Below, one piece after another: positions 1-64,000 of a stretch of DNA of 64,000 nt. The first letter of the stretch is position 1. The number at the start of each line of letters is the position of its first letter. The DNA lies in NCBI RefSeq assembly GCF_014876775.1, contig NZ_CP062310.1:620001-684000 (forward strand). Reading direction: 5' to 3'. The notes under the pieces are model-generated. The model had not been told where the DNA came from and did not search any database. It was given only the letters and a program-made list of their open reading frames with translations. This DNA comes from Infirmifilum lucidum (GTDB taxonomy: Archaea > Thermoproteota > Thermoprotei > Thermofilales > Thermofilaceae). Position numbers and translations under genes: made by a program.

Positions 1-139
1 TTACTCGCTCTACGAGAGACTAGCCGAGACCTTAAATGAGTATTTCAAGGAGGTCTCCCAGATATCAGACGTCCCCACGACAGCGCCAGCCTGGGACATC
101 GACAGGCTCGTCCACCTCTTATTCAAACTTGAGTCATAG
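1..139 (+). CDS. C-terminal end of an unidentified protein (partial, left edge)
   Basis: An open frame enters from the left edge and ends at a TAG at 137-139. About 45 codons are visible, running from Y-S-L-Y-E-R-L to F-K-L-E-S. The piece is probably helical and has no recognisable motif, so no family can be named. It overlaps the next gene, on the opposite strand, by 6 nt, tail to tail. Confidence 0.5.
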   Translation, partial: YSLYERLAETLNEYFKEVSQISDVPTTAPAWDIDRLVHLLFKLES

Positions 140-391
140 GCGCCCGATGTACTCCTTGAGCCAGAGAACCACTCTCTCGTAACTCTCCCTACCCCTCTGC
201 GTCAACTCCACGTACTCGCCGTCCCTGTCCTCTACAACCCTCACTAGTTTTTTCTCCTCAAGCCACTCCAGGTACCTCATAAAGGCTGGGTAGTTAAGCC
301 TGCTTGCCATTTGGAGGTGTGTCTTCCTCATTCTACCCTCATTGTATAGCGCGTCGAGTATTCGGGCCAAGACTATGATATCTAAGCGCAT
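134..391 (-). CDS. small winged-helix DNA-binding protein
   Basis: This 85-residue protein is almost entirely one winged helix-turn-helix domain. A helical N-terminus (about residues 1-30) leads to a recognition-helix-like stretch around 'YPAFMRYLEWLEEKKLV' and a wing 'DRDGEYVELTQRGRESY'. The pattern matches the small archaeal single-domain wHTH regulators; this is a family-level judgement and the target is unknown. It starts at an ATG, lies 42 nt downstream of the stop of the interrupted acetyl-CoA synthetase gene on the same strand, and might be co-transcribed with it. Confidence 0.75.
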   Translation of the reverse strand: MRLDIIVLARILDALYNEGRMRKTHLQMASRLNYPAFMRYLEWLEEKKLVRVVEDRDGEYVELTQRGRESYERVVLWLKEYIGRL

Positions 392-432
392 TACACGACT
401 ACAGAAAAGTAAGCGCGAGGGGTAAAATAACT

Positions 433-2355
433 TTAGATTCTGGAGTTACCTATAGCACTCTTTATCTCATCTATAGCTGTCGGATCCTCTATGGTCGTAA
501 GGTCACCTAGTTCTTGTTCCCCCTTGACTATTGCTTTTATGACCCTTCTCATAATCTTGCCGCTCCGCGTCTTTGGAAGCTTCTTCACGAAGAAGATGTT
601 AGCAGGCTTGGCTATCGGGCCTATAGTCTCCGCGATATGGTTCGCGAGCTCCTCCTCTAGCCTGGTACTAGGAGTAAAGCCGTCCCGTAGAACGACGAAT
701 GCTGCAGGAACTTCCCCCTTAATCGGATCAGGCTTCCCGACTACAGCTGCTTCAGCTACTGCTGGGTGCGATACTAGGGCGCTTTCCAGTTCCATAGTTC
801 CTATCCTGTGGGCTGCAACTTTCAGGACTTCGTCAGCCCTGCCGAGAATCCAGAAGTAGCCATCTTCGTCTCTCATGGCATAGTCGCCTGGATAGTAACA
901 ACCCAGGAACTTGCTCCAGTACGTGTCGATGTAGCGCTTAGGGTCTCCCCACACGCCGAGGAGCATGCCGGGCCAAGGCCTTTTGATGACGAGGTAGCCT
1001 TGGATGTTTGGGGGCGCAGGCGCGCCTTCCTCGTTAAAAACTTCCGCGTCGACGCCGGGCAGCGGTAGAGTGGCAGAGCCTGGCTTCAACGGTACGAGAT
1101 CTATCCCCGCGGCTGGGGCTATCATGAAGCCTCCAGTTTCTGTTTGCCACCAAGTGTCGATTACCGGGCACTTCCCCCTGCCTATGACCTTGAAGTACCA
1201 CTCCCAGGCTTCAGGGTTTATGGGCTCTCCAACGCTCCCGAGGATCCTCAACGACGATAGGTCGTGCATCTCGGCCCAGTGGCTCCCGTAGCGCATGAAC
1301 ATCCGAATAGCAGTTGGAGAAGTGTAGAATGCCGTGACGCCGTGTTTCTCGATTACGCTCCACGTCCTATCGGGAGAGGGGTAGTCAAGCGCGCCCTAAT
1401 ACATCACGGTGGTTAGGCCGTGCATAAGTGGCCCATAGACCACATAGCTGTGGCCTGTAATCCAGCCTATGTCTGCAGTGCACCACCAGATGCCCTCGTC
1501 ATTCGGGTTGAAGGCCCACTTCAGCGTCCAGTAGACCCAGACTAGGTACCCGCCTGTGCTGTGGTAGATCCCCTTGGGTGTTCCCGTAGTGCCGGAAGTG
1601 TAGAGTATGAAGAGGGGGTGGTTGGCGTCGAGCTTCTCAGGTTCTACGTACGTGTTCCTGCCTATGCCTTCCATCAGAGTGTGGAACCAGAAGTCTCTCC
1701 CCTCAACCATGTTCACGTTTACTCCTGTACGCTTTACTACAATGACGTTCTCAACTGAGAAAACTTGCTCTAGTGCCTTGTCGGCGATCTCCTTTAGTGG
1801 GACGACCTTCCCCCGCCTGTAACCGCCGTCTGCCGTGACTAGGAGCTTTGCCTTAGAGTCGTTGATCCGCTTGGCGAGCGAGTCGCTGCTAAAGCCAGAG
1901 AACACAACTGTGTGTACAGCGCCAATTCTGGCAGCCGCAAGCATGAATATCGGTAGCTCAGGGATCATGGGAAGGTAGAGGGCTATCCTGTCGCCCGGCT
2001 TCACCCCGAAATTCTTGAGCAGGGCGGCTACCCGGTTTACCTCTACATAGAGGTCTCTGTAAGTGTACTTCCTGACTTCGCCGTCCTCACCCTCCCATAT
2101 TAGTGCGACTTTATTCTTCCTCCAGGTCTTGACGTGCCTGTCCAGCGCGTTGTAGCTGGCATTAATCCTGCCTCCCACAAACCACCTATAGAACGGCTTC
2201 TGGGAATCGTCGAGCACTTTGTCCCATATTTTAAACCATTCAAGGGCACGGGCATGCTCGTCCCAGAAGCCCTCGGGGTCTTCTAGGGCCCTCCTCCTCA
2301 GCTCTTCGAGCCTAGTAGTGAGGATTCTCTTCTGCTCGACTGGTAGTACTCCCAT
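433..2355 (-). pseudogene. acs: acetyl-CoA synthetase (AMP-forming), interrupted by an in-frame TAG
   Basis: Acetyl-CoA synthetases convert acetate, ATP and CoA to acetyl-CoA. Two open frames in the same phase, 1396-2355 (319 codons, N-terminal part) and 433-1302, together with the 93 nt between them, make one 640-codon gene of normal family length. The adenylation motif '[11 protein letters not shown]' and '[16 protein letters not shown]' lie before the stop. 'WWQTETGGF', whose first Trp region marks acetate specificity, and the acetylatable-lysine motif 'PKTRSGKIMRR' lie after it. The TAG (1396-1398) follows L-T-T-V-M-Y and precedes G-A-L-D-Y-P, where the family usually has F/Y-E-G-A-P-D-Y-P, so it stands for an expected Glu; GAG to TAG is one substitution. 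Everything else is intact. It may be a recent nonsense mutation, a sequencing error, or readthrough; without readthrough the enzyme is split and probably inactive. Confidence 0.85.
1396..1398 (-). other. in-frame amber codon within acs
   Basis: Reading on the minus strand, the codons are ATG TAT TAG GGC GCG CTT, translating to M-Y-stop-G-A-L. The frame stays open on both sides. Neighbouring genes use TAG freely as their normal terminator (for example those ending at 5448, 8650 and 13850), so a genome-wide reassignment of TAG is unlikely. Confidence 0.9.
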
Positions 2356-2475
2356 CGTCTATCGCAGAACACCGCTTAGACAGTAATTGAAGTAAATTTC
2401 CGCGTATACATCAGAATCTATCATGACAGATGTGAGAGATCTCCCTCTACGAAGTTTGATTTAAATAAAAGATTA

Positions 2476-2565
2476 TGGACCGGCCGGGATTCGAACCCGG
2501 GACCTCCGCCGCTCTCAGGCTTTCAGCCTTGCAAGGGCGACATCCTCCCGCTAGACGACCGGCCC
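2476..2565 (-). tRNA. tRNA-Ala (anticodon TGC) with an 18-nt intron
   Basis: Read on the minus strand, the acceptor stem is GGGCCGG/CCGGTCC with the G3:U70 pair that specifies alanine, and the discriminator is A. The T arm is CCGGG-TTCGAAT-CCCGG. The anticodon loop is CTTGCAA (TGC). Anticodon-stem halves TCGCC and GGCGG are separated by an 18-nt insert at 2511-2528, the usual 37/38 archaeal intron position. CCA is not encoded. A TATA-like box lies about 28 nt upstream. Confidence 0.95.
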
Positions 2566-2588
2566 TCCCTTGCACCTTAACCAGGTAA

Positions 2589-2599
2589 ACTTATTTATC
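2589..2599. promoter_or_regulatory. A/T-rich box that could serve tRNA-Ala (-) and the sRNA candidate (+)
   Basis: The stretch acttatttatc sits about 28 nt before the tRNA on the minus strand (as gataaataagt) and about 26 nt before the C box of the sRNA candidate on the plus strand. Both distances fit an archaeal TATA box, so the element may drive both directions. Confidence 0.5.
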
Positions 2600-2617
2600 C
2601 TTTTCTCAGGAGAATTC

Positions 2618-2672
2618 TGGATGATGAGTGCACGTCAGGGCGACCGGTGAGCTCATTGGTCTTTTCTGACGC
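2618..2672 (+). ncRNA. candidate C/D box sRNA
   Basis: A perfect C box ATGATGA lies at 2621-2627 and a D box CTGA at 2666-2669, about 49 nt apart, the size of archaeal methylation-guide sRNAs. Weaker internal boxes are possible (GCGA as D', then TGAGC as C'), which would leave two guides of about 12 nt. A TATA-like element lies about 26 nt upstream. The flanking terminal stem is weak and no methylation target was searched, so this is a candidate only. Confidence 0.4.
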
Positions 2673-2746
2673 CGTTAACCCCTATTCCTCGTACATAACC
2701 CCGGAGAGGGTAAACACGAGACGTCAGCGTGTTGGGGGCCGTGACG

Positions 2747-4210
2747 CTACAGGCTTACGACCTTGTCCACGAGTAGTATTTTCTCAGCTCTCACCCTCTG
2801 GAACTCCTCTCTCGAGTGGGGTAAGTCCCTTACATTGAGCACGACGAGAGATCTTTGCTTTGTGCTCGCCGAGTAGATTGTTAATGCCTCTCGGAAGTTA
2901 AGGCTCTCATACCACGTGTACCTATATATGGGTAGCCCTTCAGGTTTGCCGCGGTTTAGAGCCGCGTATATCCCGAGCCACGGGTTTATCGGCTCTACGG
3001 GGGAGTCTGATGACGCCAAGACGCCAGCTCCTGTTGCGAGTAGGGATCTGTAGGCGTAAACCCACTTTGTCCTGTCGCCTAGCCTGTCAGCAATCCACGT
3101 GTCACTTAGTATGAAGTGGGGTTGTACGGAGACCCTTGGCTTCAACTCCGCTATAGTCTCGAGGATGTCTGGAGGGGTTAGAGAAGCGTGTTCTATCCGT
3201 AGCTTGCCCCCGATCCTGCTTGCCGCCCCGAGAACCTCCTCCAAGGCCCGGTCTCCTATAGCGTGAACAGCCACTTCTAGGCCCTCTCTAATGGCATTCG
3301 AGGCTACCGTCACTATTTTGCCGGAGTCCAGCAGAAGGTTGCCGGTGGTCTCGCTGTCACTGTAACGCTCCCTCAGAGCCGCGGTTCCGGCACCAAAGCT
3401 TCCATCAGCGAAGATTTTCACTCCCGCGACTAGGCTAGGGAACTCCCTGTGTACTCCTTCGAGAAAAGAGCTGTAGTCTACGTACGCTCTGTACTCCTGG
3501 ATAAATTCTCCACTATCCTGGAGACTTTTTACCACCTCGAGTTCGACCCGCGAGACGGACATCGAGTGGAGCGACACTACCCCGTAAGAGAGGTACTCCT
3601 GGAGCAATTTTTTCGCCAGCTTTTTAACCCGCTCTAGGGGAGGGTCGGGAACCCTGGATAAAGCGTAGCTGACCAGCTCCTCAAAGACAACCCCTGTAGG
3701 CTTCCCGTCCTCGACTTGGATAAATTTCTCCTCCTCGCTCCTCGCCTCGAGCAAACCGAGAGCCTCGAGAGCCCTTGTATTGAGCACGGCGGCGTGCCCG
3801 CACACTCTTACCAGTATGACCGGGTTATTAGGGGCGACCTCGTCGATGTCGTAGCGCGTGGGGTAGCGCTTTTCCTCCATCTTGTCCTGATCCCAGCCCC
3901 TACCGATGATCCACTCTCCGCTGCCCGCGGAGGATACAGCTACCCTGACTTTCTCCTTCAAATCCTCTATTGACTGCACGTTCCTCAGGTCGAGCCTGCC
4001 GAAGCTAAGAGCCGTGGAATAGAGGTGCATGTGCGCGTCCTCCAGCCCTGGTATTACTACTCTCTGGTCAACGTCGAGCACCTCTTCTGGTTCAAACCTT
4101 CTAACCCCCTCCTCTCTGCCAGCGTATATGACTCCCTTGCCCATTGAGAAGACAATACTATCGACGTCCTCGTCAAGGGGATAGTGGACGTTAACCAGAG
4201 CTATGCGCAC
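2747..4210 (-). CDS. amidohydrolase family protein (amidohydrolase_3, YtcJ-like)
   Basis: A 487-residue metal-dependent hydrolase of the amidohydrolase superfamily. The N-terminal beta-sandwich is followed by the metal-binding 'VIPGLEDAHMHL' (about residues 52-63). The block 'GRGWDQDKMEEKRYPTR' is typical of the YtcJ/amidohydrolase_3 branch, and 'RVCGHAAVLNTRAL', 'EVAVHAIGDRAL' and 'LASSDSPVEP' carry further metal and catalytic histidines and aspartates. Family members cleave C-N bonds of varied substrates, so the substrate cannot be predicted. It is divergent from the methyltransferase gene at 4246, with a 35-nt gap, so the two promoters must share that space. Confidence 0.85.
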   Translation of the reverse strand: MRIALVNVHYPLDEDVDSIVFSMGKGVIYAGREEGVRRFEPEEVLDVDQRVVIPGLEDAHMHLYSTALSFGRLDLRNVQSIEDLKEKVRVAVSSAGSGEWIIGRGWDQDKMEEKRYPTRYDIDEVAPNNPVILVRVCGHAAVLNTRALEALGLLEARSEEEKFIQVEDGKPTGVVFEELVSYALSRVPDPPLERVKKLAKKLLQEYLSYGVVSLHSMSVSRVELEVVKSLQDSGEFIQEYRAYVDYSSFLEGVHREFPSLVAGVKIFADGSFGAGTAALRERYSDSETTGNLLLDSGKIVTVASNAIREGLEVAVHAIGDRALEEVLGAASRIGGKLRIEHASLTPPDILETIAELKPRVSVQPHFILSDTWIADRLGDRTKWVYAYRSLLATGAGVLASSDSPVEPINPWLGIYAALNRGKPEGLPIYRYTWYESLNFREALTIYSASTKQRSLVVLNVRDLPHSREEFQRVRAEKILLVDKVVSL

Positions 4211-4245
4211 AATAAGGATATTTTAGGTCGCGGTTAATTAAGACT

Positions 4246-5106
4246 GTGCCGTCTCTGAGAGAGTTGCTGAAGGGCACCCTACCGGAAGACCTGTTAAGGC
4301 TCGTCCCGTCGAGCTTCGACATCATAGGCTCCAGGGAGGGCGCCGTTGCGGTCGTGGAGATGCACGAGGCGCTTGAGCCGTACAAGGGGATTATTGCAGA
4401 GAAGATAATGGAGCTACACAAGAACGTCAGAGCTGTGTATAGGAAGGTTGGTGGAAGAGAGGGGGAGTATAGGTTGAGGGAGCTGGAGCTGATAGGCGGG
4501 GAAGAAGTCGGGGAAGTCTTACACAGAGAGCACGGTTACCTCCTTAAGCTTGATGTCACGAGAGTGTACTTCTCGCCTCGCGAAGCTACCGAGAGGCAGA
4601 GGGTTGCAAGCAAAGTTCAACCCGGCGAGTTTGTCATCGTAATGTTTGCGGGAGTGGGGCCATTCGCCATAGCTATAGCGAGGAGACAGCCCCTCGTCGA
4701 GAAGGTAATTGCCATTGAAATTAACCCAATAGCGTACCGCTACATGGTGGAGAATGTCCGGCTCAACAAGCTCGAGGAGAAGGTGGTTCCTATACTCGGT
4801 GATGTCCGAGAAGAGGCGCCGAAGTTTGCGGAGAAAGCTGACAGGGTCGTGATGCCTCTACCCAAGGGAGCTTATATGTACCTTCACGAAGCCTTCACTT
4901 GCTTCAAGAAAAAGGGTGGCGTGCTACACTTCTACTTCTGGGATCGCGAAGACGACTTATTTAAGAGGGGCTTCGAGCTTGTCAGGCGTGCAGCAGAAGA
5001 GCATGGGTTCGAGGCAGAACTGCTGGAGGCGCGTATAGTATCGCCCTACGCGCCCAGGGTCTACAAGCTGGCCTTCGACGTTAAGGTTCATAGCAAAAGC
5101 TTATAA
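4246..5106 (+). CDS. Trm5/Tyw2-family tRNA methyltransferase
   Basis: A 286-residue class I SAM-dependent methyltransferase. After an N-terminal domain of about 100 residues with 'VRAVYRKVGGREGEYRLR', the Trm5-type catalytic part has 'KLDVTRVYFSPREATERQR', the SAM-binding loop 'VMFAGVGPFAIAIAR', 'IEINPIAYRYMVENVRLN' and the motif IV position 'VMPLPKGAYMYL'. Family members make m1G37 in tRNA (Trm5) or transfer an aminocarboxypropyl group in wyosine synthesis (Taw2); the PLP motif and overall pattern favour m1G37, but Trm5a, Trm5b and Taw2 cannot be separated by eye. The start is GTG. The subunit F-like gene follows after 30 nt. Confidence 0.85.
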   Translation: MPSLRELLKGTLPEDLLRLVPSSFDIIGSREGAVAVVEMHEALEPYKGIIAEKIMELHKNVRAVYRKVGGREGEYRLRELELIGGEEVGEVLHREHGYLLKLDVTRVYFSPREATERQRVASKVQPGEFVIVMFAGVGPFAIAIARRQPLVEKVIAIEINPIAYRYMVENVRLNKLEEKVVPILGDVREEAPKFAEKADRVVMPLPKGAYMYLHEAFTCFKKKGGVLHFYFWDREDDLFKRGFELVRRAAEEHGFEAELLEARIVSPYAPRVYKLAFDVKVHSKSL

Positions 5107-5136
5107 AGGCGACAAGGAGTCGGAGCAAGCACTAGC

Positions 5137-5448
5137 TTGTTGAAAAAAGGTGAACGTGTGTTTAAAGCGGGTATGAGGCTGAGGATAGGCGCAGTGGTGT
5201 TAGAGGATCTGGAGGGGGCAATTGCTGGGAGCGGAGTCGACAAAGTGTACGTTGTCGCGGGGCCTCAAGAGGCACTTAGAGTAATAGAGGAAGTTGTGAA
5301 GAGGAGAGATGTAGACCTGCTCCTCGTGGACGACGTTCTGGTTAGCCAGATAGGCAAGAGTAAACTGGCAGAAATCAAGTATAGGAATCCTTTCCCAGCG
5401 ATCGTAGAGCTGGAGACAAACAGAGTGCCGAGGCCAGTAAATTCCTAG
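5137..5448 (+). CDS. second V-type ATPase subunit F-like protein
   Basis: A 103-residue protein with the subunit F pattern: alternating strand and helix with 'VDKVYVVAGPQEALRVIEE', 'RDVDLLLVDDVLVSQI' and the conserved 'PFPAIVEL' near the C-terminus. The start is uncertain: TTG at 5137 or 5140, GTG at 5158, or ATG at 5173, the last matching the usual F subunit N-terminus. It lies 30 nt after the Trm5-like gene and ends directly against the stop of subunit E on the other strand. A more canonical F subunit is encoded at 6421-6750, so this could be a paralogue used in an alternative rotor or a protein with another role. Confidence 0.6.
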   Translation: MLKKGERVFKAGMRLRIGAVVLEDLEGAIAGSGVDKVYVVAGPQEALRVIEEVVKRRDVDLLLVDDVLVSQIGKSKLAEIKYRNPFPAIVELETNRVPRPVNS

Positions 5449-6084
5449 TTATACTCTTCGGAGGATCCTGTTCAGGAGCTCTGGGAAGACTCTTTCTCGC
5501 ACTTCGGCTAGTTTAGCTTCGATGGTGCCGTTATAGTACTCCTTCCCGTCGCTGGATACTACGAGGATGCCTCCATTGCACTCTATCTCTTCTCCTAGAG
5601 TCACCTCCAAGTTTGGCTTAAGTTTCGAGAGGGCAGCGGCTCTCTCCTTTATGATCCGCTCTACGTTTGAGGAGTCGCCGAGGCACGGGTGGACTATTAG
5701 GCTGGACGACTGCATGTCCCGTACAGCCTCCTCTAATCTCTTAGATATGAAGGAAGTGTAGTACTCGGGATTCTGCTTCACTTCGCGCACTACCCTGGCT
5801 AGAATGTCCTCGAGAAAGTTGAGGACGTAGTTATACCTCTCCGCCATGTACTTACGCCTAATCTCGAGCCTTTTAGGCGCCAGCTCGCCCTCCGCTTTCT
5901 GGCGTGCCTCGGCAACTAGCTGTTTGACCCTCTGAGCTCTTATCTCATCGGCCTTAAGCGTAGCCTCCTGAACTATCTTCTGTGCCTGCTCTTCTGCCTC
6001 CTTCAGAATCCTGCGGTACTCCTCTTCTGCCGCTGTCCTAAGCTCCTCGATGATGACCTCCATTAGGCTTTTACTCGCACTCAT
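5449..6084 (-). CDS. atpE: A/V-type ATP synthase subunit E
   Basis: Subunit E forms the peripheral stalk that holds the catalytic head of the archaeal ATP synthase. The 211-residue sequence has the expected long N-terminal coiled coil (about residues 1-110, with 'LKEAEEQAQKIVQEATLKAD') and the globular C-terminal domain with 'CNGGILVVSSDGKEYYNGTIEAKLAE', the family's hallmark glycine-rich segment followed by the final helix. It follows subunit H by 4 nt in an F-H-E operon. The genes for A, B and D are not in the window. Confidence 0.92.
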   Translation of the reverse strand: MSASKSLMEVIIEELRTAAEEEYRRILKEAEEQAQKIVQEATLKADEIRAQRVKQLVAEARQKAEGELAPKRLEIRRKYMAERYNYVLNFLEDILARVVREVKQNPEYYTSFISKRLEEAVRDMQSSSLIVHPCLGDSSNVERIIKERAAALSKLKPNLEVTLGEEIECNGGILVVSSDGKEYYNGTIEAKLAEVRERVFPELLNRILRRV

Positions 6085-6088
6085 GGTA

Positions 6089-6439
6089 TCACCCGATTAA
6101 AGCTTCGAGTAGCGCTTTCCAGATCTCACGTTCATTTTCCAGGAGAGCAGTCTTTACCAGCTCCAGTTTCTCGCGCTCCTGCTTCTCGAAAGCCTCTAGA
6201 CTCTCACGCACCTTGAGCTGTTCCTCTTCCAGCAGGCTCTTTATGTTATCGTCCAGTGTCGCGTCCTGTGCACCTGCAAGTAGAGACTTAGCCTGTTCCC
6301 GGGCTCTAGAGATAATCTCCTCGGCGAGTTTCTTTGCTTCAGCTATCCTAGCCTCAGCTTTTCTCTGCTCCTCCAAGATGATTCTGATGTCGATCTCGTC
6401 TCTAATCGCTAAGGCCCTGCTCACTCCTTCTTGACCCAT
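6089..6439 (-). CDS. A/V-type ATP synthase subunit H/G-like stalk protein
   Basis: A 116-residue, almost continuous coiled coil rich in Ala, Glu and Lys, with 'RKAEARIAEAKKLAEEIISRA' at about residues 26-46. Size, composition and position between subunits F and E match AhaH, which pairs with subunit E in the peripheral stalk. The assignment rests on context and coiled-coil pattern, since this family is poorly conserved. The start overlaps the end of the F gene by 19 nt, indicating translational coupling. Confidence 0.75.
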   Translation of the reverse strand: MGQEGVSRALAIRDEIDIRIILEEQRKAEARIAEAKKLAEEIISRAREQAKSLLAGAQDATLDDNIKSLLEEEQLKVRESLEAFEKQEREKLELVKTALLENEREIWKALLEALIG

Positions 6440-6750
6440 TTCAGCCTCACCCCTACAGCTAATGAGAGCTTATTATATAACTCTTCCAGCCGGTTTGTAG
6501 ACACTTCCTCGGATGATGGTATAACTACAACTAGGGGTGGCTCCTTCATGACCGCCATTACCTGGCTTAATCGGTCTTTCACGTACGAGTAGATCTCACC
6601 TTCAACCAGCGCAACCCTGTTTTCCAGGATTTTTGACACGATGGCCTCGATTTCGTCTGGGCTAGGTTTACCGCTCACTTTAACTATTTCGAAGCCCAGG
6701 AGCCTTAGGGGGTCAACAGTCTCCGTCGCACCTATTGCAACAACACTCAC
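6421..6750 (-). CDS. atpF: A/V-type ATP synthase subunit F
   Basis: Subunit F is part of the central rotor stalk. The 109 residues show the family layout: an N-terminal strand, 'LRLLGFEIVKVSG', 'ENRVALVEGEIYSYVKDRL', 'PPLVVVIPSSEEVS' and a C-terminal helix ending 'LSLAVGVRLKW', which corresponds to the usual amphipathic tail. It heads an F-H-E operon on the minus strand. A second F-like gene lies on the plus strand at 5137-5448. Confidence 0.8.
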   Translation of the reverse strand: MSVVAIGATETVDPLRLLGFEIVKVSGKPSPDEIEAIVSKILENRVALVEGEIYSYVKDRLSQVMAVMKEPPLVVVIPSSEEVSTNRLEELYNKLSLAVGVRLKWVKKE

Positions 6751-6779
6751 CCAAAACCCCAGAGTCTTGTTAATACGAG

Positions 6780-8117
6780 TTATTTATTTTTTCGTTTTAA
6801 CAACTCGCTGATGTCGCGTAAGACTTTTCTCTCGAGGTTTGCAAGCTCCTCAGCGTTTTCAGCTTCAATTGTTATCCTTATGACCGGCTCAGTGTTTGAC
6901 GCTCTAACCAGGAACCAGCCGCGATCCACGTCTACGCGCACACCGTCTATCGTCGTAACCCTGTCGTACTCTGCAGTGTACTTTGACTTCAAAGCATCAA
7001 CAATTCTGAATTTCTCCTCATCAGGCACTTCGAGTTTCACTTTCTTTACGGGAGGCATAGGCACACGATACTTTGAGAGAGGGCCGCCAAGTTTCTCGAC
7101 AGCCTCAAGCATAAAGAGCAACGAGACTATCCCATCGTCGAGGTTCACGCCCCTATACGTTACGAAGTGGCCGCTACTCTCTACTCCGAGCTCTGCTCCG
7201 GATTTTACTGCATCGAGAATCATGAAAATTCTGCCTACGGGCACTCTGACCACCCTTCCGCCCATTTCCGCCACAGCTCTATCAACTATACTCGAGCACT
7301 CCACGTTTACCGCTACTTCCGCCTTACCCAATGAATGAAGCATCACGATAGCTGCCTGCTCGGGGGTTAATGGCGACCCCGTCTCATCAAAAAAGATCAC
7401 CCTGTCACCGTCACCGTCGAAGGAAACGCCTAAGTCGGCCTTGAACTCCCTAACTAGGGACGACATGTACATAGTGTTCTCGAGCGTGGGCTCGCTTCCC
7501 CTGACTGGAAAGCGCGGGTCTACGTCACAGTTCACTGTAAAGACTTGGTAACCGAGATCCCTCAGAAGCTTCGGGACAACCATGGATGTAGCGCCGTTCC
7601 CACAATCGACCAGGACTCTAAGACCTCCGGAATGCTTACCAATACTGTGTAGGAAGTCGAAGTACTCTGGAAGTACCTCCCTCACGCGCAGAGTCCCAGA
7701 ACTCCCTACGCTAGCCCAGGACACCCCCCTCTCCGCTATGCTCCTTATCCTCTCGATGTCCCCCAGACATATAGGCTCCCCGCCCGGCCTGAACAACTTT
7801 ATGCCGTTCCACTCCGGGGGCAAATGAGAGGCAGTGATGTAGGCAACATGGTAGTTTAAGTGCTTCGAGGCGTAAATCGCCATCCCAATAGGCCCTGCCC
7901 CAGAGTCCACGACGTCTGAACCCGCTCCCGCAAGACCGCTTGCAAGGGCTCTCGCCAGTACTGGAGAGCTAAACCTAGTGTCGTGGCAGACACAGTAGTC
8001 CCCGTGCTCAAAGTTTGAGAGAGCACCGCCAATTACAGCAACAACGTCAGGCGTGAGATCCTTGCCGTACACCCCTCTAATGTCGTAAGCTCTGAATATG
8101 TTCGCGGGAAGCACCAC
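6780..8117 (-). CDS. phosphomannomutase/phosphoglucomutase family protein
   Basis: A 445-residue alpha-D-phosphohexomutase that interconverts hexose 6- and 1-phosphates for sugar nucleotide and glycogen synthesis. All four family signatures are visible: the phosphoserine loop 'YITASHLPPEWNGIKLF' (phosphoserine about residue 97), the metal loop 'VSFDGDGDRVIFFD', the sugar-binding loop 'GVESSGHFV' and the phosphate-binding 'RASNTEPVIRI'. The usual Asn after the active-site His (ASHNP) is Leu here (ASHLP), which is unusual. Substrate could be mannose, glucose or glucosamine phosphate. Its stop is 29 nt from the start of the F subunit gene. Confidence 0.9.
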   Translation of the reverse strand: MVLPANIFRAYDIRGVYGKDLTPDVVAVIGGALSNFEHGDYCVCHDTRFSSPVLARALASGLAGAGSDVVDSGAGPIGMAIYASKHLNYHVAYITASHLPPEWNGIKLFRPGGEPICLGDIERIRSIAERGVSWASVGSSGTLRVREVLPEYFDFLHSIGKHSGGLRVLVDCGNGATSMVVPKLLRDLGYQVFTVNCDVDPRFPVRGSEPTLENTMYMSSLVREFKADLGVSFDGDGDRVIFFDETGSPLTPEQAAIVMLHSLGKAEVAVNVECSSIVDRAVAEMGGRVVRVPVGRIFMILDAVKSGAELGVESSGHFVTYRGVNLDDGIVSLLFMLEAVEKLGGPLSKYRVPMPPVKKVKLEVPDEEKFRIVDALKSKYTAEYDRVTTIDGVRVDVDRGWFLVRASNTEPVIRITIEAENAEELANLERKVLRDISELLKRKNK

Positions 8118-8216
8118 ACTCAGAACTTCCCCGCCTGTTTAATAACCATTTCCGTGCTACAGCAGTTGCCCGTGTTCCTACTTAGAGTGCGTGCCATAGC
8201 TAGACCCTAATCGAAA

Positions 8217-8228
8217 TACCTATATAGA
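8217..8228 (+). promoter_or_regulatory. TATA-like box of the Trm112-like gene
   Basis: The A/T-rich motif acctatatagag lies about 33 nt before the ATG at 8255. With transcription starting about 25 nt downstream, the mRNA would be nearly leaderless, and this favours 8255 over an upstream in-frame GTG at 8234. Confidence 0.5.
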
Positions 8229-8254
8229 GAACTGTGGATTCCACAAGGGGCAGT

Positions 8255-8650
8255 ATGAAGTTCCGCTTAATGGATCTCTTGGCATGCCCATACGACAAGC
8301 ACTTCCCCCTCGAGCTCTACGTTATAGAGAAAGTCCGGTACGAGAGAACCTTTACATTCAAGACGAAGCCTGCCTGCGAACTCTACTGTGCATTTAGAGG
8401 GGTGCGTGTCGAGGAGCTTAAGGACAACGATCCCGGCTGCGATGAGTGCATAAAGTTCGAGGTAAAGACCGGAATACTCTACTGTCCAGAGTGCGGTAGG
8501 TGGTGGCCGATTAAAGACGAGATACCGATAATTCTTCCAGATAATCTGAGGAAGAGGGAGAGCGACCTAAGGTTTCTGGAGAGCGTGAAAGACAAGATAC
8601 CGGAGAAGATAGTGAAAGAGGGTAAGCCCTGGAGCCTCTCGCCGGCCTAG
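8255..8650 (+). CDS. Trm112-like zinc-ribbon protein
   Basis: Trm112 is a small zinc-binding partner that activates several tRNA and translation-factor methyltransferases. The protein begins 'MKFRLMDLLACPYDKHFPL', the Trm112 N-terminal hallmark. It carries a longer than usual insert with extra cysteines (including 'NDPGCDECIKFEV') and closes with 'GILYCPECGRWWPIKDEIPIILP', the family's C-terminal zinc half-site and strand. I chose the ATG at 8255 (131 residues) over GTG 8234 because of TATA spacing and family alignment. The stop overlaps the stop of gltX by 4 nt, tail to tail. Confidence 0.8.
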   Translation: MKFRLMDLLACPYDKHFPLELYVIEKVRYERTFTFKTKPACELYCAFRGVRVEELKDNDPGCDECIKFEVKTGILYCPECGRWWPIKDEIPIILPDNLRKRESDLRFLESVKDKIPEKIVKEGKPWSLSPA

Positions 8651-10362
8651 TCGTGCGTGAATACATAGAGGCCGGGTTCTTCCACCCTGACGAAACCTAT
8701 CCTCACGAACTGGATTCTATCCTCCCTTTTGAGCTCCCGCGTTGCAGGCTCCCCGAAACCTCTCACGGTGAGTATGCTGTTGCCCTCAACTTTAAGGATG
8801 CGCCCCGGGAAGTTGTCCTCCTTGGGAACCCACTGGACTATCTGCAACTCATGTTCTTTCGCGTATCCAACATCATTGTTAATGAATTCCAGAGCTACAC
8901 CGTTGTCGAGTACTCTGAAGTTTCCAAGCCCCATCAACCTGACTTCCCCTCTCCCCACAACAGCATCACTCTCTATCAGGACGTGGCGCGTTTTGACGTG
9001 TATTCTGCGCCTGCCGCGCTCGGGATACGAGGGGTGTACTATGACCTCCGCGGTTATGGGGGGCTCCAGCCCTACAAGCTCAACCTCGCGGACAGGCTCT
9101 CTAACAAACATGTACCTGTTCGAGACGGGCTCGAGGTACTTCTTGTTCATAGCGTGGATCTTCTCAATGCTTATAGTTGCCGTCGAGGGTTTGATCCCCA
9201 CCTCGAACACCATATCCCATATTGTCTGGGGCAGTATCCCCCGGCGTCTGAGCGCCCTCAGTGTTCCAAGCCTTAAATCGTCCCAGCCATCGTAGAGTCC
9301 CTTCTCAATGCCCCTCCTAATGACAGATTTGCTGAGAACCATCCCCTCTAGATTTAGTCTCCCGAAGTGAATACCAACGGGCGGCTTCCATCCGAAGTGC
9401 CTGTAGATGTACTCTTGTTTCAGAGTGTTCACTGCATGCTCCTCGCCTCTTAGTATATGCGTCACTCCCATGAGGTGGTCGTCTATCGCGCAGGCAAAGT
9501 TGTACGTAGGCCATACTATGTACTTGTCGCCGACCAACGGGTGAGGGTACCTCTTCGTGTCTATAATCCGGAAAGCTATCCAGTCTCTGACGGACGGGTT
9601 GGGATGTGCGGGATCTGTTTTGATCCTAAGCACGGCCCCCTCTTCGCTATACTCTCCGCTAAGCATTTTCTCCCATCTCTCGAGGTGCTCCTCAGTGGGT
9701 AGCTTCGAGCAGGGGTCTGGTATCCCGGCATCGCGGAACTTCTTTATCTCGTCTCTAGAGTGCGTGCACATGTACGCTCCTCCTACTTCTATTAGCTTCC
9801 TAGCGTGGTCGTAGTAGATCTCCATCCTCTGGCTCTGGACGTACTCCTCGTCCCAGGTTAGACCCAGCCACTTCAGATCCTCCCTTATGAGGTCGTAGGC
9901 CTCCAGCATGGGTCTTTTTGTCTTGGGATCCGTGTCCTCGAATCGTAGAATAAACCTACCCTTGTACATTACCTTGGCGTAGTAGTAGCTCAGGATTGCA
10001 GGGCGCGCACTGCCCAGGTGCAAGACAAAGTCGGGGTTAGGCGCGAACCTCGTAACGACGACGCCCCCGACTTCCTCCGCGCCGGGCAATGGGGGTAGCC
10101 TCTTACTCTCCTCCTTCCTCTCACGAGTAAGCGCCTCGGGCCATATCTCGTTCAGCATTTTTTCTTGCTCATCCAGACTCATTGAATTGACTTTCTGAAC
10201 AACATCATTTACAACAACGAGTATGTCTCTAGCCCGTGCCCTGAGCTCGGGCACCTCGGCAAACACCTTACCCGCAACAGCTTTCGCGTCAGCCTTCCCG
10301 CCGTACTTAACAGCATTGGCGAGGGCGTACTTGAGAGCAATCCTGTAGACGTCAACCTCCAT
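8647..10362 (-). CDS. gltX: glutamyl-tRNA synthetase (archaeal type)
   Basis: Charges tRNA-Glu, and in organisms lacking GlnRS also supplies Glu-tRNA-Gln. This 571-residue protein has the archaeal/eukaryotic architecture: an N-terminal helical extension (about residues 1-95), a class I Rossmann domain with the HIGH equivalent 'RFAPNPDFVLHLGSARPA' and 'RFEDTDPKTKRP', the KMSKS equivalent 'MVLSKSVIRRGI', and a C-terminal beta-barrel anticodon domain (from about residue 430). A TATA-like stretch lies about 33 nt upstream of the ATG. Confidence 0.95.
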   Translation of the reverse strand: MEVDVYRIALKYALANAVKYGGKADAKAVAGKVFAEVPELRARARDILVVVNDVVQKVNSMSLDEQEKMLNEIWPEALTRERKEESKRLPPLPGAEEVGGVVVTRFAPNPDFVLHLGSARPAILSYYYAKVMYKGRFILRFEDTDPKTKRPMLEAYDLIREDLKWLGLTWDEEYVQSQRMEIYYDHARKLIEVGGAYMCTHSRDEIKKFRDAGIPDPCSKLPTEEHLERWEKMLSGEYSEEGAVLRIKTDPAHPNPSVRDWIAFRIIDTKRYPHPLVGDKYIVWPTYNFACAIDDHLMGVTHILRGEEHAVNTLKQEYIYRHFGWKPPVGIHFGRLNLEGMVLSKSVIRRGIEKGLYDGWDDLRLGTLRALRRRGILPQTIWDMVFEVGIKPSTATISIEKIHAMNKKYLEPVSNRYMFVREPVREVELVGLEPPITAEVIVHPSYPERGRRRIHVKTRHVLIESDAVVGRGEVRLMGLGNFRVLDNGVALEFINNDVGYAKEHELQIVQWVPKEDNFPGRILKVEGNSILTVRGFGEPATRELKREDRIQFVRIGFVRVEEPGLYVFTHD

Positions 10363-10454
10363 AACCCTTCACACACCCCCAGCTCCAGCAACTTTTATTT
10401 CTTCCCCCCTACCGGTGCAGACTACGACTCCTAGGAGAGCCGGGCAAAAAGAAC

Positions 10455-10465
10455 GCTTAAATACC
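10455..10465 (+). promoter_or_regulatory. TATA-like box of tRNA-Ala(GGC)
   Basis: The stretch gcttaaatacc lies about 33 nt before the first base of the tRNA, the usual place for an archaeal TATA/BRE element of a tRNA gene with a short leader. Confidence 0.5.
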
Positions 10466-10492
10466 ACCCGTACATAGATGGATAACGCTGAA

Positions 10493-10583
10493 GGGCCGGT
10501 CGTCTAGCGGGAGGATGCCGCCTTGGCACGGGCAGTAGCTCACAGAATGGCGGAGGTCCCGGGTTCGAATCCCGGCCGGTCCA
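10493..10583 (+). tRNA. tRNA-Ala (anticodon GGC) with a 19-nt intron
   Basis: The acceptor stem GGGCCGG/CCGGTCC has the alanine-specific G3:U70 pair and an A discriminator. The anticodon loop is TTGGCAC (GGC). The anticodon stem CCGCC/GGCGG is interrupted by a 19-nt insert at 10530-10548, position 37/38. Outside the anticodon arm the sequence matches the tRNA-Ala(TGC) at 2476 almost base for base, while the introns differ. Confidence 0.95.
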
Positions 10584-10589
10584 TTTTTT
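10584..10589 (+). terminator. oligo-T run after tRNA-Ala
   Basis: Six T (with one preceding A as discriminator) directly follow the tRNA, matching the poly-T termination signal of archaeal RNA polymerase. Confidence 0.5.
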
Positions 10590-10668
10590 GCACATTTTAA
10601 CTGGATAACCGTATTGTATGAAAAGGAGGCTCTGCTGCTCGTTCGAGTTCTAGCGTGGCAGGAGCTCT

Positions 10669-11526
10669 CTAATAGAGCAGGACATAGAGGCCTTTTTCTG
10701 CGAGTTCAACTTGTGCTTGCCTAAGGGCGACGTAGCCGTAGAGGATTAGCCTTCTAGCTATGCTCTTGCCCCTGGGGTCAAGGCTAGATGAAGTATCCAT
10801 GAATGCCCTGTAGCTCACTACGCCGCCGCTCGCCTCGAGCTCAGAGAGTATTGCCCGCGCTAGCTCCGACTCCCCACCGAAGGCAAGCTTCACAAGGTCA
10901 GGCTGCTTGGAGCGCTCGGGGTATTTACAGGTGATCGGGCTACCGCCCGAGAACTCGCCCTTTTCGACGTCGAAGTCGGCTCTCGCGAGGGCTCTAAGCT
11001 GGATTACCCTGGGCAGAAGCGCCCTCCTGGAAAGCGAGTAGCCCACTACCCCGGATGCTTTGAGGCTCTGCCACTGCGTGATGAACGGGGGGTTGGCTAG
11101 TACCAGCCGTTCTGTACCCGAGGCTGACAGGGCGTGAATGAGGGAGGCGAGAAAGGAGCGGGAAATACTCTCGGCATGAATGCACACCTCCCTCTGTCCT
11201 ATCGCTGACAGCGTAGAGGTGGCGGGGGCGAACGGGAGGAGTTGCACGCTCTGTCCCTGTCTTGGCTCGCCTGTGTAGACTGCTACCTTGAGTATCTCCC
11301 ACCAGTCATCGGGTTCAACGGCTGCAGCCTTCCATACTGTGTGAGGTCCTGGAGCGTCCAAGAGGAGGGTTACGAGCCTACCAGGCCTCCGGAGGGGCAT
11401 GTCGTGTTCTAGGGCCTGCGCGAGGAGCCACTCCGGCCCATAGGTCCAGGGCGGGAGTTCGCCTGAGGGGGTTACTGAGAACGTTCCGCTTGGGCACTCC
11501 TCGCCGTAAAAGACCTCCACGCGCAT
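10669..11526 (-). CDS. hypothetical protein (285 aa)
   Basis: I do not recognise a family. The protein has no signal peptide or membrane segment. The middle (about residues 60-150) alternates strand and helix and contains 'RLVLANPPFITQW'. The last 70 residues, with 'ARAILSELEASGGVVSYRAFM' followed by a helix and strand, could be a winged-helix-like domain. It lies 15 nt downstream of the gene ending at 11542 on the same strand, so the two are probably one transcript. Codon use looks like that of its neighbours, and the ORF is intact with an ATG start. Confidence 0.75.
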   Translation of the reverse strand: MRVEVFYGEECPSGTFSVTPSGELPPWTYGPEWLLAQALEHDMPLRRPGRLVTLLLDAPGPHTVWKAAAVEPDDWWEILKVAVYTGEPRQGQSVQLLPFAPATSTLSAIGQREVCIHAESISRSFLASLIHALSASGTERLVLANPPFITQWQSLKASGVVGYSLSRRALLPRVIQLRALARADFDVEKGEFSGGSPITCKYPERSKQPDLVKLAFGGESELARAILSELEASGGVVSYRAFMDTSSSLDPRGKSIARRLILYGYVALRQAQVELAEKGLYVLLY

Positions 11527-11541
11527 GGCTCTGCGGCCGGA

Positions 11542-11943
11542 TCAGAGTGGGCGAAGGGTGTCGGATTGCGGGGCCTGCGGTGGGGCCACGGGTATAGGTA
11601 GTGTTGGTGGTATTCCCAGTTCTTTGAGGAGGAGCATTATCTCGAACATCGTCATCGACATTACGAGCTGTAGCAACTGGGGGTCGGGAGGGCCTCTTAA
11701 GAGCTTCGAGTTGAGCTCTTCGAGTTCGCGGGCTTCACCGGAGGCCGTGAATCTGCCCTTAACCTTTACTGAAAAAACTGGCGGTATACTCTCAACGCTG
11801 GCAACGAATTCTGCCGCGAGCTGGTTCCCAGAGAATGAAACGTTAATCGGGAAGTTTAGCTGTATGTTAACGTTTAGCGGCCCTGGGGGTGGTTCTGTTA
11901 TTTTTTCAGCTTGGAGGTAGGTAAATGTTATGGAGGTTTGCAC
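11542..11943 (-). CDS. hypothetical protein with a SecB-like layout
   Basis: A 133-residue protein. An N-terminal half of alternating beta-strands ('LNVNIQLNFPINVSFSG', 'AAEFVASVESIPPVFSVKVKG') is followed by a long C-terminal helix ('QLLQLVMSMTMFEIMLLLKE') and the sequence 'GIPPTLPIPVAPP'. That order, a curved sheet then helix then G-x-P-P-x-L-P-x-P, resembles SecB-type export chaperones, which bind unfolded proteins. The comparison is by eye and unproven; homologues of unknown function are equally possible. It is divergent from iorA with 35 nt between starts and precedes the unknown gene at 10669. Confidence 0.65.
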   Translation of the reverse strand: MQTSITFTYLQAEKITEPPPGPLNVNIQLNFPINVSFSGNQLAAEFVASVESIPPVFSVKVKGRFTASGEARELEELNSKLLRGPPDPQLLQLVMSMTMFEIMLLLKELGIPPTLPIPVAPPQAPQSDTLRPL

Positions 11944-11978
11944 GAATAAGTTTAATTCTGGCTCGAGACTTAAACATT

Positions 11979-13850
11979 GTGGTAAAAGCTATTATCGCTG
12001 GAAGCGCGGGGGAGAAAAAACTTCTACTGGGGAACGAGGCTATAGCTAGGGGCGCCCTCGAGGCTGGCATCTCTTCCGCGACGGCCTACCCTGGAACTCC
12101 TTCAACGGAGATCATTGAAGCTATAGCCGAGGTTGCGAGAGACTACGGAATTTATGTGGAGTGGAGCACCAACGAGAAAGTAGCTCTCGAGATAGGTATA
12201 GGCGTGTCTATGATGGGGCTGAGAGCGCTTGTAGCGATGAAACACGTCGGGCTAAACGTTGCCTCCGACCCCTTAATGAGCCTCGGCTACACTGGCGTAA
12301 TCGGTGGACTGGTCGTGGTCAGCGCCGACGACCCCAATGCCCACAGTAGCCAGAACGAGCAGGACAACCGGATCTACGGGATACATGCGAATATACCCGT
12401 GTTCGAGCCCTCCACAGTACAGGAAGCCAAGGACTTAACCAGAGAGCTCTTTGACCTCTCCGAGGAGTTCCAAATGAGCGTCATTCTCAGGACAACGACT
12501 AGGCTCGCCCACAGTAGGTCTCAGGTAGTATTCGGCGAAGTTGTTAGGCCCAACAGAGAGGCTGTATTCCACAGAGACCCGGAAAAGTGGGCCCTGCTAC
12601 CGCCCTACAACCTCGCAAAACACAGGGATGTGCTCGTGAAGCTCGATAAGCTGTCGGAGCACCTTTCATCCTTCCGGTTTAACACCGTTGAGAAGGTTGA
12701 CGGAGACGTTGCAGTTGTGACGTCTGGAGTCGCATACAACTACGTCAAGGAGGCGCTGGAGGAGCTTGATTTGGCGCTCTCAGTGTTCAAGCTCGCCTCA
12801 GTATACCCACTCCCGAGGAAGCTCGCTCTCGAAGCTCTCTCCTATGGCAAGGTCATTGTAGTCGAAGAGCTCGAGCCCGTTCTAGAGTGGCAGCTGAAGG
12901 TGCTTGCCTACGAAGAGGGCATGAAGGCAGAGATCCACGGCAAAGATCTATTCCCACGCGTCGGCGAGCTGAACAAGGAGCTCGTGAAGGCAGGGCTCTC
13001 AAGGGCCCTGGGTATCCGCTACGAGGCCCCTCCTGCAGTAATGCCGTCTGTAGAGCTGCCGAGGAGGCCCCCTGTGCTGTGCCCCGGTTGCGGGCATAGG
13101 TCTACATACTATGCTGTGAAGATAGCGGCCCAACGCCTACGCGTTAAACCTGTATACGCGAACGACATAGGTTGCTACACTCTAGGCTTCTACCCGCCCT
13201 ACCAGATGGCTGACTTCACGTGGAGTATGGGCTCGTCTATCGGGATCGGGCTTGGTATTGCCAGGTTCAGTAAAGAGCCTGTCGTAGCGTTCATAGGGGA
13301 CTCAACGTTCTTCCACGCTGGCATCCCGGCGCTGATAAACGCAGTATATAACAGGACACCCATGCTCGTCATCGTGATGGATAACGGGATAACTGCCATG
13401 ACCGGGCACCAGCCCCACCCCGGCTCTGGGGTCGGAGTATTCGGGGAGGAGAAGCCCGCTATACGGATTGAGGAGGTCGCGAGGGCTGCCGGGGTCAAAT
13501 TTGTGGAGGTCGTCGACGCGTACGATATTATCGCCATGAGGGACGCCGTAGAGAGAGCTATAAAGTACATGAGGGAGGCTGGAGAGCCGGCAGTTATAGT
13601 CTCTAGGAGGCCCTGTGCTCTAATGGTTCTCCGCGAGAAGAGGCGTAGAGGCGAGAGCATAAAGCGCTATACTGTTATGAAGGAGAAGTGTATTAACTGC
13701 GGGATATGTGTCGACAGGTTCGCGTGTCCCGCTATTGTTAGGGAGGGAGACGGAAAGGTCACGATAATCCCTGATCTATGTACTGGGTGCGGTGTGTGCG
13801 CCACAATATGCCCGGCTAAAGCTATACGGGAGGTGGAGGTAGATGAGTAG
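11979..13850 (+). CDS. iorA: indolepyruvate:ferredoxin oxidoreductase, alpha subunit
   Basis: IorA with IorB oxidatively decarboxylates aryl pyruvates from aromatic amino acids to aryl-CoA, reducing ferredoxin. The 623-residue protein has the N-terminal pyrimidine-type domain ('GNEAIARGALEAG', 'AYPGTPSTEI'), the cysteine motif 'CPGCGHRSTYY', the TPP-binding domain with 'GDSTFFHAGIPALINA', and two C-terminal [4Fe-4S] motifs 'CINCGICVDRFACPAI' and 'CTGCGVCATICPAKAI'. An ATG at 11925 is in frame, but it would overlap the divergent gene by 19 nt. A TATA-like agtttaatt near 11949 is about 28 nt before GTG 11979, which also begins the conserved part, so I chose GTG. Confidence 0.92.
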   Translation: MVKAIIAGSAGEKKLLLGNEAIARGALEAGISSATAYPGTPSTEIIEAIAEVARDYGIYVEWSTNEKVALEIGIGVSMMGLRALVAMKHVGLNVASDPLMSLGYTGVIGGLVVVSADDPNAHSSQNEQDNRIYGIHANIPVFEPSTVQEAKDLTRELFDLSEEFQMSVILRTTTRLAHSRSQVVFGEVVRPNREAVFHRDPEKWALLPPYNLAKHRDVLVKLDKLSEHLSSFRFNTVEKVDGDVAVVTSGVAYNYVKEALEELDLALSVFKLASVYPLPRKLALEALSYGKVIVVEELEPVLEWQLKVLAYEEGMKAEIHGKDLFPRVGELNKELVKAGLSRALGIRYEAPPAVMPSVELPRRPPVLCPGCGHRSTYYAVKIAAQRLRVKPVYANDIGCYTLGFYPPYQMADFTWSMGSSIGIGLGIARFSKEPVVAFIGDSTFFHAGIPALINAVYNRTPMLVIVMDNGITAMTGHQPHPGSGVGVFGEEKPAIRIEEVARAAGVKFVEVVDAYDIIAMRDAVERAIKYMREAGEPAVIVSRRPCALMVLREKRRRGESIKRYTVMKEKCINCGICVDRFACPAIVREGDGKVTIIPDLCTGCGVCATICPAKAIREVEVDE

Positions 13851-14418
13851 GAGGAGTGTTGTTATTGCCGGTGTGGGCGGGCAGGGTCTTATCACGATAG
13901 GGAGCGTGCTCGGCGAGGCCCTCATGGCTAAAAACTACAACGTGAGCGTTGGGGAGATTCACGGGTTGTCCCAGAGAGGGGGCTCCGTAGCTGTTTTCCT
14001 CAAGTATGGTGAGGGGGCCGTCTCTCCAGTAGTTACGCAGGGAGAGGCAGACCTAATCGTAGGGCTTGAGCTAATCGAGACTGTTAGACGCCTACCCCTC
14101 TTGAAGAGGGACGGCTCTGTCGTGGTCAACGACTTCCTGTTGCCTCCTCCAGCCTCTAAGAGTATACCTACGCGCGGCGAGCTCTTGAGCAATCTCTCAC
14201 GCGTGAAGTCGTACGTGGTAGACGCCAGAGAGCTAGCGCTGAAGGCTGGGTCGGAGATAGCCGTAAACATGGTTATGCTCGGAGCTGCCCTCGCTACTAA
14301 GATACTGGACTTGGATATACCTGATATCGAGAACCTGCTTTCAAAGCGCTTCAAGGGGGATGTCTTGAGAGTAAACATGGAGGCGCTGAGGCTAGGGTAT
14401 CAGAGTATAAAGGAGTAG
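13843..14418 (+). CDS. iorB: indolepyruvate:ferredoxin oxidoreductase, beta subunit
   Basis: The 191-residue gamma-type domain partner of IorA. The glycine-rich 'VVIAGVGGQGLITIGSVL' at the N-terminus, 'GEIHGLSQRGGSVAVFLKYG' and 'EADLIVGLELIETVRRLP' are characteristic of the pyruvate/ketoisovalerate oxidoreductase beta domain. The start overlaps the end of iorA by 8 nt (the iorA stop is TAG), so translation is coupled. Length is normal for the family. Confidence 0.93.
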   Translation: MSRRSVVIAGVGGQGLITIGSVLGEALMAKNYNVSVGEIHGLSQRGGSVAVFLKYGEGAVSPVVTQGEADLIVGLELIETVRRLPLLKRDGSVVVNDFLLPPPASKSIPTRGELLSNLSRVKSYVVDARELALKAGSEIAVNMVMLGAALATKILDLDIPDIENLLSKRFKGDVLRVNMEALRLGYQSIKE

Positions 14419-14445
14419 TTTCTTCTTTAGGAATTCTGTCGAGAG

Positions 14446-15603
14446 TCAAGAGATAATAGAAGAGACAATAGAAAGGAGTAGCCTCGTGTAAAAGAGTGGT
14501 TTCTTCCTTAGGAGTTCCATCCCAACGCGAAGAATAACTTTAGTCTGCGTATCCATGTCACCATATGTTGAGATTATCTCCTCTCCCTCAATCTCTTTGA
14601 TGCTCGCCAGCATATAGTCCAGTTCGCTGTCAGACATTCTATTGAAGATCCTCCTTAGCGCAAGCTGCCCCAAGATTTCCAGCCCTAGTGTTCTCTTCAC
14701 GTCTCTAGCATAGGCCTCGGGCTCACCTCTCTCTAGGGCCTTTGCCAGCAGTATAGATGCTCTGGAATGGTACACCAAGCCGCCCCCTGTTGTCGGCTTC
14801 GTCTGCCCAGCCGAGTCCCCAACATAGAGAACCGTTCCCTTGACGTGCTCTCTAAGTCCACCCGTGTAGACAGCCCCTCCGATGACTTTCCTAACGTCCT
14901 TGGGCCGCAGACTCCCCCTGGTCAGTTCACCCATGCGCCGGAGGAGATATTTCATCCTCGTGAGAACTAGGTTCTCTGACGCTAGACCAATCCTGAACAC
15001 GTCATCGCCCAAAGGCACGGCCCATGCAAAGAAACCCTGTGAGAACTTTGAGCCCAGGAAGATGTAGACATACTCGCTGTCCGTGCTCTCGACCCTAACG
15101 TCGTACTGTAGAGCAGGCAGGATCCACCTCCTTGCTTGAGGGTGCCTAGAAGACAGGCTTTTCAGGCCTCTAGCGTCGACAATGTACCTTGCCACCAGCC
15201 GCTTCGACCCCGCTTTCACGCTCCTACCGTCTGTCGTGGCCTTAACTCCGAGGAGGATGTCTGCTCTCCGCGAGACAATGTCGTACAGTTTTTGCTCGTA
15301 GAGTGGCCTGTTTATTACGGCAGCTACACTCGATTTCTTCTCGACTGTTACCCGCGTGCCGCTAGGCGACATTATGTGAGCCCCGCGTACGTAGTTCACG
15401 GCTATTTGCCAGTGGTTTAGACGTAGGAACGTGCTAACGCCCTTCAAGCTCACGAGGCCCGTGCAGTGCTCCGGGAAGCCGACGCGTCTATCCTCCTCGA
15501 TCACCAGGACGCTGAAACCCCCTGCTTTCTCCAGGATACTTCTCGCGGACTGAAGACCCGCAGAACCCCCTCCAAGTACTATGACATCGTAGTCTCTCTG
15601 CAT
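14446..15603 (-). CDS. geranylgeranyl reductase family flavoprotein
   Basis: A 385-residue FAD-dependent oxidoreductase. It starts with the dinucleotide-binding 'VIVLGGGSAGLQSAR', has the GGR-type 'EHCTGLVSLKGV' near residue 45, the second FAD motif 'GTVLYVGDSAGQTKPTTGGG' at about residues 265-284, and a helical C-terminus. Family members saturate geranylgeranyl chains of archaeal membrane lipids or reduce related isoprenoids. The variant 'GSAGLQSA' (instead of G-P-A-G) is not unusual. It ends a three-gene minus-strand group, 11 nt after the gene at 15615. Confidence 0.85.
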   Translation of the reverse strand: MQRDYDVIVLGGGSAGLQSARSILEKAGGFSVLVIEEDRRVGFPEHCTGLVSLKGVSTFLRLNHWQIAVNYVRGAHIMSPSGTRVTVEKKSSVAAVINRPLYEQKLYDIVSRRADILLGVKATTDGRSVKAGSKRLVARYIVDARGLKSLSSRHPQARRWILPALQYDVRVESTDSEYVYIFLGSKFSQGFFAWAVPLGDDVFRIGLASENLVLTRMKYLLRRMGELTRGSLRPKDVRKVIGGAVYTGGLREHVKGTVLYVGDSAGQTKPTTGGGLVYHSRASILLAKALERGEPEAYARDVKRTLGLEILGQLALRRIFNRMSDSELDYMLASIKEIEGEEIISTYGDMDTQTKVILRVGMELLRKKPLFYTRLLLSIVSSIIS

Positions 15604-15614
15604 ACAGGCTCAGT

Positions 15615-16232
15615 TTAGAAGAAGTATGACTCGCGCGTCAGGACTTTTAGGTCGCGTGCCAATTGCTTTGCTATTCCAATTACGAGCTTCTCGTGCCTCT
15701 CGCTCTGAAGCCTGAGACGTTTCACGAAGGCGTCTCCCTCAGATTCAACTTTCGAGGCTATGACTTTGAGTAGCTCGAGCGGCGACTTGTCGTTGTAGGT
15801 CTTCTTGAGCGCTTCGAGCTCCGAAATAACCTCTGAGCCCTTTCTCAGGACAAAGCCGTGTACGAGAATCCAGCTGTTCGAGAACTCGGAAAATACTTTC
15901 CTGGCCTCGGCTACACCTCTGTCTGTTAGCCGGATCGTGTTGACGTGTCTACCTCCCCTAAACTCTGTCTTCTCCTCAATAAGCCCCCTATCCTTTAGAG
16001 AAATCAAACTCTTCTCGAGGTCTGGCGAGAATGGGAGGAAGATAGACGGTGAGGAAGATAGAGGTACGTAGGGGTACAGGAATAAGATAACATGTAGAGC
16101 CTCTTCGCCGTAGAGCGGAGTGCGCCCATCAAGATACAGAAGGAGTAAGACGAAATCTTCATGAGAGGGCGTGTACACAGGTGTCAAGCCAATTTTTTTC
16201 GACAGCTCGAGTTGCCAGTCTTCGGGCAACAC
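15615..16232 (-). CDS. hypothetical protein with winged-helix-like region
   Basis: A 205-residue protein without signal peptide. The N-terminal half shows a helix-rich segment 'EDFVLLLLYLDGRTPLYGEE', seen in archaeal DNA-binding proteins, followed by a winged-helix-like 'LKDRGLIEEKTEFRGGRH', 'NTIRLTDRGVAEARKVF'. The C-terminal half is helical and charged. The GTG start directly follows the stop codon of the upstream gene, so it is likely translationally coupled to the secreted protein at 16233. Function is unknown; a regulator is possible. Confidence 0.7.
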   Translation of the reverse strand: MLPEDWQLELSKKIGLTPVYTPSHEDFVLLLLYLDGRTPLYGEEALHVILFLYPYVPLSSSPSIFLPFSPDLEKSLISLKDRGLIEEKTEFRGGRHVNTIRLTDRGVAEARKVFSEFSNSWILVHGFVLRKGSEVISELEALKKTYNDKSPLELLKVIASKVESEGDAFVKRLRLQSERHEKLVIGIAKQLARDLKVLTRESYFF

Positions 16233-18116
16233 TCACACCTCTACTATGTGAGACTCTCCTCTCTTAAAACCTTTTACAATCTTCCTCACGGCCAGCACGA
16301 TGGAGAACAATAGGAGAACAAGCAATGCGAACTCGACGTGACCTGTAGTTATTTTATGCCCGTAGACTACGGCTACTATGTTGAGCTGGACAAGCTTGAA
16401 GGAGTCTGCTTCAATCGTTACGTTGAAAAGCTCCTCTCCGGCAACGAGCTTGTAGGAGCCTGCAGGAACTAGACCGAGGTCTACACGGCCCGAGGGGTCT
16501 GTCGTTGCTTCCCTCTTTATATCCAGCCCTTGAAGTACCACCTTAAGCCCGTTTAAAGGCTGGTTCAGCGCCCCTACGAGCTGTACCCTTAGGTGGTAGA
16601 CGGGTATCGAGAAGACGAAGCTATTACGCGTGTCTGAGACTTCAAGTTTACCCTCGTAGACCTTGTCCCCAGATATGTAGACGCTGTACGCGTAAACTCC
16701 TGGGAGGACTCCCTCTATTCTTGCTCTGCCCCCAACCCCCGTTGCATTGTATACTAGGTTGTTGCTACGCAGAGTGATCGTGTAGTTGCCCAACAGCTCT
16801 TGCGTACCCTCACGTAGCAGAGTTATCTGCACGCTAGTAGTGTTGGTGGTGATGGGCAGGTAGGTGTCGCCGGCGACCTGGACAGTCGCCCTAGCTATGA
16901 CGTTATTTGCCACGTACGCGACAATGACGTACTCTCCAGGCGGCAGTGGGCACACGAGCCCTTCGCCATCTCTAACAACGCCTGAAGCCGTGACTTTCCC
17001 AGTAGAGTAGACCGTGAAGCAGGCGTTTCGGACGCGCCCGCCCATCTTGTCGTAGAGAACGAAGCTAAGCGAGTATATTGGCGGCGACACCGAGAGCTCC
17101 CCCGGAGGCGTCGACACGACGACGTCCACCAACGAGACGCCCCTGGAAAAGAACCTGAATACTAGTGTTGTATTGTCCCCACTAAGAGTTATGCTGCGCC
17201 CAGAGGGGCCCGATATAACCCGCGGGGCCAGTACCCTGTAGCTGATACTGGACGTGCCACATAAAGTGCTTGGCTGTTCTACATTGAAGTTTACAGTGTA
17301 GGTTACGCTGGGAAGGCTTACCCCGAGTGAGCCAAGTGCCGCTAGGAGTACCTTGGGGGGCGTTCCTTTCAGTACGTTGTTGAGGCTTGTCAAGTTGGTG
17401 GGAGAGGGGCTGTTCAGAAACAAGTACCTCTCGGGGTAGGGTGGTAGCTGGATGCTCGAGCCAAACCCCCCTTGAAGCCCGTAAAGGTAAGAGTATGTTG
17501 CCTTGATGAAGTCCCCTCGAATGCTTACATTCTCAAACGGCACAATGGCCTCAACTACTGTCAGAGCTTCGCCTAGGACATTGATAGTAGTAGAGTTCAA
17601 GACGAAAAAGGGTCTGTCCATGACCCTCGTGGTGTCGTTCCCGCGTAGCAACACCTTGACCTTTAGGCCTAGAGTCGTAAAGCCGGGAACCCTGGGAATA
17701 GAGACGTTTAAAGGTTGATCTGTAGAACCCCCGGGCGCCGCGAAAAATGCAAGTGCTGGGAGCCTTGACGGCGAGTCTACGTACCGGATGCTCACACGAT
17801 GTAGCAAGCCATCGAGTTGCACCAGTGCAGTGTTCCATAGAACCCCTGTGCCCAGAGTAGGATTGTACCTTACTCCGTCGATTAAAACCTCGGCTGGTTG
17901 CTTCCCAGAGGAGGAGTCAGTTCTAACGACAACTAACCTAGCACTCGTGGTAAAGCTGAGAGTGTCCCCCGCAAGCAGAATATAGGTGCTTCTCCACGAG
18001 AACCCGTCCCACTCCATGACCTCGACATAGTTCACATAGAGGACTGGAGAAGCTTCGATAGAAGCTACTGTTACTATTAACAGGGTAATCAACACAATGG
18101 CTAAAGCTCTGCACAT
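16233..18116 (-). CDS. secreted, membrane-anchored surface protein
   Basis: A 627-residue exported protein of unknown function. It begins with a signal peptide ('ALAIVLITLLIVTVASIEAS') and ends with a single membrane segment ('FALLVLLLFSIVLAV') and a short basic tail, so most of it lies outside the cell. The outer part is beta-rich. The C-terminal third has two or three carboxypeptidase-regulatory or PEGA-like modules ('GVVRDGEGLVCPLPPGEYVI', 'RARIEGVLPGVYAYSVY', 'GRVDLGLVPAGSYKLV'), domains that act as spacers or ligand-binding folds on archaeal surfaces. Similar modules occur in the proteins at 26725 and 42517. Confidence 0.8.
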   Translation of the reverse strand: MCRALAIVLITLLIVTVASIEASPVLYVNYVEVMEWDGFSWRSTYILLAGDTLSFTTSARLVVVRTDSSSGKQPAEVLIDGVRYNPTLGTGVLWNTALVQLDGLLHRVSIRYVDSPSRLPALAFFAAPGGSTDQPLNVSIPRVPGFTTLGLKVKVLLRGNDTTRVMDRPFFVLNSTTINVLGEALTVVEAIVPFENVSIRGDFIKATYSYLYGLQGGFGSSIQLPPYPERYLFLNSPSPTNLTSLNNVLKGTPPKVLLAALGSLGVSLPSVTYTVNFNVEQPSTLCGTSSISYRVLAPRVISGPSGRSITLSGDNTTLVFRFFSRGVSLVDVVVSTPPGELSVSPPIYSLSFVLYDKMGGRVRNACFTVYSTGKVTASGVVRDGEGLVCPLPPGEYVIVAYVANNVIARATVQVAGDTYLPITTNTTSVQITLLREGTQELLGNYTITLRSNNLVYNATGVGGRARIEGVLPGVYAYSVYISGDKVYEGKLEVSDTRNSFVFSIPVYHLRVQLVGALNQPLNGLKVVLQGLDIKREATTDPSGRVDLGLVPAGSYKLVAGEELFNVTIEADSFKLVQLNIVAVVYGHKITTGHVEFALLVLLLFSIVLAVRKIVKGFKRGESHIVEV

Positions 18117-18247
18117 GATATACCTAGATTCGATACCACAAATACCCTGAATTTGAAGCTAACGCGTACCGACCCTCTCTAATCATGCAACATAAAGAGG
18201 GAAAGCCTGGCTCTATAGCCCGCGGTGAGGGGGCTGGAGGGGTAACC

Positions 18248-18259
18248 AGGTTTATAAAC
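18248..18259 (+). promoter_or_regulatory. TATA-like box of lysS
   Basis: The palindromic A/T-rich ggtttataaacc centres about 33 nt before ATG 18287 and lies inside what would otherwise be the N-terminal extension of lysS. It is the main reason for choosing the downstream start. Confidence 0.5.
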
Positions 18260-18286
18260 CTGCCCACTCCTTCCGTTTCTGGGCCT

Positions 18287-19921
18287 ATGAGCGGCACTCA
18301 CTGGATAGAGGACGTGGCCAAACAGCTTGTCTCAGAGTATAGGAACAGTGATGTAATAGTCGGGAATGGGGGTCTATCGGTCTCAGGCCTTCAACATGTT
18401 GGTAGGCTTAGGGGAGAAATAACTATCGTGGATACTGTTCTGAGACTGGTTCGTAAAAGTGGCAAGGAAACTAGGCACCTCCTCACACTCTATACTGTCG
18501 ATGCATGGAAGGGAAAGGAGGGGCAACTGAGGCAATTTAGAGACGTTGAGGAGGCCCGCAACTACATAGGGTGGCCGCTTTACCGCGTCCCGGATCCTCA
18601 CGGGTGCCATGCCAACTGGGTTGAGCACTACTGGGAGTACTTCGGTTCACACTTGAATGATTTCGCGGAAAATGTAGAGGTTATAACGACAAAGGATCTT
18701 TACGAGAAGAACGAGAGGATGGTGAAGTTCGTACTCGTCTCCGTGACTACTCTGCGCGAAAAGGTTGTCAGCACCATAAATAAGTATAGGGGTGAGAAGA
18801 AGCTCAGCCCAGACGCTATACCCTTCCAGCCTATCTGCGAAAAATGCGGGCGCATAGACACAACAGAGGCCTTGGAGGTAGACCCCGCCAATTTCAGAGT
18901 CCGCTATGTGTGTAGGAACTGTGGACACGAGGGCTGGCAGAGCCTAAGTCGCGGGAAACTCAATTGGAGAGTCGAGTGGGTGGGTGTTTGGTACACTCTG
19001 GGGGTTATGTTTGAGCCGTACGGCAAGGATCACGCTACCCCTGGGGGGTCGAGGGATAGCTGCAACGATCTAGCTGAGAACGTGTACGGGTTTAAGCCAC
19101 CAGCAGGGCTCGCCTATGAGTGGGTAGGGTATAGAGTTAGGGGTAAAGACCTTGGAGACATGGGTTCAAGCGACTTCATAGGCTTCTCTCCTCGCCAGTG
19201 GGTTGAAGTGGCAGAGCCCGAAGTTCTCAGGTTTCTCTACCTCTTCGCGCCGCCCATGAGGCGCGTCGTCTTAAGCCTAGACGAGGTTCCTAGCTACTAT
19301 GACGCCTTCGATAAGGCCGAACGCGTATTCTATGGCCTTGAAGAAGGCGAAGAAGAGCTCTCAAAGAGCTACGAGCTCTCGCTACTCAGGAACCCCTTCC
19401 CCGAGCCTCCCTTCCAGCTACGATACCTCAACGCTATGATACTCTCACAGGTTCTCCCAAGCAAGGGGAAGGATATAGCAGAGGTAGTCCAGAGGCTGAG
19501 AGAGACGAGACAGCTCACACGCGAGCTACAGCCCTGGGAGCTCGAAAGAATAAGTACGCGTATCGCCTTGGCTAGGAGGTGGCTGGAATTATACGCATCA
19601 GATTACTACAAAATATCCATTGTCGAGAAGCCACCCTTGGACGAACTACTAAAAGTGGTTGATAGACGGGTCGCAGAGCTCCTCAAAGGCCTATCCGCTG
19701 CACTCAGCGGGTTAGACCGGTGGGACGAAGAATCCATTAAGAACGCCATGATCTCTCTCAAGAAGGAAAAGGAGGAGGAGAAAAAGTTCTTCCAAGCTCT
19801 CTACCTGATCTTCTTTGGGAGGAGTAGCGGGCCCAGGATCGCCCCATACCTCGCTATGCTTAATAAGGACTTTGTGATTCGAAGGATTGAAGAGGCATCC
19901 TCTTTAGCTGGGGTGAGCTAG
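18287..19921 (+). CDS. lysS: lysyl-tRNA synthetase, class I
   Basis: Class I LysRS replaces the class II enzyme in many archaea. From ATG 18287 the protein has 544 residues, close to family length. It begins 'MSGTHWIEDVAKQL', matching the usual N-terminus; the frame extends 34 codons further to ATG 18185, but a TATA-like box lies within that stretch. The HIGH equivalent is 'SGLQHVGRLRGEI' (about residues 33-45), a zinc-ribbon insert 'CEKCGRID...CRNCG' follows, and the KMSKS equivalent is 'MGSSDFIGF'. The C-terminal helical domain binds the anticodon. Confidence 0.9.
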   Translation: MSGTHWIEDVAKQLVSEYRNSDVIVGNGGLSVSGLQHVGRLRGEITIVDTVLRLVRKSGKETRHLLTLYTVDAWKGKEGQLRQFRDVEEARNYIGWPLYRVPDPHGCHANWVEHYWEYFGSHLNDFAENVEVITTKDLYEKNERMVKFVLVSVTTLREKVVSTINKYRGEKKLSPDAIPFQPICEKCGRIDTTEALEVDPANFRVRYVCRNCGHEGWQSLSRGKLNWRVEWVGVWYTLGVMFEPYGKDHATPGGSRDSCNDLAENVYGFKPPAGLAYEWVGYRVRGKDLGDMGSSDFIGFSPRQWVEVAEPEVLRFLYLFAPPMRRVVLSLDEVPSYYDAFDKAERVFYGLEEGEEELSKSYELSLLRNPFPEPPFQLRYLNAMILSQVLPSKGKDIAEVVQRLRETRQLTRELQPWELERISTRIALARRWLELYASDYYKISIVEKPPLDELLKVVDRRVAELLKGLSAALSGLDRWDEESIKNAMISLKKEKEEEKKFFQALYLIFFGRSSGPRIAPYLAMLNKDFVIRRIEEASSLAGVS

Positions 19922-19942
19922 ACGTCCAGTTGGTCTGACTAC

Positions 19943-20269
19943 ATGGGAGAGAAAGTAAAGCCTAGCACCCTTCTCATCGTAATAACTCTTATTCCACTCT
20001 TCCTCAATACCAGTATTTTCATCATCACTGAGGGTTTCAACATAACTCCCCACAGCCCGCCCCTAGTCTACACTGTAGGCTCTCTCGCCATCGCCGTTAT
20101 AGCAATTCTTGCCGCAATTATAGGCTACACGATGGCCAAGGATGAAGAGCCCGAGTGGGGCTCTAAACTACCCTTCAAAGTTATCCAGGGTGTAAACATC
20201 TTCTCAATTCTACTCTCAATAATGTTCGCTCTCCTTGTAGTCCTCGTGTACTTCATGAAGGGAGTTTAG
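19943..20269 (+). CDS. small three-TM membrane protein
   Basis: A 108-residue protein with three predicted membrane helices: 'LLIVITLIPLFLNTSIFII', 'YTVGSLAIAVIAILAAIIG' and 'IFSILLSIMFALLVVLVYF'. The loop between helices 2 and 3 is charged ('KDEEPEWGSK'). No family is recognised. It lies 21 nt after lysS and its stop abuts the stop of the convergent coiled-coil gene. Confidence 0.7.
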   Translation: MGEKVKPSTLLIVITLIPLFLNTSIFIITEGFNITPHSPPLVYTVGSLAIAVIAILAAIIGYTMAKDEEPEWGSKLPFKVIQGVNIFSILLSIMFALLVVLVYFMKGV

Positions 20270-21784
20270 CTACCCACCGCACAGCTCCTTTAAGCGCTGG
20301 ATTTCTTCCTCGCGCCTCTTCATCTCTTCTCTCAGCAACGCGTTTTCGCGCTCTAACTGCTGCACTCTGGCTTCGAGCTCAGAAAGCCTTCTCAGTTTGT
20401 CCTCAAGGGCTTTCTCACGCGAGTCTAGTTCCAGTTTCCTGGCTTCAAGGCGTTCCCTCAGCTCTATGAGGGCGCTTTCCTTAGAGGCTACCATGCGCTG
20501 GTACCCTACGAGCTCCCGCTCCTTATCCAGCAGTCGCTTCTCCCACTCGATGAGCCTCTCCTGCTCCTTAATTAATTTCTCCCGGTAGGGCTCAAGCTCC
20601 TCTTTTATCAGGCGCTCCTTGGCCGCTATCTCCTCGTTCAACTTCTTGAGCTGCACCTCTTTCTCAGCAATTTGTTTTGACAACTCCTCGTACCTGCTCA
20701 TTAGCGTACTAATACGGCGCTCCTTCTCCGATAGAGAGCGCTCAAACCTCGCAAGCTCCTCCATCTTCTCCGCGTAGCTCTTCTCTCTTTTTATTAGGTC
20801 TTCCTCCCAGGCTTTAAGCTTCTTCTCTAGCTCTGCGAGCTCAAGCCGGAGCTTTCTCAGCTCCTCGCTCTCGCTGGCAACCCTACCGGCAAAAGCCTTA
20901 AGCTCGGCTTCCCTTCTCTCGATCTCCACTTGACGCGTGTTGAGCTCTGCTTCTTTCTGCCTGAGGAACTCTATGTATTTTACAATGTCTCCTACTTCGG
21001 GTATCCTCGACACGGCCTTGTTGAGCTGTTCGAAGAGAGGCATTAACGCCCGCTCCCGCTCTAGTAGAATCTTCTCCTTCTGCTCGAGAGAGGCCCGAAG
21101 CTCTTCTAGTTCTTTGACTTGCCTCGAGAGGCTCTCAGCCTTAGCAGATAACTGGGAGTACTCCTCGATTAATTTGGCGTACTTCTGGGTTTCCTCCATA
21201 AGGGTTTTGACGAGGGCTTCAGCGTTTGTGAGGGTAGAGTTCAAGCCTTCAAGAAGCTTAGCTATATTGTCCAGTGAGTCCCGTAATAAGCTGTGGGTTT
21301 CGGATATCCCCTGGAGTTCCCCCAGGATCTTCTGCAGCTCCTTCAAATCGGTAATTCTCGCCTCTATATTTCTGGTCGCTTCAAGCAAAGGCTTTAACTC
21401 CTCCAGTGCAGGTTGTTGCCTCTGTATCATCTCGACGACGTCTGCAAGCATTCCTCGGAGCTCCTCTATCGAGGCCTGAACCTGGGCCTGTAGAGTCCTG
21501 ATAGGCTTTAACTCCTCCAGTGCAGGTTGTTGCCTCTGTATCATCTCGACGACGTCTGCAAGCATTCCTCGGAGCTCCTCTATCGAGGCCTGAACCTGGG
21601 CCTGTAGAGTCCTGATATTGCTTCTAAGGGGTTCCTGTAGTGATTCGGGTAGCGTTGTGAGCTTGCGGTCAATACTGGTTAGAGATGCTTGAATCTGGGC
21701 TACCATACTCTCCTCTACTGTTTCCTTCTCTCTAGGTTTGCGTAAAAAGGACACACACTCACCCAAGCTTAAAATAATCGACAC
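20270..21784 (-). CDS. long coiled-coil protein with a perfect internal duplication
   Basis: A 504-residue protein with almost continuous coiled coil from residue 20 to the end, rich in Glu, Leu, Arg and Lys ('LEQKEKILLERERALMPLFE', 'LEARVQQLERENALLREEMK'). There is no Walker motif, membrane segment or signal peptide, so it is not an SMC or Rad50 ATPase. A 38-residue unit beginning 'IRTLQAQVQASIEELRG' occurs twice in tandem without any difference (see the repeat entry). It follows a second coiled-coil gene and a winged-helix gene on the same strand. The function is unknown; a scaffold or segregation role is only a guess. Confidence 0.8.
   Translation of the reverse strand: MSIILSLGECVSFLRKPREKETVEESMVAQIQASLTSIDRKLTTLPESLQEPLRSNIRTLQAQVQASIEELRGMLADVVEMIQRQQPALEELKPIRTLQAQVQASIEELRGMLADVVEMIQRQQPALEELKPLLEATRNIEARITDLKELQKILGELQGISETHSLLRDSLDNIAKLLEGLNSTLTNAEALVKTLMEETQKYAKLIEEYSQLSAKAESLSRQVKELEELRASLEQKEKILLERERALMPLFEQLNKAVSRIPEVGDIVKYIEFLRQKEAELNTRQVEIERREAELKAFAGRVASESEELRKLRLELAELEKKLKAWEEDLIKREKSYAEKMEELARFERSLSEKERRISTLMSRYEELSKQIAEKEVQLKKLNEEIAAKERLIKEELEPYREKLIKEQERLIEWEKRLLDKERELVGYQRMVASKESALIELRERLEARKLELDSREKALEDKLRRLSELEARVQQLERENALLREEMKRREEEIQRLKELCGG
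21389..21616 (-). repeat. perfect 114-bp tandem duplication, two copies, in the coiled-coil gene
   Basis: Copy 1 (21389-21502) and copy 2 (21503-21616) are identical over 114 bp as far as I can compare them by eye. The unit encodes 38 residues in frame, so the duplication lengthens the coiled coil without disrupting it. Identity at the nucleotide level points to a recent event or to an assembly artefact. Confidence 0.92.
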
Positions 21785-21824
21785 GTGTTATAATTTATTA
21801 TCGCTCAATATGTTGGCCATACTA

Positions 21825-22466
21825 CTATTTCCTGGCTTGTGGCTGTTCTGCTAAGCGCTTCTCAATATTTGACATCCTGAGAGAGAGCTCCTGATTAGAT
21901 ATTCTTAACTCGTTGATCGCGGCGAGTACCGTTTCCTCAAGCCTGCTGACTCTTTGAGATAGTTCGCTTATTAACGCTTCAGTATCCTGGTACCTTGTCC
22001 TGAGCGTACCGGCTTCAGCTTTAACAGCTGCAGTCGTATCGGTCATTACCAGCTCCACTTCTTTCATCTGCGAGAGAATAGTGTTTATGTCAGCGCTGAC
22101 ACCATGGATAGAGTCGTAAAGCCTTTCTATTTCGCGTGAAAGTTTTTCGAAAAAAACGTCCATCGATAGCTTGATTTCCTGCGTCATCTTCTGAGCCTCA
22201 CTTTTCAACTCCTCTAGCGCCTTCCTATTCTCACTGGAGAACTTCTCCCTCTCGCTCTTAAACCCCTCAAGATGGCTCTCAAGAGACTTCTCTAGCTCCC
22301 TTATGTTGTCGAGAAGCGTGCCGACACGAGAGTTCAAGAAATCCAGCGAGACCTTTAATGCATAGACACCATTGTTGAGTCTCCGCAGTGCCGCTACTAA
22401 TACTGCTATGTCTCCCTCTCCAACCTCAACTATCTCTACCTCGTCTCCAGGCCCAGGATTAGACAT
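21825..22466 (-). CDS. coiled-coil protein (213 aa)
   Basis: Residues 20-210 are mostly predicted coiled coil ('LLDNIRELEKSLESHLEGFK', 'ISELSQRVSRLEETVLAAIN'), preceded by an acidic N-terminus 'GPGDEVEIVEVGEGDIA'. There is no membrane segment. It sits between a winged-helix gene (22502) and the larger coiled-coil gene (20270), all on the minus strand with gaps of about 40 nt, so the three may act together. Function is unknown. Confidence 0.75.
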   Translation of the reverse strand: MSNPGPGDEVEIVEVGEGDIAVLVAALRRLNNGVYALKVSLDFLNSRVGTLLDNIRELEKSLESHLEGFKSEREKFSSENRKALEELKSEAQKMTQEIKLSMDVFFEKLSREIERLYDSIHGVSADINTILSQMKEVELVMTDTTAAVKAEAGTLRTRYQDTEALISELSQRVSRLEETVLAAINELRISNQELSLRMSNIEKRLAEQPQARK

Positions 22467-22501
22467 GCACGAGATAACACGCGTCGCGCACAGATAAATT
22501 A

Positions 22502-22912
22502 CTATTGTTGACCCGCAACCCCCGAGGCCCTAGTTTTCTCAGCCCCACGGATATCGCTCACCATCCTGTCGATGCTCTCCTTGTCGGTCTTAGAGAACTC
22601 TCCTCTCTTGGCTAAGCGTACACCCCGTTCCGTAAGCTTGTAGTATGGCTTGTATAGGCTGAGGTAACTGCCCCCCACTGAGTACATGACTTTCACGAGC
22701 CCCTTGTTGACGAGGTCTTGGAGCTTTTCGTCTAGCTCCTTGGAGATGGGTGGATGTCCCGAGAATTTGAAGCCGAGCTGGACACCATACTCCTCTTGTA
22801 GCTTAAATACCAGCTCGTGAATCCTCTTCCTAGAGACCGCTTTCCCGTAAGAGTAGAGGAGATACAAGAGTCTCTTCTCGGCTTGATCGAGTTTCAGCGG
22901 CAATAAAGCCAC
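22502..22912 (-). CDS. winged-helix DNA-binding protein
   Basis: A 136-residue protein. The first 110 residues form a winged-helix domain: 'QAEKRLLYLLYSYGKAVSRK', 'ISKELDEKLQDLVNKGLVKV' and a wing 'YYKLTERGVRLAKRG'. The tail is polar and probably flexible. It heads the minus-strand group with the two coiled-coil genes and is divergent from the zinc-finger gene at 22959 across a 46-nt, A/T-rich spacer that must hold both promoters. Confidence 0.75.
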   Translation of the reverse strand: MALLPLKLDQAEKRLLYLLYSYGKAVSRKRIHELVFKLQEEYGVQLGFKFSGHPPISKELDEKLQDLVNKGLVKVMYSVGGSYLSLYKPYYKLTERGVRLAKRGEFSKTDKESIDRMVSDIRGAEKTRASGVAGQQ

Positions 22913-22958
22913 CTATTCGCCCTTAGACAGATAATTTAAAAATATTTCTGTAAGGGTT

Positions 22959-23240
22959 GTGGGCGTGGCAGTTTTGGGGAGGTGTGAGATCTGCGGGAGG
23001 ACTTCCGAAGAGCTTTTCACGTGTAAAATGTGCGGTAGAAGAGTCTGCAGGATACACTACAGGGACAGACTGGGAATATGCATAGCTTGCGAGGAAACAC
23101 TCTGCGAGGTTTGCGGCAGGAAGCTATCAATAGGCTACTGCTCGAAGTGCGGCAGGCTCGTGTGCGAAGACTGTAGCGTGGAGATCGGTCCCGCCCTCCT
23201 CTGCATCGAGTGCTATAAGAAGGCGCGTGCTACTCCCTGA
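22959..23240 (+). CDS. small multi-zinc-finger protein
   Basis: The 93-residue protein is packed with C-x2-C and C-x-x-H pairs: 'CEICGRTSEELFTCKMCGRR', 'CRIHYRDRLGICIACEETLC', 'CEVCGRKLSIGYCSKCGRLV', 'CEDCSVEIGPALLCIECY'. This is a B-box or FYVE-like treble-clef arrangement likely to bind three or four zinc ions. It could mediate protein contacts; the role is unknown. The GTG start at 22959 is about 22 nt from the A/T-rich tttaaaaata; a later GTG or TTG is possible. The 3' end overlaps the convergent gene by 11 nt. Confidence 0.75.
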   Translation: MGVAVLGRCEICGRTSEELFTCKMCGRRVCRIHYRDRLGICIACEETLCEVCGRKLSIGYCSKCGRLVCEDCSVEIGPALLCIECYKKARATP

Positions 23241-23844
23241 GCTTGAGCTTGTAAACGCCTTTCTTCTCCTCGACAATGACTAGCCCCGTGTAGTCCCCGT
23301 GAAAGAGAGTGAGCTTCACCCGTCCAGCCTCAATGCCCGCCTTTTTAAGCTCTCCGCGGAGCCTAGGCACGAGGCTGTCTACAGCCCTCTTCATTAACTC
23401 GCCATGGGCTTTAACTACACCGATATTAGACATGTACACGCTCCTTACCTTGACGCTGACGTAGAACTTAAGCAGGTAAGAGATGTTAAGAACAATAAGC
23501 GAGAGAATTAGGACGAGGTACGATATCAGAGCCTCGTAGTTGAATAGAAGGAGAATAAGGGAGCCTACCATTAACCCAAAAGAGGCTATAAATAGCTTGT
23601 CAGAAATAGAGTCTATCTTCTTGAGCCTCGGAAAAGACTTGTCCCTGGAAGGTACCTGAGCTATCTCGGTGAGAGCATCACCTAGCTCTCTCCACAGCTC
23701 TCCCTCCAGCTTGAGCTCTCTAAGGTTCCGCAAGGCCCTGGACGGGTTGAAGAGCTTAAAGGCGCGTATGGCGTCGAGATCCTCTATAGTCTCTTTTATG
23801 AGCTTGGCTCTCTTGCGTGCCCTTTCAAATGGAGTAAGGGACAC
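23230..23844 (-). CDS. membrane protein with two central TM helices
   Basis: A 204-residue protein with a basic helical N-terminus, two adjacent membrane helices ('FIASFGLMVGSLILLLFN' and 'ALISYLVLILSLIVLNISYLL', about residues 90-135) and a C-terminal soluble domain of about 65 residues ending in strands ('KLTLFHGDYTGLVIVEEKKG'). No family is recognised. A membrane-linked helical hairpin with both soluble ends on the same side is expected. Confidence 0.7.
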   Translation of the reverse strand: MSLTPFERARKRAKLIKETIEDLDAIRAFKLFNPSRALRNLRELKLEGELWRELGDALTEIAQVPSRDKSFPRLKKIDSISDKLFIASFGLMVGSLILLLFNYEALISYLVLILSLIVLNISYLLKFYVSVKVRSVYMSNIGVVKAHGELMKRAVDSLVPRLRGELKKAGIEAGRVKLTLFHGDYTGLVIVEEKKGVYKLKLRE

Positions 23845-23966
23845 AACAATAATACTAGTGTCTGGATTATCTCTTTTTCTAGCCCCCTCTTTGCTGGCCG
23901 CCTTCGGGCAGGGCCTTCGTTGTCACGTCGAGCTAGGCCGCGCTCGGGGCGTGGTTTACGACACTT

Positions 23967-24488
23967 GTGACAGCCTGGCTCTACAGGTTCCGCTACGTGG
24001 CGAGGGGCGCTGGGGCGCCATGTAGTGAGGCTCAGGCGTACGTGTTCCGTGAAAGGGCTTCAGAGGCCCTCACAGGCGTGCCCGAGCTCGGCCTCCAGGC
24101 CTACAAGCTGCTGGGCCTGTTGAGGCGGGTCGACGAGAACCAGGAGAAGCTCTTCACCGCGCTAGTTCTCTGGCAATGTTGGCCTGTGGAAGACGAGTAC
24201 TTGTTACGACACAAGATCGTTGAAGTACTCCAGTACCTAGAGTTTATTGGAGTAAATTTTGGCTACAGTGGTATCATTAGTGCAAGACTTAGCGAGGGGG
24301 AAATACTCGTCTACCTGAAGAACTCGTCTAGCGTGCTCTGCCCCTTGGAGCCCTTGCCCTGCAAGACTGTAGCAATATGCTTGAAGTCGTCCTCTAGTAT
24401 TGTCCTCAACCGGGGGTTATACAGCGCGGCAGCTGGGTGTAGTGTCGGAAAAACTACTAGCTCGCCCCATTCCGCCTCTATCCTGTAG
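23967..24488 (+). CDS. doubtful ORF antisense to the 3' end of the UDG gene
   Basis: The 466-nt stretch 23845-24310 has no other gene. A 173-codon frame with a GTG start covers most of it. Its first 115 residues look protein-like, with helices 'LGLQAYKLLGLLRRVDENQE' and 'HKIVEVLQYLEFIGVNFG' and a strand 'GEILVYLKNSS', possibly winged-helix. The last 60 residues run antisense to the UDG gene and are low in quality (many Ser, Cys, Leu). It may be a genuine gene with a tail overlap, a gene truncated or frameshifted near 24310, or chance. Confidence 0.35.
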   Translation: MTAWLYRFRYVARGAGAPCSEAQAYVFRERASEALTGVPELGLQAYKLLGLLRRVDENQEKLFTALVLWQCWPVEDEYLLRHKIVEVLQYLEFIGVNFGYSGIISARLSEGEILVYLKNSSSVLCPLEPLPCKTVAICLKSSSSIVLNRGLYSAAAGCSVGKTTSSPHSASIL

Positions 24489-24964
24489 ACCCTTCCCCGC
24501 ACGGCCATTATAGAGTCGGCGCTATGGCCGTAGTAACCGAGAACGGTTCTCGTGCTGTGCCTGCCGAGCGTCACTATAAGACTTGGCCTTATAAGCTTTA
24601 GTTGTCTTAGGAGGAAGGGCAGGCAGGCTTGTATCTCCTCGTCATGGGGGTCTCTGTTCCCCGGGGGCCTACACTTCACCACGTTGGTTATGAATACATT
24701 CTCCCTGGGAATCCCATTTGACGTCAAAAGAGAGGTTAGCAGCTGGCCTGCCGCCCCCACAAAAGGCCTCCCCTGCTGATCCTCGTTGGAGCCTGGAGCT
24801 TCCCCAATGAATACTACGCGGCTACAGGGGTTACCCTCGCCTGGAACTGCATTAGTCCTGGACGCGTGGAGAGGACAGCGTCTACAAGCTCTTATTTCCT
24901 CTGCTATTTTCTCGAGCTCTTCATGTAGCCTTGTACACTCATTCGTAGAGTACGAGCTCTGCAT
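24311..24964 (-). CDS. uracil-DNA glycosylase, family 4, with PCNA-binding tail
   Basis: Removes uracil from DNA formed by cytosine deamination, frequent at high temperature. The 217-residue enzyme has motif 1 'GEAPGSNEDQQGRPFVG' (residues 54-70), four cysteines placed as the [4Fe-4S] ligands of family 4 (C27, C30, C98 and C114), and 'FPTLHPAAALYNPRL' as motif 2 with the substrate His. The C-terminus 'QSTLDEFF' (residues 209-216) fits the PIP-box consensus Q-x-x-L-x-x-F-F, which docks on the PCNA clamp. The N-terminal 26 nt overlap the dehydratase gene at 24939. Confidence 0.93.
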   Translation of the reverse strand: MQSSYSTNECTRLHEELEKIAEEIRACRRCPLHASRTNAVPGEGNPCSRVVFIGEAPGSNEDQQGRPFVGAAGQLLTSLLTSNGIPRENVFITNVVKCRPPGNRDPHDEEIQACLPFLLRQLKLIRPSLIVTLGRHSTRTVLGYYGHSADSIMAVRGRVYRIEAEWGELVVFPTLHPAAALYNPRLRTILEDDFKHIATVLQGKGSKGQSTLDEFFR

Positions 24965-25346
24965 GACTCCGCCCCACGCGGATCTCCGCGAGCGACCCTG
25001 GCCGGATCTTGCCTAGGCTCGCCTCGTCTATCCCCGTCATTGACGGAATACCCGATATTATGCACCCTATTATCACGACCTCGTCGGGCCTAACAGTAAC
25101 CACTCCTGCGGGGGCAACACCACGTTTAGCCATGCGCAGTAGGACATAGGAGCCAACAGTACTGCCCTTCGAGTGGGGGAAAACTAGGATTTTACCCGCC
25201 AATTTTTCCCCCTTCAGGGGGTGGGAGGGCTCGACTACCTCAGAAGTCTTTGGGTCGACGCCGCCAAAGAAGGTTATGGGCTCTCTGGACAGCAGTACTT
25301 GGCCTCTCGCGACACCCTCGGAAACAGGCCGGCCAGCAATCCTCAC
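24939..25346 (-). CDS. phosphomevalonate dehydratase, small subunit (AcnX swivel domain)
   Basis: With the large subunit this enzyme dehydrates 5-phosphomevalonate to trans-anhydromevalonate 5-phosphate in the archaeal mevalonate pathway. The 135-residue sequence matches the aconitase-X swivel (DUF126) pattern: 'GRPVSEGVARGQVLLSREP', 'ITFFGGVDP', 'LKGEKLAGKILVFPHSKGS', 'TVGSYVLLRMAKRG' and 'GIPSMTGID'. The 5' end of the coding region overlaps the end of the large subunit gene by 4 nt. The gene overlaps UDG by 26 nt downstream, making a three-gene operon. Confidence 0.9.
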   Translation of the reverse strand: MRIAGRPVSEGVARGQVLLSREPITFFGGVDPKTSEVVEPSHPLKGEKLAGKILVFPHSKGSTVGSYVLLRMAKRGVAPAGVVTVRPDEVVIIGCIISGIPSMTGIDEASLGKIRPGSLAEIRVGRSHAELVLYE

Positions 25347-26539
25347 TCCTCCTCACCGACTGCGTATGCTAGTGCCTCCCTCCGCGTTTTCAGCGCCACT
25401 CTATATCCTTGAGCCTTGAGGTAGAAGGCTGCTTTGCCAGAATCTGTCACGACTTCTTCTCCCGCGTAGCCGGAGAGGGGTGAGACAACCATACAAGTGT
25501 CTGCGAAAACGAACACATTTTTCTTCCTGAGCTTTTCTACGTACCCACCTATAGAGTCATAAACCTGCCTGCTAGTGTAAAGCATGACTCTCCGCTTGGC
25601 GGATCCTCTCTCCGAAAAGAAGCTAATTACGTCCAAGACCTCCTCTAGGGAGAGGTGGGGGCAGCCTAGCACGACGACCCCGTCGGATAAGTCGTCGCGG
25701 TACTCCTCGTGAACTTCTTTGACTAACACGGGGTCGATGGACACTTTCTCGACGCCAGTAGAGTCATAGCGCTCCGGCGAAACATTATCGATCAGGACTA
25801 GGCCCATTCCCCCTGTCGCCCCCGCAGCTGCTAGCAGGAGCTTTACGTCGCGCACATCCTCCCTCGTTAGGCCCAGTCCCTTGACAAGTGGCACTTTGTC
25901 TCCGGCAAGCTTGCCGATTAAGAGGCCGGCGACTTGATAGAGGCTCTTCTCTCTGATTATCTGGGACGCCTCGCGGAAGTCTATGACTAGTTGCGGCCTT
26001 CTGTTGGAGTCGAGATGTAAGCCGGCAAGCGGGGCTCTGCCAGAGATAGCCTCTAGGAGCGCGAGCGGCCCCCCATCCCTATTCGTGCGTGCCCCGATGA
26101 CGCTGTTCGCGTACAAGACGGCATTGCTCTCAGACCAGGCTACGTGATCTCCGAACTGGATGTTTTCGTATAGGTAGGGCGTGCATGTGAGGGTGGGTCT
26201 CACCCCCATATCCGAGAGAGCCTTAATAATCCTGAACTGTTTCTCCATAAAATCCCTAGAGACACCCATGTAAGGCCACAACACTGTGTCGAAACCGCCT
26301 GGGTTCATCGTCGCTGGTACACTTACGCGCGCGCCCCTGCGGGCGAGACCCTCGAGAAACTCTAGACCCTCGTCTCCAATGTTCTTGTATGATATGCCAG
26401 ATACGTGGGCGTGTTTTATCCTTACCAGGCGCTGAGCACCAGCAGCCTCGGCTACTCTTACTACGGCCTTGAGGGCGAGGGCCTTCGCTTCTCCATACTC
26501 CCCGTCGAGTATCTTTTCCTCTTCAGGTTCCAGGTACAT
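25343..26539 (-). CDS. phosphomevalonate dehydratase, large subunit (AcnX catalytic domain)
   Basis: A 398-residue aconitase-X catalytic subunit. Recognisable segments are 'KHAHVSGISYKNIGDEGLEF', 'PATMNPGGFDTVLWPYMGV', 'GDHVAWSESNAVLYANSV' and 'GARTNRDGGPLALLEAI'. Cysteines in 'TCTPYL', 'LGCPHLS' and 'DTCMVVSP' are placed as iron-sulfur ligands. It precedes the swivel subunit with a 4-nt overlap. HMG-CoA synthase and thiolase of the same pathway are at 47351-49564. Expected partner decarboxylase and kinases are not in the window. Confidence 0.92.
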   Translation of the reverse strand: MYLEPEEEKILDGEYGEAKALALKAVVRVAEAAGAQRLVRIKHAHVSGISYKNIGDEGLEFLEGLARRGARVSVPATMNPGGFDTVLWPYMGVSRDFMEKQFRIIKALSDMGVRPTLTCTPYLYENIQFGDHVAWSESNAVLYANSVIGARTNRDGGPLALLEAISGRAPLAGLHLDSNRRPQLVIDFREASQIIREKSLYQVAGLLIGKLAGDKVPLVKGLGLTREDVRDVKLLLAAAGATGGMGLVLIDNVSPERYDSTGVEKVSIDPVLVKEVHEEYRDDLSDGVVVLGCPHLSLEEVLDVISFFSERGSAKRRVMLYTSRQVYDSIGGYVEKLRKKNVFVFADTCMVVSPLSGYAGEEVVTDSGKAAFYLKAQGYRVALKTRREALAYAVGEEE

Positions 26540-26724
26540 TTAGCTTAAAAACAACACACAAGTATTTCAACTCATCCTCCGACAGCTTGGGCCGCGCCCG
26601 TGAACAGCATTAGCCAGAGGTAGCTCCTGCCCAAAGAGCACGGTTTGCATGAGCCTAATAGGATCGAGGGGTGTTGGAGAGATACCATTATAAAAGAGTC
26701 GTGCGAAAAGTTTCGAGAGCTTGC

Positions 26725-29487
26725 ATGACGGCGCCCAAGACCCGTGGCCTCCTCGTGCTCCTGTTCGCCCTGCTCTCACTGCACCTGCTAGTCGCTGGCT
26801 CCTCGCCATGGACTGCCTCTACTCTGTCATTTGATGGGTTCAGGGTGATTGCAACTGCAGTAAACCAGAACGGCACCCTTATAGCTGTAGCCTATGGGGA
26901 CAGCGTATATTACAGGCGCTTTGTAGACGTGTACACGCTGAACCTCACGGTACTCTACAGGCTACAACCGAGTAATTTCAGCGACGTGGCCCTGGCATTC
27001 CTCGATAACTCAACGCTTATCGTGACAGAGTATGTTATGGGCTCTGTTATCCCTTATTCCTACGTTCACTTGATTGACCTCAGGGGAGGAGTACACCTTA
27101 GGTCGCCGAAAATACCTGGGACAGACTTAACTGGCCTTAAGAAAGCAATTGCAACAGGTTCATACATATACTTACTGACAGAGAAGTACCTCGTGGGTTT
27201 CACGCGAGATCTAAACCAGAGAACATACCTCAAGACATTCCGGAACACTGGCTTACAAGTAGTACCGCTCGACGGCAAAGTTCTAGCTTTGTCTATAGAG
27301 ACACTCTGCCATATATGCCTTGAGCAGAACGAGAAGGTCATTACTCTGATCACGCCAGGAGGCGAAAAGAACTATACTCTCTACCATGTCCTATCACTGG
27401 TAAACCTCCCTAGCGGCAACATAGGCATAGTATACGATAACCTTATCGTCGAAGAAGTCACCCTCTCCGAGGCTGGAATAACGGCCATTACTAAGCTACA
27501 GCTCCCCATACTACTAGGAGCTACGTCCGAGCCGGACTACAAACTCCTTTACGGTTTATCAGTCAACGACCTTGAGATGAAGCTCGCAGTCTATAACCTC
27601 GCAAACAGGATCCTGAGGAGCTTCACCCTACCTCTACCCTACGCGAAGGGCGACAAGGTCGGGGTGAGAGTGTATGACAGCGGAACGTTTGCGGTGTGGA
27701 ACGGAAAAACTGTCGTCTTGGGCAATTTAAGCGGGGTGATGTACACCCTGGATGCCGGCTTTGCTGTCAGAGACGTCTACTACAGCAACAACAGGGCGTT
27801 TATTGTGGGTAGCGACCGCGTACTCGTCTTCCAGAGGGCGCCCTTGGACGAAAATTACACCCTTGTGCTCGACGTAGTCTCAGAGGACGGGGAGAAAGTA
27901 GACAACTTCACCCTGAAGATTAACGGTGAGACTATAGGAGTCTTCTCGGGATCGCTTAACTTGACGCTAAAGGGAGGCGTTTACAACATTACAGTCACGA
28001 CCCCGAACTACGTAGCCGTGACCTTCCCCCTCAACCTCACCAGCAACACTAGAAAGATCGTCACTCTACACCGGGTAAGGTACCCTCTCATCGTCCACGC
28101 CTCGACGACTGGAGGAGATCCAGCTGAAATCGTAGTATACCGGGGTAACGTGAGCCTAGCCCGCGGAGTGGGGTACCTCGAGGTACGCCTCCTACCGGGA
28201 AACTACACTGTAGTCGCTTCCTACGGTAACGTGACGCTGAGTAGGACGCTGAGCCTTAGTGGGAGGGAGGAGATAACTGTTGTGCTGAACGCTACGGCGT
28301 CGCAGCAAAAACCCAGTAGTCCTAGGCCTCCTGCCCCTACAGGGGAGAACAGCACTCTCACGGTAGTCGTGTATGGTGAGGAAACGTGTCCGGAGTGTAG
28401 ACGTACGAGAGAACTGCTCGGAAGAATAGTCGGGCAAGTCTATTTCAGGGACATTGCTAACCAGACATTCCTCCAGGAGTACGACTACCTGTATCAAATG
28501 GCATTCTCAGGATACCCGCGGATCGTCCCCCTAACTCTCGTCTTCAAGGGAAAGCTCCTCCACGCAGTTGTAGCAGGCTCCCTTGCCGAGCCGGACTGGC
28601 GTAGAATCCTGGGCTTGAAAACAAACGGTTCCACCCTGGTAGTGACAAGCCAGGGCGAGTGGATGTACCGTTCTCTCAACTCGACAGAGGCCTACCTTGT
28701 CGCAGTGAGGGGGTTCGCCCCAGCAAGTCCGGTCTATGCCCAGAAGCCCTCTGCGATCCTGCCTTTAGTCGTGGCACTAGCGGCTGCTGACTCGATTAAC
28801 CCTTGCACATTCATGGTCTTTGCTGCGCTAGTGATAGCGATTATGGGGTTCGCTGGGAGGAGGAAAGCTACTGTGGCCTCCGCCGCTTTTATCTCGGCAG
28901 TGTACATCTGCTACTTCTTGCTGGGCTTAGGCCTGATAAAGTTCATATCGTTCTTCAACTGGCTCAGGTACATTATTGCCGCGGCAGTAATAGCTGCAGG
29001 CGCATACTCGCTAGCCCAGTCGAGCATACTGTGGAGGGAAGGGTGCAGAGACACTTCCAATAGCCTAGGGGGAGCACCCTCCCTTATGGCCAGGCTCTAC
29101 AGTCTCTCCGCATCTATTTTCCAAAGGATTAATGAGGTTTCGCGTTCTCTTCTATCCAAGGCGCAGAAAGGTAGCGTTGTTACAGCATTTCTGGCCGGAG
29201 TCGTAGTTAGTTTCACATTGCTGCCCTGTAGCAGTGGCCCCTACCTGGTGGCAGCGTATATGCTTGCTGGAGAAGATACTATAGTGTCGCTTCTACTCCT
29301 AATGCTCTACAATGCAGTCTTCGTTCTACCCCTAGTCCTGATAGCCGCCGGCGTAATTGTCGGCGGGAGAATCCTCCTAATGGTAGACGTCGCCACTATC
29401 CGGATCAACGCTTTGCGAAGATGGACCGAGCTCGCGCTTGGCCTATTACTAATCCTCCTCGGGGTGTACATTATCCTCCACCACTAG
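26725..29487 (+). CDS. secreted propeller-thioredoxin-DsbD-like fusion protein
   Basis: A 920-residue exported thiol-redox protein. Order of parts: signal peptide ('GLLVLLFALLSLHLLVAGSS'); beta-propeller-like domain (about 30-390) with 'IETLCHICLEQNEKV', C195 and C198; two PEGA or carboxypeptidase-regulatory-like repeats (about 395-525); a Pro-rich linker; a thioredoxin/glutaredoxin-like domain with 'CPEC' (C555, C558); and a DsbD/CcdA-type membrane domain with conserved Cys in 'DSINPCTFM' (C694) and 'LLPCSSGPY' (C835). It would pass electrons from the cytoplasm to outside thiols. ATG 26725 lies about 34 nt after the TATA-like attataaaag and gives the same CxxC numbering as its paralogue at 42517; the frame extends to GTG 26671. 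Confidence 0.85.
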   Translation: MTAPKTRGLLVLLFALLSLHLLVAGSSPWTASTLSFDGFRVIATAVNQNGTLIAVAYGDSVYYRRFVDVYTLNLTVLYRLQPSNFSDVALAFLDNSTLIVTEYVMGSVIPYSYVHLIDLRGGVHLRSPKIPGTDLTGLKKAIATGSYIYLLTEKYLVGFTRDLNQRTYLKTFRNTGLQVVPLDGKVLALSIETLCHICLEQNEKVITLITPGGEKNYTLYHVLSLVNLPSGNIGIVYDNLIVEEVTLSEAGITAITKLQLPILLGATSEPDYKLLYGLSVNDLEMKLAVYNLANRILRSFTLPLPYAKGDKVGVRVYDSGTFAVWNGKTVVLGNLSGVMYTLDAGFAVRDVYYSNNRAFIVGSDRVLVFQRAPLDENYTLVLDVVSEDGEKVDNFTLKINGETIGVFSGSLNLTLKGGVYNITVTTPNYVAVTFPLNLTSNTRKIVTLHRVRYPLIVHASTTGGDPAEIVVYRGNVSLARGVGYLEVRLLPGNYTVVASYGNVTLSRTLSLSGREEITVVLNATASQQKPSSPRPPAPTGENSTLTVVVYGEETCPECRRTRELLGRIVGQVYFRDIANQTFLQEYDYLYQMAFSGYPRIVPLTLVFKGKLLHAVVAGSLAEPDWRRILGLKTNGSTLVVTSQGEWMYRSLNSTEAYLVAVRGFAPASPVYAQKPSAILPLVVALAAADSINPCTFMVFAALVIAIMGFAGRRKATVASAAFISAVYICYFLLGLGLIKFISFFNWLRYIIAAAVIAAGAYSLAQSSILWREGCRDTSNSLGGAPSLMARLYSLSASIFQRINEVSRSLLSKAQKGSVVTAFLAGVVVSFTLLPCSSGPYLVAAYMLAGEDTIVSLLLLMLYNAVFVLPLVLIAAGVIVGGRILLMVDVATIRINALRRWTELALGLLLILLGVYIILHH

Positions 29488-29531
29488 CCTCTCTAGGTCT
29501 TAGGGGGCGCGTGAAAGTTCAGGAAGATCCG

Positions 29532-30449
29532 CTATGGCTTCATTAGTGTGAGGGGGGTGAGATAAGCCTCTGCAAGGAGGAAACCCGCAGACACTATGGA
29601 GAGCTGTAGCGCGGAGTGGATCAAACCTGCCGAGGCTCTACCGTGTTTCAGCTTCCCCGCGATTAATCCCCCGGAGAAGGCTGTCATTGCTCCAGAGTAC
29701 AGCATGATCGTCTCGTACAGCCGGGGGTCTAGCGCGCCGAAAAAGCCTCCCGTTCTCTGGATCGCGCCCAAAGGAATGACGAAGACATAGAGAATCGTCA
29801 GCGCCAGGACTAGGTAAATTATCGTCGAGGCATAGACCGTTATGACGTGGGGATTAATTGTCGTGGACTTCTCCTCGTCGTAACTCCTAAGAGCCGCAAA
29901 TATCTCCGCCGCTGACTCCAGCACGTCTATTACCCTGCCGCCGCTCTCGTTTGCAGTTATGAGGATGGTGACTGCTTTCTCCACGTTCGCATCCCTGATC
30001 CTCTCGGGGATCCTTCTTAGCGCCTGGCCTAGGGGCTCTCCCAATTCTACGTGTACAAGAGCCCTCTTTACCTCGGCGCTGAGGGATCCTGGCATTGTCT
30101 CCGTCACCGAGCGTAGTGCTCCGTGGAACGTTAACCCTGACCTCACAGCCTCTGCGAGAGACTTGAAGAAGTGCGGGAGCACCTGCGTTATCCTTGCAAC
30201 GTATAGTCTGTTGAGAGAGTCGACCACGGCGTAGGGAAGGAACAGCAGGACTATAGACGCAAGTAGTAAGACGTTGACCCGCGTAGAGGTAACTATCACC
30301 AGAGCCCCTCCAACTACCTTCAGGCTTGAGAGCAGCTCGCCACGTAGTCCCGTGAGGACGAGGAGCACCGGTATTGAGGCCAGCGCGAGTCCGAGGGAGA
30401 AGAGGAGAAACAGCCGCCTGGAGTCTAGTTGCAGGTAGGGCATACTCAA
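29532..30449 (-). CDS. type II/IV secretion membrane protein (TadC-like, T2SSF domain)
   Basis: A 305-residue inner-membrane platform protein of a type IV pilus-like machine. The central T2SSF domain is seen as 'LPHFFKSLAEAVRSGLTFHG', 'RALVHVELGEPLGQALRRIP' and 'TANESGGRVIDVLESAAEIF'. Several membrane helices flank it ('FLLFSLGLALASIPVLLVL', 'STIIYLVLALTILYVFVI' and two at the C-terminus). It is the last gene of the ATPase-TadB-TadC operon and overlaps the preceding gene by 4 nt. Confidence 0.85.
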   Translation of the reverse strand: MSMPYLQLDSRRLFLLFSLGLALASIPVLLVLTGLRGELLSSLKVVGGALVIVTSTRVNVLLLASIVLLFLPYAVVDSLNRLYVARITQVLPHFFKSLAEAVRSGLTFHGALRSVTETMPGSLSAEVKRALVHVELGEPLGQALRRIPERIRDANVEKAVTILITANESGGRVIDVLESAAEIFAALRSYDEEKSTTINPHVITVYASTIIYLVLALTILYVFVIPLGAIQRTGGFFGALDPRLYETIMLYSGAMTAFSGGLIAGKLKHGRASAGLIHSALQLSIVSAGFLLAEAYLTPLTLMKP

Positions 30450-31291
30450 ACCCTCGACATCAGGCCGTCTATGGCGATGTAGATTCCTAGAGCGGAGAAC
30501 GGGATGACAATAAATGTCAGGACGAGGATCAATATGTCGGGTGAAAGCCCGAGGACACCTCCGCCGAGTACATTCATAACTATCAGCATTGTTATGAACA
30601 TGAGTGGTGCGGCGACCATCATCGTGGTATACACTTCTGCTAGCATAGAGAGAGTGTTCACGAGACTACGCAATCTTTGAGTCTTCTCGTCTAGCATCAG
30701 CTTAGCGTAGTGCATAAGAACGCTCTTTAAATCGCCGCTAGTAGCGTATGCCTCCCTAAGTGCTAGGATGAACGACGACAAGAGCGCACTTGGCGAGCGG
30801 GACGCCAGCCTAGCCAGAGCAGTTAGAGTGTCAAGGCCAAGAGCCTTGATGTCTCTTAGCGTTAGGAAGAGCTCTCTGCGCAACTCCCTATTTGTCTCGT
30901 AGACAGCAACTCTCTCTAGTAGTCTCTCCAACCCCATACCGGAGGAGGCAAGAGAGGCCATGTACGCCACGGTGAACGGCAAGTCCTTCTCGATGCTTAC
31001 GCGGCGGGAGTAGGTTCTATAGACCGGGTAGTATAGGGCGAGCCCTGTGAATATGGCGGTGGTAGCAAAAGTGAGGAGGAGGGATGCGGGCAGCGCTAGG
31101 AGAGGGTTCATATTGAAGAGAGAAACGTGGATAAGCGTGAGGACTACGGCAGAAGTAATTAGCAAGAGCACGAGCGCTCTCGCAACGTTGAGAATATACG
31201 TTTCGAATGGGTCGTTGAAGCCTGCCCTCTCGTAGTACTGCCTAAAAGGCTCAGCGAGTTGCAGGAATCTAGCCGTGAGCGATTCGATCAC
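30446..31291 (-). CDS. type II/IV secretion membrane protein (TadB/FlaJ-like)
   Basis: A 281-residue membrane protein with the second T2SSF domain of this machine: 'DLPFTVAYMASLASSGMGLE', 'LALREAYATSGDLKSVLMHY' and 'LMLDEKTQRLRSLVNTL'. Membrane segments lie near residues 35-85 and at the C-terminus ('LMFITMLIVMNVLGGG', 'ILVLTFIVIPFSALGIYIAI'). Two separate T2SSF proteins plus one ATPase is the archaeal pilus or Tad layout. It begins 12 nt after the ATPase gene. Confidence 0.85.
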   Translation of the reverse strand: MIESLTARFLQLAEPFRQYYERAGFNDPFETYILNVARALVLLLITSAVVLTLIHVSLFNMNPLLALPASLLLTFATTAIFTGLALYYPVYRTYSRRVSIEKDLPFTVAYMASLASSGMGLERLLERVAVYETNRELRRELFLTLRDIKALGLDTLTALARLASRSPSALLSSFILALREAYATSGDLKSVLMHYAKLMLDEKTQRLRSLVNTLSMLAEVYTTMMVAAPLMFITMLIVMNVLGGGVLGLSPDILILVLTFIVIPFSALGIYIAIDGLMSRV

Positions 31292-31303
31292 GAGACAACC
31301 ACC

Positions 31304-32827
31304 TCATGCCTCTCTCGCTCGCACATAGTAGCCGCTCATCAGCAGGTGGAGCGTCTGCTCGGGGTTCTTGTAGTAGTCTCTTATAACCTGGCTTATTCTC
31401 TCATAAGACGTTATACCTGCCTTAGCCATGTACTCGATGACGGAGACTCTCCTCTCTAGCTCCTTCTGGATCTCGCCGAGAGTGGTGAACTTCTCCTCTG
31501 CTATCCTCTTTAGGTGCTCGCTCTCCGAGACCCACTCGGCTCTGTCGAGCACTGGGTTTATCCTAAAGACTTCGCGCGTGGCGACGGTGTTCCTTGCTTC
31601 ATCAACATCCAGCAACTCCTGAACGCTCACGACGCGTCTAACCACCTTCTCGCCTATCTTAAGTCTCCTCACTAGGATGACGACATTCATCATGGGAATT
31701 AGGAAGAGCGGCACGTTCATCGGTGGAGAGACTAGTCTCTTCACGGCATAGTCTACGTTTTCGGCGTGCAGGGTGCACATGCCGGCGTGGCCTGTTGCTA
31801 TTGCCTGGAATAGCGTGAAGGCTTCTTCACCCCTCACCTCGCCGATTATTACGTAGTCTGGCCTCATCCTCATTGCACTCTTGAGTAGATCGAAGAGGTC
31901 TACGTTCCTAACCCACTCTTCGTAGCTAGGCCTTGTAACCAGCGGAACCCAGTTCTCGTGCGGTAAGCGTAGCTCGGGTGTGTCCTCGATGGTCACGACT
32001 TTTGCTTCGGGGCGAATGAATGTAGCGACGGCGTTCAGGGTCGTGGTCTTCCCGCTTGCTGTTGCACCAACAATCATCACGCTTCTATTATTCTCGATGA
32101 GGTACCAGAGGTATGCCGCTAGCTGCGGCGAAATAGTCCCCATGTTCACCAGGTCTATAAGGGAAAAGGGGATCTCCCTGAACTTCCTGATCGTGAAAGT
32201 TCCGCCCCGCCTCGAGACCTCGTCCAGAGTTACGTGGAGCCGGTATCCCATGGGAAGTGCTCCCTCGACTATCGGTTGGGCTATAGAGACTTGCTTGCCA
32301 GCCCTATAAGTGAGCTTCAGTATCAGGCTCGTAAGCTCCTCGGGATCGCTGAAAACTATGTTCGTGGGTATAGACTCGTACCGCCGGTGCCAGACGTACA
32401 CAGGCGCCCCAAGCCCGTCGCACGAAATGTCCTCGATTTCCTTGTCCTTTAGGAGCGCGTCTATGCGGCCATACCCTATGGTGTCTCGTTTTATGTAGTA
32501 CAGGTATTTCTCGAGAGACTCGCCCGGAGCCTCTATCTTGTACCGCTTGATAACGCGCCTAACTTCTTCTTCGAGAAAAGCCTCTGGTTCGGATGTCAGT
32601 CTTTGGAGGGCCCTGTCAAGCCGCTCCGTAGATGAGAGCAAGAGGATCCTCTTGACTCTTTCAAGAACCCTGATATCCTCGAGGGTGAGAGGTGGTTCTA
32701 GCAGGCGGTACTCGATACCCCCGTCGCGCCTCCTAACTATTAGGGCATACGCAAACGGTGGAGATATCTCGTAGAATTCGAGGAGAACCTCTCCCCCGTC
32801 TACCCTGGCATTACGTTGTATCTCCAT
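31304..32827 (-). CDS. type IV pilus/secretion system ATPase (GspE/FlaI family)
   Basis: A 507-residue hexameric ATPase that powers pilin assembly. It has an N-terminal domain with 'YYIKRDTIGYGRIDALLKDK' and 'EIEDISCDGLGAPVYV', Walker A 'IVGATASGKTTTLNAVATFI', Asp box 'VVTIEDTPELRLPHENWVP', Walker B 'PDYVIIGEVRGEEAF' and His box 'ATGHAGMCTLHAE'. The C-terminal tail after residue 430 is helical. It is followed by two T2SSF proteins. No pilin gene lies nearby, so whether it builds adhesion pili or an archaellum cannot be told; the lack of fla accessory genes favours pili. Confidence 0.93.
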   Translation of the reverse strand: MEIQRNARVDGGEVLLEFYEISPPFAYALIVRRRDGGIEYRLLEPPLTLEDIRVLERVKRILLLSSTERLDRALQRLTSEPEAFLEEEVRRVIKRYKIEAPGESLEKYLYYIKRDTIGYGRIDALLKDKEIEDISCDGLGAPVYVWHRRYESIPTNIVFSDPEELTSLILKLTYRAGKQVSIAQPIVEGALPMGYRLHVTLDEVSRRGGTFTIRKFREIPFSLIDLVNMGTISPQLAAYLWYLIENNRSVMIVGATASGKTTTLNAVATFIRPEAKVVTIEDTPELRLPHENWVPLVTRPSYEEWVRNVDLFDLLKSAMRMRPDYVIIGEVRGEEAFTLFQAIATGHAGMCTLHAENVDYAVKRLVSPPMNVPLFLIPMMNVVILVRRLKIGEKVVRRVVSVQELLDVDEARNTVATREVFRINPVLDRAEWVSESEHLKRIAEEKFTTLGEIQKELERRVSVIEYMAKAGITSYERISQVIRDYYKNPEQTLHLLMSGYYVRAREA

Positions 32828-32945
32828 GGATCCCCTCTATGTTAATTCTGTAGGATGATCCTCAAATAAAAAAATAGTGCCTCCTAATTATTCGCAAAAG
32901 AAAAGAATATACTGGCTTCTAGCGTTTAAAAATTAGAAATTGACT

Positions 32946-33911
32946 ATGGCGGGTACTGGGTCATTACGGCACGACGAAATGGTGTATCTCAAGTCCCTCG
33001 CAAACGCCCTGCAGGAGCTCGTAGTGAGTCTTTTCGAGGAGGGGGTTAGCGAGATACTTGTAAACCCTGGTGAGGATGACCCATACTCTAAGATAGCCGG
33101 GAGGTACGGGATCTCCAGGGAGGCGCTCCTAGAAGAGGCTGTGAAAAGAGGTTTTCTCAAGCCAGTTGTCGCCGACAGGCTGGTTTTCTGCCCGAAGTGC
33201 GGTAACACCAGCTTCAAGGCCCGCTATGCCTGCCCGAGCTGCGGATCTCGTGACGTCGAAAAGAACACTTTATTCAGCCACGTCATGTGCGGGTACATAG
33301 GAGTACTAGAGTCGGCCCCAAAAGACGCCCGGGGGAACACCTTGTGCCCTAAGTGTTCCCGGCCGCTCGGCACTCAGGACAAGGACTGGGTTAAGATAGG
33401 GGTAACGTACAGGTGCAAGGGTTGTGGCCTCACGTTCAGTGTCCCGTCGACCCTCCTCGAGTGCACTTCATGCGGCAATGTTTTTGACCATAGGGAGGCT
33501 ACTTACAAGGAGATATACAGGTATTCTGTTGACAGGAGCATTTTAGCTAATGCGTATGGCCAGGTTCTCTCCAAGAGGGTAGCTGAGGCCATTGCCTCTA
33601 AGGGCTACAAGGTGCACTTCAACGCAGAAATTATAACGCTGAGCGGCTTGAAGAAGAAAGTTCCAATGCTGGCCGAAAAGGGCTCGGAGAAGTTCGTCGT
33701 TGAGACTGTTTTCCCGCGCGAAGACGATGCTGTAAAAGCCCGAGAAGAAGTTTTGAATGCTTACGGCAGGACGCTAGACTCGAACGAGAAACACCTAATA
33801 GTAGCCGTGAAAGCACCGGCAGAGCTTTCTCGTAAACCTGAACACGTCGAAACTATCAGAGGAGATAGCCTCGAAGATGCTATCCGGAAGTTAAGGGAGA
33901 AGCTCAAATGA
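32946..33911 (+). CDS. zinc-ribbon protein with TackOD1-like domain and possible nuclease-fold tail
   Basis: A 321-residue three-part protein. Residues 1-80 are helical. The middle has paired zinc ribbons 'FCPKCGNTSFKARYACPSCG', 'HVMCGYIG', 'CPKCSRPLGTQDKDWVKIG' and 'RCKGCGLTFSVPS...CTSCG', which resembles the TackOD1 output domain of archaeal signal-transduction proteins. The C-terminal 120 residues ('YGQVLSKRVAEAIASKGYKV', 'KFVVETVFP', 'NEKHLIVAVKA') look like a restriction-endonuclease-like alpha/beta fold. These readings are by eye. ATG 32946 was chosen; TTG 32940 is also possible. It overlaps the next gene by 4 nt. Confidence 0.7.
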   Translation: MAGTGSLRHDEMVYLKSLANALQELVVSLFEEGVSEILVNPGEDDPYSKIAGRYGISREALLEEAVKRGFLKPVVADRLVFCPKCGNTSFKARYACPSCGSRDVEKNTLFSHVMCGYIGVLESAPKDARGNTLCPKCSRPLGTQDKDWVKIGVTYRCKGCGLTFSVPSTLLECTSCGNVFDHREATYKEIYRYSVDRSILANAYGQVLSKRVAEAIASKGYKVHFNAEIITLSGLKKKVPMLAEKGSEKFVVETVFPREDDAVKAREEVLNAYGRTLDSNEKHLIVAVKAPAELSRKPEHVETIRGDSLEDAIRKLREKLK

Positions 33912-35209
33912 AGACAATTTTCCTCAGTGGCAAGAGGTGGATGCGCACACGGGAGCCCGTAAGTGTTCTCATCTCTTCCGCAGAGGCCTGTAACGGAGTT
34001 ACTATAGTGAAATTCAAGGCCGGAGATACGGAATATGTTGTACCCGTCGAAAAGTGCTCATGCCCTTCAAAGCACACCATGGAGATAGACGGCGAGGTCT
34101 TCTGCGAGGCCGAGTACTGTCCAGACTTCCTTCAAAGGCTCTCCTCGTGTAGTTCTATCAAGCTCAGAAAACACGCGTCAGTACAAGCACTAAGACTGGA
34201 GGGCGTGCTTGCAGAAGACGCGACTAACCCCCATCTCATCGTCTCTGCAGAGAGCGGGGAAAAGTTTGTCTTGAAGGGCTACAGGCTTAGCTCGCGGTGG
34301 AACCCCGAGCCTGCATTCCTGGAGCACTTGAGCAATACGGGTATCTCTCCGGGGCTGATCCTGTCTTACTCCCTGGATGAGCAGGTTCTCGGGATACTCA
34401 CAGAGTACATCGAGGGCGGCACTGACCCCGGCTCAATACTCTATGAGAGCATGGTATCTACTCTTCAGGGGGACTACCGAGTGCCGGAGAGCGAGCTCGG
34501 TGGCGTTGCGGCAACGATCGCAGCTTTCCACAACAGGATGCTCGAGTGTAAGGAAGACTGGTGTAGGCCTCGCTATGCCGAGCGCACAGATATAGACAGG
34601 TGGCTGGGAAGGACAGCCTTCTACCGCTTAAAACTCGAGAAGCTTGGATGGAATATAGGTAAGGCCTGGGCGTACTTGAGCCAGCCTGTAGAGGAAGGTT
34701 TTTCCAGGTCGCTCGGGCAGAGGATTTTACGCACACATGGAGACCTGCACTTCTCACAAATGCTAATGAAGTCGAACAACTTCTATATTTTGGACTTCGA
34801 GGGGGAGCCCGGGAGGCCTGCAGAGTTCCAGAGAGATCTTGAGCCGGCGATCCGCGATGTTGCCACCATGCTTAGAGGGCTGTCCTATATAGTCTTCTTT
34901 GCAATAGCGAACACTCTGAAACTAAGCCAGGAGGAGGCGTTCAACTACGTCTTGAGCGGCGACAGCCGTGTAAGACTCGCAAGCGACTGGGCGCAGGAAG
35001 TGAGCGACGTACTACTTGAGGCGTACTTGAGGCGTATTAACAGGGAGATAGTGCCAGCATCCTCGCCAGAGGAGGCTTATCGCTTGGTCTTGCCGTGGTT
35101 CGTGGAGAGAGCCCTATACGAGGCGTATTATGAGGCCAGCTACCGGGCCGACAACATATATGCCGCGCTCGCAACACTCTATAAAACAATCCCACCTCTT
35201 AATTTATAA
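33908..35209 (+). CDS. maltokinase-like protein kinase-fold enzyme
   Basis: A 433-residue protein. The C-terminal 300 residues match the maltokinase or aminoglycoside-phosphotransferase fold: 'KFVLKGYRL' (nucleotide Lys), 'GILTEYIEGGTDPGS', catalytic 'RTHGDLHFSQMLM', metal Asp 'YILDFEGEPGRPAEFQRDLE' and 'IRDVATMLRGLSYI'. Bacterial maltokinases make maltose 1-phosphate for the GlgE pathway. The N-terminal 90 residues hold a Cys cluster ('CSCPSKHTMEIDGEVFCEAE') absent from typical maltokinases. It is coupled to the zinc-ribbon gene upstream, and glycogen synthase lies 1.3 kb away. The true substrate is uncertain. Confidence 0.75.
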   Translation: MKTIFLSGKRWMRTREPVSVLISSAEACNGVTIVKFKAGDTEYVVPVEKCSCPSKHTMEIDGEVFCEAEYCPDFLQRLSSCSSIKLRKHASVQALRLEGVLAEDATNPHLIVSAESGEKFVLKGYRLSSRWNPEPAFLEHLSNTGISPGLILSYSLDEQVLGILTEYIEGGTDPGSILYESMVSTLQGDYRVPESELGGVAATIAAFHNRMLECKEDWCRPRYAERTDIDRWLGRTAFYRLKLEKLGWNIGKAWAYLSQPVEEGFSRSLGQRILRTHGDLHFSQMLMKSNNFYILDFEGEPGRPAEFQRDLEPAIRDVATMLRGLSYIVFFAIANTLKLSQEEAFNYVLSGDSRVRLASDWAQEVSDVLLEAYLRRINREIVPASSPEEAYRLVLPWFVERALYEAYYEASYRADNIYAALATLYKTIPPLNL

Positions 35210-35281
35210 TTTTAAAGGTTTTGTGCATGTATTTGACGTAAATTTATATTTTTGATAAAAACTCCTTATTGCGGTGGTCGC

Positions 35282-36055
35282 GTGAGCGTCATAGAGAAGG
35301 TAAAAACGGGTATTCCGGGATTCGATGACCTCCTCTACGGAGGGATACCCAAGAGGAATATCGTACTACTCTCCGGGGGGCCGGGTACAGGCAAGACGAT
35401 ATTCTCCCAGCAGTACCTGTACTATGGGCTGGCTAACGGCGAGACAGGAGTTCTCGTGGCTCTCGAGGAGCACCCAGTTCAGATAAGGAGGAATATGGCC
35501 TCGTTCGGCTGGGACGTTCGCAGATTCGAGGAGGAGGGTAAGTTTGCAATTGTAGACGCCTTTACAGGCGGTGTAGGAGAAGCGGCTAAGAGGGAGCGTT
35601 ACGTCGTTAAGAGCGTGGACGATGTCGGGGAACTGATAGATGTTGTTAGACAGGCAATTAGAGACGTTAAAGCTGATAGGGTTGTGATAGACTCTGTCTC
35701 CACACTCTACCTAACAAGGCCGGCTATGGCTCGCTCCGTTCTCATGCAACTCAAGAGAGTCCTTTCTGGTTTGGGCGCCACCTCTCTATTTGTGTCCCAG
35801 GTCAGCGTCACAGAGAGAGGGTTTGGCGGCCCAGGCGTTGAGCACGCTGTGGACGGCATTGTTAGGCTCGATCTGGACGAAATAGACGGGGAGCTTGTCA
35901 GGTCGCTTATCATCTGGAAAATGAGGGGGACGAAACACGACATGAGGAGGAGGCCCTTCGAGATAACAGATAAAGGGGTGGTGGTCTACAGCAACAAAAT
36001 AGTTAAGTTAAGGGAACCTGCATACAGGATTGAAGAAGGTGGCTCTTATGAGTGA
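35282..36055 (+). CDS. KaiC-like RecA-superfamily ATPase
   Basis: A 257-residue single-domain KaiC homologue. It opens with '[18 protein letters not shown]', then Walker A 'GGPGTGKT' (residues 32-39), '[15 protein letters not shown]', Walker B region '[13 protein letters not shown]', and ends with '[20 protein letters not shown]', typical of archaeal KaiC-domain proteins. GTG 35282 is chosen over TTG 35252 because a GGTGGT ribosome-binding sequence sits 4 nt before it and family proteins begin near here. The gene overlaps its HTH partner downstream by 8 nt. Archaeal KaiC proteins are linked to signalling and motility control. Confidence 0.88.
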
Positions 36056-36491
36056 AGTCCCCCTTAAGCCCATCGGTAAGGAGGACGTGAGGAGGCTAGA
36101 GCTTTCACTCATTTTGGGGACACTGCTCAGGCCAGACGTTATCGACGCAATAAGGAACGCTGAAGATAAGCTAACTTGGCTCGACAGCCTTGTCGTGGCA
36201 GCCGGTGCTCTGGCCCGCGAGAGAGCGGGTTACTCTGTCGTGAAGATTGCCGAAGAGCTCGGCAGGACTGAGGCTACGATAAGAAACCACTTGGCGGCTA
36301 AGACTGAGGCTGGCAAGCTAGTAAAGGAAACCTATGAGAGACTACTCCAGGGCGGCGGTAAGCTCGAGATATCGCTCCCAGGCATCGCCTCGACGGGCGA
36401 AGTCGAGGCACTTAAGAAGAAGGTTGAAGAACTCGAGAAAAAGCTTGAGAGCGTCAGGAAAGCCCTTGAAGAAGTTCTCCGTTTGCTCTAA
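36048..36491 (+). CDS. KaiC-associated HTH/coiled-coil regulator
   Basis: A 147-residue protein. The N-terminal 90 residues contain a helix-turn-helix of the family that accompanies KaiC in archaea ('[20 protein letters not shown]', '[19 protein letters not shown]'). The last 40 residues are coiled coil ('[20 protein letters not shown]'). ATG 36048, preceded by GGTGG, is better than TTG 36030. It overlaps the KaiC stop (ATGAGTGA arrangement) and its own stop overlaps the glycogen synthase stop by 4 nt, tail to tail. Confidence 0.75.
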
Positions 36492-38125
36492 CCTGCAGAA
36501 AGGACGGCCTTGTAAACATCTATTAATTTCTCTGCAGACTTGTCCCAGGTGAAAAGAGACACTACGCGATCCACGGCATTCTTCCTGATAATTTCACCGG
36601 CATCGACGTATGTCTCGAGTAAGTTCACAAGCCTCCTCTCAGCTATCTTCCCGACATACCTGTCGAGCTGGCCCTTATTCGAGGCCTCCATGAATGCCAG
36701 CATGTCGCGAAGCGCCTCGGCTAGGTCGTAGGGATCCTCAGGCTTAACGTGGAGGCCTGTACCCCTGACCCCGTGTTCCCGTATGTCTAGAACCGTCTCC
36801 TTTAAACCTCCAACTCTAGCTGCTACGACTGGACAGCCGGCAGCCATAGCTTCGACAGCCATTATTCCAAAGGGCTCCCACCTAGAGGGGGCCGCGAAAA
36901 CGTCGGCAGAGATGTGCACGAGTTTGTATATTGAGGGGGCGACTCCGAACACTACGCGCACGTTTGCCGGGTACTCGCGGGATAGGTCTATCAGTATGTC
37001 TATGTAACTTTCTCCGCCCCACACTGGGAGTACTAGGAATAATACCCTCGCTTCTCCCAGATCATGGAGAAGGTACTCTATGGCCTCGGCGAGCAAGTCA
37101 AAACCCTTCTGACGCGATACCCTCCCAGTGGTTATTAAGAGGGGGCCGTCGAAGCGGAAAGGCTCTACTCTGAGGTCTTCTTTAAACGGCGGCCCTACTC
37201 TATCTACGATATACTTCCTCATCCTGTCATCTTGGAGCTGAGGCTCGCCTTGGGAAAGACCCCCTACGGCGTGGAGCAGCAAGTACTTCCTGAGACTTAA
37301 CCTGTCAACACGCGTCGTGGAGAGCTTGCTGAGCCTCTCTCTGTGTACGGATAAGACCTCCCTATAAAGGGACTCGTACGTCCAATCTGTTCCATTGTAG
37401 ACGTAGGCTCCACGGGCTAGTACGTCGTCACCTAGGGCTGACCTGAGGTCTTCTTCAAGGTAAGACCTGCTCACGGTCACTAGCCTGTCTGCCTCGGCGA
37501 GACCAATCTTCTCAGCAACCCCACCGGTCAACTCGTGTATTTCCTGTAGAGATGTTGTGGCGTATCGGCCGTTAATGTATGCCGTGTGGGCCCAGTCTCC
37601 GCGCAACCCTACTTCCTCGAGCATCTGGAGCTCTATCCTCTTCCTCACTAGGAGGTGGACGTGGTAGATCAGCGCGGGTTTTTGCTCATGCCCCCTGTGC
37701 TTCTTGGCAATAAGTAGCAGTAGAACCGAGTGCCAGTCGTGAAAGTGGAGTACATCTGGCTCCTCTAGCCCGAGCTCCTCCTTGTTGAGTAGCAGATAAG
37801 AAAATGCCAGGGAGAACTCGATAACCTTCCTGTCCAGCACGTCGCCCGCATATATGCGCGGGTCGTCTAGTACGCCGCCATGAACTTTAAGAAAGGTGAC
37901 GCCCCTAAACGTCGTTTTCTCGAAGAGGTACCTCCTCCCGTTATAAAATGCCTCGACAGTTTCTGAGCCCAGGCTTATAGAGGGGGTGTGGGCAGGGAGA
38001 ATTACTACGGGTTTTGCTCCCTTATTGGACAACGCTATAGAGAGGTTCGTTGGGACTTCAGCCAGTCCTCCCACTTTCACAAAGGGGGTTGCCTCGAACG
38101 TGAGCATCCAGACGCCTAAAGCCAA
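36488..38125 (-). CDS. glgA: glycogen synthase (GT5)
   Basis: Transfers glucose from ADP- or UDP-glucose to the end of glycogen. The 545-residue GT5 enzyme has 'FEATPFVKVGGLAEVPTNLS' (the K-x-G-G-L nucleotide sugar loop, about residue 17), 'DVLHFHDWHSVLLLL', 'TGRVSRQKGFDLLAEAIEYL' and the acceptor/donor site 'PSRWEPFGIMAVEAMAAGCP'. The first codons overlap the end of the GH57 gene by 10 nt, so both are in one operon. Confidence 0.93.
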   Translation of the reverse strand: MALGVWMLTFEATPFVKVGGLAEVPTNLSIALSNKGAKPVVILPAHTPSISLGSETVEAFYNGRRYLFEKTTFRGVTFLKVHGGVLDDPRIYAGDVLDRKVIEFSLAFSYLLLNKEELGLEEPDVLHFHDWHSVLLLLIAKKHRGHEQKPALIYHVHLLVRKRIELQMLEEVGLRGDWAHTAYINGRYATTSLQEIHELTGGVAEKIGLAEADRLVTVSRSYLEEDLRSALGDDVLARGAYVYNGTDWTYESLYREVLSVHRERLSKLSTTRVDRLSLRKYLLLHAVGGLSQGEPQLQDDRMRKYIVDRVGPPFKEDLRVEPFRFDGPLLITTGRVSRQKGFDLLAEAIEYLLHDLGEARVLFLVLPVWGGESYIDILIDLSREYPANVRVVFGVAPSIYKLVHISADVFAAPSRWEPFGIMAVEAMAAGCPVVAARVGGLKETVLDIREHGVRGTGLHVKPEDPYDLAEALRDMLAFMEASNKGQLDRYVGKIAERRLVNLLETYVDAGEIIRKNAVDRVVSLFTWDKSAEKLIDVYKAVLSAG

Positions 38126-40068
38126 CGCAGGATCACCTGTGCCTCGAAGCCCTCTCCAGGGTTAAGGGCGACGGCATGGTTAAAAGTTATTCCGAGGCCC
38201 TGTAGCTCTCTCTTCAGCCCCTTCTCGGTTCTGGATATGGTCTCGATAGGAGCAACCCAGACCTCGGCGTGCTTACTACTCTCAATAATGACTTCGGGGC
38301 CTCCTTTGGACGTGATTCTAACAGTCCTAGACCAGGGGCTCTCAAACCTCTCGTACATGCTCCTCCTATAGGCATCGTCGACAGTGTAGAATGGTACTTC
38401 ATCTTCAGAGTATGAGAGCCTAGGCATTATGGACAGTTCTACAGATATTTTAGGGTCTATCAGTCTCCTCTCCATGTTCCTCCAGTAATATGAGACCTTC
38501 AATGTCCTCCCCCCATCAAGTACCTCATAGACTTTTGTCACGTGAATCCTGGCAGGCTGGCTTCTGACACTCCAGTCATGGCCTACAGTGGACAACACGA
38601 CCTTCCTCTCGCCTACGTATTCCACGATGTATCTTCGTAGCGCGAGGTCACTAACGTCTACGAACGGCGTGTTATCAATCCAGTCGGAGAGCCTGGCGTC
38701 GCGCCTCCATATGTGCTCGCGGAACGAGGTGCGGCGGTGCCAGTCTGGGTTGAAGCCCTGAACCCCCTGGAGGTATTGCTCGGCGTAGCGTGACATCGTG
38801 TTTACCAGGTTGTGCTCAAGGCCTGCTGCCTTTACGTCCAGCTCAAAGAGACTCCCCCCGTCGTCAGGCTTCAGGTACACGTTCGAGAAGGGGGTCTCGA
38901 CGATTATCTCGTTTTTGCCGTCGAAGTCAAAATCTACCTCCTTCACATAGTACTCCGAGCCGAGAAAGTACCCTCCCTTCTCCTCTGCTATCCTCTCAGC
39001 CCTTATCAGGTGCTCGTAGACCGCCTGCCTCAAGACTGGTATGTAGACGCCGCCGAAGAGGCCGTGCCAGAACGCATCGTTACACTGGGCGAGGTAGTAG
39101 TTCCTCCAGGCCTCCTCTGGGGCCTCTAGTCTTGAAAGCTTCTCCCTTGTGTAGAGCATCTTCTTATGCATGTTGTTAGACTCCCTGTACTTTCTAAGGA
39201 AGTTCGGAAAATACCCACCACTCCACTCCACCATCTTATCGTAGCTCCAGGGGCCGAGGTAGGCCAGACCAGAGTAGCCGTACCGCTTGAGGTACTCCGA
39301 GGGAGTGAGGGTCTGGATCACCCTCTCTTCCCTCAAATATGCGAGGAAGAGCCTGAGCCAGGGCTCGGCCTGCTCGCGGGGCCACCACTCGCCGAACTTC
39401 TCGGCGTCGCTCCCCCATAGCACGTATCTGGAGCCGTTGTGGGTCTGGAAGCCTCTTATGTAGGAGAGAACTTCTGCGTGGGGACGCCAGGGCAAAATGT
39501 ACCTTATGTTCGCATCGATGAAGAAAACGCCTACTCTATGTCCGGCGTACTCTGTGGCTAGAGCCACGTGCGTATCATCTCTCCAGAGGCCAGACCTGTA
39601 GCCCACCTCGTCGTCAAGAATTACGTACTCGTAGCCCGCCCCCCGAACAACTGGTGGCAGAGTTGGATCCCATACCCTCTCGGCAAGCCAGAGGCCCCTA
39701 GGGGTTACGCCGAGCGCCTCTTCGACGAGTTCTCTGCCGCGCTTTAGCTGCTCTACTCTGTCCTCAATGGGGAGCAACGTCAGTATGCTCTCAGAGAAAG
39801 CCCCCCCAAGTATCTCGAAGTTACTCTCCCGTACTACGTCTCTCAGCCGGTTGAGGAAGTCGGGGTACTGCTCGCGCCAGTACACGAGCAGGGATCCGCT
39901 GAAGTGGAGCGTGAGCGGTAAGTCGCGGAAGTCTCCGAGTACGTCTAAGAGCATCTCGTAGCTGTTCTGCTGGATTCTCTGCATAATGCTGTGCTTCTGT
40001 CCAACCGGTTGGTGAAAGTGTAGGACGAAAATGAACGTCGACTTCACAAGGTTAAACTGCTCCAACAT
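38116..40068 (-). CDS. GH57 4-alpha-glucanotransferase or alpha-amylase
   Basis: A 650-residue glycoside hydrolase family 57 enzyme acting on alpha-glucans. Visible GH57 regions are 'FVLHFHQPVGQ' (residues 14-24), 'ILGGAFSESILTLLP', the nucleophile region 'GLWLAERVWDP' (Glu130) and the acid/base region 'VLWGSDAEKFGEWWP' (Asp221). The remaining 400 residues match the DUF1925/DUF1926 tail. Length and layout resemble the Thermococcus 4-alpha-glucanotransferase, but alpha-amylase action cannot be excluded. It is the first gene of the operon with glycogen synthase. Confidence 0.92.
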   Translation of the reverse strand: MLEQFNLVKSTFIFVLHFHQPVGQKHSIMQRIQQNSYEMLLDVLGDFRDLPLTLHFSGSLLVYWREQYPDFLNRLRDVVRESNFEILGGAFSESILTLLPIEDRVEQLKRGRELVEEALGVTPRGLWLAERVWDPTLPPVVRGAGYEYVILDDEVGYRSGLWRDDTHVALATEYAGHRVGVFFIDANIRYILPWRPHAEVLSYIRGFQTHNGSRYVLWGSDAEKFGEWWPREQAEPWLRLFLAYLREERVIQTLTPSEYLKRYGYSGLAYLGPWSYDKMVEWSGGYFPNFLRKYRESNNMHKKMLYTREKLSRLEAPEEAWRNYYLAQCNDAFWHGLFGGVYIPVLRQAVYEHLIRAERIAEEKGGYFLGSEYYVKEVDFDFDGKNEIIVETPFSNVYLKPDDGGSLFELDVKAAGLEHNLVNTMSRYAEQYLQGVQGFNPDWHRRTSFREHIWRRDARLSDWIDNTPFVDVSDLALRRYIVEYVGERKVVLSTVGHDWSVRSQPARIHVTKVYEVLDGGRTLKVSYYWRNMERRLIDPKISVELSIMPRLSYSEDEVPFYTVDDAYRRSMYERFESPWSRTVRITSKGGPEVIIESSKHAEVWVAPIETISRTEKGLKRELQGLGITFNHAVALNPGEGFEAQVILRWL

Positions 40069-40095
40069 CCGATTTATTACTTTTCCTAAAAATCA

Positions 40096-40197
40096 AGCCC
40101 CGGCCGGGATTTGAACCCGGGACCTTCGGCTTTCTCGAACCCCCTGTTACTCTAAGCCTTACGAGGCCGACGCTCCACCAGTCTGAGCTACCGGGGC
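40096..40197 (-). tRNA. tRNA-Thr (anticodon CGT) with a 28-nt intron
   Basis: Minus-strand cloverleaf: acceptor GCCCCGG/CCGGGGC, discriminator T(U), D arm GCTC/GAGC, anticodon loop CTCGTAA (CGT), T arm CCGGG-TTCAAAT-CCCGG. Anticodon stem TCGGC/GCCGA is separated by an intron at 40131-40158 (position 37/38); the mature length is 74. A TATA-like gataaatg lies about 28 nt upstream. Confidence 0.95.
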
Positions 40198-40221
40198 TGG
40201 AGAAAACACAGCACTAGACAT

Positions 40222-40229
40222 TTATCAGC
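40222..40229 (-). promoter_or_regulatory. TATA-like box of tRNA-Thr
   Basis: On the minus strand gataaatg lies about 28 nt before the first base of the tRNA-Thr, the normal archaeal TATA position, so this gene is transcribed separately from tRNA-Glu. Confidence 0.45.
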
Positions 40230-40300
40230 TTTTCGCTAGAATGCTCCTCGCCCTGCAGGCACGCCGACTAAACACAGCTAGCCGGTTAAAGTGAAAGTTA

Positions 40301-40413
40301 TGCCCCGGCCGGGATTTGAACCCGGGATCTTCGGCTTTCTCTGGCTCCAGTACCTCGAGAGGCCGATATCCTCTCAGCCCTCGTGCAGGTTGACCGGGCT
40401 AGACGACCGGGGC
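40301..40413 (-). tRNA. tRNA-Glu (anticodon CTC) with two introns
   Basis: Minus strand: acceptor GCCCCGG/CCGGGGC, discriminator A, T arm CCGGG-TTCAAAT-CCCGG. The anticodon loop is CTCTCGA (CTC) and the stem TCGGC/GCCGA is interrupted by a 19-nt intron at 40336-40354. In addition the D loop between GTCT and GGAT is 29 nt instead of about 10. The surplus of about 18-20 nt (within 40372-40391) is flanked by AGCCC and GGGCT, which can pair, as expected for a second intron with a relaxed bulge-helix-bulge. Total length is 113 nt. Confidence 0.9.
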
Positions 40414-40436
40414 TCCTACCTCTCTTTGTAGAGTGG

Positions 40437-40446
40437 GTTTATTAAT
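40437..40446 (-). promoter_or_regulatory. TATA-like box of tRNA-Glu
   Basis: The A/T-rich tttattaatc on the plus strand (gattaataaa on the minus strand) is about 28 nt upstream of tRNA-Glu. Confidence 0.45.
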
Positions 40447-40555
40447 CTTTTCCCAGGGTGCTTCGCGATGTCTTTGTCGCCTTAGAGTAAGGGTATTTTT
40501 ATAAGGCAGGGTGGCTAGTTGTCTCGTTAATGCGTGGCGACCTGGTGTCCAGGAT

Positions 40556-41830
40556 ATGGCGAAGCTCAGGATACTTGCAGTGTCAGATGTCCACGGCAAG
40601 GAGGACATTGTTGATAGGTTCATAGACTGGACTAAAGGGGATAATATCTCTTACGACGTCGTCGTAGCAGCTGGGGACATTGGAAACCCGCAGAGGCCCG
40701 GGAGCATGTGCAGGATTCTCGGCAAGATTTTTAGGGGCTTGCAGAAGCCAGTCTACTACGTCAGGGGGAACTGGGACATAGAGGGAGACTGCAGCCTCCA
40801 GCAGGCATTCGACTTAGACTCTGTAGGTCCTATATATTTCGGCGACATAGCTCTCGTGGGCCACGGCAGGAGGGCGAACCCCTTTAGACTCGAGAGACAG
40901 GCTAGGACTGTAGTACTCGTAACCCACTACCCTCCCTTCAGCATACTGGATCGCGGGAAAGTTGTAGACAGCTACCACCACTCCCCTCATGCGGGCGTGG
41001 TTGAGATAAACTATCTCATCGACTACTATAGGCCTCGCGTCCATATTTTCGGGCATAGCCACAGTTTTGGAGGTTTGGACGTGGAGCACAACGGCACGGT
41101 GTACGTCAACGTTGCCAGGCTTGATAGGCTTCTCAAGAGCGGTGATCCTATAGGAAACTACGCACTTATCGACATCTCGAGCAGTGGGGATGTTAAAGTC
41201 GAGTGGCGCTTTATCAATGGAGTATGGAAGAGGTGTTCTGGCTGTGGGAGGGTTGTCCACATACCCGAGAAGTGGACCCTGTGCAGGAAGTGCGCGCACA
41301 AGAATGACTTGAAGTTTACTAGGGTTAGCGGGATCCCTTACAGGGCTCTACTGACATTCAGAGACATTTCGACAGATTCTACCATGGAGAGACGTGAAGT
41401 AAGAATCCCCTTTTACACGCTTAAGGACAATTTGACTCTTGAGGACTTCATAGACATTATTGTTACAAGAACATTCAAGGGCATGCTCTCTTCAGAAGAG
41501 GGCGTAAAGGTTTTCGAGATACCTAAGGACAAGTTGATAGAATTCTATGGTACCAGGACGAATGACCCGCTCACGCCATTCAGCGAGTACTTGTTCTCGT
41601 GTAACGAGAACTTACACAACCACAGACTGTGCCTCATCATGAAGATCTTCTCTATCGACAAAAAGGCGCATGTCTTCTGGAAGATAACCTCGGACAATGA
41701 GAAGTCCTACAAAATTAGCACCGAGTACATTCTCTTCAGGGAAGGCTCTATAAATCCAGGTTCACATTTACTGAGACAACTGGTGGACTCTGGGTTTAGA
41801 GCTGTCTCCTACAAGATAGAGGCGATATAG
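40556..41830 (+). CDS. metallophosphoesterase with zinc ribbon and extra C-terminal domain
   Basis: A 424-residue calcineurin-like phosphoesterase. The N-terminal 210 residues hold the five metal motifs: 'ILAVSDVHGKED', 'VVVAAGDIGNP', 'YYVRGNWDIEG' (N-H-E type with Trp-Asp), 'VLVTHYPPF' and 'HIFGHSHSFGGL'. A zinc ribbon 'CSGCGRVVHIPEKWTLCRKC' follows at about residue 235, then a 170-residue domain of no recognised family. ATG 40556 fits the start of the phosphoesterase; the frame continues to GTG 40511. A TATA-like tttttataag lies at 40496-40505. It is 12 nt from the membrane protein gene. The substrate is unknown. Confidence 0.8.
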   Translation: MAKLRILAVSDVHGKEDIVDRFIDWTKGDNISYDVVVAAGDIGNPQRPGSMCRILGKIFRGLQKPVYYVRGNWDIEGDCSLQQAFDLDSVGPIYFGDIALVGHGRRANPFRLERQARTVVLVTHYPPFSILDRGKVVDSYHHSPHAGVVEINYLIDYYRPRVHIFGHSHSFGGLDVEHNGTVYVNVARLDRLLKSGDPIGNYALIDISSSGDVKVEWRFINGVWKRCSGCGRVVHIPEKWTLCRKCAHKNDLKFTRVSGIPYRALLTFRDISTDSTMERREVRIPFYTLKDNLTLEDFIDIIVTRTFKGMLSSEEGVKVFEIPKDKLIEFYGTRTNDPLTPFSEYLFSCNENLHNHRLCLIMKIFSIDKKAHVFWKITSDNEKSYKISTEYILFREGSINPGSHLLRQLVDSGFRAVSYKIEAI

Positions 41831-41842
41831 TTGTCTCTCTTG

Positions 41843-42520
41843 ATGAAGGAGATTTACCGCAAGATAGTCCATTTGGGTTTGAGCTCTCTCCTTATATGCC
41901 CGTTCATCCTCCACCTCCCCGAACCCCTAGATATCCGCGTCTACTACTCTCTTGGGCTCTTAGCGGCAGCCCTTATCAATAGTGCAGTTGTGAGGAGATC
42001 TAAGCTTAGGGTAGAGCTTGAGAACTTTTCGAGTGAGCTACACAAGTTCGTCGACAGTTTTGGAGAGAAGACAAGGATGCCTCTCGCAGTGATTGAAGAG
42101 GCTATAGACGAGTTCCACGGCTTTATCGAGAGGCAGCTTTCGTTACTTGAGAGAGATTACGAGAAAAGAGAGGGATATGTCGGCCTACTGTACGGGATGA
42201 TAGGCGCAGTCATAAGCCTCCTCGTGGATCCCTGCCACACCTTCTACGGTATCACGGCTCTCGCTGTAGTCGACACTGTAGCGTCGATCTCTAGTATGGC
42301 AATATGGCATAGGGGTAAGAGCCTGGGAGGGGAGGCTGTGGCTTTCCTCGTATATGCCTCTCTACTCGTTGTTAGCGGTAGCAGTGCCCTACAGGCCATA
42401 GTAGTGTCGCTTCTTGCGGTAGTGTCGGAATACTTCTCACCGGAAGATAACCTGACAGTCCCGGTTGTCGCAACCACTACTGCTATGTTGCTGGGCGCGC
42501 CCCCGCACTGCCCGCTCTAA
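41843..42520 (+). CDS. dolichol/polyprenol kinase-like membrane protein
   Basis: A 225-residue membrane protein starting 'MKEIYRKIVHLGLSSLL', the N-terminal hallmark of the SEC59/phytol-kinase family, which phosphorylates polyprenols or diacylglycerol with CTP. A central soluble helical insert (about residues 50-110) is unusual. The C-terminal helices contain 'ALAVVDTVASISSMAIWHRG' with Asp in the place of the family's D-x-x-A-x-x-x-G and 'KSLGGEAVAFLVYASLLV'. A TTG at 41831 is possible instead of ATG 41843. Its 3' end overlaps the convergent gene's stop by 4 nt. Confidence 0.65.
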   Translation: MKEIYRKIVHLGLSSLLICPFILHLPEPLDIRVYYSLGLLAAALINSAVVRRSKLRVELENFSSELHKFVDSFGEKTRMPLAVIEEAIDEFHGFIERQLSLLERDYEKREGYVGLLYGMIGAVISLLVDPCHTFYGITALAVVDTVASISSMAIWHRGKSLGGEAVAFLVYASLLVVSGSSALQAIVVSLLAVVSEYFSPEDNLTVPVVATTTAMLLGAPPHCPL

Positions 42521-45126
42521 AAAGTTGTTTCTCCCAGTACTTCGTCCGCTAGCCTTAAGGCTTGAGTGTTATCGCTACGTAGGCTACTACTGAGAGGACG
42601 AATATTGCCAGTATAAGGGCTGAGACCAGCCTCTTTCTCCTGTCTCTTCTCGCCGGCATTCCCACCACCCGCTATAATCGATAGTACAAGGAGAAAAAGA
42701 CCTGTAATTATTAAGGTTTCCGGCGCCACGACTCTGCCAGCGGTTAAAATAGAGGGCAGGCCGGTAGAGTTGAGTAGAGAGGCGTACTTGTTCTGAGCCT
42801 CTTCAAGCTCTTTCTTCGCCCCTATGCCTACGAGAACTAGGCTCCCGTCCTTGATTACAAGGACTGTGGGGAAGGAGGTCGCGTTCACTTGGCTTGCTAT
42901 CCTTACATCATCGTATCCAATAGGCCAGGTTATGTTGTTATCTAGCGAGTATCTCTTAAGTATATCGGGCGTATCAGTTTGCGAAACAGTTATGGACACA
43001 ACGACTGTATCGTTCCTCTCTGAGAGCCTCTTCAGGAGAGGTATAAGGTACTTGCAGCCCGTGCACTGTGTATAGAACAACTCTATTACGAGGATCTTGT
43101 TCCAGGAAGCCTCGGCGAGGTCTAGTTGCTGTCCATTGTAGAGAGTTATGCTCCCTAGACTCACGCTCTTGCTCACCCTCCTGGAAACTAGTGTCTCGTT
43201 GCCTATGCGTGCAAGGATTTCGGCCAAGTGCGCCTCCTCGCCCGTTTTGATAAGGCTACACTCCACGCGTACTACGAGATTGTCTAGCCCTGTGCGCCAC
43301 ACAATTGTAGACGCATTCAGCCGACACGTATAGTTCCCCGGTGTTTCCACAATGGACATTTGGTAGCTACCGGCTTCCAGCTTTACTGTTTTAACCAGCC
43401 CCTGCTCGACACCAACAACAACAGGTGAACTAGGGGAGTCTATTCTAGAAATCTTTACCTTGAGGGAGGTCTCTCTAGGAGAAAGCAGCGTTAAGTTGAA
43501 GGTTTCCCGTTTCAGCGTTACAGTCAGGTTTCTGTTTTGTTCGAGGGAGAAGTTGAGGGACTGAGAAATGTATAGGGGTGCCTGCACTCTCAGCGAGTAA
43601 TTCCCCTTTAGGAGGTCTATTGAGACTTCTCCAGACGCAGGTGTTGTTAGCTCATAAGCCTCTGATCCGCTAATACTTACTCTAGCTCCAGGTATAGGTT
43701 CCCCCCTTTCGCCTACAACCCTAACAACAAGCAGGAACCTTTTAGGCCGCTCTCTATCCATCCTGGTCTCAAATACTATTGTCGGCTGGTTAACCGTTAG
43801 CGAGAACTTGTTCTCGGAGTACCCTTGCTTGAGCACCTCAACGGTGTAATTGCCAGGCGGGACTATTAGCTTTGCCCATCCTGTAGAGTTTGTCAAAGTG
43901 CTGTAGCTACTGCCCCCAGATACTATGTTCACGTTTGCGTCACTGATTTGTGCACCGTCTCGGTCTACAACCCTAATATATACGGTGGATCTAGCCAGCG
44001 GGTAAAGGAAGACTAAATAGTTATTCCCGTACTTCGCTATGAACAGTTGCTCTGAGTTCCTGCTCTCGACAGGATCCCACGAGAGACTGGGCCAGTCTAT
44101 CTGGTATCTGCCTATAAGTACTGGCGGGTTTCTATAGTCTGTGGCGTAGAGGAGCACGTCACTTACGGTAAATATCGCTATTAGGTTCTGCGAGAAAACT
44201 CTCACGCTACGTTTGGTAGGGATCGAGAAGAAGTTTGTACAGCGGAGAGAGGCATCACAGAGGCTTGTAGTACCGTCCCAGAATACTACTACGAAGTTGC
44301 TACCGAGCGGAACAATCTGGGCTATAGGTTGCATTCCCCTATCTGCGAGAATTCTAAGATCCGGCAGTGACAGAACGAAGGTTTCATGTTGCCCACCATC
44401 ATCCTTAACCCGTTGCGCTACTACATACCCTGCTCCCACGGCTTTTGTTGTCAGGCCTGTCTGCAGAGAAGCCACTTTGACTACGCCGCTGGCTGTAACG
44501 CTGTAAACTTCGATTTTGTTGTCTGTGAGTTGGCACAACTCGCAGAGAGTATCTATCGTCTCTACTACGAGGTATCTCTGGTAGAAATCTAGGGAGAATA
44601 TTTTGCACAGGACGTCGTTAGAGTTCACGTCTCTCTCGAAAACCCTATTCCTCCTGGAGAGATCTATAACCACGAGCCTATCGAGTTTTGCGCTCTTCAC
44701 TGTGTAGACGATGTCTAGGGCGAGAAACCTTCCATCTTGGCTTAAGGACGCGCGGGATACGTAGACTTCATCGCTTTTCGCTATAGCGGAGAGCGAGTAC
44801 AGGGGTTCTAAAGTGGATGAGTTTATGACAATAACTGTACCTGAAGAGTCTACTATTACTAGCGTAGATGCATTATAGAACATTCCAACAACGTCTAGCC
44901 CTATAGGTTTTATCACCCTGGAAATGGTGCTCCCAGCGTTGAAATCTATTAAAGCCAGCGAGCCGTTAGAGAAGCTTATATAGGCTTTACTCCCAGCTGG
45001 CAGGAATGCTTCCACAGGTGCCCCGAAAGACCTTATCTCATAGCTATATACCGGTGTAGAGAACATATGCTGAGCAACGTACAATGCTGCTAGCAGGAGT
45101 AGCACTAGGATTACTTGCCTTACCAT
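42517..45126 (-). CDS. membrane-anchored propeller-thioredoxin protein
   Basis: An 869-residue extracytoplasmic protein. Order of parts: signal anchor ('VILVLLLLAALYVAQHMF'); a propeller-like beta-rich domain with 'IDTLCELCQLTDNKI', C195 and C198; three PEGA or carboxypeptidase-regulatory-like repeats ('GAQISDANVNIVSGGSSYST', 'YTVEVLKQGY', 'GEPIPGARVSISGSEAYELT'); a thioredoxin-like domain 'IELFYTQCTGCKYLIPLL' (C688, C691); and a membrane helix ('LIITGLFLLVLSIIAGGG'). The last 45 residues look non-biological and overlap a different-frame small ORF, so a frameshift or true overlap is possible. Paralogue of 26725-29487, without the DsbD-like part. Confidence 0.8.
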   Translation of the reverse strand: MVRQVILVLLLLAALYVAQHMFSTPVYSYEIRSFGAPVEAFLPAGSKAYISFSNGSLALIDFNAGSTISRVIKPIGLDVVGMFYNASTLVIVDSSGTVIVINSSTLEPLYSLSAIAKSDEVYVSRASLSQDGRFLALDIVYTVKSAKLDRLVVIDLSRRNRVFERDVNSNDVLCKIFSLDFYQRYLVVETIDTLCELCQLTDNKIEVYSVTASGVVKVASLQTGLTTKAVGAGYVVAQRVKDDGGQHETFVLSLPDLRILADRGMQPIAQIVPLGSNFVVVFWDGTTSLCDASLRCTNFFSIPTKRSVRVFSQNLIAIFTVSDVLLYATDYRNPPVLIGRYQIDWPSLSWDPVESRNSEQLFIAKYGNNYLVFLYPLARSTVYIRVVDRDGAQISDANVNIVSGGSSYSTLTNSTGWAKLIVPPGNYTVEVLKQGYSENKFSLTVNQPTIVFETRMDRERPKRFLLVVRVVGERGEPIPGARVSISGSEAYELTTPASGEVSIDLLKGNYSLRVQAPLYISQSLNFSLEQNRNLTVTLKRETFNLTLLSPRETSLKVKISRIDSPSSPVVVGVEQGLVKTVKLEAGSYQMSIVETPGNYTCRLNASTIVWRTGLDNLVVRVECSLIKTGEEAHLAEILARIGNETLVSRRVSKSVSLGSITLYNGQQLDLAEASWNKILVIELFYTQCTGCKYLIPLLKRLSERNDTVVVSITVSQTDTPDILKRYSLDNNITWPIGYDDVRIASQVNATSFPTVLVIKDGSLVLVGIGAKKELEEAQNKYASLLNSTGLPSILTAGRVVAPETLIITGLFLLVLSIIAGGGNAGEKRQEKEAGLSPYTGNIRPLSSSLRSDNTQALRLADEVLGETTF
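42555..42659 (-). CDS. candidate 34-aa single-TM protein overlapping the thioredoxin gene
   Basis: In the frame shifted from the thioredoxin protein's tail, an ATG at 42659 opens a 34-codon ORF ending TAA. Its protein has a basic start 'MPARRDRRKRLV' and one hydrophobic helix 'SALILAIFVLSVVAYVAI'. GGTGGTGGG lies just upstream as a possible ribosome-binding site. This looks more like a real membrane segment than the main frame does here. Either it is a tiny gene, or a frameshift (real or sequencing) would join it to the thioredoxin protein as a second membrane helix. Confidence 0.45.
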   Translation of the reverse strand: MPARRDRRKRLVSALILAIFVLSVVAYVAITLKP

Positions 45127-45127
45127 A

Positions 45128-45568
45128 CTACTCGGTCTCCTTCAAGAGTATCCTAACAGGTATCCCATTTAATGTCTGAACGACAATAGATATACCTGTT
45201 AGCTCCTCTCCGGACGACAGGGAGCTTCCCAGCTTGTATAGAATCTCTCTCACGCGGGATAGGGCCTCAAGCGACTCCCTCTGAGACTCTATCGTCTCCT
45301 CCAGCACGTTCAACTCGTCAACGGCTCTCGCGTTGACGACGACTTTTAGCCCCATATAGTCGATTTCGTTGAGCGAGGAGAGCTTCTCGCCCAGTAAGTC
45401 TTCGAGAACTCTCTCCAGCGCTTTCATACGCTCAGCTCTCACACGCACGGCTTCATACCGCTGCTCGAGTTGCTGGAGAGTGCCCTGGATGGTTGCTATC
45501 TCGGCTTCAATGTACCTCAGTAATTCATCAAAGCTATTAAACTGGTAAATGTTGTAGGACACGGCCAC
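45128..45568 (-). CDS. coiled-coil protein upstream of the thioredoxin protein
   Basis: A 146-residue protein without a signal peptide. It is mostly helical, with a coiled coil over about residues 15-60 ('ATIQGTLQQLEQRYEAVRVR') and another at 90-120, and a short beta-rich end 'GISIVVQTLNGIPVRILL'. No family is recognised. The GTG start is used, preceded by an A/T-rich element centred about 22 nt upstream. It ends 1 nt before the propeller-thioredoxin gene, so both are probably translated together. Confidence 0.65.
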   Translation of the reverse strand: MAVSYNIYQFNSFDELLRYIEAEIATIQGTLQQLEQRYEAVRVRAERMKALERVLEDLLGEKLSSLNEIDYMGLKVVVNARAVDELNVLEETIESQRESLEALSRVREILYKLGSSLSSGEELTGISIVVQTLNGIPVRILLKETE

Positions 45569-45732
45569 CCACTTTTAAAGCCTTAATATGTTTAAAAAAA
45601 TTAACGTGTATTGACTCTACCCAGAGCACCCCCCGCTCACTGCTGCCACTCTCCGCCGACGTCCTTTTGAATGAAAGACTTCGAGAAATGCATGCCAGCC
45701 TACGACAACAGCTTCCACCGACTGTTAACTTC

Positions 45733-46518
45733 CTACTTCCCAAATCTTCTGTGCCTGGACTGGTATACCCTTATAGCGCGGAGTAGGTCTATCTTCCTGA
45801 AATCTGGCCAGTATACATCGAGAAAAACAAGTTCCGAGTAAGCTATCTGCCACAACAGGAAGTTACTTATCCTTTCCTCGCCACTTGTCCTGATAACAAG
45901 GTCTGGGTCTGGGTAAGGCTGGTCGCCCGTGTACAGGTACCTCTGGAATACTTCTTCGTCCACGTCTTCCTCTGATAGCTTGCCAGTTTTTACGTCCTTT
46001 ATGAGTTGTCTCACGGCTTCAACTATCTCTCTGCGTCCGCCGTAGGCCACGGCGATGTTGAGGAACCTGTCGGAGAATCTGGATGTGTAGTTTTCCAGCT
46101 CTTTAATCTTGGACACTATAGTTTCAGGAAGCAGGCTCAAGTCTCCTATGAATTTCACGCGGACTCGCCGCTTCTCGAGCTCTCTGGAGGATTTTAGCTG
46201 CTTGATTTTCTCCTCGAGTAGACTCAGGATTTCTTCTACCTCACTCCTACTCCTCCTCTGTAGATTTTCTGTTGACAGAACGTAGAGGGTCACTGTCTTA
46301 ACCCCCAAGTCATAGCACCATTTCAGCACTTCTTCGGCTCTCTCAGCCCCGTAGCGGTGCCCTAGCCACGGTGGTAGCCCTCTGTAGGTAGCCCATCTCC
46401 TATTGCCATCGAGTATGAACGCTACGTGATTTGGAATATTTCCACTCTTGACCTCTCTCTCAAGTAAGCGCTCATAGATCTTGTAGACTCCGAGTGCCCT
46501 TACAAGAGACCGCCACAC
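45733..46518 (-). CDS. uppS: cis-prenyltransferase (undecaprenyl/dehydrodolichyl diphosphate synthase family)
   Basis: Adds isoprene units in cis to make the long polyprenyl diphosphate used as glycan carrier for N-glycosylation. The 261-residue enzyme has the five family regions: 'HVAFILDGNRRWATYRGLPP' (catalytic Asp), 'GHRYGAERAEEVLKWC', 'YVLSTENLQRRS', 'NIAVAYGGRREIVEAVRQLI' and 'PDPDLVIRTSGEERISNFLL' with 'AYSELVFLDVYWPDF'. Divergent from deoC. Gap of 47 nt between the starts. Confidence 0.93.
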   Translation of the reverse strand: MWRSLVRALGVYKIYERLLEREVKSGNIPNHVAFILDGNRRWATYRGLPPWLGHRYGAERAEEVLKWCYDLGVKTVTLYVLSTENLQRRSRSEVEEILSLLEEKIKQLKSSRELEKRRVRVKFIGDLSLLPETIVSKIKELENYTSRFSDRFLNIAVAYGGRREIVEAVRQLIKDVKTGKLSEEDVDEEVFQRYLYTGDQPYPDPDLVIRTSGEERISNFLLWQIAYSELVFLDVYWPDFRKIDLLRAIRVYQSRHRRFGK

Positions 46519-46565
46519 TGATGCACACCACTACCTTTTTGTAAAGGTCGGCAATAATAACAGTT

Positions 46566-47288
46566 ATGCAAGGTGTCTTTGTCCGCCGCATCGAGGACGC
46601 TAGGGATCTTGTAGAAAGCATAAAGAGCATGATCGACCACACGAATCTGAGGCCAGAGGCATCGGTGGCAGAACTAGAGAGAACCTGTAGAGAAACTTTA
46701 GAATATGGCTTCTATGCGTGCTGTATCCCTCCATTTTTCGTCGAAAAAGCCAGGCGGATTGTGGGTGAGAGAGCAAGAGTGGTAACAGTTGTAGGCTTTC
46801 CGCACGGGAACGTTCCGACCGAGGTAAAGGAGAGAGAGGTGAGAGAGGCATTTGAGAGCGGTGCAGACGAGGTCGACGCTGTTATCAACATCTCCTTACT
46901 CCGCAGTGGCATGACGTCGGAGGCCGTTGAAGAGGCAAAACGTCTCCTCGAGGTAGTAAAGGAGCATGGGGGAGTGCTCAAGGTAATAATCGAGACAGGC
47001 TTCCTGGACGCCAGTACTATTTATAACGTCTCGAGGGAACTCTCGAGGATTGGAGTTCACTTCGTCAAAACGTCTACGGGTTTCGGCCCGCGTGGGGCTA
47101 CTCCAGAGGACATAATAGTTATAAGGCGCGCAGTTTCAGGGACATCGACACGCATAAAAGCCGCGGGCGGCATTAGAACCGGCCTGCAGGCGCTGTACTT
47201 CTACCTCCTTGGCGCGGACAGGATAGGGACTAGTAGTAGCACCCAGATAGTAAGCGATATTCAAAGGATTTCGACAAATAACGTATAG
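46566..47288 (+). CDS. deoC: deoxyribose-phosphate aldolase
   Basis: Splits 2-deoxyribose 5-phosphate to acetaldehyde and glyceraldehyde 3-phosphate. The 240-residue protein has 'IDHTNLRPEA', 'VTVVGFPHGNVPTEVKEREV', 'GADEVDAVINISLL' with catalytic Asp, the Schiff-base Lys168 in 'FVKTSTGFGPRGAT' and the second Lys198 in 'IKAAGGIRTG'. Length and motifs are normal. The TATA-like ataataac lies close upstream of the ATG. Confidence 0.95.
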   Translation: MQGVFVRRIEDARDLVESIKSMIDHTNLRPEASVAELERTCRETLEYGFYACCIPPFFVEKARRIVGERARVVTVVGFPHGNVPTEVKEREVREAFESGADEVDAVINISLLRSGMTSEAVEEAKRLLEVVKEHGGVLKVIIETGFLDASTIYNVSRELSRIGVHFVKTSTGFGPRGATPEDIIVIRRAVSGTSTRIKAAGGIRTGLQALYFYLLGADRIGTSSSTQIVSDIQRISTNNV

Positions 47289-47350
47289 AAGAACAACAAG
47301 TGTGAAAAATTATTATACCACAAGTTCATTTATCCAGCTGGTCACAGGAG

Positions 47351-48397
47351 ATGAAAGGAATAGCGTCGATCTATGGTTACGGAGTGTACATACCCGTCTA
47401 CAGGATCGAGGCCAAAGAGATTGCGAGAGTACATACGAAAGGAGGGGAAAAAGCCCCCATAAGGGCCAAAAGCCTGCCGGCGCCCGATGAAGACTCCTTA
47501 ACGATGGCCTATGAGGCCGCGAAAAACGCCCTGAAGAGAGCCCGTATAGACCCCTCCCTGGTCGAAGCCCTCTACATTGGCTCTGAAAGTCCACCATATG
47601 CCGTAAAGCCCTCAGCCACAGTAATAGCTGAAGCTCTAGGCTTTTCAAGGAAGCTCTACGGCATAGACATGGAGTTCGCGTGCAAGGCCGGGACGACCGC
47701 TATAATCAGCGTGGCCGCGTTAATCTCCTCCGGGGTCATCAAGTACGGCATGGGTATAGGAACAGATACCGCTCAGGGCAGGCCCGGCGACGAGCTCGAG
47801 TACACTGCCGCTGCTGGAGCGGCAGCGTACCTTCTGGGCCCCCTCTCCAAGGACTCTGTCGCCACGATCGAGCACACGTACAGTTACGTGACAGACACGC
47901 CTGACTTCTGGCGTAGAGAGGGCGAGAAGTTCCCGATGCATACGTTTAGGTTTACAGGAGACCCTGCATACTTTCACCACATCGAGAGTGCCGCAAAGGG
48001 GTTGATGGAGGAGACAGGTCTGAAGCCCAGCGACTTCAACTACGTAGTATTCCACCAGCCTAACGTCAAGTTCCCGCAGAGGATGGCACAAGTCTTGGGA
48101 TTCACGCAGGAGCAACTGAAGCTCGGCCTCCTCGCCGGGGAAATAGGGAACACTTATGCGGCCGCGTCTCTTATAGGCCTGGCCAACGTACTAGACCACG
48201 CGAAGCCAGGCGAGAGGATACTCGTAGTCTCGTTCGGTAGTGGAGCAGGTTCTGACGCCATGAGCATTATTGTTGGGGACGGAATAGAGGAGAGGAGGGA
48301 GCTGGCACCCAAGGTCTCCTACTACGTCTCAAGGGCGAAGTTTGTGGATTACGCCTTTTACCTCAAGTACCGGAGGTTCATTCAAGGGGTGGTTTGA
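47351..48397 (+). CDS. hydroxymethylglutaryl-CoA synthase
   Basis: Condenses acetoacetyl-CoA with acetyl-CoA to HMG-CoA, the second step of the mevalonate pathway. The 348-residue archaeal enzyme has 'YGYGVYIPVYRIEAKEIAR', the catalytic Cys111 in 'MEFACKAGTTAIISVA', 'YTAAAGAAAYLLG', and the active-site His in 'VVFHQPNVKFPQRMA'. It is the first of three tightly linked genes; the thiolase start codon follows its stop immediately. In archaea, thiolase, HMG-CoA synthase and DUF35 form one channelling complex. Confidence 0.95.
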   Translation: MKGIASIYGYGVYIPVYRIEAKEIARVHTKGGEKAPIRAKSLPAPDEDSLTMAYEAAKNALKRARIDPSLVEALYIGSESPPYAVKPSATVIAEALGFSRKLYGIDMEFACKAGTTAIISVAALISSGVIKYGMGIGTDTAQGRPGDELEYTAAAGAAAYLLGPLSKDSVATIEHTYSYVTDTPDFWRREGEKFPMHTFRFTGDPAYFHHIESAAKGLMEETGLKPSDFNYVVFHQPNVKFPQRMAQVLGFTQEQLKLGLLAGEIGNTYAAASLIGLANVLDHAKPGERILVVSFGSGAGSDAMSIIVGDGIEERRELAPKVSYYVSRAKFVDYAFYLKYRRFIQGVV

Positions 48398-49564
48398 GTG
48401 GGGAGAGTCTATATCGTGGGGGCTGGTGCCACGAAAATAGGCGAGCACTGGGATCTCTCACTGCGTGAGCTGGCTGCTGATGCTTCGAGGAAAGCAATCG
48501 AGGACGCGGGCATATCGAAACGCGACATCCAGGCTATTTTTGTTGGAAACATGTCCTCCGGATACCTCCAGGGCCAGGAGCACCTGGGCTCTCTGATCGC
48601 GACGTGGCTAGGTATACCGGGTGTAGCCGCCAACAAGATCGAAGCTGCCTGTGCTAGTGGTGGCGCCGCAGTACACAACGCTTACCTGGCCGTGAAGTCG
48701 GGTATCTACGACTGCGTACTTGCCGTCGGGGTTGAAAAGCTCACGGAAGCTACAACTAGCGACGTTACAAGCGCATTGATCATGGCAGAAGACCAGGAAT
48801 ACGTTGCTTTCGCAGGGTTCTCGTTTGTAGCCCTAAACGCGTTAGTCTACAGGGCCTACATGAGAAAGTTTGGAGCGAAACAGGAGGATATTGCGTTGTT
48901 CGCCGTTCACGACCACAACTATGCTGCGAATAACCCCCTTGCGCAGTACCCTAGGCCTGTAACTCTCGACGAAGTGCTCAAGTCACCCCCTGTCGCGGAT
49001 CCAATAAGGCTCCTCGAAAGCGCACCCCTAGGAGACGGGAGCGCCGCCCTAGTCCTGTGCTCTGAGGAAAAGGCAAGGAGGCTTGGCAAGGATGTTCTCA
49101 TCGAGTTAGCTGGGAGCGGGCTGGCAACAGACATCTTAAGTCTCCACGACAGGCCTGACCTCACGACACTGGCCGCCACTGTGAAAGCCAAGGGCTCCGC
49201 CTTCAAGCAGGCCGACATAGAAGTAAAGGACGTAGACGTCCTAGAGGTTCACGACGCGTTTACGGTTCTCGGCGTGATACACCTAGAGGATCTAGGGTTC
49301 GCCCGTAAGGGAGAGGGCTGGAGACTACTCAAGGAGGGGCAACTTGAGAAGGACGGAGACATCCCGACGAACACCATGGGGGGTCTCAAGGCGCGAGGCC
49401 ATCCTGTTGGAGCAACAGGGGTGTACCAGGTCTACGACCTGGTTGTTCAACTGCGTGGCGAGGCCGGCGCGAACCAGGTTCCTGACCCAGAAGTGGGTGT
49501 TGCCCAGAATGTTGGCGGCGTCGGGGGAACAGTTGTTGTTAACGTCGTGAAGAGGGTGAGGTAA
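48398..49564 (+). CDS. acetoacetyl-CoA thiolase (SCP-x type)
   Basis: Makes acetoacetyl-CoA from two acetyl-CoA for the HMG-CoA synthase encoded just upstream. The 388-residue thiolase has nucleophilic Cys85 in 'EAACASGGAAVHNA', 'AVHDHNYAANNPLAQYP', and the C-terminal active site 'KARGHPVGATGVYQVYDL' with 'NVGGVGGTVVVNV'. It lacks a second Cys at the usual C-G-G place, as in the archaeal SCP-x-like group. GTG start directly after the preceding TGA; DUF35 follows after 1 nt. Confidence 0.93.
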   Translation: MGRVYIVGAGATKIGEHWDLSLRELAADASRKAIEDAGISKRDIQAIFVGNMSSGYLQGQEHLGSLIATWLGIPGVAANKIEAACASGGAAVHNAYLAVKSGIYDCVLAVGVEKLTEATTSDVTSALIMAEDQEYVAFAGFSFVALNALVYRAYMRKFGAKQEDIALFAVHDHNYAANNPLAQYPRPVTLDEVLKSPPVADPIRLLESAPLGDGSAALVLCSEEKARRLGKDVLIELAGSGLATDILSLHDRPDLTTLAATVKAKGSAFKQADIEVKDVDVLEVHDAFTVLGVIHLEDLGFARKGEGWRLLKEGQLEKDGDIPTNTMGGLKARGHPVGATGVYQVYDLVVQLRGEAGANQVPDPEVGVAQNVGGVGGTVVVNVVKRVR

Positions 49565-49565
49565 G

Positions 49566-49979
49566 ATGTCGTATATGAGGAGTGTCCCAAGGGTTTGGCG
49601 TGAGAGAATAATAAAATACAGGTTAATTGGAGGAGCGTGCAAAGACTGCGGAAAGACGTTCTACCCATACAGGAAAGCTTGCCCGGTCTGCGGCTCGGAG
49701 AACGTCGAGCAAAAGAAACTACCCGAGACCGGCGTAATCGAAACCTTCAGTGTTGTTAGGTCGCCGCCAACAGAGTTTGTCAGCCAGGCGCCGTACATCG
49801 TAGCTATAGTTAGGCTAGACGACGGCACACTTGTGCCTGCGCAAATAACAGATGTGGAGCCAGACGAAGTCCGCGAGGGGATGCGTGTAGAGGCTGTCTT
49901 CAGAAAATACAGAGAACAGGGGGAAAAAGGAATAATAGAGTATGGCATAAAGTTTAGACCAGTGGTAAGCAACGAATGA
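49566..49979 (+). CDS. DUF35 zinc-ribbon/OB-fold scaffold protein
   Basis: A 137-residue protein with an N-terminal helix, a rubredoxin-like zinc ribbon 'CKDCGKTFYPYRKACPVCG' (about residues 25-43) and an OB-fold ('IETFSVVRSPPTEFVSQAPY', 'LVPAQITDVEPDEVREGMRV'). In archaeal thiolase/HMG-CoA synthase complexes this protein is the scaffold connecting the two enzymes. Position directly after both genes supports that role here. Confidence 0.92.
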   Translation: MSYMRSVPRVWRERIIKYRLIGGACKDCGKTFYPYRKACPVCGSENVEQKKLPETGVIETFSVVRSPPTEFVSQAPYIVAIVRLDDGTLVPAQITDVEPDEVREGMRVEAVFRKYREQGEKGIIEYGIKFRPVVSNE

Positions 49980-50001
49980 GGAAAAGACTACACGCGAAAA
50001 A

Positions 50002-50298
50002 TTGATAGAAGTTTTTCTCAGTAACCCCGGTGTAGAGTTCACCCTGCGCCAACTCCTTTCAATGCTTTCTCTACGAGACTCTGAGGCAAAGAGGCTATTG
50101 AACGACATAAACCACGCGGCAAAGACTATCAGGAGGCGTACGAACAACAAGGCTTACCTGGCCATGCGTCCACCGATATGCCGCGACTGTGGGTACGTGT
50201 TCAAGGAGCTGGACAGCGCTTGGAGGCCGGGCAAGTGCCCACGGTGTAAGAGCGAGAGAATTACCCAGCCGAGCTTCATTCTAATTAGGCGTGATTAG
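50002..50298 (+). CDS. predicted HTH/Zn-ribbon transcriptional regulator
   Basis: A 98-residue protein that fuses a winged-helix N-terminal domain ('GVEFTLRQLLSMLSLRDSEA', 'RRLLNDINHAAKTIRRR'-like) to a C-terminal zinc ribbon 'CRDCGYVFKELDSAWRPGKC' then 'PRCKSERI'. This matches a well spread family of small archaeal regulators. The TTG start at 50002 was the only usable one. It lies 22 nt after DUF35, and its 3' end overlaps the convergent THUMP-SPOUT gene by 14 nt. Confidence 0.8.
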   Translation: MIEVFLSNPGVEFTLRQLLSMLSLRDSEAKRLLNDINHAAKTIRRRTNNKAYLAMRPPICRDCGYVFKELDSAWRPGKCPRCKSERITQPSFILIRRD

Positions 50299-51373
50299 AG
50301 ACTTGCGTCTTGCTCTGTTCCTCTACAAGAACATTGGATATTGCCGTTAGTATCGACGTAGCCGCTATATCTGTTGCCAGGGTAATACCAGGCATGACGT
50401 CTATCACTAGGTCGGATAGACGCAATACACCTGTCGGTAGTCCTTCACGTGATCCTACCAGGACTAGTACTCTCTCGCTCCTCCTAAAAACGTTCCTGAG
50501 GACATCTCTTACTTCGCCGATGTACCTACCTCTAGTCGATGTGGCGAGTATAGGCACTCCTCTCTCACGATAGTCTCTTACAAGCTGGTAGAGGTCGAAT
50601 AGAGACACGGGGGTTCGGTGAACGCTCCTCCCGTACGTCTTGACCTGTATCCTGTACCGCGACTCAATTCCCTCTAAGAGGCCTATAATGAACCTGGCGA
50701 GAGGTGATGCCTCTGTGGGGGTGTACGGCGTAACGACGAGCTCTCTAATCTCAAACGACTGGACAGACCTCCCGATGCGGACGCCGACTTTATAGGAGGC
50801 GTCCCCCTCGGCAATGTAAGGTACTTGCCCCACTACTATTCTCCTGAGGTATTTTAGAGCATCAGGCTTCCTCTCGTAGTTCTTCTTCCAGATTATTGTG
50901 CCAGGCGTAACGGAGATAAAGGCTTCTTCTCCCAGTATCTCGACCCAGAATATCTTGTCAGGGTTCTCGAGATCAACAGGACTGCCTACGAGGCCTTGTA
51001 TACAGGCTCCAGCTCTAACGTTGACGTCAAGAGAGGTAAAGCTGTGACGCCCCCTCCGTTCCGTGCGCACCGCAAAACTCTCGTGGGTTTTTAGCCTCTG
51101 AGGGGCGATCTTCTTGACTGCCTCGCATATTTCGTCCAAACTGGCTTTTACGTGCTCGTGTACGGGGAGGACTCTCTCAGCCTCCACTACTCGCGAAGCA
51201 ACCTTCTCGGCCAGTGTATCTGGATCACCTTCACGGCAATACGCAAGGACGAGTCCCTGAAAGCCTGCAGGTAAAGGCTCGGCGTCCAGGCCGAATTCTT
51301 CCCTTATCCTGCTCGCCGTTACCCTCTCAAGGTCGAGGTGGGTGGTCACTACTAGGCACGGCCTGCTACTCAT
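50285..51373 (-). CDS. THUMP domain plus SPOUT-like RNA methyltransferase
   Basis: A 362-residue protein. The N-terminal part has ferredoxin-like and THUMP-type segments ('ESFAVRTERRGRHSFTSLDV', 'NPDKIFWVEILGEEAFISVT'), which bind RNA. The C-terminal 170 residues resemble a SPOUT methyltransferase knot ('VLVLVGSREGLPTGVLRLSD' and 'VIDVMPGITLATDIAATSIL'). The arrangement matches the archaeal THUMP-SPOUT family, probable tRNA or rRNA modifiers; the target is not predictable. The start overlaps no neighbour; the next gene upstream is the m5C methyltransferase after 33 nt. Confidence 0.75.
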   Translation of the reverse strand: MSSRPCLVVTTHLDLERVTASRIREEFGLDAEPLPAGFQGLVLAYCREGDPDTLAEKVASRVVEAERVLPVHEHVKASLDEICEAVKKIAPQRLKTHESFAVRTERRGRHSFTSLDVNVRAGACIQGLVGSPVDLENPDKIFWVEILGEEAFISVTPGTIIWKKNYERKPDALKYLRRIVVGQVPYIAEGDASYKVGVRIGRSVQSFEIRELVVTPYTPTEASPLARFIIGLLEGIESRYRIQVKTYGRSVHRTPVSLFDLYQLVRDYRERGVPILATSTRGRYIGEVRDVLRNVFRRSERVLVLVGSREGLPTGVLRLSDLVIDVMPGITLATDIAATSILTAISNVLVEEQSKTQVSNHA

Positions 51374-51406
51374 GCTCGTACATGCTAAGCCAGTAATCAG
51401 GTGGGC

Positions 51407-52735
51407 TTAAAATGCTCTACTGATTACTGCAAAGAAAAAGCCATCGGTTTTGTGGAGGTGGGGGTAGAGCCTATAGCAGCCCTCGCAGGGCCTAACCAGC
51501 TCGCGCTCGAGTCTTGGAGGTAGAGTAGGCCTCAGACTTACAAAGTCTGCCTGCAACTCTCCTAGTACATCCTCGCCCTCTTCTGGCAAGACAGAACAAG
51601 TCGAGTACAGAACAGGTGCTCGTCGCCCAGAGGCCCTTAGCGCGTTCCTGAGTAGAGATGTTTGTGTCTGCTTGAGGTATTCCAGATCCTCTCTCCTCAG
51701 GCCCCACAACGAGAGCCTTAAGCCCGGATCCCTTGATATTGCGCCGCTATTAGTGCACGGAGCGTCTACGATGGCCGCGTCGAACGGCCTCGTCGAAGAA
51801 AACACCCTTCCATCAGCACATATAAGGTGGGAGCTACAGTGAGCCCTGCTCATTATCTTCTTGCAGAATGAAAGCCTCTTTTCCGAGACGTCCACGGCAA
51901 CGAGCTCTACTTCTCTTGCCCTGTTACATATCAAGGAGGACTTCATACACGGCGCAGCGGCGAGGTCAACGACGAGGCCTTGAGGGCTGAGCGAGAGGAG
52001 AGCTTCTACTGCGGCCACGCTGGCCTTGTCCTGGTACACTGCCACTCCCAGAGGTAGCTCTGGTAGAGGCCCCTCGCTCGGCGCACCGACCTCTAGCAGA
52101 TAGGGGAAGTCGACGTCGACTCTGGCCCTTAACCCCCTCTGCTCTAGGAATTCTCGCACGTACTCGACTCTGCCGGGATCGCTAACCCTTACCCACACGT
52201 GCCTCCGCCTAAACGACTTTAAAATCTCCTTCACTTCTTTCAACTCAGTCCTAGTGAGGAGTGTTTTTACAATTAGAGGTGGTATGCTCTCAAGGTATGC
52301 CAGGCGGAACGAGACTGGCTGCTCCTCTATCTCCATGAAAATCTGCTCGATATTGCGCGGGGATAGGATGCCTAGCAGGCTGTCGCTCAATAACCCGCCT
52401 CTGACAGCTCTGAGTTTTTTCTGGATGTCGGGAGAGTGCTGGGCTAGGTAGAAGGCTATGTAAAATGCTGCCTTCCTGCGTAGCGGAAGGCCGCTCTTGC
52501 CATACTTCTCAAGGGCGTATATAGCTGGTCCTATGTTCTCGAGCGTCCTCTTAGCTAACGTGTAGACGGCTCCCTGCTCGCCTGGCTTCAGTCTAAACTC
52601 CCCCATGGCCTCGTGGAAGGCAGAGTCTATTGACAGGGAGTGCCTGGAGATGAGTTCAAGTATCCTAGTACTTGCCCTGAAGACTAGGGGTGTTAGGCTG
52701 TCTAGTATCGTGTCTATGCCACGTGACGGGCTCAT
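51407..52735 (-). CDS. RsmB/NOL1/NSUN-family RNA m5C methyltransferase
   Basis: A 442-residue SAM-dependent cytosine-5 RNA methyltransferase. It has an N-terminal helical NusB-like domain (about 1-160), a ferredoxin-like PUA-type segment ('HVWVRVSDPGRVEYVREFLE'), SAM loop 'VVDLAAAPCMKSSLICNRA', motif IV 'DAAIVDAPCTNSGAISRDPG' and motif VI 'PVLYSTCSVLPEEGEDVL', with both catalytic cysteines present. The usual A-A-P-G-G-K loop reads A-A-P-C-M-K here. It overlaps the membrane regulator gene by 1 nt. Confidence 0.92.
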   Translation of the reverse strand: MSPSRGIDTILDSLTPLVFRASTRILELISRHSLSIDSAFHEAMGEFRLKPGEQGAVYTLAKRTLENIGPAIYALEKYGKSGLPLRRKAAFYIAFYLAQHSPDIQKKLRAVRGGLLSDSLLGILSPRNIEQIFMEIEEQPVSFRLAYLESIPPLIVKTLLTRTELKEVKEILKSFRRRHVWVRVSDPGRVEYVREFLEQRGLRARVDVDFPYLLEVGAPSEGPLPELPLGVAVYQDKASVAAVEALLSLSPQGLVVDLAAAPCMKSSLICNRAREVELVAVDVSEKRLSFCKKIMSRAHCSSHLICADGRVFSSTRPFDAAIVDAPCTNSGAISRDPGLRLSLWGLRREDLEYLKQTQTSLLRNALRASGRRAPVLYSTCSVLPEEGEDVLGELQADFVSLRPTLPPRLERELVRPCEGCYRLYPHLHKTDGFFFAVISRAF

Positions 52736-53565
52736 CAGAAAAACCTTTGGATGATGAGCGCAAGGTTGTAACTGGCGTAGTACGCCGTGAATACAGAGAT
52801 GAAAGCCCTCTCCGCTGGGAGGCGTTTATACACTTTCAGGGTAGCTGTCAGGAGGCAAATAACCACCACCTGGATAACCCTGAACAGGAGGTTTAGGTGG
52901 AAGACGTCTAGCGGCACCAGAGCTAAGAAGCTTAGAGGCAGAGTTGAAGTGAGGAGGGTAGCTATGTAGTCGACCCCTATCCTGCGCTCGCCGCCCATTA
53001 GCCTCGAGGGAGCCTCGAGCGCCAGTATTAGTATCACCAAGCCCGCGAGAGTCAAGGCTACTCTTACGCCTAGAGTGGGTGGAGGGAAGAGCTGGTCTAA
53101 GCCGAAGCATATAAAGCTACCGTGCACCGAGGCTAGGATTACCGAGAAGAGGTACACGAACATCATGACGAATGATGGCTTTACCTCAGAGTAGAGGAAT
53201 GACGCGAGGCTCTCTGGAACCAGTATGGGGGCGATATACTTCTCGAAGACGGCGTGAAAGCCCCCTCTCTCGGACATCAGCGACCTAATGCGTACTTCGT
53301 TCTCCTGTATGAATTTGTAGAGTTTAACCCCCTTATCGGTTAATACGTATTTCCTCCTGTCGTTTTTCGTGATGAAGCCCTTGAGCTTGTCGAGGTTGTA
53401 ATAGAGGTTACCAGTGCTCGTGCCAACAGCAGACTTTAGTTCGCTGAACGACACTTCACCCTTCTCGCCTACGGTTCGCAGTATAGCCCTCATGTAAGGG
53501 TTGCCCATGATCATGTAGACTTGTTCTAGATCAGGATCCGGCTGTAACCCCTGCATAACCTGCAA
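52735..53565 (-). CDS. membrane-bound winged-helix protein
   Basis: A 276-residue protein. The first 95 residues form a winged helix ('MIMGNPYMRAILRTVGEKGE', 'TSTGNLYYNLDKLKGFITKN', 'YVLTDKGVKLYKFI'). The rest has five predicted membrane helices ('FVMMFVYLFSVILASVHGSF', 'ALTLAGLVILILALEA', 'LSFLALVPLDVF', 'IQVVVICLLTAT', 'YYASYNLALII'). This looks like a membrane-tethered one-component regulator. Signal and targets are unknown. TATA-like boxes lie at about 53568-53597. Confidence 0.8.
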   Translation of the reverse strand: MQVMQGLQPDPDLEQVYMIMGNPYMRAILRTVGEKGEVSFSELKSAVGTSTGNLYYNLDKLKGFITKNDRRKYVLTDKGVKLYKFIQENEVRIRSLMSERGGFHAVFEKYIAPILVPESLASFLYSEVKPSFVMMFVYLFSVILASVHGSFICFGLDQLFPPPTLGVRVALTLAGLVILILALEAPSRLMGGERRIGVDYIATLLTSTLPLSFLALVPLDVFHLNLLFRVIQVVVICLLTATLKVYKRLPAERAFISVFTAYYASYNLALIIQRFF

Positions 53566-53670
53566 TATAGGGAGTGTGATACTGTGGTAAATATAGCTTT
53601 ACACGTCAGAAGTGAGATCTAAGGGACGCTAAACCTATTATAGAGATTCGTGCTAATAGCCAGTGGGGAG

Positions 53671-54408
53671 ATGTTGAGAATCATACCCGTAGCTGGCTTG
53701 GCTGTTACAAGTAATGCAGGCTTTGAGGAGCTCGCCAGGAGGCTCTCGACAATAGAGAACACAGGGGCCTGGGTTCAGGTAGTTTCTTCCTGGGATGTCC
53801 TCCTAGATGAGGGTGTAGGCGAAGTAGTGGATGCCTTTTACGACTACAACCTTAACTTAGCCTCCCTCAAGTTCGAGTACACTAGTGGGTTTAACGCTGA
53901 TGGCTTCGAGAAGATAGCCTTAATCGCCGACGAGTCTGCCGGGAGGACGGTGATTATCGCCAAGCCGGGCTGGATCCCTGAAGAGGATTTCGAGCAGATA
54001 TATGACGTAGCGGCGACTTACAAGGTTAAGGTGTTGCTAGAGCCTAGTAGCATGGAAGAGTGCAAGAGAGTATACGACTTGATTAAGCGTTTCATAGGAG
54101 GCGTTTTGGGGCTGTCGCTGACAGAGGAAGACTACCCTTCTACAGAGTACTTCACCGGAGTACTTAAGAACTACCTGCAGATTACTAAGAACTTGAATAT
54201 CTCCAACTACGAAAACGGGCGACCAGCACCACTCCTCATACCCTCCGATTATAATAACCCTAAGTTGCTGCGCTTCTTACTTAAGCAAAACTTCGAGGGG
54301 TTCCTGACGCTCTTTTACGGGAAGAGCAGCGTCGATGACCTCTGGCTATTTAAACAACTCTTGACCATCAGAGAGCATCTCGCCTCTCTTGAGGAGAAAG
54401 AAGATTAA
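53671..54408 (+). CDS. hypothetical protein, possibly TIM-barrel-like
   Basis: A 245-residue soluble protein from ATG 53671, which lies about 32 nt after a TATA-like ctattataga and next to gggag; the frame extends to GTG 53650. Strands and helices alternate regularly ('IIPVAGLAVTSNAGFEELAR', 'RTVIIAKPGWIPEEDF', 'KVKVLLEPSSMEECKRVYDL'), as in a beta/alpha barrel, and 'VLGLSLTEEDYPSTEYFTGV' is distinctive. No family recognised. It converges with 54405-54815, overlapping by 4 nt. Confidence 0.7.
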   Translation: MLRIIPVAGLAVTSNAGFEELARRLSTIENTGAWVQVVSSWDVLLDEGVGEVVDAFYDYNLNLASLKFEYTSGFNADGFEKIALIADESAGRTVIIAKPGWIPEEDFEQIYDVAATYKVKVLLEPSSMEECKRVYDLIKRFIGGVLGLSLTEEDYPSTEYFTGVLKNYLQITKNLNISNYENGRPAPLLIPSDYNNPKLLRFLLKQNFEGFLTLFYGKSSVDDLWLFKQLLTIREHLASLEEKED

Positions 54409-54815
54409 ATGACTACCTCTAACACCAGCGCCCCCCGGTAGCCACAGTTCTCGCACACGTACAGAGGCGGCGTTAAGCCTAGAACCCCTATCTGCACAAT
54501 CCTCACGCTCCCACACACGGGACAGACCCTTATAGCCGGCCTTCCGCCTCTCTCAACGCTCAGTTTAAAGGGCGCCCCTTCAACTGCTATTCTCTCCTCT
54601 GGGACGCCCTTCTCCACTAGGTACCTTATAGCATCATCCTTAGTGTGGAAGGGGAGCGCCGAAGTGCATATATCCCTGGACTCTTCCACAGTGAACCCTA
54701 GGAAGTTTTCAACCCAGCTCCTTGCAGAACAGTCGAACTCCAGGCAAAGCGCGTCAGCGCACCTCACAATGTTGTAGAGTGTCTCTGCTCCAGCCACAGC
54801 ATTTTCACGCGGCAA
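54405..54815 (-). CDS. hypothetical zinc-ribbon protein
   Basis: A 136-residue protein. The N-terminal 90 residues are mixed helix and strand with several cysteines ('CADALCLEFDCSARSW'). The C-terminal 40 residues form a zinc ribbon 'VCPVCGSVRIVQIGVL' and 'YVCENCGYRGALVL'. The family is not recognised; zinc ribbons of this kind often bind nucleic acid or protein partners. It is divergent from the membrane protein gene at 54849 across 33 nt. Confidence 0.7.
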   Translation of the reverse strand: MPRENAVAGAETLYNIVRCADALCLEFDCSARSWVENFLGFTVEESRDICTSALPFHTKDDAIRYLVEKGVPEERIAVEGAPFKLSVERGGRPAIRVCPVCGSVRIVQIGVLGLTPPLYVCENCGYRGALVLEVVI

Positions 54816-54848
54816 CCTTCATAAATTTGTGATCCTACACATGCCTGG

Positions 54849-55373
54849 GTGTGGGCTAGCGTGGGTGACTGGTCTCTTCGAGCCATCCTATTCATGGTCT
54901 CCCTGGCTCTCACAGTGCTCCTGGTAGTAGCCGGCTTCAGCCAAGAAATTAGCGCTGGTAGCGCTAGGCAGATATACAGCTCGACAGAACAGTACACTGA
55001 GGGGCTCGTAGTCAAGGGAGATTTCGAAGCCACGGCTCTAAACATCTTCCTCGATTTTGCCCCGCTGATGCTGGTATGCAACACCCCAGTCCTAGGGCCA
55101 TTAATTGCGGGAGCAACGTCCTACTATACCGGCTATGTTTCTAAGGCGCAACTGGTAGCTACTGGTAAAGGCGGTCTCCAGGCACTGTTCTCGGATGTTG
55201 TTAGCTTGCTACAAGTCCTAGCGATATCAATTGCTTCAGCGGAGGGCATGCTTCTCTCCTACAAGCTCTTGAAACGCCAGAGGGCAGAGTTTTTAGAGAC
55301 AGTTGCCGTCCTGGTATTCGAGGTAGGATTGGCCGTACTCGTAGCGTCTATATGGGCTCTGGAGGCTTCGTAA
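54849..55373 (+). CDS. membrane protein, possibly SpoIIM-like
   Basis: A 174-residue protein with four predicted membrane helices: 'AILFMVSLALTVLLVVAGF', 'NIFLDFAPLMLVCNTPVLGPL', 'LLQVLAISIASAEGMLLSY' and 'VAVLVFEVGLAVLVASIWAL'. The pattern 'IFLDFAPLMLVCNTPVLGPL' is reminiscent of the SpoIIM/DUF95 family, but this is weak. The GTG start is about 27 nt after a TATA-like cataaattt, in a leaderless arrangement. Confidence 0.65.
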   Translation: MWASVGDWSLRAILFMVSLALTVLLVVAGFSQEISAGSARQIYSSTEQYTEGLVVKGDFEATALNIFLDFAPLMLVCNTPVLGPLIAGATSYYTGYVSKAQLVATGKGGLQALFSDVVSLLQVLAISIASAEGMLLSYKLLKRQRAEFLETVAVLVFEVGLAVLVASIWALEAS

Positions 55374-55432
55374 TCAACGAAATTATTGCCCAATTTTAAA
55401 ATATTAAAACTGTTCTATACTTGTTGAAAAAC

Positions 55433-56662
55433 ATGCTAGAAGGTTTCGGTATAAAAACTCTCGATGATGTAGACGTTAAAGGAAAAACAGTCGGCGTTAG
55501 GGTTGATTTCAATTCGCCTGTAGACCCCAAAACAGGGAGGCTCCTCGACTACACCAGGATCACGGCACACGCTGAGACAACACTACAAGAACTCGTAGAC
55601 AGGGGGGCGCGCGTAGTCGTCATATCCCACCAGGGCCGTAAGGGAGACCCGGACTTCACAAGCCTGCGCGAGCACGCTGAAGTCCTGAAAAGGTACCTAC
55701 GGGGGCGTGTAGTATTTGTAGACGACGTCTTTGGCGAGAAGGCTGTGAGCGCTATAGAGTCGCTCCGGGAAGGAGACGTCCTGGTGCTAGAGAATGTCAG
55801 GTACTGGGATGGCGAGACAAAGTCCGCTAGCCCGGAGGAGCACGCTAAGTCTGAGCTTGTCGCCAGGCTCGGCCCCCTAATGGATGTATACGTTGTCGAC
55901 GCTTTCTCGGCTGCCCACAGGCCACACGCCTCACTCGTCGGTTTTGCTCCAGTTAAACACTTCGTTGCGGGCAGAGTTATGGAGAGGGAGCTCCGAGCCC
56001 TCTATAGGGTTCGAAACAACCCCGAGAGGCCATGCCTGTATGTGATTGGTGGCGCTAAGGCTGAGGATACGGCCGAGATAATTAGGAGTGTGTTGGGCAA
56101 CAACATTGCTGACCGCGTGCTAACTGGAGGGCTAGCGGCAAACCTCCTCTTGCACAGCGCCGGCTATAACATAGGTGACGAGAATATTAGGGTTCTAGAA
56201 GAGAAAGGCTTCCTGAGCCTCGAGGGGGAGCTCAAGGAGCTCTTGTCGATTTACAGGGACAGGATAGTGCTACCAGTCGACGTGGCTGTAGAGAGGAACG
56301 GCGAGAGAGTTGAAGTCAGAGCTTCAGAGCTTCCCGCCGCAGGCCTGATAAAGGACATAGGATCACAGACCGCGAGGCTCTATTCGGAGTTAATAAGGAG
56401 CTCGAAAACTGTCGTTATGAACGGGCCTATGGGCGTCTTCGAAGATGACAGGTTTGCCCTCGGGACAAGAGCAGTATTCGAGGCGATGGCGACATCTGGG
56501 GCTTTCACTCTCATAGGTGGTGGCCACACGCTTGCAGCCGCTTCGAAGCTCGGGTACACTGGGAGGATTTCGCACGTGAGCACCGGTGGGGGTGCCTTAA
56601 TAGAGTACTTGATCAAAGGGACACTCCCCGTAGTGGAGGTTCTGAAGACGTATTCGAAGTGA
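55433..56662 (+). CDS. pgk: phosphoglycerate kinase
   Basis: Interconverts 1,3-bisphosphoglycerate/ADP and 3-phosphoglycerate/ATP in glycolysis and gluconeogenesis. From ATG 55433 the protein has 409 residues. It has 'GVRVDFNSPVDPKTGRLLDY' with the substrate Arg and Asn, 'VVISHQGRKGDPDFTSLREH', 'AFSAAHRPHASLVGF', 'MNGPMGVFEDDRFALGT' and the nucleotide motif 'LIGGGHTLAAASKLG'. A TATA-like attttaaaatatt lies about 34 nt upstream. TTG 55421 is an alternative. GAPDH lies 2.2 kb downstream. Confidence 0.94.
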   Translation: MLEGFGIKTLDDVDVKGKTVGVRVDFNSPVDPKTGRLLDYTRITAHAETTLQELVDRGARVVVISHQGRKGDPDFTSLREHAEVLKRYLRGRVVFVDDVFGEKAVSAIESLREGDVLVLENVRYWDGETKSASPEEHAKSELVARLGPLMDVYVVDAFSAAHRPHASLVGFAPVKHFVAGRVMERELRALYRVRNNPERPCLYVIGGAKAEDTAEIIRSVLGNNIADRVLTGGLAANLLLHSAGYNIGDENIRVLEEKGFLSLEGELKELLSIYRDRIVLPVDVAVERNGERVEVRASELPAAGLIKDIGSQTARLYSELIRSSKTVVMNGPMGVFEDDRFALGTRAVFEAMATSGAFTLIGGGHTLAAASKLGYTGRISHVSTGGGALIEYLIKGTLPVVEVLKTYSK

Positions 56663-56701
56663 GCAAAAACAAATAATTGCGTGTTTTTCCTCTTAAATTG
56701 T

Positions 56702-57460
56702 ATGAAGCCTGGCTGGTCTATTTCTCTCTACGGGGAGATTCCGCAAGGAGGGATAGCCGTAGTGGGGCTACCGGATGCAGGGCTAGTGGGGCCGATATCC
56801 ACATCGCACCTCGTCAAGCAGTGGGATCTCAGGAACATTGGCTACATTGACTCGCCCAGCATACCTCCAGTCATACTCTTCCACGAAGCGTCTCCTCTAC
56901 TACCAATCCGCATCTATGGCGGGTATAAGGGCAACGACTTTATCTTAGTCGTCCACTCCGACGTCGCGATACCTCCAAAGTCGATATACGGGCTTTCCTC
57001 CTTTTTGACCGCTAAACTGGTCGAGAAGGGTGTTAAGAGGGTGTTTCTGCTAGGGGGGATAGCTGTACAGGATAGGCTTAACATAGAGACTCCAAAGACC
57101 TATGCAGCCTCGATCGAGGCGGAGACACTAGACTACGCGAGAAGGATGGGCATCGAGCCGCTCAAAGAGGGGTTCATAGGGGGTGTTTACGCGCAGATAC
57201 TTAAGGAGGGCTATAAGAGGGGGCTCAGTGCGCTAGCGCTACTCTCGGAGTGCTTTCTCAATTACCCAGACCCAGGCGCTTCAGCCTCGACACTTCAGGC
57301 ATTCTCGAAACTAGTGGGTAAAGAAGTCGACGTCAGGCAGTTGATCGAGCAGGAGGAGGAGATACGGCTAAAACTACGCGAGTTAATGAAGAGGACTATG
57401 GAGACAATGAAAGGATCCGGGAAGGAGTACGAGTACACGATACCCGCTTTGTACGTTTAG
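56702..57460 (+). CDS. PAC2 family protein
   Basis: A 252-residue member of the PAC2 (proteasome assembly chaperone 2-like) family found widely in archaea. Seen are 'GGIAVVGLPDAGLVGPISTS' at the N-terminus, 'SPLLPIRIYGGYKGNDFILV', 'VKRVFLLGGIAVQDRLNIET' and a helical C-terminus. ATG 56702 is preferred over GTG 56681 for TATA spacing (aaataatt about 29 nt upstream). The exact function of archaeal members is not settled. Hsp20 follows after 5 nt, giving a possible protein quality-control pair. Confidence 0.85.
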   Translation: MKPGWSISLYGEIPQGGIAVVGLPDAGLVGPISTSHLVKQWDLRNIGYIDSPSIPPVILFHEASPLLPIRIYGGYKGNDFILVVHSDVAIPPKSIYGLSSFLTAKLVEKGVKRVFLLGGIAVQDRLNIETPKTYAASIEAETLDYARRMGIEPLKEGFIGGVYAQILKEGYKRGLSALALLSECFLNYPDPGASASTLQAFSKLVGKEVDVRQLIEQEEEIRLKLRELMKRTMETMKGSGKEYEYTIPALYV

Positions 57461-57465
57461 GGGGG

Positions 57466-57906
57466 ATGCAGATGGAGGCGTGGTTGAAGAGGCAAATCGA
57501 GGAGATGATGAGGGAGTTCCAGAAGATTCGGGAGGAGGTCGAGAGGTTCGAGGAGGAGTTCTTCCAATCCTTTACGGCGCGTGAGGAGAGAACAGTAGTG
57601 CCTCTCTACGAGGTTAGGCGCTCTTCAGATAAGATCAGGGTGTGCGCCGACCTGGCTGGCGTGAGAGACAAGGAGAATATCGATGTGCGCGTGGAGGGCC
57701 GTACATTGAAGATAGAAGCGGCATTCTCTAGGCCTTTTTCCCTAGAGGGGTTCGTGTTCCTGAGAGGGGGTGTCTCAAAGTATAGATTAGAAATCCCCCT
57801 GCCAGAGAACATTGACGTAGGCGGGATAAAGGCTACGTTTAGGAAGGGGGTGCTCGAAGTGGAGATACCCTTGAAGGTAGAGAAGTTTAGAGTAAAGGTA
57901 GAATAA
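57466..57906 (+). CDS. small heat shock protein (Hsp20/alpha-crystallin)
   Basis: A 146-residue holdase chaperone. The N-terminal 40 residues are a charged coiled coil ('EEMMREFQKIREEVERFEEE'), followed by the alpha-crystallin domain: 'PLYEVRRSSDKIRVCADLAG', 'NIDVRVEGRTLKIEAAF', 'YRLEIPLPENIDVGGIKATF' and the hallmark 'RKGVLEVEIPL'. The G-V-L motif is intact. The C-terminal I-x-I tail is replaced by 'KFRVKVE'. A gggggat purine run precedes the ATG as ribosome-binding site. ATG 57472 is also possible. Confidence 0.92.
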   Translation: MQMEAWLKRQIEEMMREFQKIREEVERFEEEFFQSFTAREERTVVPLYEVRRSSDKIRVCADLAGVRDKENIDVRVEGRTLKIEAAFSRPFSLEGFVFLRGGVSKYRLEIPLPENIDVGGIKATFRKGVLEVEIPLKVEKFRVKVE

Positions 57907-57911
57907 GAATT

Positions 57912-58667
57912 TTATTTAATTGCCCTGAGCTTGCTTATTAGCTCATTCAGATCATCTACGCGCGTTACGGCCAATGGAATATTCTCCCGCTTGGCTATCT
58001 CAAGGCCTAGCTCGTCAACCTTTTTGACGCCATGCAAGACGACTAACGCTGGCCGTAGGCCGCCCATCCCGGCTTGCATGGACTTGATTGCTACCATGGG
58101 GCTCCTCCCGTAGGCCACGCGAGTAAATATCGCAGCTCTCTGTGTCGTAGCGCCGTAGAGCTTGATGTAGTCGTAGGACGGCACGTCTAGTACGAGCTTT
58201 ATACTGTCGACAACAGTGTAGCCGAGAAGCGGGGTTGAGACGAACGCTGACCCCACTATTAAGTCTGCCTCTATTGCTTCGCAGAAGCGCGCGATGGAGA
58301 TGGGAATGCTGAACTCACGCATGTCTAGGACAGCTTCCCTCAGGAAATCTGAACCTAGCAATATCCGCCTCAAACCGGACAGGATTATCCCTCCCCTCTC
58401 GATATCTTTGAGAATCAAACTCTTCACAAACCTTGCTACGAAGCGCGCTCCAGGAGACTTTCTCCTCCCGCTCTCGTAGTCGCTTAGAACAGACGCTGAA
58501 ACGCCCATGTGCGTTGCAACTTCGACTTGCGTTAAGTTGAACTTCTCGCGCCACTTCTTCATCTCTGCGCCTGGGTTCTCGGACATTATTACTTCTCCAG
58601 CTATTTTCGCCGCAATCTCTCTGAGGGAGGGGTCTGCGAGCCACTCATTGTTTTTGTCCTTACTCAT
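57912..58667 (-). CDS. archaeal HTH (XRE-type) transcriptional regulator
   Basis: A 251-residue regulator. After a short N-terminal helix, an XRE/HTH_3 domain covers about residues 36-85 ('WREKFNLTQVEVATHMGVSA', 'SVLSDYESGRRKSP'). The remaining 160 residues are an alpha/beta ligand- or protein-binding domain ('ADLIVGSAFVSTPLLGYTVV', 'RAAIFTRVAYGRSPMVAIKS'), conserved in archaeal proteins of this length. A TATA-like ttataaatgtttta lies 25-35 nt upstream of its ATG. Targets are unknown. Confidence 0.85.
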   Translation of the reverse strand: MSKDKNNEWLADPSLREIAAKIAGEVIMSENPGAEMKKWREKFNLTQVEVATHMGVSASVLSDYESGRRKSPGARFVARFVKSLILKDIERGGIILSGLRRILLGSDFLREAVLDMREFSIPISIARFCEAIEADLIVGSAFVSTPLLGYTVVDSIKLVLDVPSYDYIKLYGATTQRAAIFTRVAYGRSPMVAIKSMQAGMGGLRPALVVLHGVKKVDELGLEIAKRENIPLAVTRVDDLNELISKLRAIK

Positions 58668-58762
58668 CGCAAAGTAGAGTTAAACATCTGTTATAAATGT
58701 TTTAACAAGTTGTCGAAAATGATGGCGGAAACCTATTAAGAGCGCCCCCGGTGTAGATCGTG

Positions 58763-58826
58763 GCGATGAAGAAGCTCGGAAGGCCCGAGTGGTGGGGAGC
58801 TCGTGCAGGTCGGAGCCGTAAACTGA
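58763..58826 (+). ncRNA. weak C/D box sRNA candidate, or a 26-codon ORF
   Basis: The 223-nt spacer 58668-58890 holds no clear gene. GCGATGA at 58763-58769 and CTGA at 58823-58826 are 64 nt apart, a tolerable C/D box sRNA, but C' and D' are unconvincing and the C box has one mismatch. The same bases can be read as a small ORF from ATG 58766 to TAA 58846 with a basic, Trp-containing product ('MKKLGRPEWWGARAGRSRK'). A hairpin ctcgg/ccgag lies inside. Evidence for any of these is weak. Confidence 0.2.
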
Positions 58827-58884
58827 TAAATATTGTACATATTTAAGCCTCCTTTATAACCCTCTTCAACAAGATAATACATGA

Positions 58885-59916
<1,032 letters not shown>

Positions 59917-59921
59917 GCATT

Positions 59922-60194
59922 TCATATCTTGAAACTGTAAACCGACTCTTTTTTGCTGAAAACAACTCTACCCCTATACCTTATCTCAATTATCCGGTGA
60001 AACGGGATAAATTTAGCCCTCCCACCTGTAGCTACCAGTAAACCATCACGGGTGACCTTGACTACATCTTCTCCCGTGAATGCCTCTACGCCGGTATTCG
60101 AGCCTCTCGAGGCGAACTCTACAACTATGCCTTTCTTATCCACGTTATCGTCCCATAAGACTCTCTGGAAAAAGTTCCTCATAGGGTTCTTCAC
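59922..60194 (-). CDS. DUF504 (UPF0248) family protein
   Basis: A 90-residue small archaeal protein. The pattern 'FFQRVLWDDNVDKKGIVVEF' near the N-terminus and 'AKFIPFHRIIEIRYRGRVVF' near the C-terminus match DUF504, which is often found next to RNA-processing genes but has no settled role. The start overlaps the end of the radical SAM gene upstream by 4 nt, so it is co-translated with it. Confidence 0.82.
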   Translation of the reverse strand: MKNPMRNFFQRVLWDDNVDKKGIVVEFASRGSNTGVEAFTGEDVVKVTRDGLLVATGGRAKFIPFHRIIEIRYRGRVVFSKKESVYSFKI

Positions 60195-61375
60195 TCCAAG
60201 ACCACCCGCCTGCGATATCCTACCTCGACGATAGCCCTCTCCCTGACAGATAGCCTCTTTTTCCCGTCTAACTGAGCTCGGATAAATTTTTCATCGACAA
60301 AGAGCCTAATGACTCTCCTCGAAGTCAGCTTCTCTAGATCTTCTCTCACTTCAGCCTCATCGACAAGAGTCTTTATACCCGGACACTGCACCGGACAGAG
60401 CGTGCAGAACTTCCCCTCGATGTAGTCGAGCCCTGGGCAAGGGGCTCTAAGCCCGTCGTAAAGCATGGCCGAGTAGTTGTTTGCACAACACGCGCTGAGG
60501 AATGGAGCCAGCCCCTTCTCCCGGGCAATTCTTACAGCTTCTCTCTTCACGTCTTGCAGCTCCAACGGTAACTGCTTTCCCTGCTTGAGCTCGCCCTTAA
60601 CTCTCTGCTTAATCTCAGAAGTGTCTATGCCCACCCTATCGAGGCGCCTAAGGATGAGGGGCGTTACCCTTAGGCCCCCAAAGACTATCCCTGCAGCGCC
60701 GTGGGCCTTTGCTTCATCAATCATCTCGTCCAGCTCGCCAGTATTGACACCGGGTATGAGTGGTCTGAGGAAGACTACCGGGTTTAACCCGTGCTTCCTC
60801 AATAACTTCACAGTGTCTAACCTATCCTCTGGGTGGGGGGCCTTAGGCTCGAGCTTCTCGGCGTGTTTCAAGGTTACCAGCGTAACTAGAACGCTGAGCG
60901 GTAGCTTGACTGACGCCAGCGCTTTGACTTGGGCTTCGCTCAGGGTACTCTTGGTAGCGACTTGCGTCGGGTTTCCAAGGTACTTGCTGAAAGCCTGCAA
61001 GTACTCTAGCGTACGTGAGAAGGCTGATGCGTCTACGAACGGCTCGCCTAAACTCCCCACGGCAATTAGCGTGCCAAGCCTTCCCGGAAGGAACGAGGGG
61101 TTTAGCAGGAGGGCGTAGGCCATCTCCTCCCCTGTGAGCCCGTAGACGCGGTACGTCGAGTTACTGACCCCCATGTCCGGCAGGTAGCAGTAGGAGCACT
61201 GATAGCTACACCCCACCACGCTGTGCACCGTAGCCCCGCAGGGCCTCGGGGGCTTCCTCGCGTGGTAGTCTCCTTTAACCTTCTCGATGCTATCCGAGGG
61301 CAATTTAGCTTCGAGTTCCTTCGTTACAAGAAGTTTCCTGTAAAGGAAGCCGCGAAGCGAGAGCTTTAGTGCCAA
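60191..61375 (-). CDS. radical SAM protein (SplB-like) with C-terminal cysteine cluster
   Basis: A 394-residue radical SAM enzyme. The [4Fe-4S]-SAM motif is 'VVGCSYQCSYCYLPDMGV' (C-x3-C-x2-C form). The barrel has 'LIAVGSLGEPFVDASAFSRT', 'NPTQVATKSTLSEAQVKALA' and 'VVFLRPLIPGVNTGELDEMI'. A second cysteine set 'CPGLDYIEGKFCTLCPVQCP' near residue 330 may bind an auxiliary cluster. The family includes spore photoproduct lyase-like and tungsten/nucleic-acid-related enzymes; the substrate is unknown. It forms an operon with DUF504. Confidence 0.85.
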   Translation of the reverse strand: MALKLSLRGFLYRKLLVTKELEAKLPSDSIEKVKGDYHARKPPRPCGATVHSVVGCSYQCSYCYLPDMGVSNSTYRVYGLTGEEMAYALLLNPSFLPGRLGTLIAVGSLGEPFVDASAFSRTLEYLQAFSKYLGNPTQVATKSTLSEAQVKALASVKLPLSVLVTLVTLKHAEKLEPKAPHPEDRLDTVKLLRKHGLNPVVFLRPLIPGVNTGELDEMIDEAKAHGAAGIVFGGLRVTPLILRRLDRVGIDTSEIKQRVKGELKQGKQLPLELQDVKREAVRIAREKGLAPFLSACCANNYSAMLYDGLRAPCPGLDYIEGKFCTLCPVQCPGIKTLVDEAEVREDLEKLTSRRVIRLFVDEKFIRAQLDGKKRLSVRERAIVEVGYRRRVVLE

Positions 61376-61417
61376 AAGCTACACCGTTTGGGGGTGTATT
61401 TGCCCGCCCTCTAGTAT

Positions 61418-63241
61418 CTACCTGTATCTCGGCCTAAGGGCAACATGCCTGGGAAGCCTCGAGCTAACTAGCGGGTAGCCCCGGACGTCCTCCCTGAGCC
61501 TGGCGAGCAACTCTTCGCGCGTCATCTCCACCTGCCCCTTACCCCGAATTCTCACGTTAAGCTTACCTGTCTCGACTTCCCTCTTCCCAATGACCACGAT
61601 ATATGGTATCCACTTCACTTCCGCATCTCTGATTCTTTTCGCTATGCTCTCGTCTCTGTCATCCACGTCTACCCTGAAGCCCTCACTTTCCAAGAGATCC
61701 GCTAGCTTATCGGCCTCTAATAGGAATTCCCTGGAGAACGGGATTATCCTGACCTGGACTGGTGAAAGCCAGGTGGGCAGTGCCGGTAGCTCGCCGTTTT
61801 TGGCCTTCTTCGCCGCGGTGTCTAGCACGGCGAAAATGTACCTCTCCACCGAGCCGATTAGGGCTGTGTGGATGATTACAGGGTACTCACGCTGGCCCTC
61901 CTCGTTCACGTACGTAATGCCAAAGCGCTCAGCGTTGCCCACGTCTATCTGGAACGTCCCTATCTCCCTGGGCCTCCCGAGCTCATCGATTATGTTGTAT
62001 TCCACGTTGAGAACCCAGTAATACTTACCCTCGGGGACAAAGTGAAGGAGAATCGGCTTCCCCTCCTTTTCCACGAGCCTCCTTATGTACTCTCTGTTGG
62101 ACTCTAGGAAAGACCTCGTCAGGTTGTATATACTAACGTAATCGCGCCCGAGCCTCCTTATCTCCTCGTATATCTTCTCGTGCACCCTAAATGAAATCTC
62201 CATGGCCTCCTGCAGATCCCTGCAGAATATGTGGAGGTCTGGCATCGTAAACTTCCTGAGGCGGAAGCACAGGAGCAGTTCGCCTGGCTGTTCAAGCCTG
62301 TAGCTGTCGGCTATCTCGAGCATACCGAGAGGGAGGTTCCTGTAACTTATCTCCCAGTCCTTGATCATCGCGAATTGCTGGTGGCACGCGGCGTACCTCA
62401 GGACAAGCTTCTTTTCGTCCACTTCTAACTGGTAGAGCCTGTCGCCGTATAGCTGGGCGTGTTGCAGGACAGGCTTGTACTCCAGGTTGAAGGTATTGGT
62501 GCCCCTCACCTTGTATACTGGTATTCCAAGGCTCCTGGCAACCTGCCACGCATACTCGGCAACAGCCTCAACCATTATAGTGGCTTCAGGGCCATAGCGC
62601 ATATGGCCGAGATCACTCATGGGCTCCCACTCGAGGCCAAACTTCCTGCAGTAGTCTAGGTAGAGCGGCTCTCCCCCCTCACGTCTCCGCTTGAACACTT
62701 CGGCCTCTAGTAGAGCTATGAAGTCCTCTGGAAGCCCACTAGGTAGCTCCTCTACGCTGACGATTCTACCATCCGGGAACATCACTGCGAAATCTTCAAA
62801 GCCGTGCTTGGGCTTCTCGCCTGGCCGTATAGTACGTGAAAGCTCCGAGAGTGGGTGGCCATAGCACTCCAGCGTGAAGCGCTTATACCACCCGAATGGC
62901 GCCCTCTGAACTCTAACGCCACGTACCTTCAACTGCTCCTCGATAGATTTAAGCAGGGGTAGGGCTTCACTGGCCTCAGCGAGGTTTTCGGAGAGGTGAG
63001 CATAGGGATAGACCACGACCCCGGACGCCCCGACGCGTTTATAGACGCTCTCTATCTCTCCAGTTGCTTTCCCGACAATCTCGGGGTCTGAAGAATCCCC
63101 TTTTTCGACAGTCACGAAGGCTACAAGGACGTTTTCCGCCCTGCCGGACTTATTGCTATCTGAGAGCTCCTCTGCCGTGTCGACAGCTTTCTGCCTAGCC
63201 TCGTACTCAAAGGTCTTAGCATGGATGAGCAGTACTTTCAA
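61418..63241 (-). CDS. thrS: threonyl-tRNA synthetase
   Basis: A 607-residue ThrRS with an archaeal N-terminal editing domain (about residues 1-140, 'LLIHAKTFEYEARQKAV', 'ASGVVVYPYAHLSENLA', 'RAPFGWYKRFTLECYGHPLS'). The class II core has 'RGTNTFNLEYKPVLQHAQLY', zinc-site 'RYAACHQQFAMIKDW', motif 2 'ADSYRLEQPGELLLCFRLRK' then 'FTMPDLHIFC', and motif 3 'IHTALIGSVERYIFAVLD'. The C-terminal anticodon domain follows ('PVQVRIIPFS'). Both editing and catalytic parts appear on one chain, so no separate editing ThrRS is required here. Confidence 0.95.
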   Translation of the reverse strand: MKVLLIHAKTFEYEARQKAVDTAEELSDSNKSGRAENVLVAFVTVEKGDSSDPEIVGKATGEIESVYKRVGASGVVVYPYAHLSENLAEASEALPLLKSIEEQLKVRGVRVQRAPFGWYKRFTLECYGHPLSELSRTIRPGEKPKHGFEDFAVMFPDGRIVSVEELPSGLPEDFIALLEAEVFKRRREGGEPLYLDYCRKFGLEWEPMSDLGHMRYGPEATIMVEAVAEYAWQVARSLGIPVYKVRGTNTFNLEYKPVLQHAQLYGDRLYQLEVDEKKLVLRYAACHQQFAMIKDWEISYRNLPLGMLEIADSYRLEQPGELLLCFRLRKFTMPDLHIFCRDLQEAMEISFRVHEKIYEEIRRLGRDYVSIYNLTRSFLESNREYIRRLVEKEGKPILLHFVPEGKYYWVLNVEYNIIDELGRPREIGTFQIDVGNAERFGITYVNEEGQREYPVIIHTALIGSVERYIFAVLDTAAKKAKNGELPALPTWLSPVQVRIIPFSREFLLEADKLADLLESEGFRVDVDDRDESIAKRIRDAEVKWIPYIVVIGKREVETGKLNVRIRGKGQVEMTREELLARLREDVRGYPLVSSRLPRHVALRPRYR

Positions 63242-63293
63242 TACATGCCACCCCTCGGACTACACGTCCAGGCAATTAAACCTATTCCAGCAC

Positions 63294-63635
63294 TTACTCG
63301 AGGTCGCCAATCCTGGGGCCGAGTTTTTTGAGCTTATCTTTGATCTTGCTGTACACTTGCTGGTCGAGCGCTTTTGCCTCCTCCTCGATAGAAAATTCCT
63401 CTTCCTCCCTCCTAGGTCTAAGAGCCTCGAGTTTAAGTTTACACGTGCTGTCTGGCATTAGAGCGTGCCTAGCACACCCGGCGAACTGGCACTTTGGGCC
63501 AATACAGTTGTCTCCAATCCACGTACAAAAGGCTTCAACCCCCCTCCTGGTACGCCTGTAGATAAGAGCGTTCCTGTAGCACGTAAATGCTCTGAAGGGG
63601 CAATGTGGGGAGCAACTCACGTCGTTTTTCTGCAT
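63294..63635 (-). CDS. cysteine-rich hypothetical protein
   Basis: A 113-residue protein from ATG 63635 (the frame extends to GTG 63671). Eight cysteines lie in the first 70 residues: 'CSPHCPFRAFTC', 'AFCTWIGDNCIGPKCQFAGC' and 'DSTCKLKL', with a C-x3-C and C-x4-C-x3-C spacing that suggests a metal or iron-sulfur site. The C-terminal 40 residues are charged helix ('EEEEFSIEEEAKALDQQVYS'). No family recognised. It lies upstream of thrS on the same strand. Confidence 0.7.
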   Translation of the reverse strand: MQKNDVSCSPHCPFRAFTCYRNALIYRRTRRGVEAFCTWIGDNCIGPKCQFAGCARHALMPDSTCKLKLEALRPRREEEEFSIEEEAKALDQQVYSKIKDKLKKLGPRIGDLE

Positions 63636-63700
63636 AGAATTCCCCGCATTGCGGAATATCTTCAGCAACACGCATTATTGAACTTTACCCTGTCTAATAA

Positions 63701-64000
63701 TTAGAACACCAAGGGCTCTAGCCCCCTAGACAGCAGGAAGTCGTTGAGCTCCTCTAGTGTGGGAGAGGAGTGGGCCCCTACCCTAGTAGACTTGAGAGCC
63801 CCGGCCGCGTTGGCCAGCAAGAGGCACCTTTCATAGGGCAGGCCGAGCTTCCAGGCAATGAGGAAGGCGGCGTTAAAGGCATCACCGGCACCCGTGGTAT
63901 CTATAACGTCGACCCTAAAGGCTGAAGCCTCTACGTTAAGCCTGGGTATCCTGGAGCCCCTCTCTCCCTCCTTTACTACGAGCAAGCCCTGATAGACGTC
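63701..64000 (-). CDS. pfkB-family sugar kinase, C-terminal part (runs off the right edge)
   Basis: About 99 codons are visible. The pfkB signature 2 is complete: 'VDVIDTTGAGDAFNAAFLIA' with the catalytic Asp and anion-hole glycines, followed by 'LPYERCLLLANAAGALKSTR' and a C-terminal helix. Family members phosphorylate ribose, fructose, adenosine or KDG; specificity is not visible in this fragment. Reading continues in frame to the last base of the window. Confidence 0.9.
   Translation of the reverse strand, partial: DVYQGLLVVKEGERGSRIPRLNVEASAFRVDVIDTTGAGDAFNAAFLIAWKLGLPYERCLLLANAAGALKSTRVGAHSSPTLEELNDFLLSRGLEPLVF

What the first reader, a model, noticed from the sequence alone, without database searches (positions are those of the whole stretch)
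26725..29487. Paralogous extracellular propeller-thioredoxin proteins: a possible new thiol-redox system
This protein and the one at 42517-45126 share the same layout and both have T-L-C-x-x-C at residues exactly 195 and 198, in matching contexts (I-E-T-L-C-H-I-C-L-E-Q-N-E-K and I-D-T-L-C-E-L-C-Q-L-T-D-N-K). Both add PEGA-like repeats and a thioredoxin-fold CxxC (CPEC, CTGC); only the first continues into a DsbD/CcdA-type membrane domain. A chain of cytoplasm to membrane domain to thioredoxin domain to propeller CxxC could reduce or repair surface proteins.
Basis: partly seen in the sequence, partly recalled or inferred. Interest (0 to 1): 0.75.

Follow-up and report, generated by a model that had tools for sequence, protein, structure and literature searches.

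The report
Thiol-bearing propeller proteins of Thermofilum-like archaea
Two membrane-anchored proteins of a hot-spring archaeon share a propeller-shaped outer domain carrying an unchanging pair of cysteines, joined to two different kinds of thioredoxin domain, which points to an undescribed outside-the-cell thiol relay that has not been tested in the laboratory.

Summary
Both proteins (P1, 26725-29487 +; P2, 42517-45126, minus strand) carry CxxC at residues 195/198, then prealbumin-like repeats and a thioredoxin-fold CxxC. Only P1 continues into a CcdA/DsbD-like membrane domain. The propeller CxxC is not chance: every homologue covering the site keeps it (20/20 P2-type, 13/13 P1-type), although propeller identity falls to 14-20%. 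In the P2 set the two cysteines and one glycine are the only invariant residues. AlphaFold2 models give both proteins the same, probably 8-bladed, propeller with the CxxC in the same hairpin. Three architectures occur: propeller-repeats-Trx-CcdA, propeller-repeats-TlpA-anchor, and propeller-repeats-anchor alone, usually with Trx-CcdA as a separate gene. The two fused Trx domains are of different subfamilies, so the propeller was apparently paired with a Trx fold more than once. The family was found only in the window's own order (Thermofilaceae and relatives). Best reading: a CcdA-to-Trx-to-propeller dithiol relay outside the membrane. Electron flow, redox state and client are inferred. A structural disulfide or a metal site is not excluded. 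Repair of surface proteins is unsupported. Verdict: interpretation partly supported; new variant of a known kind.

The parts
26725..29487 (+). P1: N-terminal hydrophobic helix - propeller with CxxC - prealbumin/PEGA-like repeats - glutaredoxin-like Trx domain - 6-TM CcdA/DsbD-like domain (920 aa)
   Evidence: translation; AF2 model; homologues in the same genus
26809..27849 (+). P1 propeller domain (residues 29-375), about 8 blades
   Evidence: AF2 model, pLDDT about 85-93 over most of it; Foldseek matches to WD40 and BamB propellers
27307..27318 (+). P1 propeller CxxC (CHIC, 195-198), B-C hairpin of blade 4, at the start of a short helix 196-200
   Evidence: invariant in 13/13 P1-type homologues
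27850..28287 (+). P1 PEGA/prealbumin-like repeats (residues 376-521)
   Evidence: BLASTP to P2 repeats, E 3e-6; all-beta in the model
28360..28710 (+). P1 glutaredoxin-like Trx-fold domain (residues 546-662); active-site CPEC at 28387-28398
   Evidence: Pfam Glutaredoxin E 0.015, below cut-off; profile match to solved glutaredoxins, E 5e-5; strand/helix order of a Trx fold
28756..29481 (+). P1 CcdA/DsbD-like 6-TM domain (residues 678-919); Cys694 (28804-28806) in SINPC and Cys835 (29227-29229) in LLPCSSGPY
   Evidence: hhalign to DsbD_TM proteins of the same genomes 96.8%, E 2e-10, both Cys aligned; both Cys invariant in A6/A8
42517..45126 (-). P2: N-terminal hydrophobic helix - propeller with CxxC - CarboxypepD_reg repeats - TlpA/ResA-like Trx domain - C-terminal TM anchor (869 aa)
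   Evidence: translation; Pfam; AF2 model
43999..45048 (-). P2 propeller domain (residues 27-376), about 8 blades
   Evidence: AF2 model, pLDDT mostly about 90-95; Foldseek to designed 8-bladed propellers (TMt up to 0.74) and BamB (up to 0.67)
44533..44544 (-). P2 propeller CxxC (CELC, 195-198), B-C hairpin of blade 4, just before a short helix 199-202
   Evidence: invariant in 20/20 P2-type homologues
43483..43989 (-). P2 CarboxypepD_reg / PEGA repeats (residues 380-548)
   Evidence: Pfam PF13620 E 4.2e-24
42766..43194 (-). P2 TlpA/ResA-like Trx-fold domain (residues 645-787); active-site CTGC at 43054-43065
   Evidence: Pfam Thioredoxin 4.6e-4 and AhpC-TSA 0.0079, both below cut-off; NCBIfam thioredoxin and ResA below cut-off; phmmer to solved thioredoxins, best E 3e-8
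42670..42723 (-). P2 C-terminal transmembrane anchor (residues 802-819)
   Evidence: helix in the model; hydrophobic sequence
45128..45568 (-). 146-aa coiled-coil gene directly upstream of P2 (one base between stop and start), adjacent to P2 across most of the order
45733..46518 (-). cis-prenyltransferase (UppS-like), upstream of the coiled-coil gene and P2 in most genomes of the order
   Evidence: Pfam PF01255 E 1e-80; synteny

Best explanation
P1 and P2 are paralogous, membrane-anchored extracytoplasmic proteins built around one lineage-specific propeller whose CxxC sits in the B-C hairpin of blade 4, next to a short helix. In P1, reducing equivalents from the cytoplasm are taken up by the CcdA-like membrane domain (Cys694/Cys835), passed to the extracellular glutaredoxin-like CPEC, and from there to the propeller CxxC. 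The propeller acts as a docking platform with a second dithiol that reduces, or is kept reduced to hold, an extracellular client. P2 uses a TlpA-like CTGC domain in the same role and must receive electrons from P1 or another CcdA-type protein. Shown here: the domains, conservation of the cysteine pairs, common propeller descent, the unfused form and the different Trx subfamilies. Inferred: electron flow, its direction, the dithiol state and the client.
For: The propeller CxxC is invariant in 33 homologues from four families of the order. In alignment A4 only C195, C198 and G224 are invariant, so the pair is as constrained as the Trx active site. The propellers align at 96.2%, or 94.1% with the Cys masked, and form two order-wide clades, 94/90 support. 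The attached Trx domains differ: glutaredoxin-like in P1, TlpA-like in P2, only 11% profile probability between them; pairing of one propeller with two Trx subfamilies suggests functional coupling. Stand-alone propeller-repeat-anchor proteins (L107-L111) keep the CxxC, and four of those five genomes carry a separate Trx-CcdA gene. CcdA-type homology with both Cys aligned. A short helix begins at or just after the CxxC, a geometry common in redox-active CxxC motifs (general knowledge). A third Cys recurs about 25-29 residues after the first in both families, leaving an odd thiol in several members. No VKOR oxidase was found in 17 genomes of the order.
Against: No biochemical or structural measurement. 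A static disulfide would also be invariant. The CxxC is kept in proteins lacking any Trx domain. P2 has no electron donor in cis. The Trx-to-propeller distance is unknown (pTM 0.45 and 0.53). G019 has the unfused propeller but no detected Trx-CcdA of this kind (only a DsbD_TM protein; genome 84% complete). Unrelated single propellers reach up to 93% against the P2 profile, so the profile score alone does not prove close paralogy; the shared register and motif carry that argument.
Confidence: 0.52

Rival explanations
1. Structural disulfide: C195-C198 is a fixed disulfide that rigidifies the blade-4 hairpin of a hot extracellular propeller. The Trx and CcdA domains act on other clients, or only help form or proofread it.
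For: Extracytoplasmic location and thermophilic relatives; thermophilic archaea use disulfides for stability (PMC3177088). The CxxC persists in stand-alone propellers with no Trx domain. The models put it in a hairpin.
Against: Invariance at 14-20% identity, while other likely ectodomain disulfides (P2 290/296, 601/623) are lost in several homologues, is stronger than structural need suggests. Two pairings with different Trx folds. Extra odd Cys near the site in several members.
Confidence: 0.23
2. Metal site: the CxxC, with a nearby His or third Cys in many members, binds Cu(I) or Zn(II). The Trx domains keep these thiols reduced for metal loading, by analogy with TlpA acting on Sco/CoxB.
For: The T-x-C-x-x-C context resembles soft-metal sites (general knowledge). 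In P1-type proteins 11 of 13 have a His at the start of the next blade, in five preceded by Cys (CH); six P2-type members have a Cys there (GEC/GAC/GGC).
Against: Only two Cys are invariant. The His/Cys neighbour is missing in most P2-type members, so no three- or four-ligand site is conserved. No metal-transport genes were noticed among the annotated neighbours.
Confidence: 0.13
3. P2 serves lipid-linked glycosylation: a Trx-propeller protein assisting N-glycosylation, somewhat like Ost3/Ost6, since it is encoded with a cis-prenyltransferase.
For: UppS - 146-aa coiled-coil - P2 adjacency across most of the order; the next gene, 41831-42520, looks by eye like a dolichol-kinase-type membrane protein.
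Against: The coiled-coil gene is widespread in genomes lacking P2, so P2 may simply sit in a housekeeping operon. No Pfam match for 41831-42520. P1 lies among unrelated genes. Ost3/Ost6 have no propeller (general knowledge).
Confidence: 0.07

Closest known systems
DsbD / ScsB / CcdA-Trx reductive pathway
   Same: 6-TM domain with one Cys in each of two PC-type motifs relaying electrons to an extracytoplasmic Trx-fold domain; P1's membrane domain is profile-related to DsbD_TM
   Different: No Pfam/NCBIfam match above cut-off; carries a propeller with a second CxxC and prealbumin-like repeats instead of DsbD-alpha
NHLRC2 / SOQ1 (Trx-like plus NHL propeller; PMC6107167, PMC10173003)
   Same: Trx-like domain joined to a propeller; for SOQ1, lumenal redox transduction to a client has been proposed
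   Different: In NHLRC2 the Trx domain is N-terminal to a 6-bladed NHL propeller and the motif is CCINC in the Trx domain; here the propeller is N-terminal, probably 8-bladed, and itself bears a CxxC; no sequence relation was found
TlpA / ResA thiol-disulfide oxidoreductases
   Same: P2's C-terminal domain has Trx/AhpC-TSA-type similarity and a CxxC
   Different: Fused behind a propeller and repeats; active site CTGC in FYTQCTGC; scores below family cut-offs
BamB / WD40-type 8-bladed propellers
   Same: Best fold and sequence resemblance of the propeller
   Different: The conserved CxxC hairpin was not looked for in BamB; of 13 unrelated archaeal propellers checked, two have any CxxC and neither has this motif context
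Selenium-binding protein / methanethiol oxidase (PMC10277263)
   Same: Propeller with a conserved CxxC-type (CSSC) motif
   Different: Its motifs are described as lying away from the propeller core together with histidine motifs, and it has no Trx domain (general knowledge); it was not among the fold or sequence matches listed

Membership tests
CcdA/DsbD transmembrane reductase (P1 C-terminal domain) | Six TM helices with a Cys in TM1 and in TM4, both in proline-cysteine motifs | tested here: met
   AF2 helices 678-919; SINPC694 and LLPC835, both Cys invariant in A6 and A8
CcdA/DsbD transmembrane reductase (P1 C-terminal domain) | Sequence similarity to the curated DsbD_TM family | tested here: inconclusive
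   No Pfam hit for P1; profile-profile match 96.8%, E 2e-10, to DsbD_TM proteins of the same genomes with both Cys aligned
CcdA/DsbD transmembrane reductase (P1 C-terminal domain) | Transfers electrons from cytoplasmic thioredoxin to an extracytoplasmic Trx-fold partner | not testable with these tools
   Needs biochemistry
Thioredoxin fold, P1 (546-662) and P2 (645-787) | Alternating strand/helix order with CxxC at the first helix and a Pro before the third core strand | tested here: met
   Models; P1-type profile matches glutaredoxins; P2 matches thioredoxins; P602 in RIVPLTLVF and P753 in SFPTVLV
NHLRC2/SOQ1 | N-terminal Trx-like domain with CCINC followed by an NHL propeller | tested here: not met
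   Domain order reversed, different active site, no NHL Pfam match
BamB/WD40-like propellers | Propeller of four-stranded blades | tested here: met
   AF2 and Foldseek; about 8 blades counted by hand from the strand lists
Zinc-ribbon or other structural zinc site | Four conserved Cys/His ligands | tested here: not met
   Only two Cys invariant in each propeller family

The most novel reading that the evidence does not exclude
A previously undescribed thiol-relay module in which an extracytoplasmic propeller, not a Trx fold, supplies a catalytic or client-holding dithiol at a hairpin-helix site, charged by different Trx-fold domains, one of them wired directly to a CcdA-type membrane reductase in the same chain.
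Probability: 0.4. Interest if true: 0.75.

Novelty: new variant of a known kind. Interest (0 to 1): 0.55.

Why it matters
How archaea control thiols outside the cytoplasmic membrane is poorly known. This family gives a defined set of proteins in Thermofilum and its relatives, with an invariant CxxC on a scaffold not usually used for thiol exchange and with the likely reductant fused in cis, so the question can be tested by trapping and mutating a few cysteines.

Tried and rejected
The genome-contig scan with the full P2 alignment found no usable stretch; with five close sequences it gave three loci, one labelled Spirochaetes that shows Thermofilaceae synteny and is probably mis-binned. Operon clues for P1 led nowhere: neighbours change between genomes (aconitase X, T2SS genes, a kinase-like gene, starch enzymes). 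A VKOR oxidase partner was sought and not found. A conserved four-ligand zinc site was sought in the alignments and not found. Treating the profile score alone as proof of paralogy was rejected after unrelated propellers scored up to 93% against the P2 profile. No paper on a DsbD-propeller fusion was found in the held library.

Full report
CHECK OF THE OBSERVATION. P1 (26725-29487 +, 920 aa) and P2 (42517-45126, minus strand, 869 aa) translate cleanly. Both have cysteines at 195 and 198, and the codons were verified. The identical numbering is partly luck, because starts vary and homologues with a complete N-terminus have the motif anywhere from about 180 to 258, but the sites are equivalent.

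The Trx-fold motifs are CPEC 555-558 and CTGC 688-691. Pfam sees CarboxypepD_reg (4e-24) and weak PEGA and thioredoxin in P2, and only a sub-threshold glutaredoxin in P1. Direct BLAST links the two proteins mainly through the repeats (E 3e-6).

CONSERVATION. Searching 121 related genomes and then 398 of the phylum found full-domain propeller homologues only in the window's own order. One relative's contig is named Thermofilum sp. NZ13 and another Thermofilaceae archaeon. Every homologue that covers the site keeps the CxxC: 13/13 P1-type, 19/19 P2-type plus L137. In the P2 full-length alignment only C195, C198 and G224 are invariant. Other ectodomain cysteines (P2 174, 290, 296, 601, 623) come and go.

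ARCHITECTURES. (a) propeller-repeats-Trx-CcdA (P1 and its orthologues; G008, G011 and, with the motif region cut off at a contig end, G013). (b) propeller-repeats-TlpA-anchor (P2). (c) propeller-repeats-anchor alone, 667-729 aa, in G010, G017, G019, G023 and G025; four of these five genomes carry Trx-CcdA as a separate gene, in places truncated by a contig end. The propellers form two clades, 94/90 support. The Trx domains of P1 and P2 are of different subfamilies (glutaredoxin-like; TlpA-like; profile probability between them only 11%).

FOLD. AlphaFold2 with 14 and 19 sequences gave mean pLDDT 79.0 and 81.4, with the propellers mostly 85-95 and pTM 0.45 and 0.53. Both models put strands at 185-191 and 204-210/211, with the CxxC in the hairpin between them and a short helix at 196-200 (P1) or 199-202 (P2). 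Counting strand groups by hand gives about eight blades, with the motif in the B-C loop of the fourth; by convention that loop lies on the top face with the inter-blade loops (general knowledge). Foldseek matched WD40 and BamB propellers, and for P2 designed eight-bladed ones.

HOMOLOGY OF THE TWO PROPELLERS. hhalign gives 96.2% (E 2e-9) over 310 columns, and 94.1% (E 1e-7) with the two Cys changed to Ala, in the same register. The reversed profile and 20 column shuffles reach at most 0.4%. Unrelated single propellers reach up to 93% against the P2 profile and 29% against the P1 profile, aligning mainly to blades before the motif. General propeller similarity therefore contributes; the common register and motif are what argue for close paralogy.

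MEMBRANE DOMAIN. P1 678-919 has no Pfam match, but its profile aligns with DsbD_TM proteins of the same genomes at 96.8%, E 2e-10, with SINPC694 and LLPC835 on the two DsbD-type cysteines. Both Cys are invariant in the 14 aligned members. The window genome has one further DsbD_TM protein elsewhere, and no VKOR was found in 17 genomes.

NEIGHBOURHOOD. P2 follows a cis-prenyltransferase and a 146-aa coiled-coil gene in most genomes of the order, but the coiled-coil gene also occurs widely without P2. P1's neighbours vary.

MECHANISM. The most likely reading is a reductive relay: cytoplasm to CcdA domain to extracellular CPEC to propeller CxxC to client, with P2 a parallel unit charged by another CcdA-type protein. 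The domains, conserved cysteines, fused and unfused forms and different Trx subfamilies are shown; electron flow, dithiol state and client are inferred. The strongest rival is a structural disulfide (0.23); a metal site is next (0.13). A third Cys or a His recurring about 25-29 positions after the first Cys leaves an odd thiol in several members, which fits a reactive or metal-binding site better than a simple disulfide but is not universal.

COMPARISON. The pathway resembles DsbD/ScsB/CcdA-Trx. Trx-propeller fusions are known in NHLRC2 and SOQ1 (PMC6107167, PMC10173003), with the domains in the other order and no propeller CxxC of this kind reported in the passages read. Selenium-binding protein is a propeller with a CSSC motif (PMC10277263). 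No paper describing this combination was found in the held library.

Noticed in passing
45128-46518: A 146-aa coiled-coil protein without a clear family, next to a cis-prenyltransferase, is found in 73 of 121 relatives including many without P2; its function is unknown.
   Followed up: partly
L137:1-6412: Contig QNBI01000129.1 titled Spirochaetes bacterium carries a P2 homologue and five further genes in Thermofilaceae order at 40-73% identity to the window; probably a mis-binned archaeal contig.
   Followed up: partly
29532-33911: T2SSE/T2SSF secretion-pilus type genes followed by a TackOD1-domain protein lie between P1 and a kinase-like gene; in some relatives they are not beside P1.
   Followed up: partly
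10493-10583: ARAGORN calls a tRNA of unknown type with a four-base anticodon (ggca); an intron-containing tRNA is a likely cause.
   Followed up: no
24939-26539: Aconitase X large subunit and swivel-domain protein as adjacent genes next to P1.
   Followed up: no
33908-35209: 433-aa protein with no Pfam match, adjacent to P1 in several relatives (L115, L116, L132, L134); looks by eye like a sugar kinase of the phosphotransferase type.
   Followed up: partly

Follow-up and report, generated by a model that had tools for sequence, protein, structure and literature searches.

A 64,000-nucleotide stretch of the Infirmifilum lucidum genome (a single contig of 1,625,846 bases), here called the window, contains a gene for a thioredoxin-like membrane protein whose 3' end can also be read, one frame over, as a very small membrane protein. 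Is this inner frame a gene, an anchor that frameshifting adds to the thioredoxin-like protein, or an accident of the code, and if it is a gene, which of the two frames came first? The features that raise the question are these:

42555-42659, minus strand: proposed tiny gene, read from an ATG in another frame of the thioredoxin-like gene, for a membrane protein of 34 residues and a single span.
42660-42671, minus strand: GGTGGTGGGA-type Shine-Dalgarno region of the tiny gene, complementary to the 16S rRNA 3' end of the same genome.
42517-45126, minus strand: thioredoxin-like membrane protein of 869 aa, described from a Pfam scan, a 7-row alignment and a structure model.
42517-42660, minus strand: C-terminal tail of the thioredoxin-like frame, covering the tiny gene and 38 nt past its stop.

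The inner frame translates as MPARRDRRKRLVSALILAIFVLSVVAYVAITLKP*, 34 intact codons with a basic start and one membrane helix, and GGTGGTGGGA lies immediately 5' of its ATG, just as a first-pass annotation had described a 34-residue membrane ORF over the end of the thioredoxin gene. An alternative GTG three codons upstream would give a 37-residue protein; start sites in this and all other loci were assigned from sequence. The 16S rRNA end was located by an Rfam search, a pattern search giving inexact matches only; because it reads ...GGATCACCTCCT, GGTG(AT) is a good match to it. We predict that the tiny gene is translated and that the N-terminus of its product lies inside the cell.

The enclosing protein consists of an N-terminal hydrophobic segment, a beta-rich part, CarboxypepD_reg-type domains that score above the Pfam cut-off, and a C-terminal hydrophobic helix. 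Its thioredoxin match falls below the cut-off (20.6 versus 23.5 bits), and its CTGC (CxxC) motif is invariant in the 7-row alignment. Behind the C-terminal hydrophobic stretch, the final 47 codons are polar. The first-pass annotation had called this tail low-quality; a polar tail is what the code itself leads us to expect when a basic-plus-hydrophobic peptide is read one base off, since NTN codons would then become mostly S/T/P/D/N/Y/H/G, and AAR/AGR codons mostly E/K/Q. In an AlphaFold model, residues 821-869 have a pLDDT of 23-30, which says little about the tail because the model was built from few sequences (5 rows, mean 65) and gives low scores to the helix before it as well (27-40).

When the 34-residue protein was searched against 61 genomes, it was found in all six remaining members of the genus (E 7.1e-11 to 1.4e-3) and in both genomes of the sister genus g3 (E 1.8e-3 and 4.5e-3), while the next matches, several of them within long frames, had E 0.033 or worse. 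In all eight genomes the tiny ORF lies out of frame in the tail of a thioredoxin homologue. A tenth locus carrying the same gene pair is contig QNBI01000129.1 (L184); it is filed as a Spirochaetes MAG despite its Thermofilum-type genes, probably through a binning error. A start codon stands at the corresponding place in 10/10 loci (ATG in four, GTG in four, TTG in two), and GGTG precedes it in every locus except L184, which has no clear site. The overlap measures 95-117 nt: in three loci (G001, G006 and L184) the thioredoxin frame terminates 7 nt short of the tiny stop, and in the other seven 32-56 nt beyond it. With an identical layout in ten loci, a sequencing indel is very unlikely.

Within the overlap, position 3 of the main frame is position 2 of the small frame, so the two readings predict opposite substitution patterns. 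In four gapless pairs (G000 with G005, G001 and G006; G005 with G001), main-frame position 3 differs at 0.12-0.15 of overlap sites versus 0.62-0.68 upstream, and in a fifth, G013-G008, at 0.00 versus 0.67. The shift of differences from position 3 to position 1 reaches Fisher p < 0.05 in 33 of 45 pairs, a count to be read with the alignment of the overlap on the tiny protein, which favours the tiny frame in gapped pairs; the 12 pairs without significance include seven of the nine with G003 and the near-identical G001-G006. For the five gapless pairs, which are mutually non-independent, pN/pS is 0.29, 0.30, 0.34, 0.26 and 0.08 in the tiny frame and 1.70, 2.68, 2.58, 2.34 and undefined (pS 0) in the main frame. 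Homologues keep the small protein (65-95% identity in these pairs) far better than the main-frame tail (22-75%), the opposite of tail conservation with loss of the small ORF, which the first-pass annotation had named as the outcome that would refute its proposal. Fourfold sites of the small frame diverge about as much as upstream main-frame fourfold sites in four comparisons (10/15 versus 66/95, 8/12 versus 81/114, 7/12 versus 73/111 and 11/14 versus 71/93) and less in G013-G008 (7/15 versus 89/127), which argues that the thioredoxin reading constrains the overlap little. Judged by these substitutions, the tiny frame is under purifying selection and the thioredoxin frame in the overlap is not. 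The first-pass annotation raised two possibilities, and this constraint on the inner frame, together with its retained start, upholds the one in which the end of a redox gene is overlapped by a gene for a small membrane protein.

Relatives outside this group carry the tiny gene without the long overlap. In G017, G025 and G019, from two other families of the order, an ORF of 28-30 residues and like build stands directly behind a thioredoxin homologue, and rpS25e comes after it. Relative to the first base of the thioredoxin stop, the tiny start lies 9 nt after in G017, 5 nt before in G025 and 8 nt before in G019; in G017 the thioredoxin stop ends 6 nt before the tiny gene and is in the tiny gene's own frame. 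A homology profile was constructed from 10 rpS25e-linked proteins alone, none of them in the thioredoxin group, and searched against 13,864 distinct ORFs. Its 10 members ranked first, and the 10 matches below them were all thioredoxin-linked or overlapping (in order G002, G004, G003, G001, G005, G000, G019, G017, L184 and G025; E 4.4e-7 to 0.036), the first outsider followed at E 0.1, and the profile did not recover G013 or G008. Conversely, a profile of the overlapping members recovered G019 (8e-8), G025 (8e-6) and G017 (2e-4), with one outsider above G017 (3.5e-5) and several more among the rpS25e-linked members. Scores of this sort can be inflated by helices of similar composition; gene order provides independent support.

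We surveyed the neighbourhood of rpS25e, which was found in 24 of the 27 genomes of the order (not in G007, G011 or G023) and whose position was usable in 23 (G005 excluded). A tiny ORF lies just before it in eight of the 23 (G017, G019, G025, G018, G020, G022, G024 and G026) and is absent there from 15. Eight of these 15 are of the overlap type and have their tiny gene elsewhere (G000, G001, G002, G003, G004, G006, G008 and G013); the other seven are G021 and six further members of the same family (G009, G010, G012, G014, G015 and G016), in which the thioredoxin gene is the direct neighbour of rpS25e and the tiny gene is missing, which makes the tiny gene dispensable. The rpS25e gene of the window's genome (G000:C1:480467-480733, L131) lies far from the tiny gene; in G000, G001, G002, G003, G004 and G006 the gene ahead of rpS25e encodes a protein whose end we take to be RadA-like.

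Beyond the order, 45 of the 52 other genomes of the class with rpS25e were inspected: similar ORFs occur in G027, G033 and G036, the three genomes of family f8, an ORF in G030 is doubtful, and three further matches look unrelated. Outside the class, a hydrophobic small ORF precedes rpS25e in 4 of 53 loci spread over families, a count that proves nothing, as an antisense control also gave 4/53; two of the four (G127 and G150) are adjacent to rpS25e and similar. A phylum-scale profile search (300 genomes) returned, beyond seven known members, only weak matches (E 5e-4 or worse), mostly inside long frames, of which only G127 proved to lie just before rpS25e. G127 had been found by profile (E 0.0017) before that location was known, and G022 also surfaced in a profile scan across the order (E 0.02); for the other rpS25e-linked members, the position before rpS25e was the only one inspected, which makes the linkage in part an effect of ascertainment. 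The family occurs in Thermofilales-type archaea and, with weaker support, in a few other genomes of the phylum.

Gene order upstream ties these settings together. Two further genes of the window belong to the same run:

45128-45568, minus strand: coiled-coil-like gene, upstream in the same gene run; its homologue directly precedes the tiny gene in G018.
45733-46518, minus strand: cis-prenyltransferase of the undecaprenyl diphosphate synthase family (PF01255, E 1.3e-80).

The run in the window thus reads cis-prenyltransferase, coiled-coil-like gene, thioredoxin-like gene and, last, the tiny gene. Elsewhere, the gene directly before the tiny gene is the coiled-coil homologue in G018 (46% identity), a prenyltransferase homologue in G026 (57% identity), and ORFs that look prenyltransferase-like by eye in G022 and G024. 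We infer that these varied neighbours are remnants of a single ancestral run whose last members were the tiny gene and rpS25e.

How the overlap could have arisen is visible in the relatives. The thioredoxin stop of G019, TAA, is made of the third base of an ACT codon of the tiny gene and the AA of the next lysine codon, and that of G025 of the T of an AGT codon and the following AA. In both genomes the next stop in the thioredoxin frame would end 7 nt before the tiny stop; this is where the frame ends in G001, G006 and L184, whereas the other seven loci continue past it. Because the thioredoxin stop consists of tiny-gene bases, third-base changes silent in the tiny gene suffice at each step. 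The tiny gene is probably the older partner and the thioredoxin tail the newcomer, both because relatives carry the tiny gene without the long overlap and because in two of them the thioredoxin stop is built from its bases; the first-pass annotation had not raised this order of age. We consider it very probable that the tiny ORF is a real gene and that the overlap formed by the thioredoxin frame growing over it. The ancestral run would have resembled uppS, coiled-coil, thioredoxin, tiny gene and rpS25e, with the tiny gene separate or overlapping by a few bases; the thioredoxin frame of Thermofilum-like genera would then have lost its stop (wobble T plus lysine AA) and run over the tiny gene, an order of steps read from layouts in relatives rather than from a tree. 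Translation of the tiny protein would start independently, at the Shine-Dalgarno site just behind the last helix of the thioredoxin-like protein, and would involve no frameshifting. This would fit a once-coupled gene pair whose tiny gene now depends on its own ribosome-binding site, a fit that falls short of proving a complex.

Loss of a stop codon is given in PMC10666635 as the most frequent mechanism of overlap, typically yielding a long overlap without translational coupling. As in the same-strand stop-loss overlaps presented there and in PMC3887535, the upstream frame here appears to have lost its stop and terminates within the next gene or past it. Unlike the pairs those accounts present, a whole gene is covered, or nearly so (95-117 nt), in 10 loci, and in two relatives the stop to be lost is part of the inner gene's own codons. 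The outer stop being made of inner-gene bases, a change silent in the inner gene creates the overlap; both overlap states survive in living relatives, and the path between them can be read base by base, in a cellular example. If this reading is true, it shows that a recent overlap can conceal a conserved gene family that predates it.

The reverse order, with an old thioredoxin tail in which the tiny ORF arose by overprinting, is very unlikely: the tiny gene occurs in relatives that lack the long overlap, where it is recognised by profile, and within the overlap the five gapless pairs show no constraint on the thioredoxin frame. Its one support is composition, the acid-rich tips of the thioredoxin frame suggesting that the outer frame may carry some selected feature. 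Archaeal genes embedded in alternate frames of known genes are reported in PMC8665328, which cites ribosome profiling. The tiny gene resembles those cases as a coding gene within another gene's frame; it differs in being recognisable outside the overlap in relatives, and so is probably not a newcomer, and in being known from sequence comparison. In the titles and abstract openings surveyed on archaeal overprinting, small membrane proteins, S25e and Prli42 (few subscription papers among them), the tiny gene is not reported, and a search for literature on overlapping genes in Thermofilum found none.

The tips in question are the parts of the thioredoxin frame past the tiny gene (42517-42557 in the window and the matching places in L003 and L006-L010). 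Acidic residues make up 39 of their 104 residues in seven loci, versus 203 of 2,882 in three frames of nearby DNA; the binomial p of 2.4e-11 is overstated, the seven loci being related. An aromatic residue is among the last five in six of the seven (the exception is G004), and the thioredoxin tails of G017 and G025, which lack the long overlap, resemble these tips. The acid-rich tips are a hint that the long thioredoxin tail is made and is of some use. Openness of the main frame needs no selection, because when the tiny gene's synonymous codons are shuffled without altering its protein, the main frame stays open to the observed stop in 31-65% of shuffles in each of the 10 loci; multiplying the ten values is not a valid test, as the loci share ancestry and the position of the stop itself came from the data. 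Converging on this end of the gene, an ORF of 229 codons (41831-42520, plus strand), without a Pfam match and with several hydrophobic stretches by eye, overlaps the thioredoxin-like gene by 4 nt.

A programmed frameshift after the last helix of the thioredoxin-like protein, adding the tiny peptide as a second membrane anchor, is highly improbable. A helical hairpin would be plausible, and in the overlap type the tiny frame does begin within a few codons of the end of that helix. Several observations weigh against it: firstly, ATG, GTG or TTG stands at the tiny start in 10/10 loci; secondly, G001 and G006 have a stop in the tiny frame just three codons upstream of the start, which closes that frame; thirdly, in G017 the thioredoxin gene ends before the tiny start, at a stop in the tiny frame; and fourthly, ORFs of at least 80 codons before the tiny gene do not look thioredoxin-like by eye in ten genomes (G018, G020, G022, G024, G026, G027, G033, G036, G127 and G150). 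The inner frame exists as a separate gene in G017 and before rpS25e in G018, G020, G022, G024 and G026. Given these separate genes, the start codon in 10/10 loci and GGTG in 9/10, we set aside the first-pass suggestion of a frameshift to a second anchor.

Known families offer little by way of identity. The tiny protein of the window has no Pfam match at E <= 1 and no NCBIfam match, a PDB profile search gave no match at E <= 1, and scans of 22 family members against Pfam and NCBIfam found few, weak matches (best E 0.0055 and 0.0013, respectively). Prli42 is a miniprotein associated with the stressosome in Listeria. That the tiny protein is an archaeal member of its family, which would be compatible with an old gene covered by the thioredoxin frame, is very doubtful. 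The length is similar, the start is basic and L-S-T occurs in the helix, and the NCBIfam model matches 3/22 members at E <= 0.1 (best 0.0013); on rescanning 10 members, G018 scored 18.5 bits, G002 14.1 and G026 9.5. None of the 10, however, reaches the curated cut-off of 27.5 bits, one of 10 shuffles of G018 still scores 10.5 bits, and the window's own protein is not among the matches. In what is described of Prli42 and of the 27-residue YohP of E. coli (PMC7549839), the tiny protein is like both in its roughly 30 residues, basic N-terminus and single helix; unlike theirs, its gene is nested, and its relatives adjoin rpS25e, a prenyltransferase gene or a thioredoxin-like gene. Also considered and rejected was Sec61beta, a small archaeal single-span protein: the shared features are size and the single span, the tiny protein has no match to PF03911 (or any Pfam model, as above), and all 27 genomes of the order have a separate Sec61beta.

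That the tiny ORF is a chance hydrophobic ORF without a protein product has next to nothing in its favour, since, when synonymous codons are shuffled without altering the thioredoxin protein (20,000 shuffles for three loci, 5,000 for seven), alternative ORFs nearly as long are indeed frequent (P 0.11-0.77) but comparably hydrophobic ones are rare in each of the 10 loci (P 0 to 8e-4), and the tiny frame shows conservation and selection. Its length is unremarkable; its hydrophobicity and, above all, its conservation are not. By comparative evidence, the tiny ORF is a gene, the product of neither chance nor a frameshift.

What the protein does can be approached through its neighbours. Possibly, though we would not expect it, this is an old single-span family of about 30 residues that sits beside rpS25e in parts of Thermoproteota, was covered through silent changes in Thermofilum-like genera, and may tether a ribosomal or secretion complex to the membrane. 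A role as small subunit, stabiliser or anchor in a membrane complex is a likewise tentative suggestion. One candidate partner, suggested by the shared gene run, is the thioredoxin-like protein; proximity to rpS25e suggests another, a link to the ribosome or translocon. Neither neighbour can be an obligate partner, because the tiny gene is found with no thioredoxin gene beside it, and the thioredoxin gene with no tiny gene beside it.
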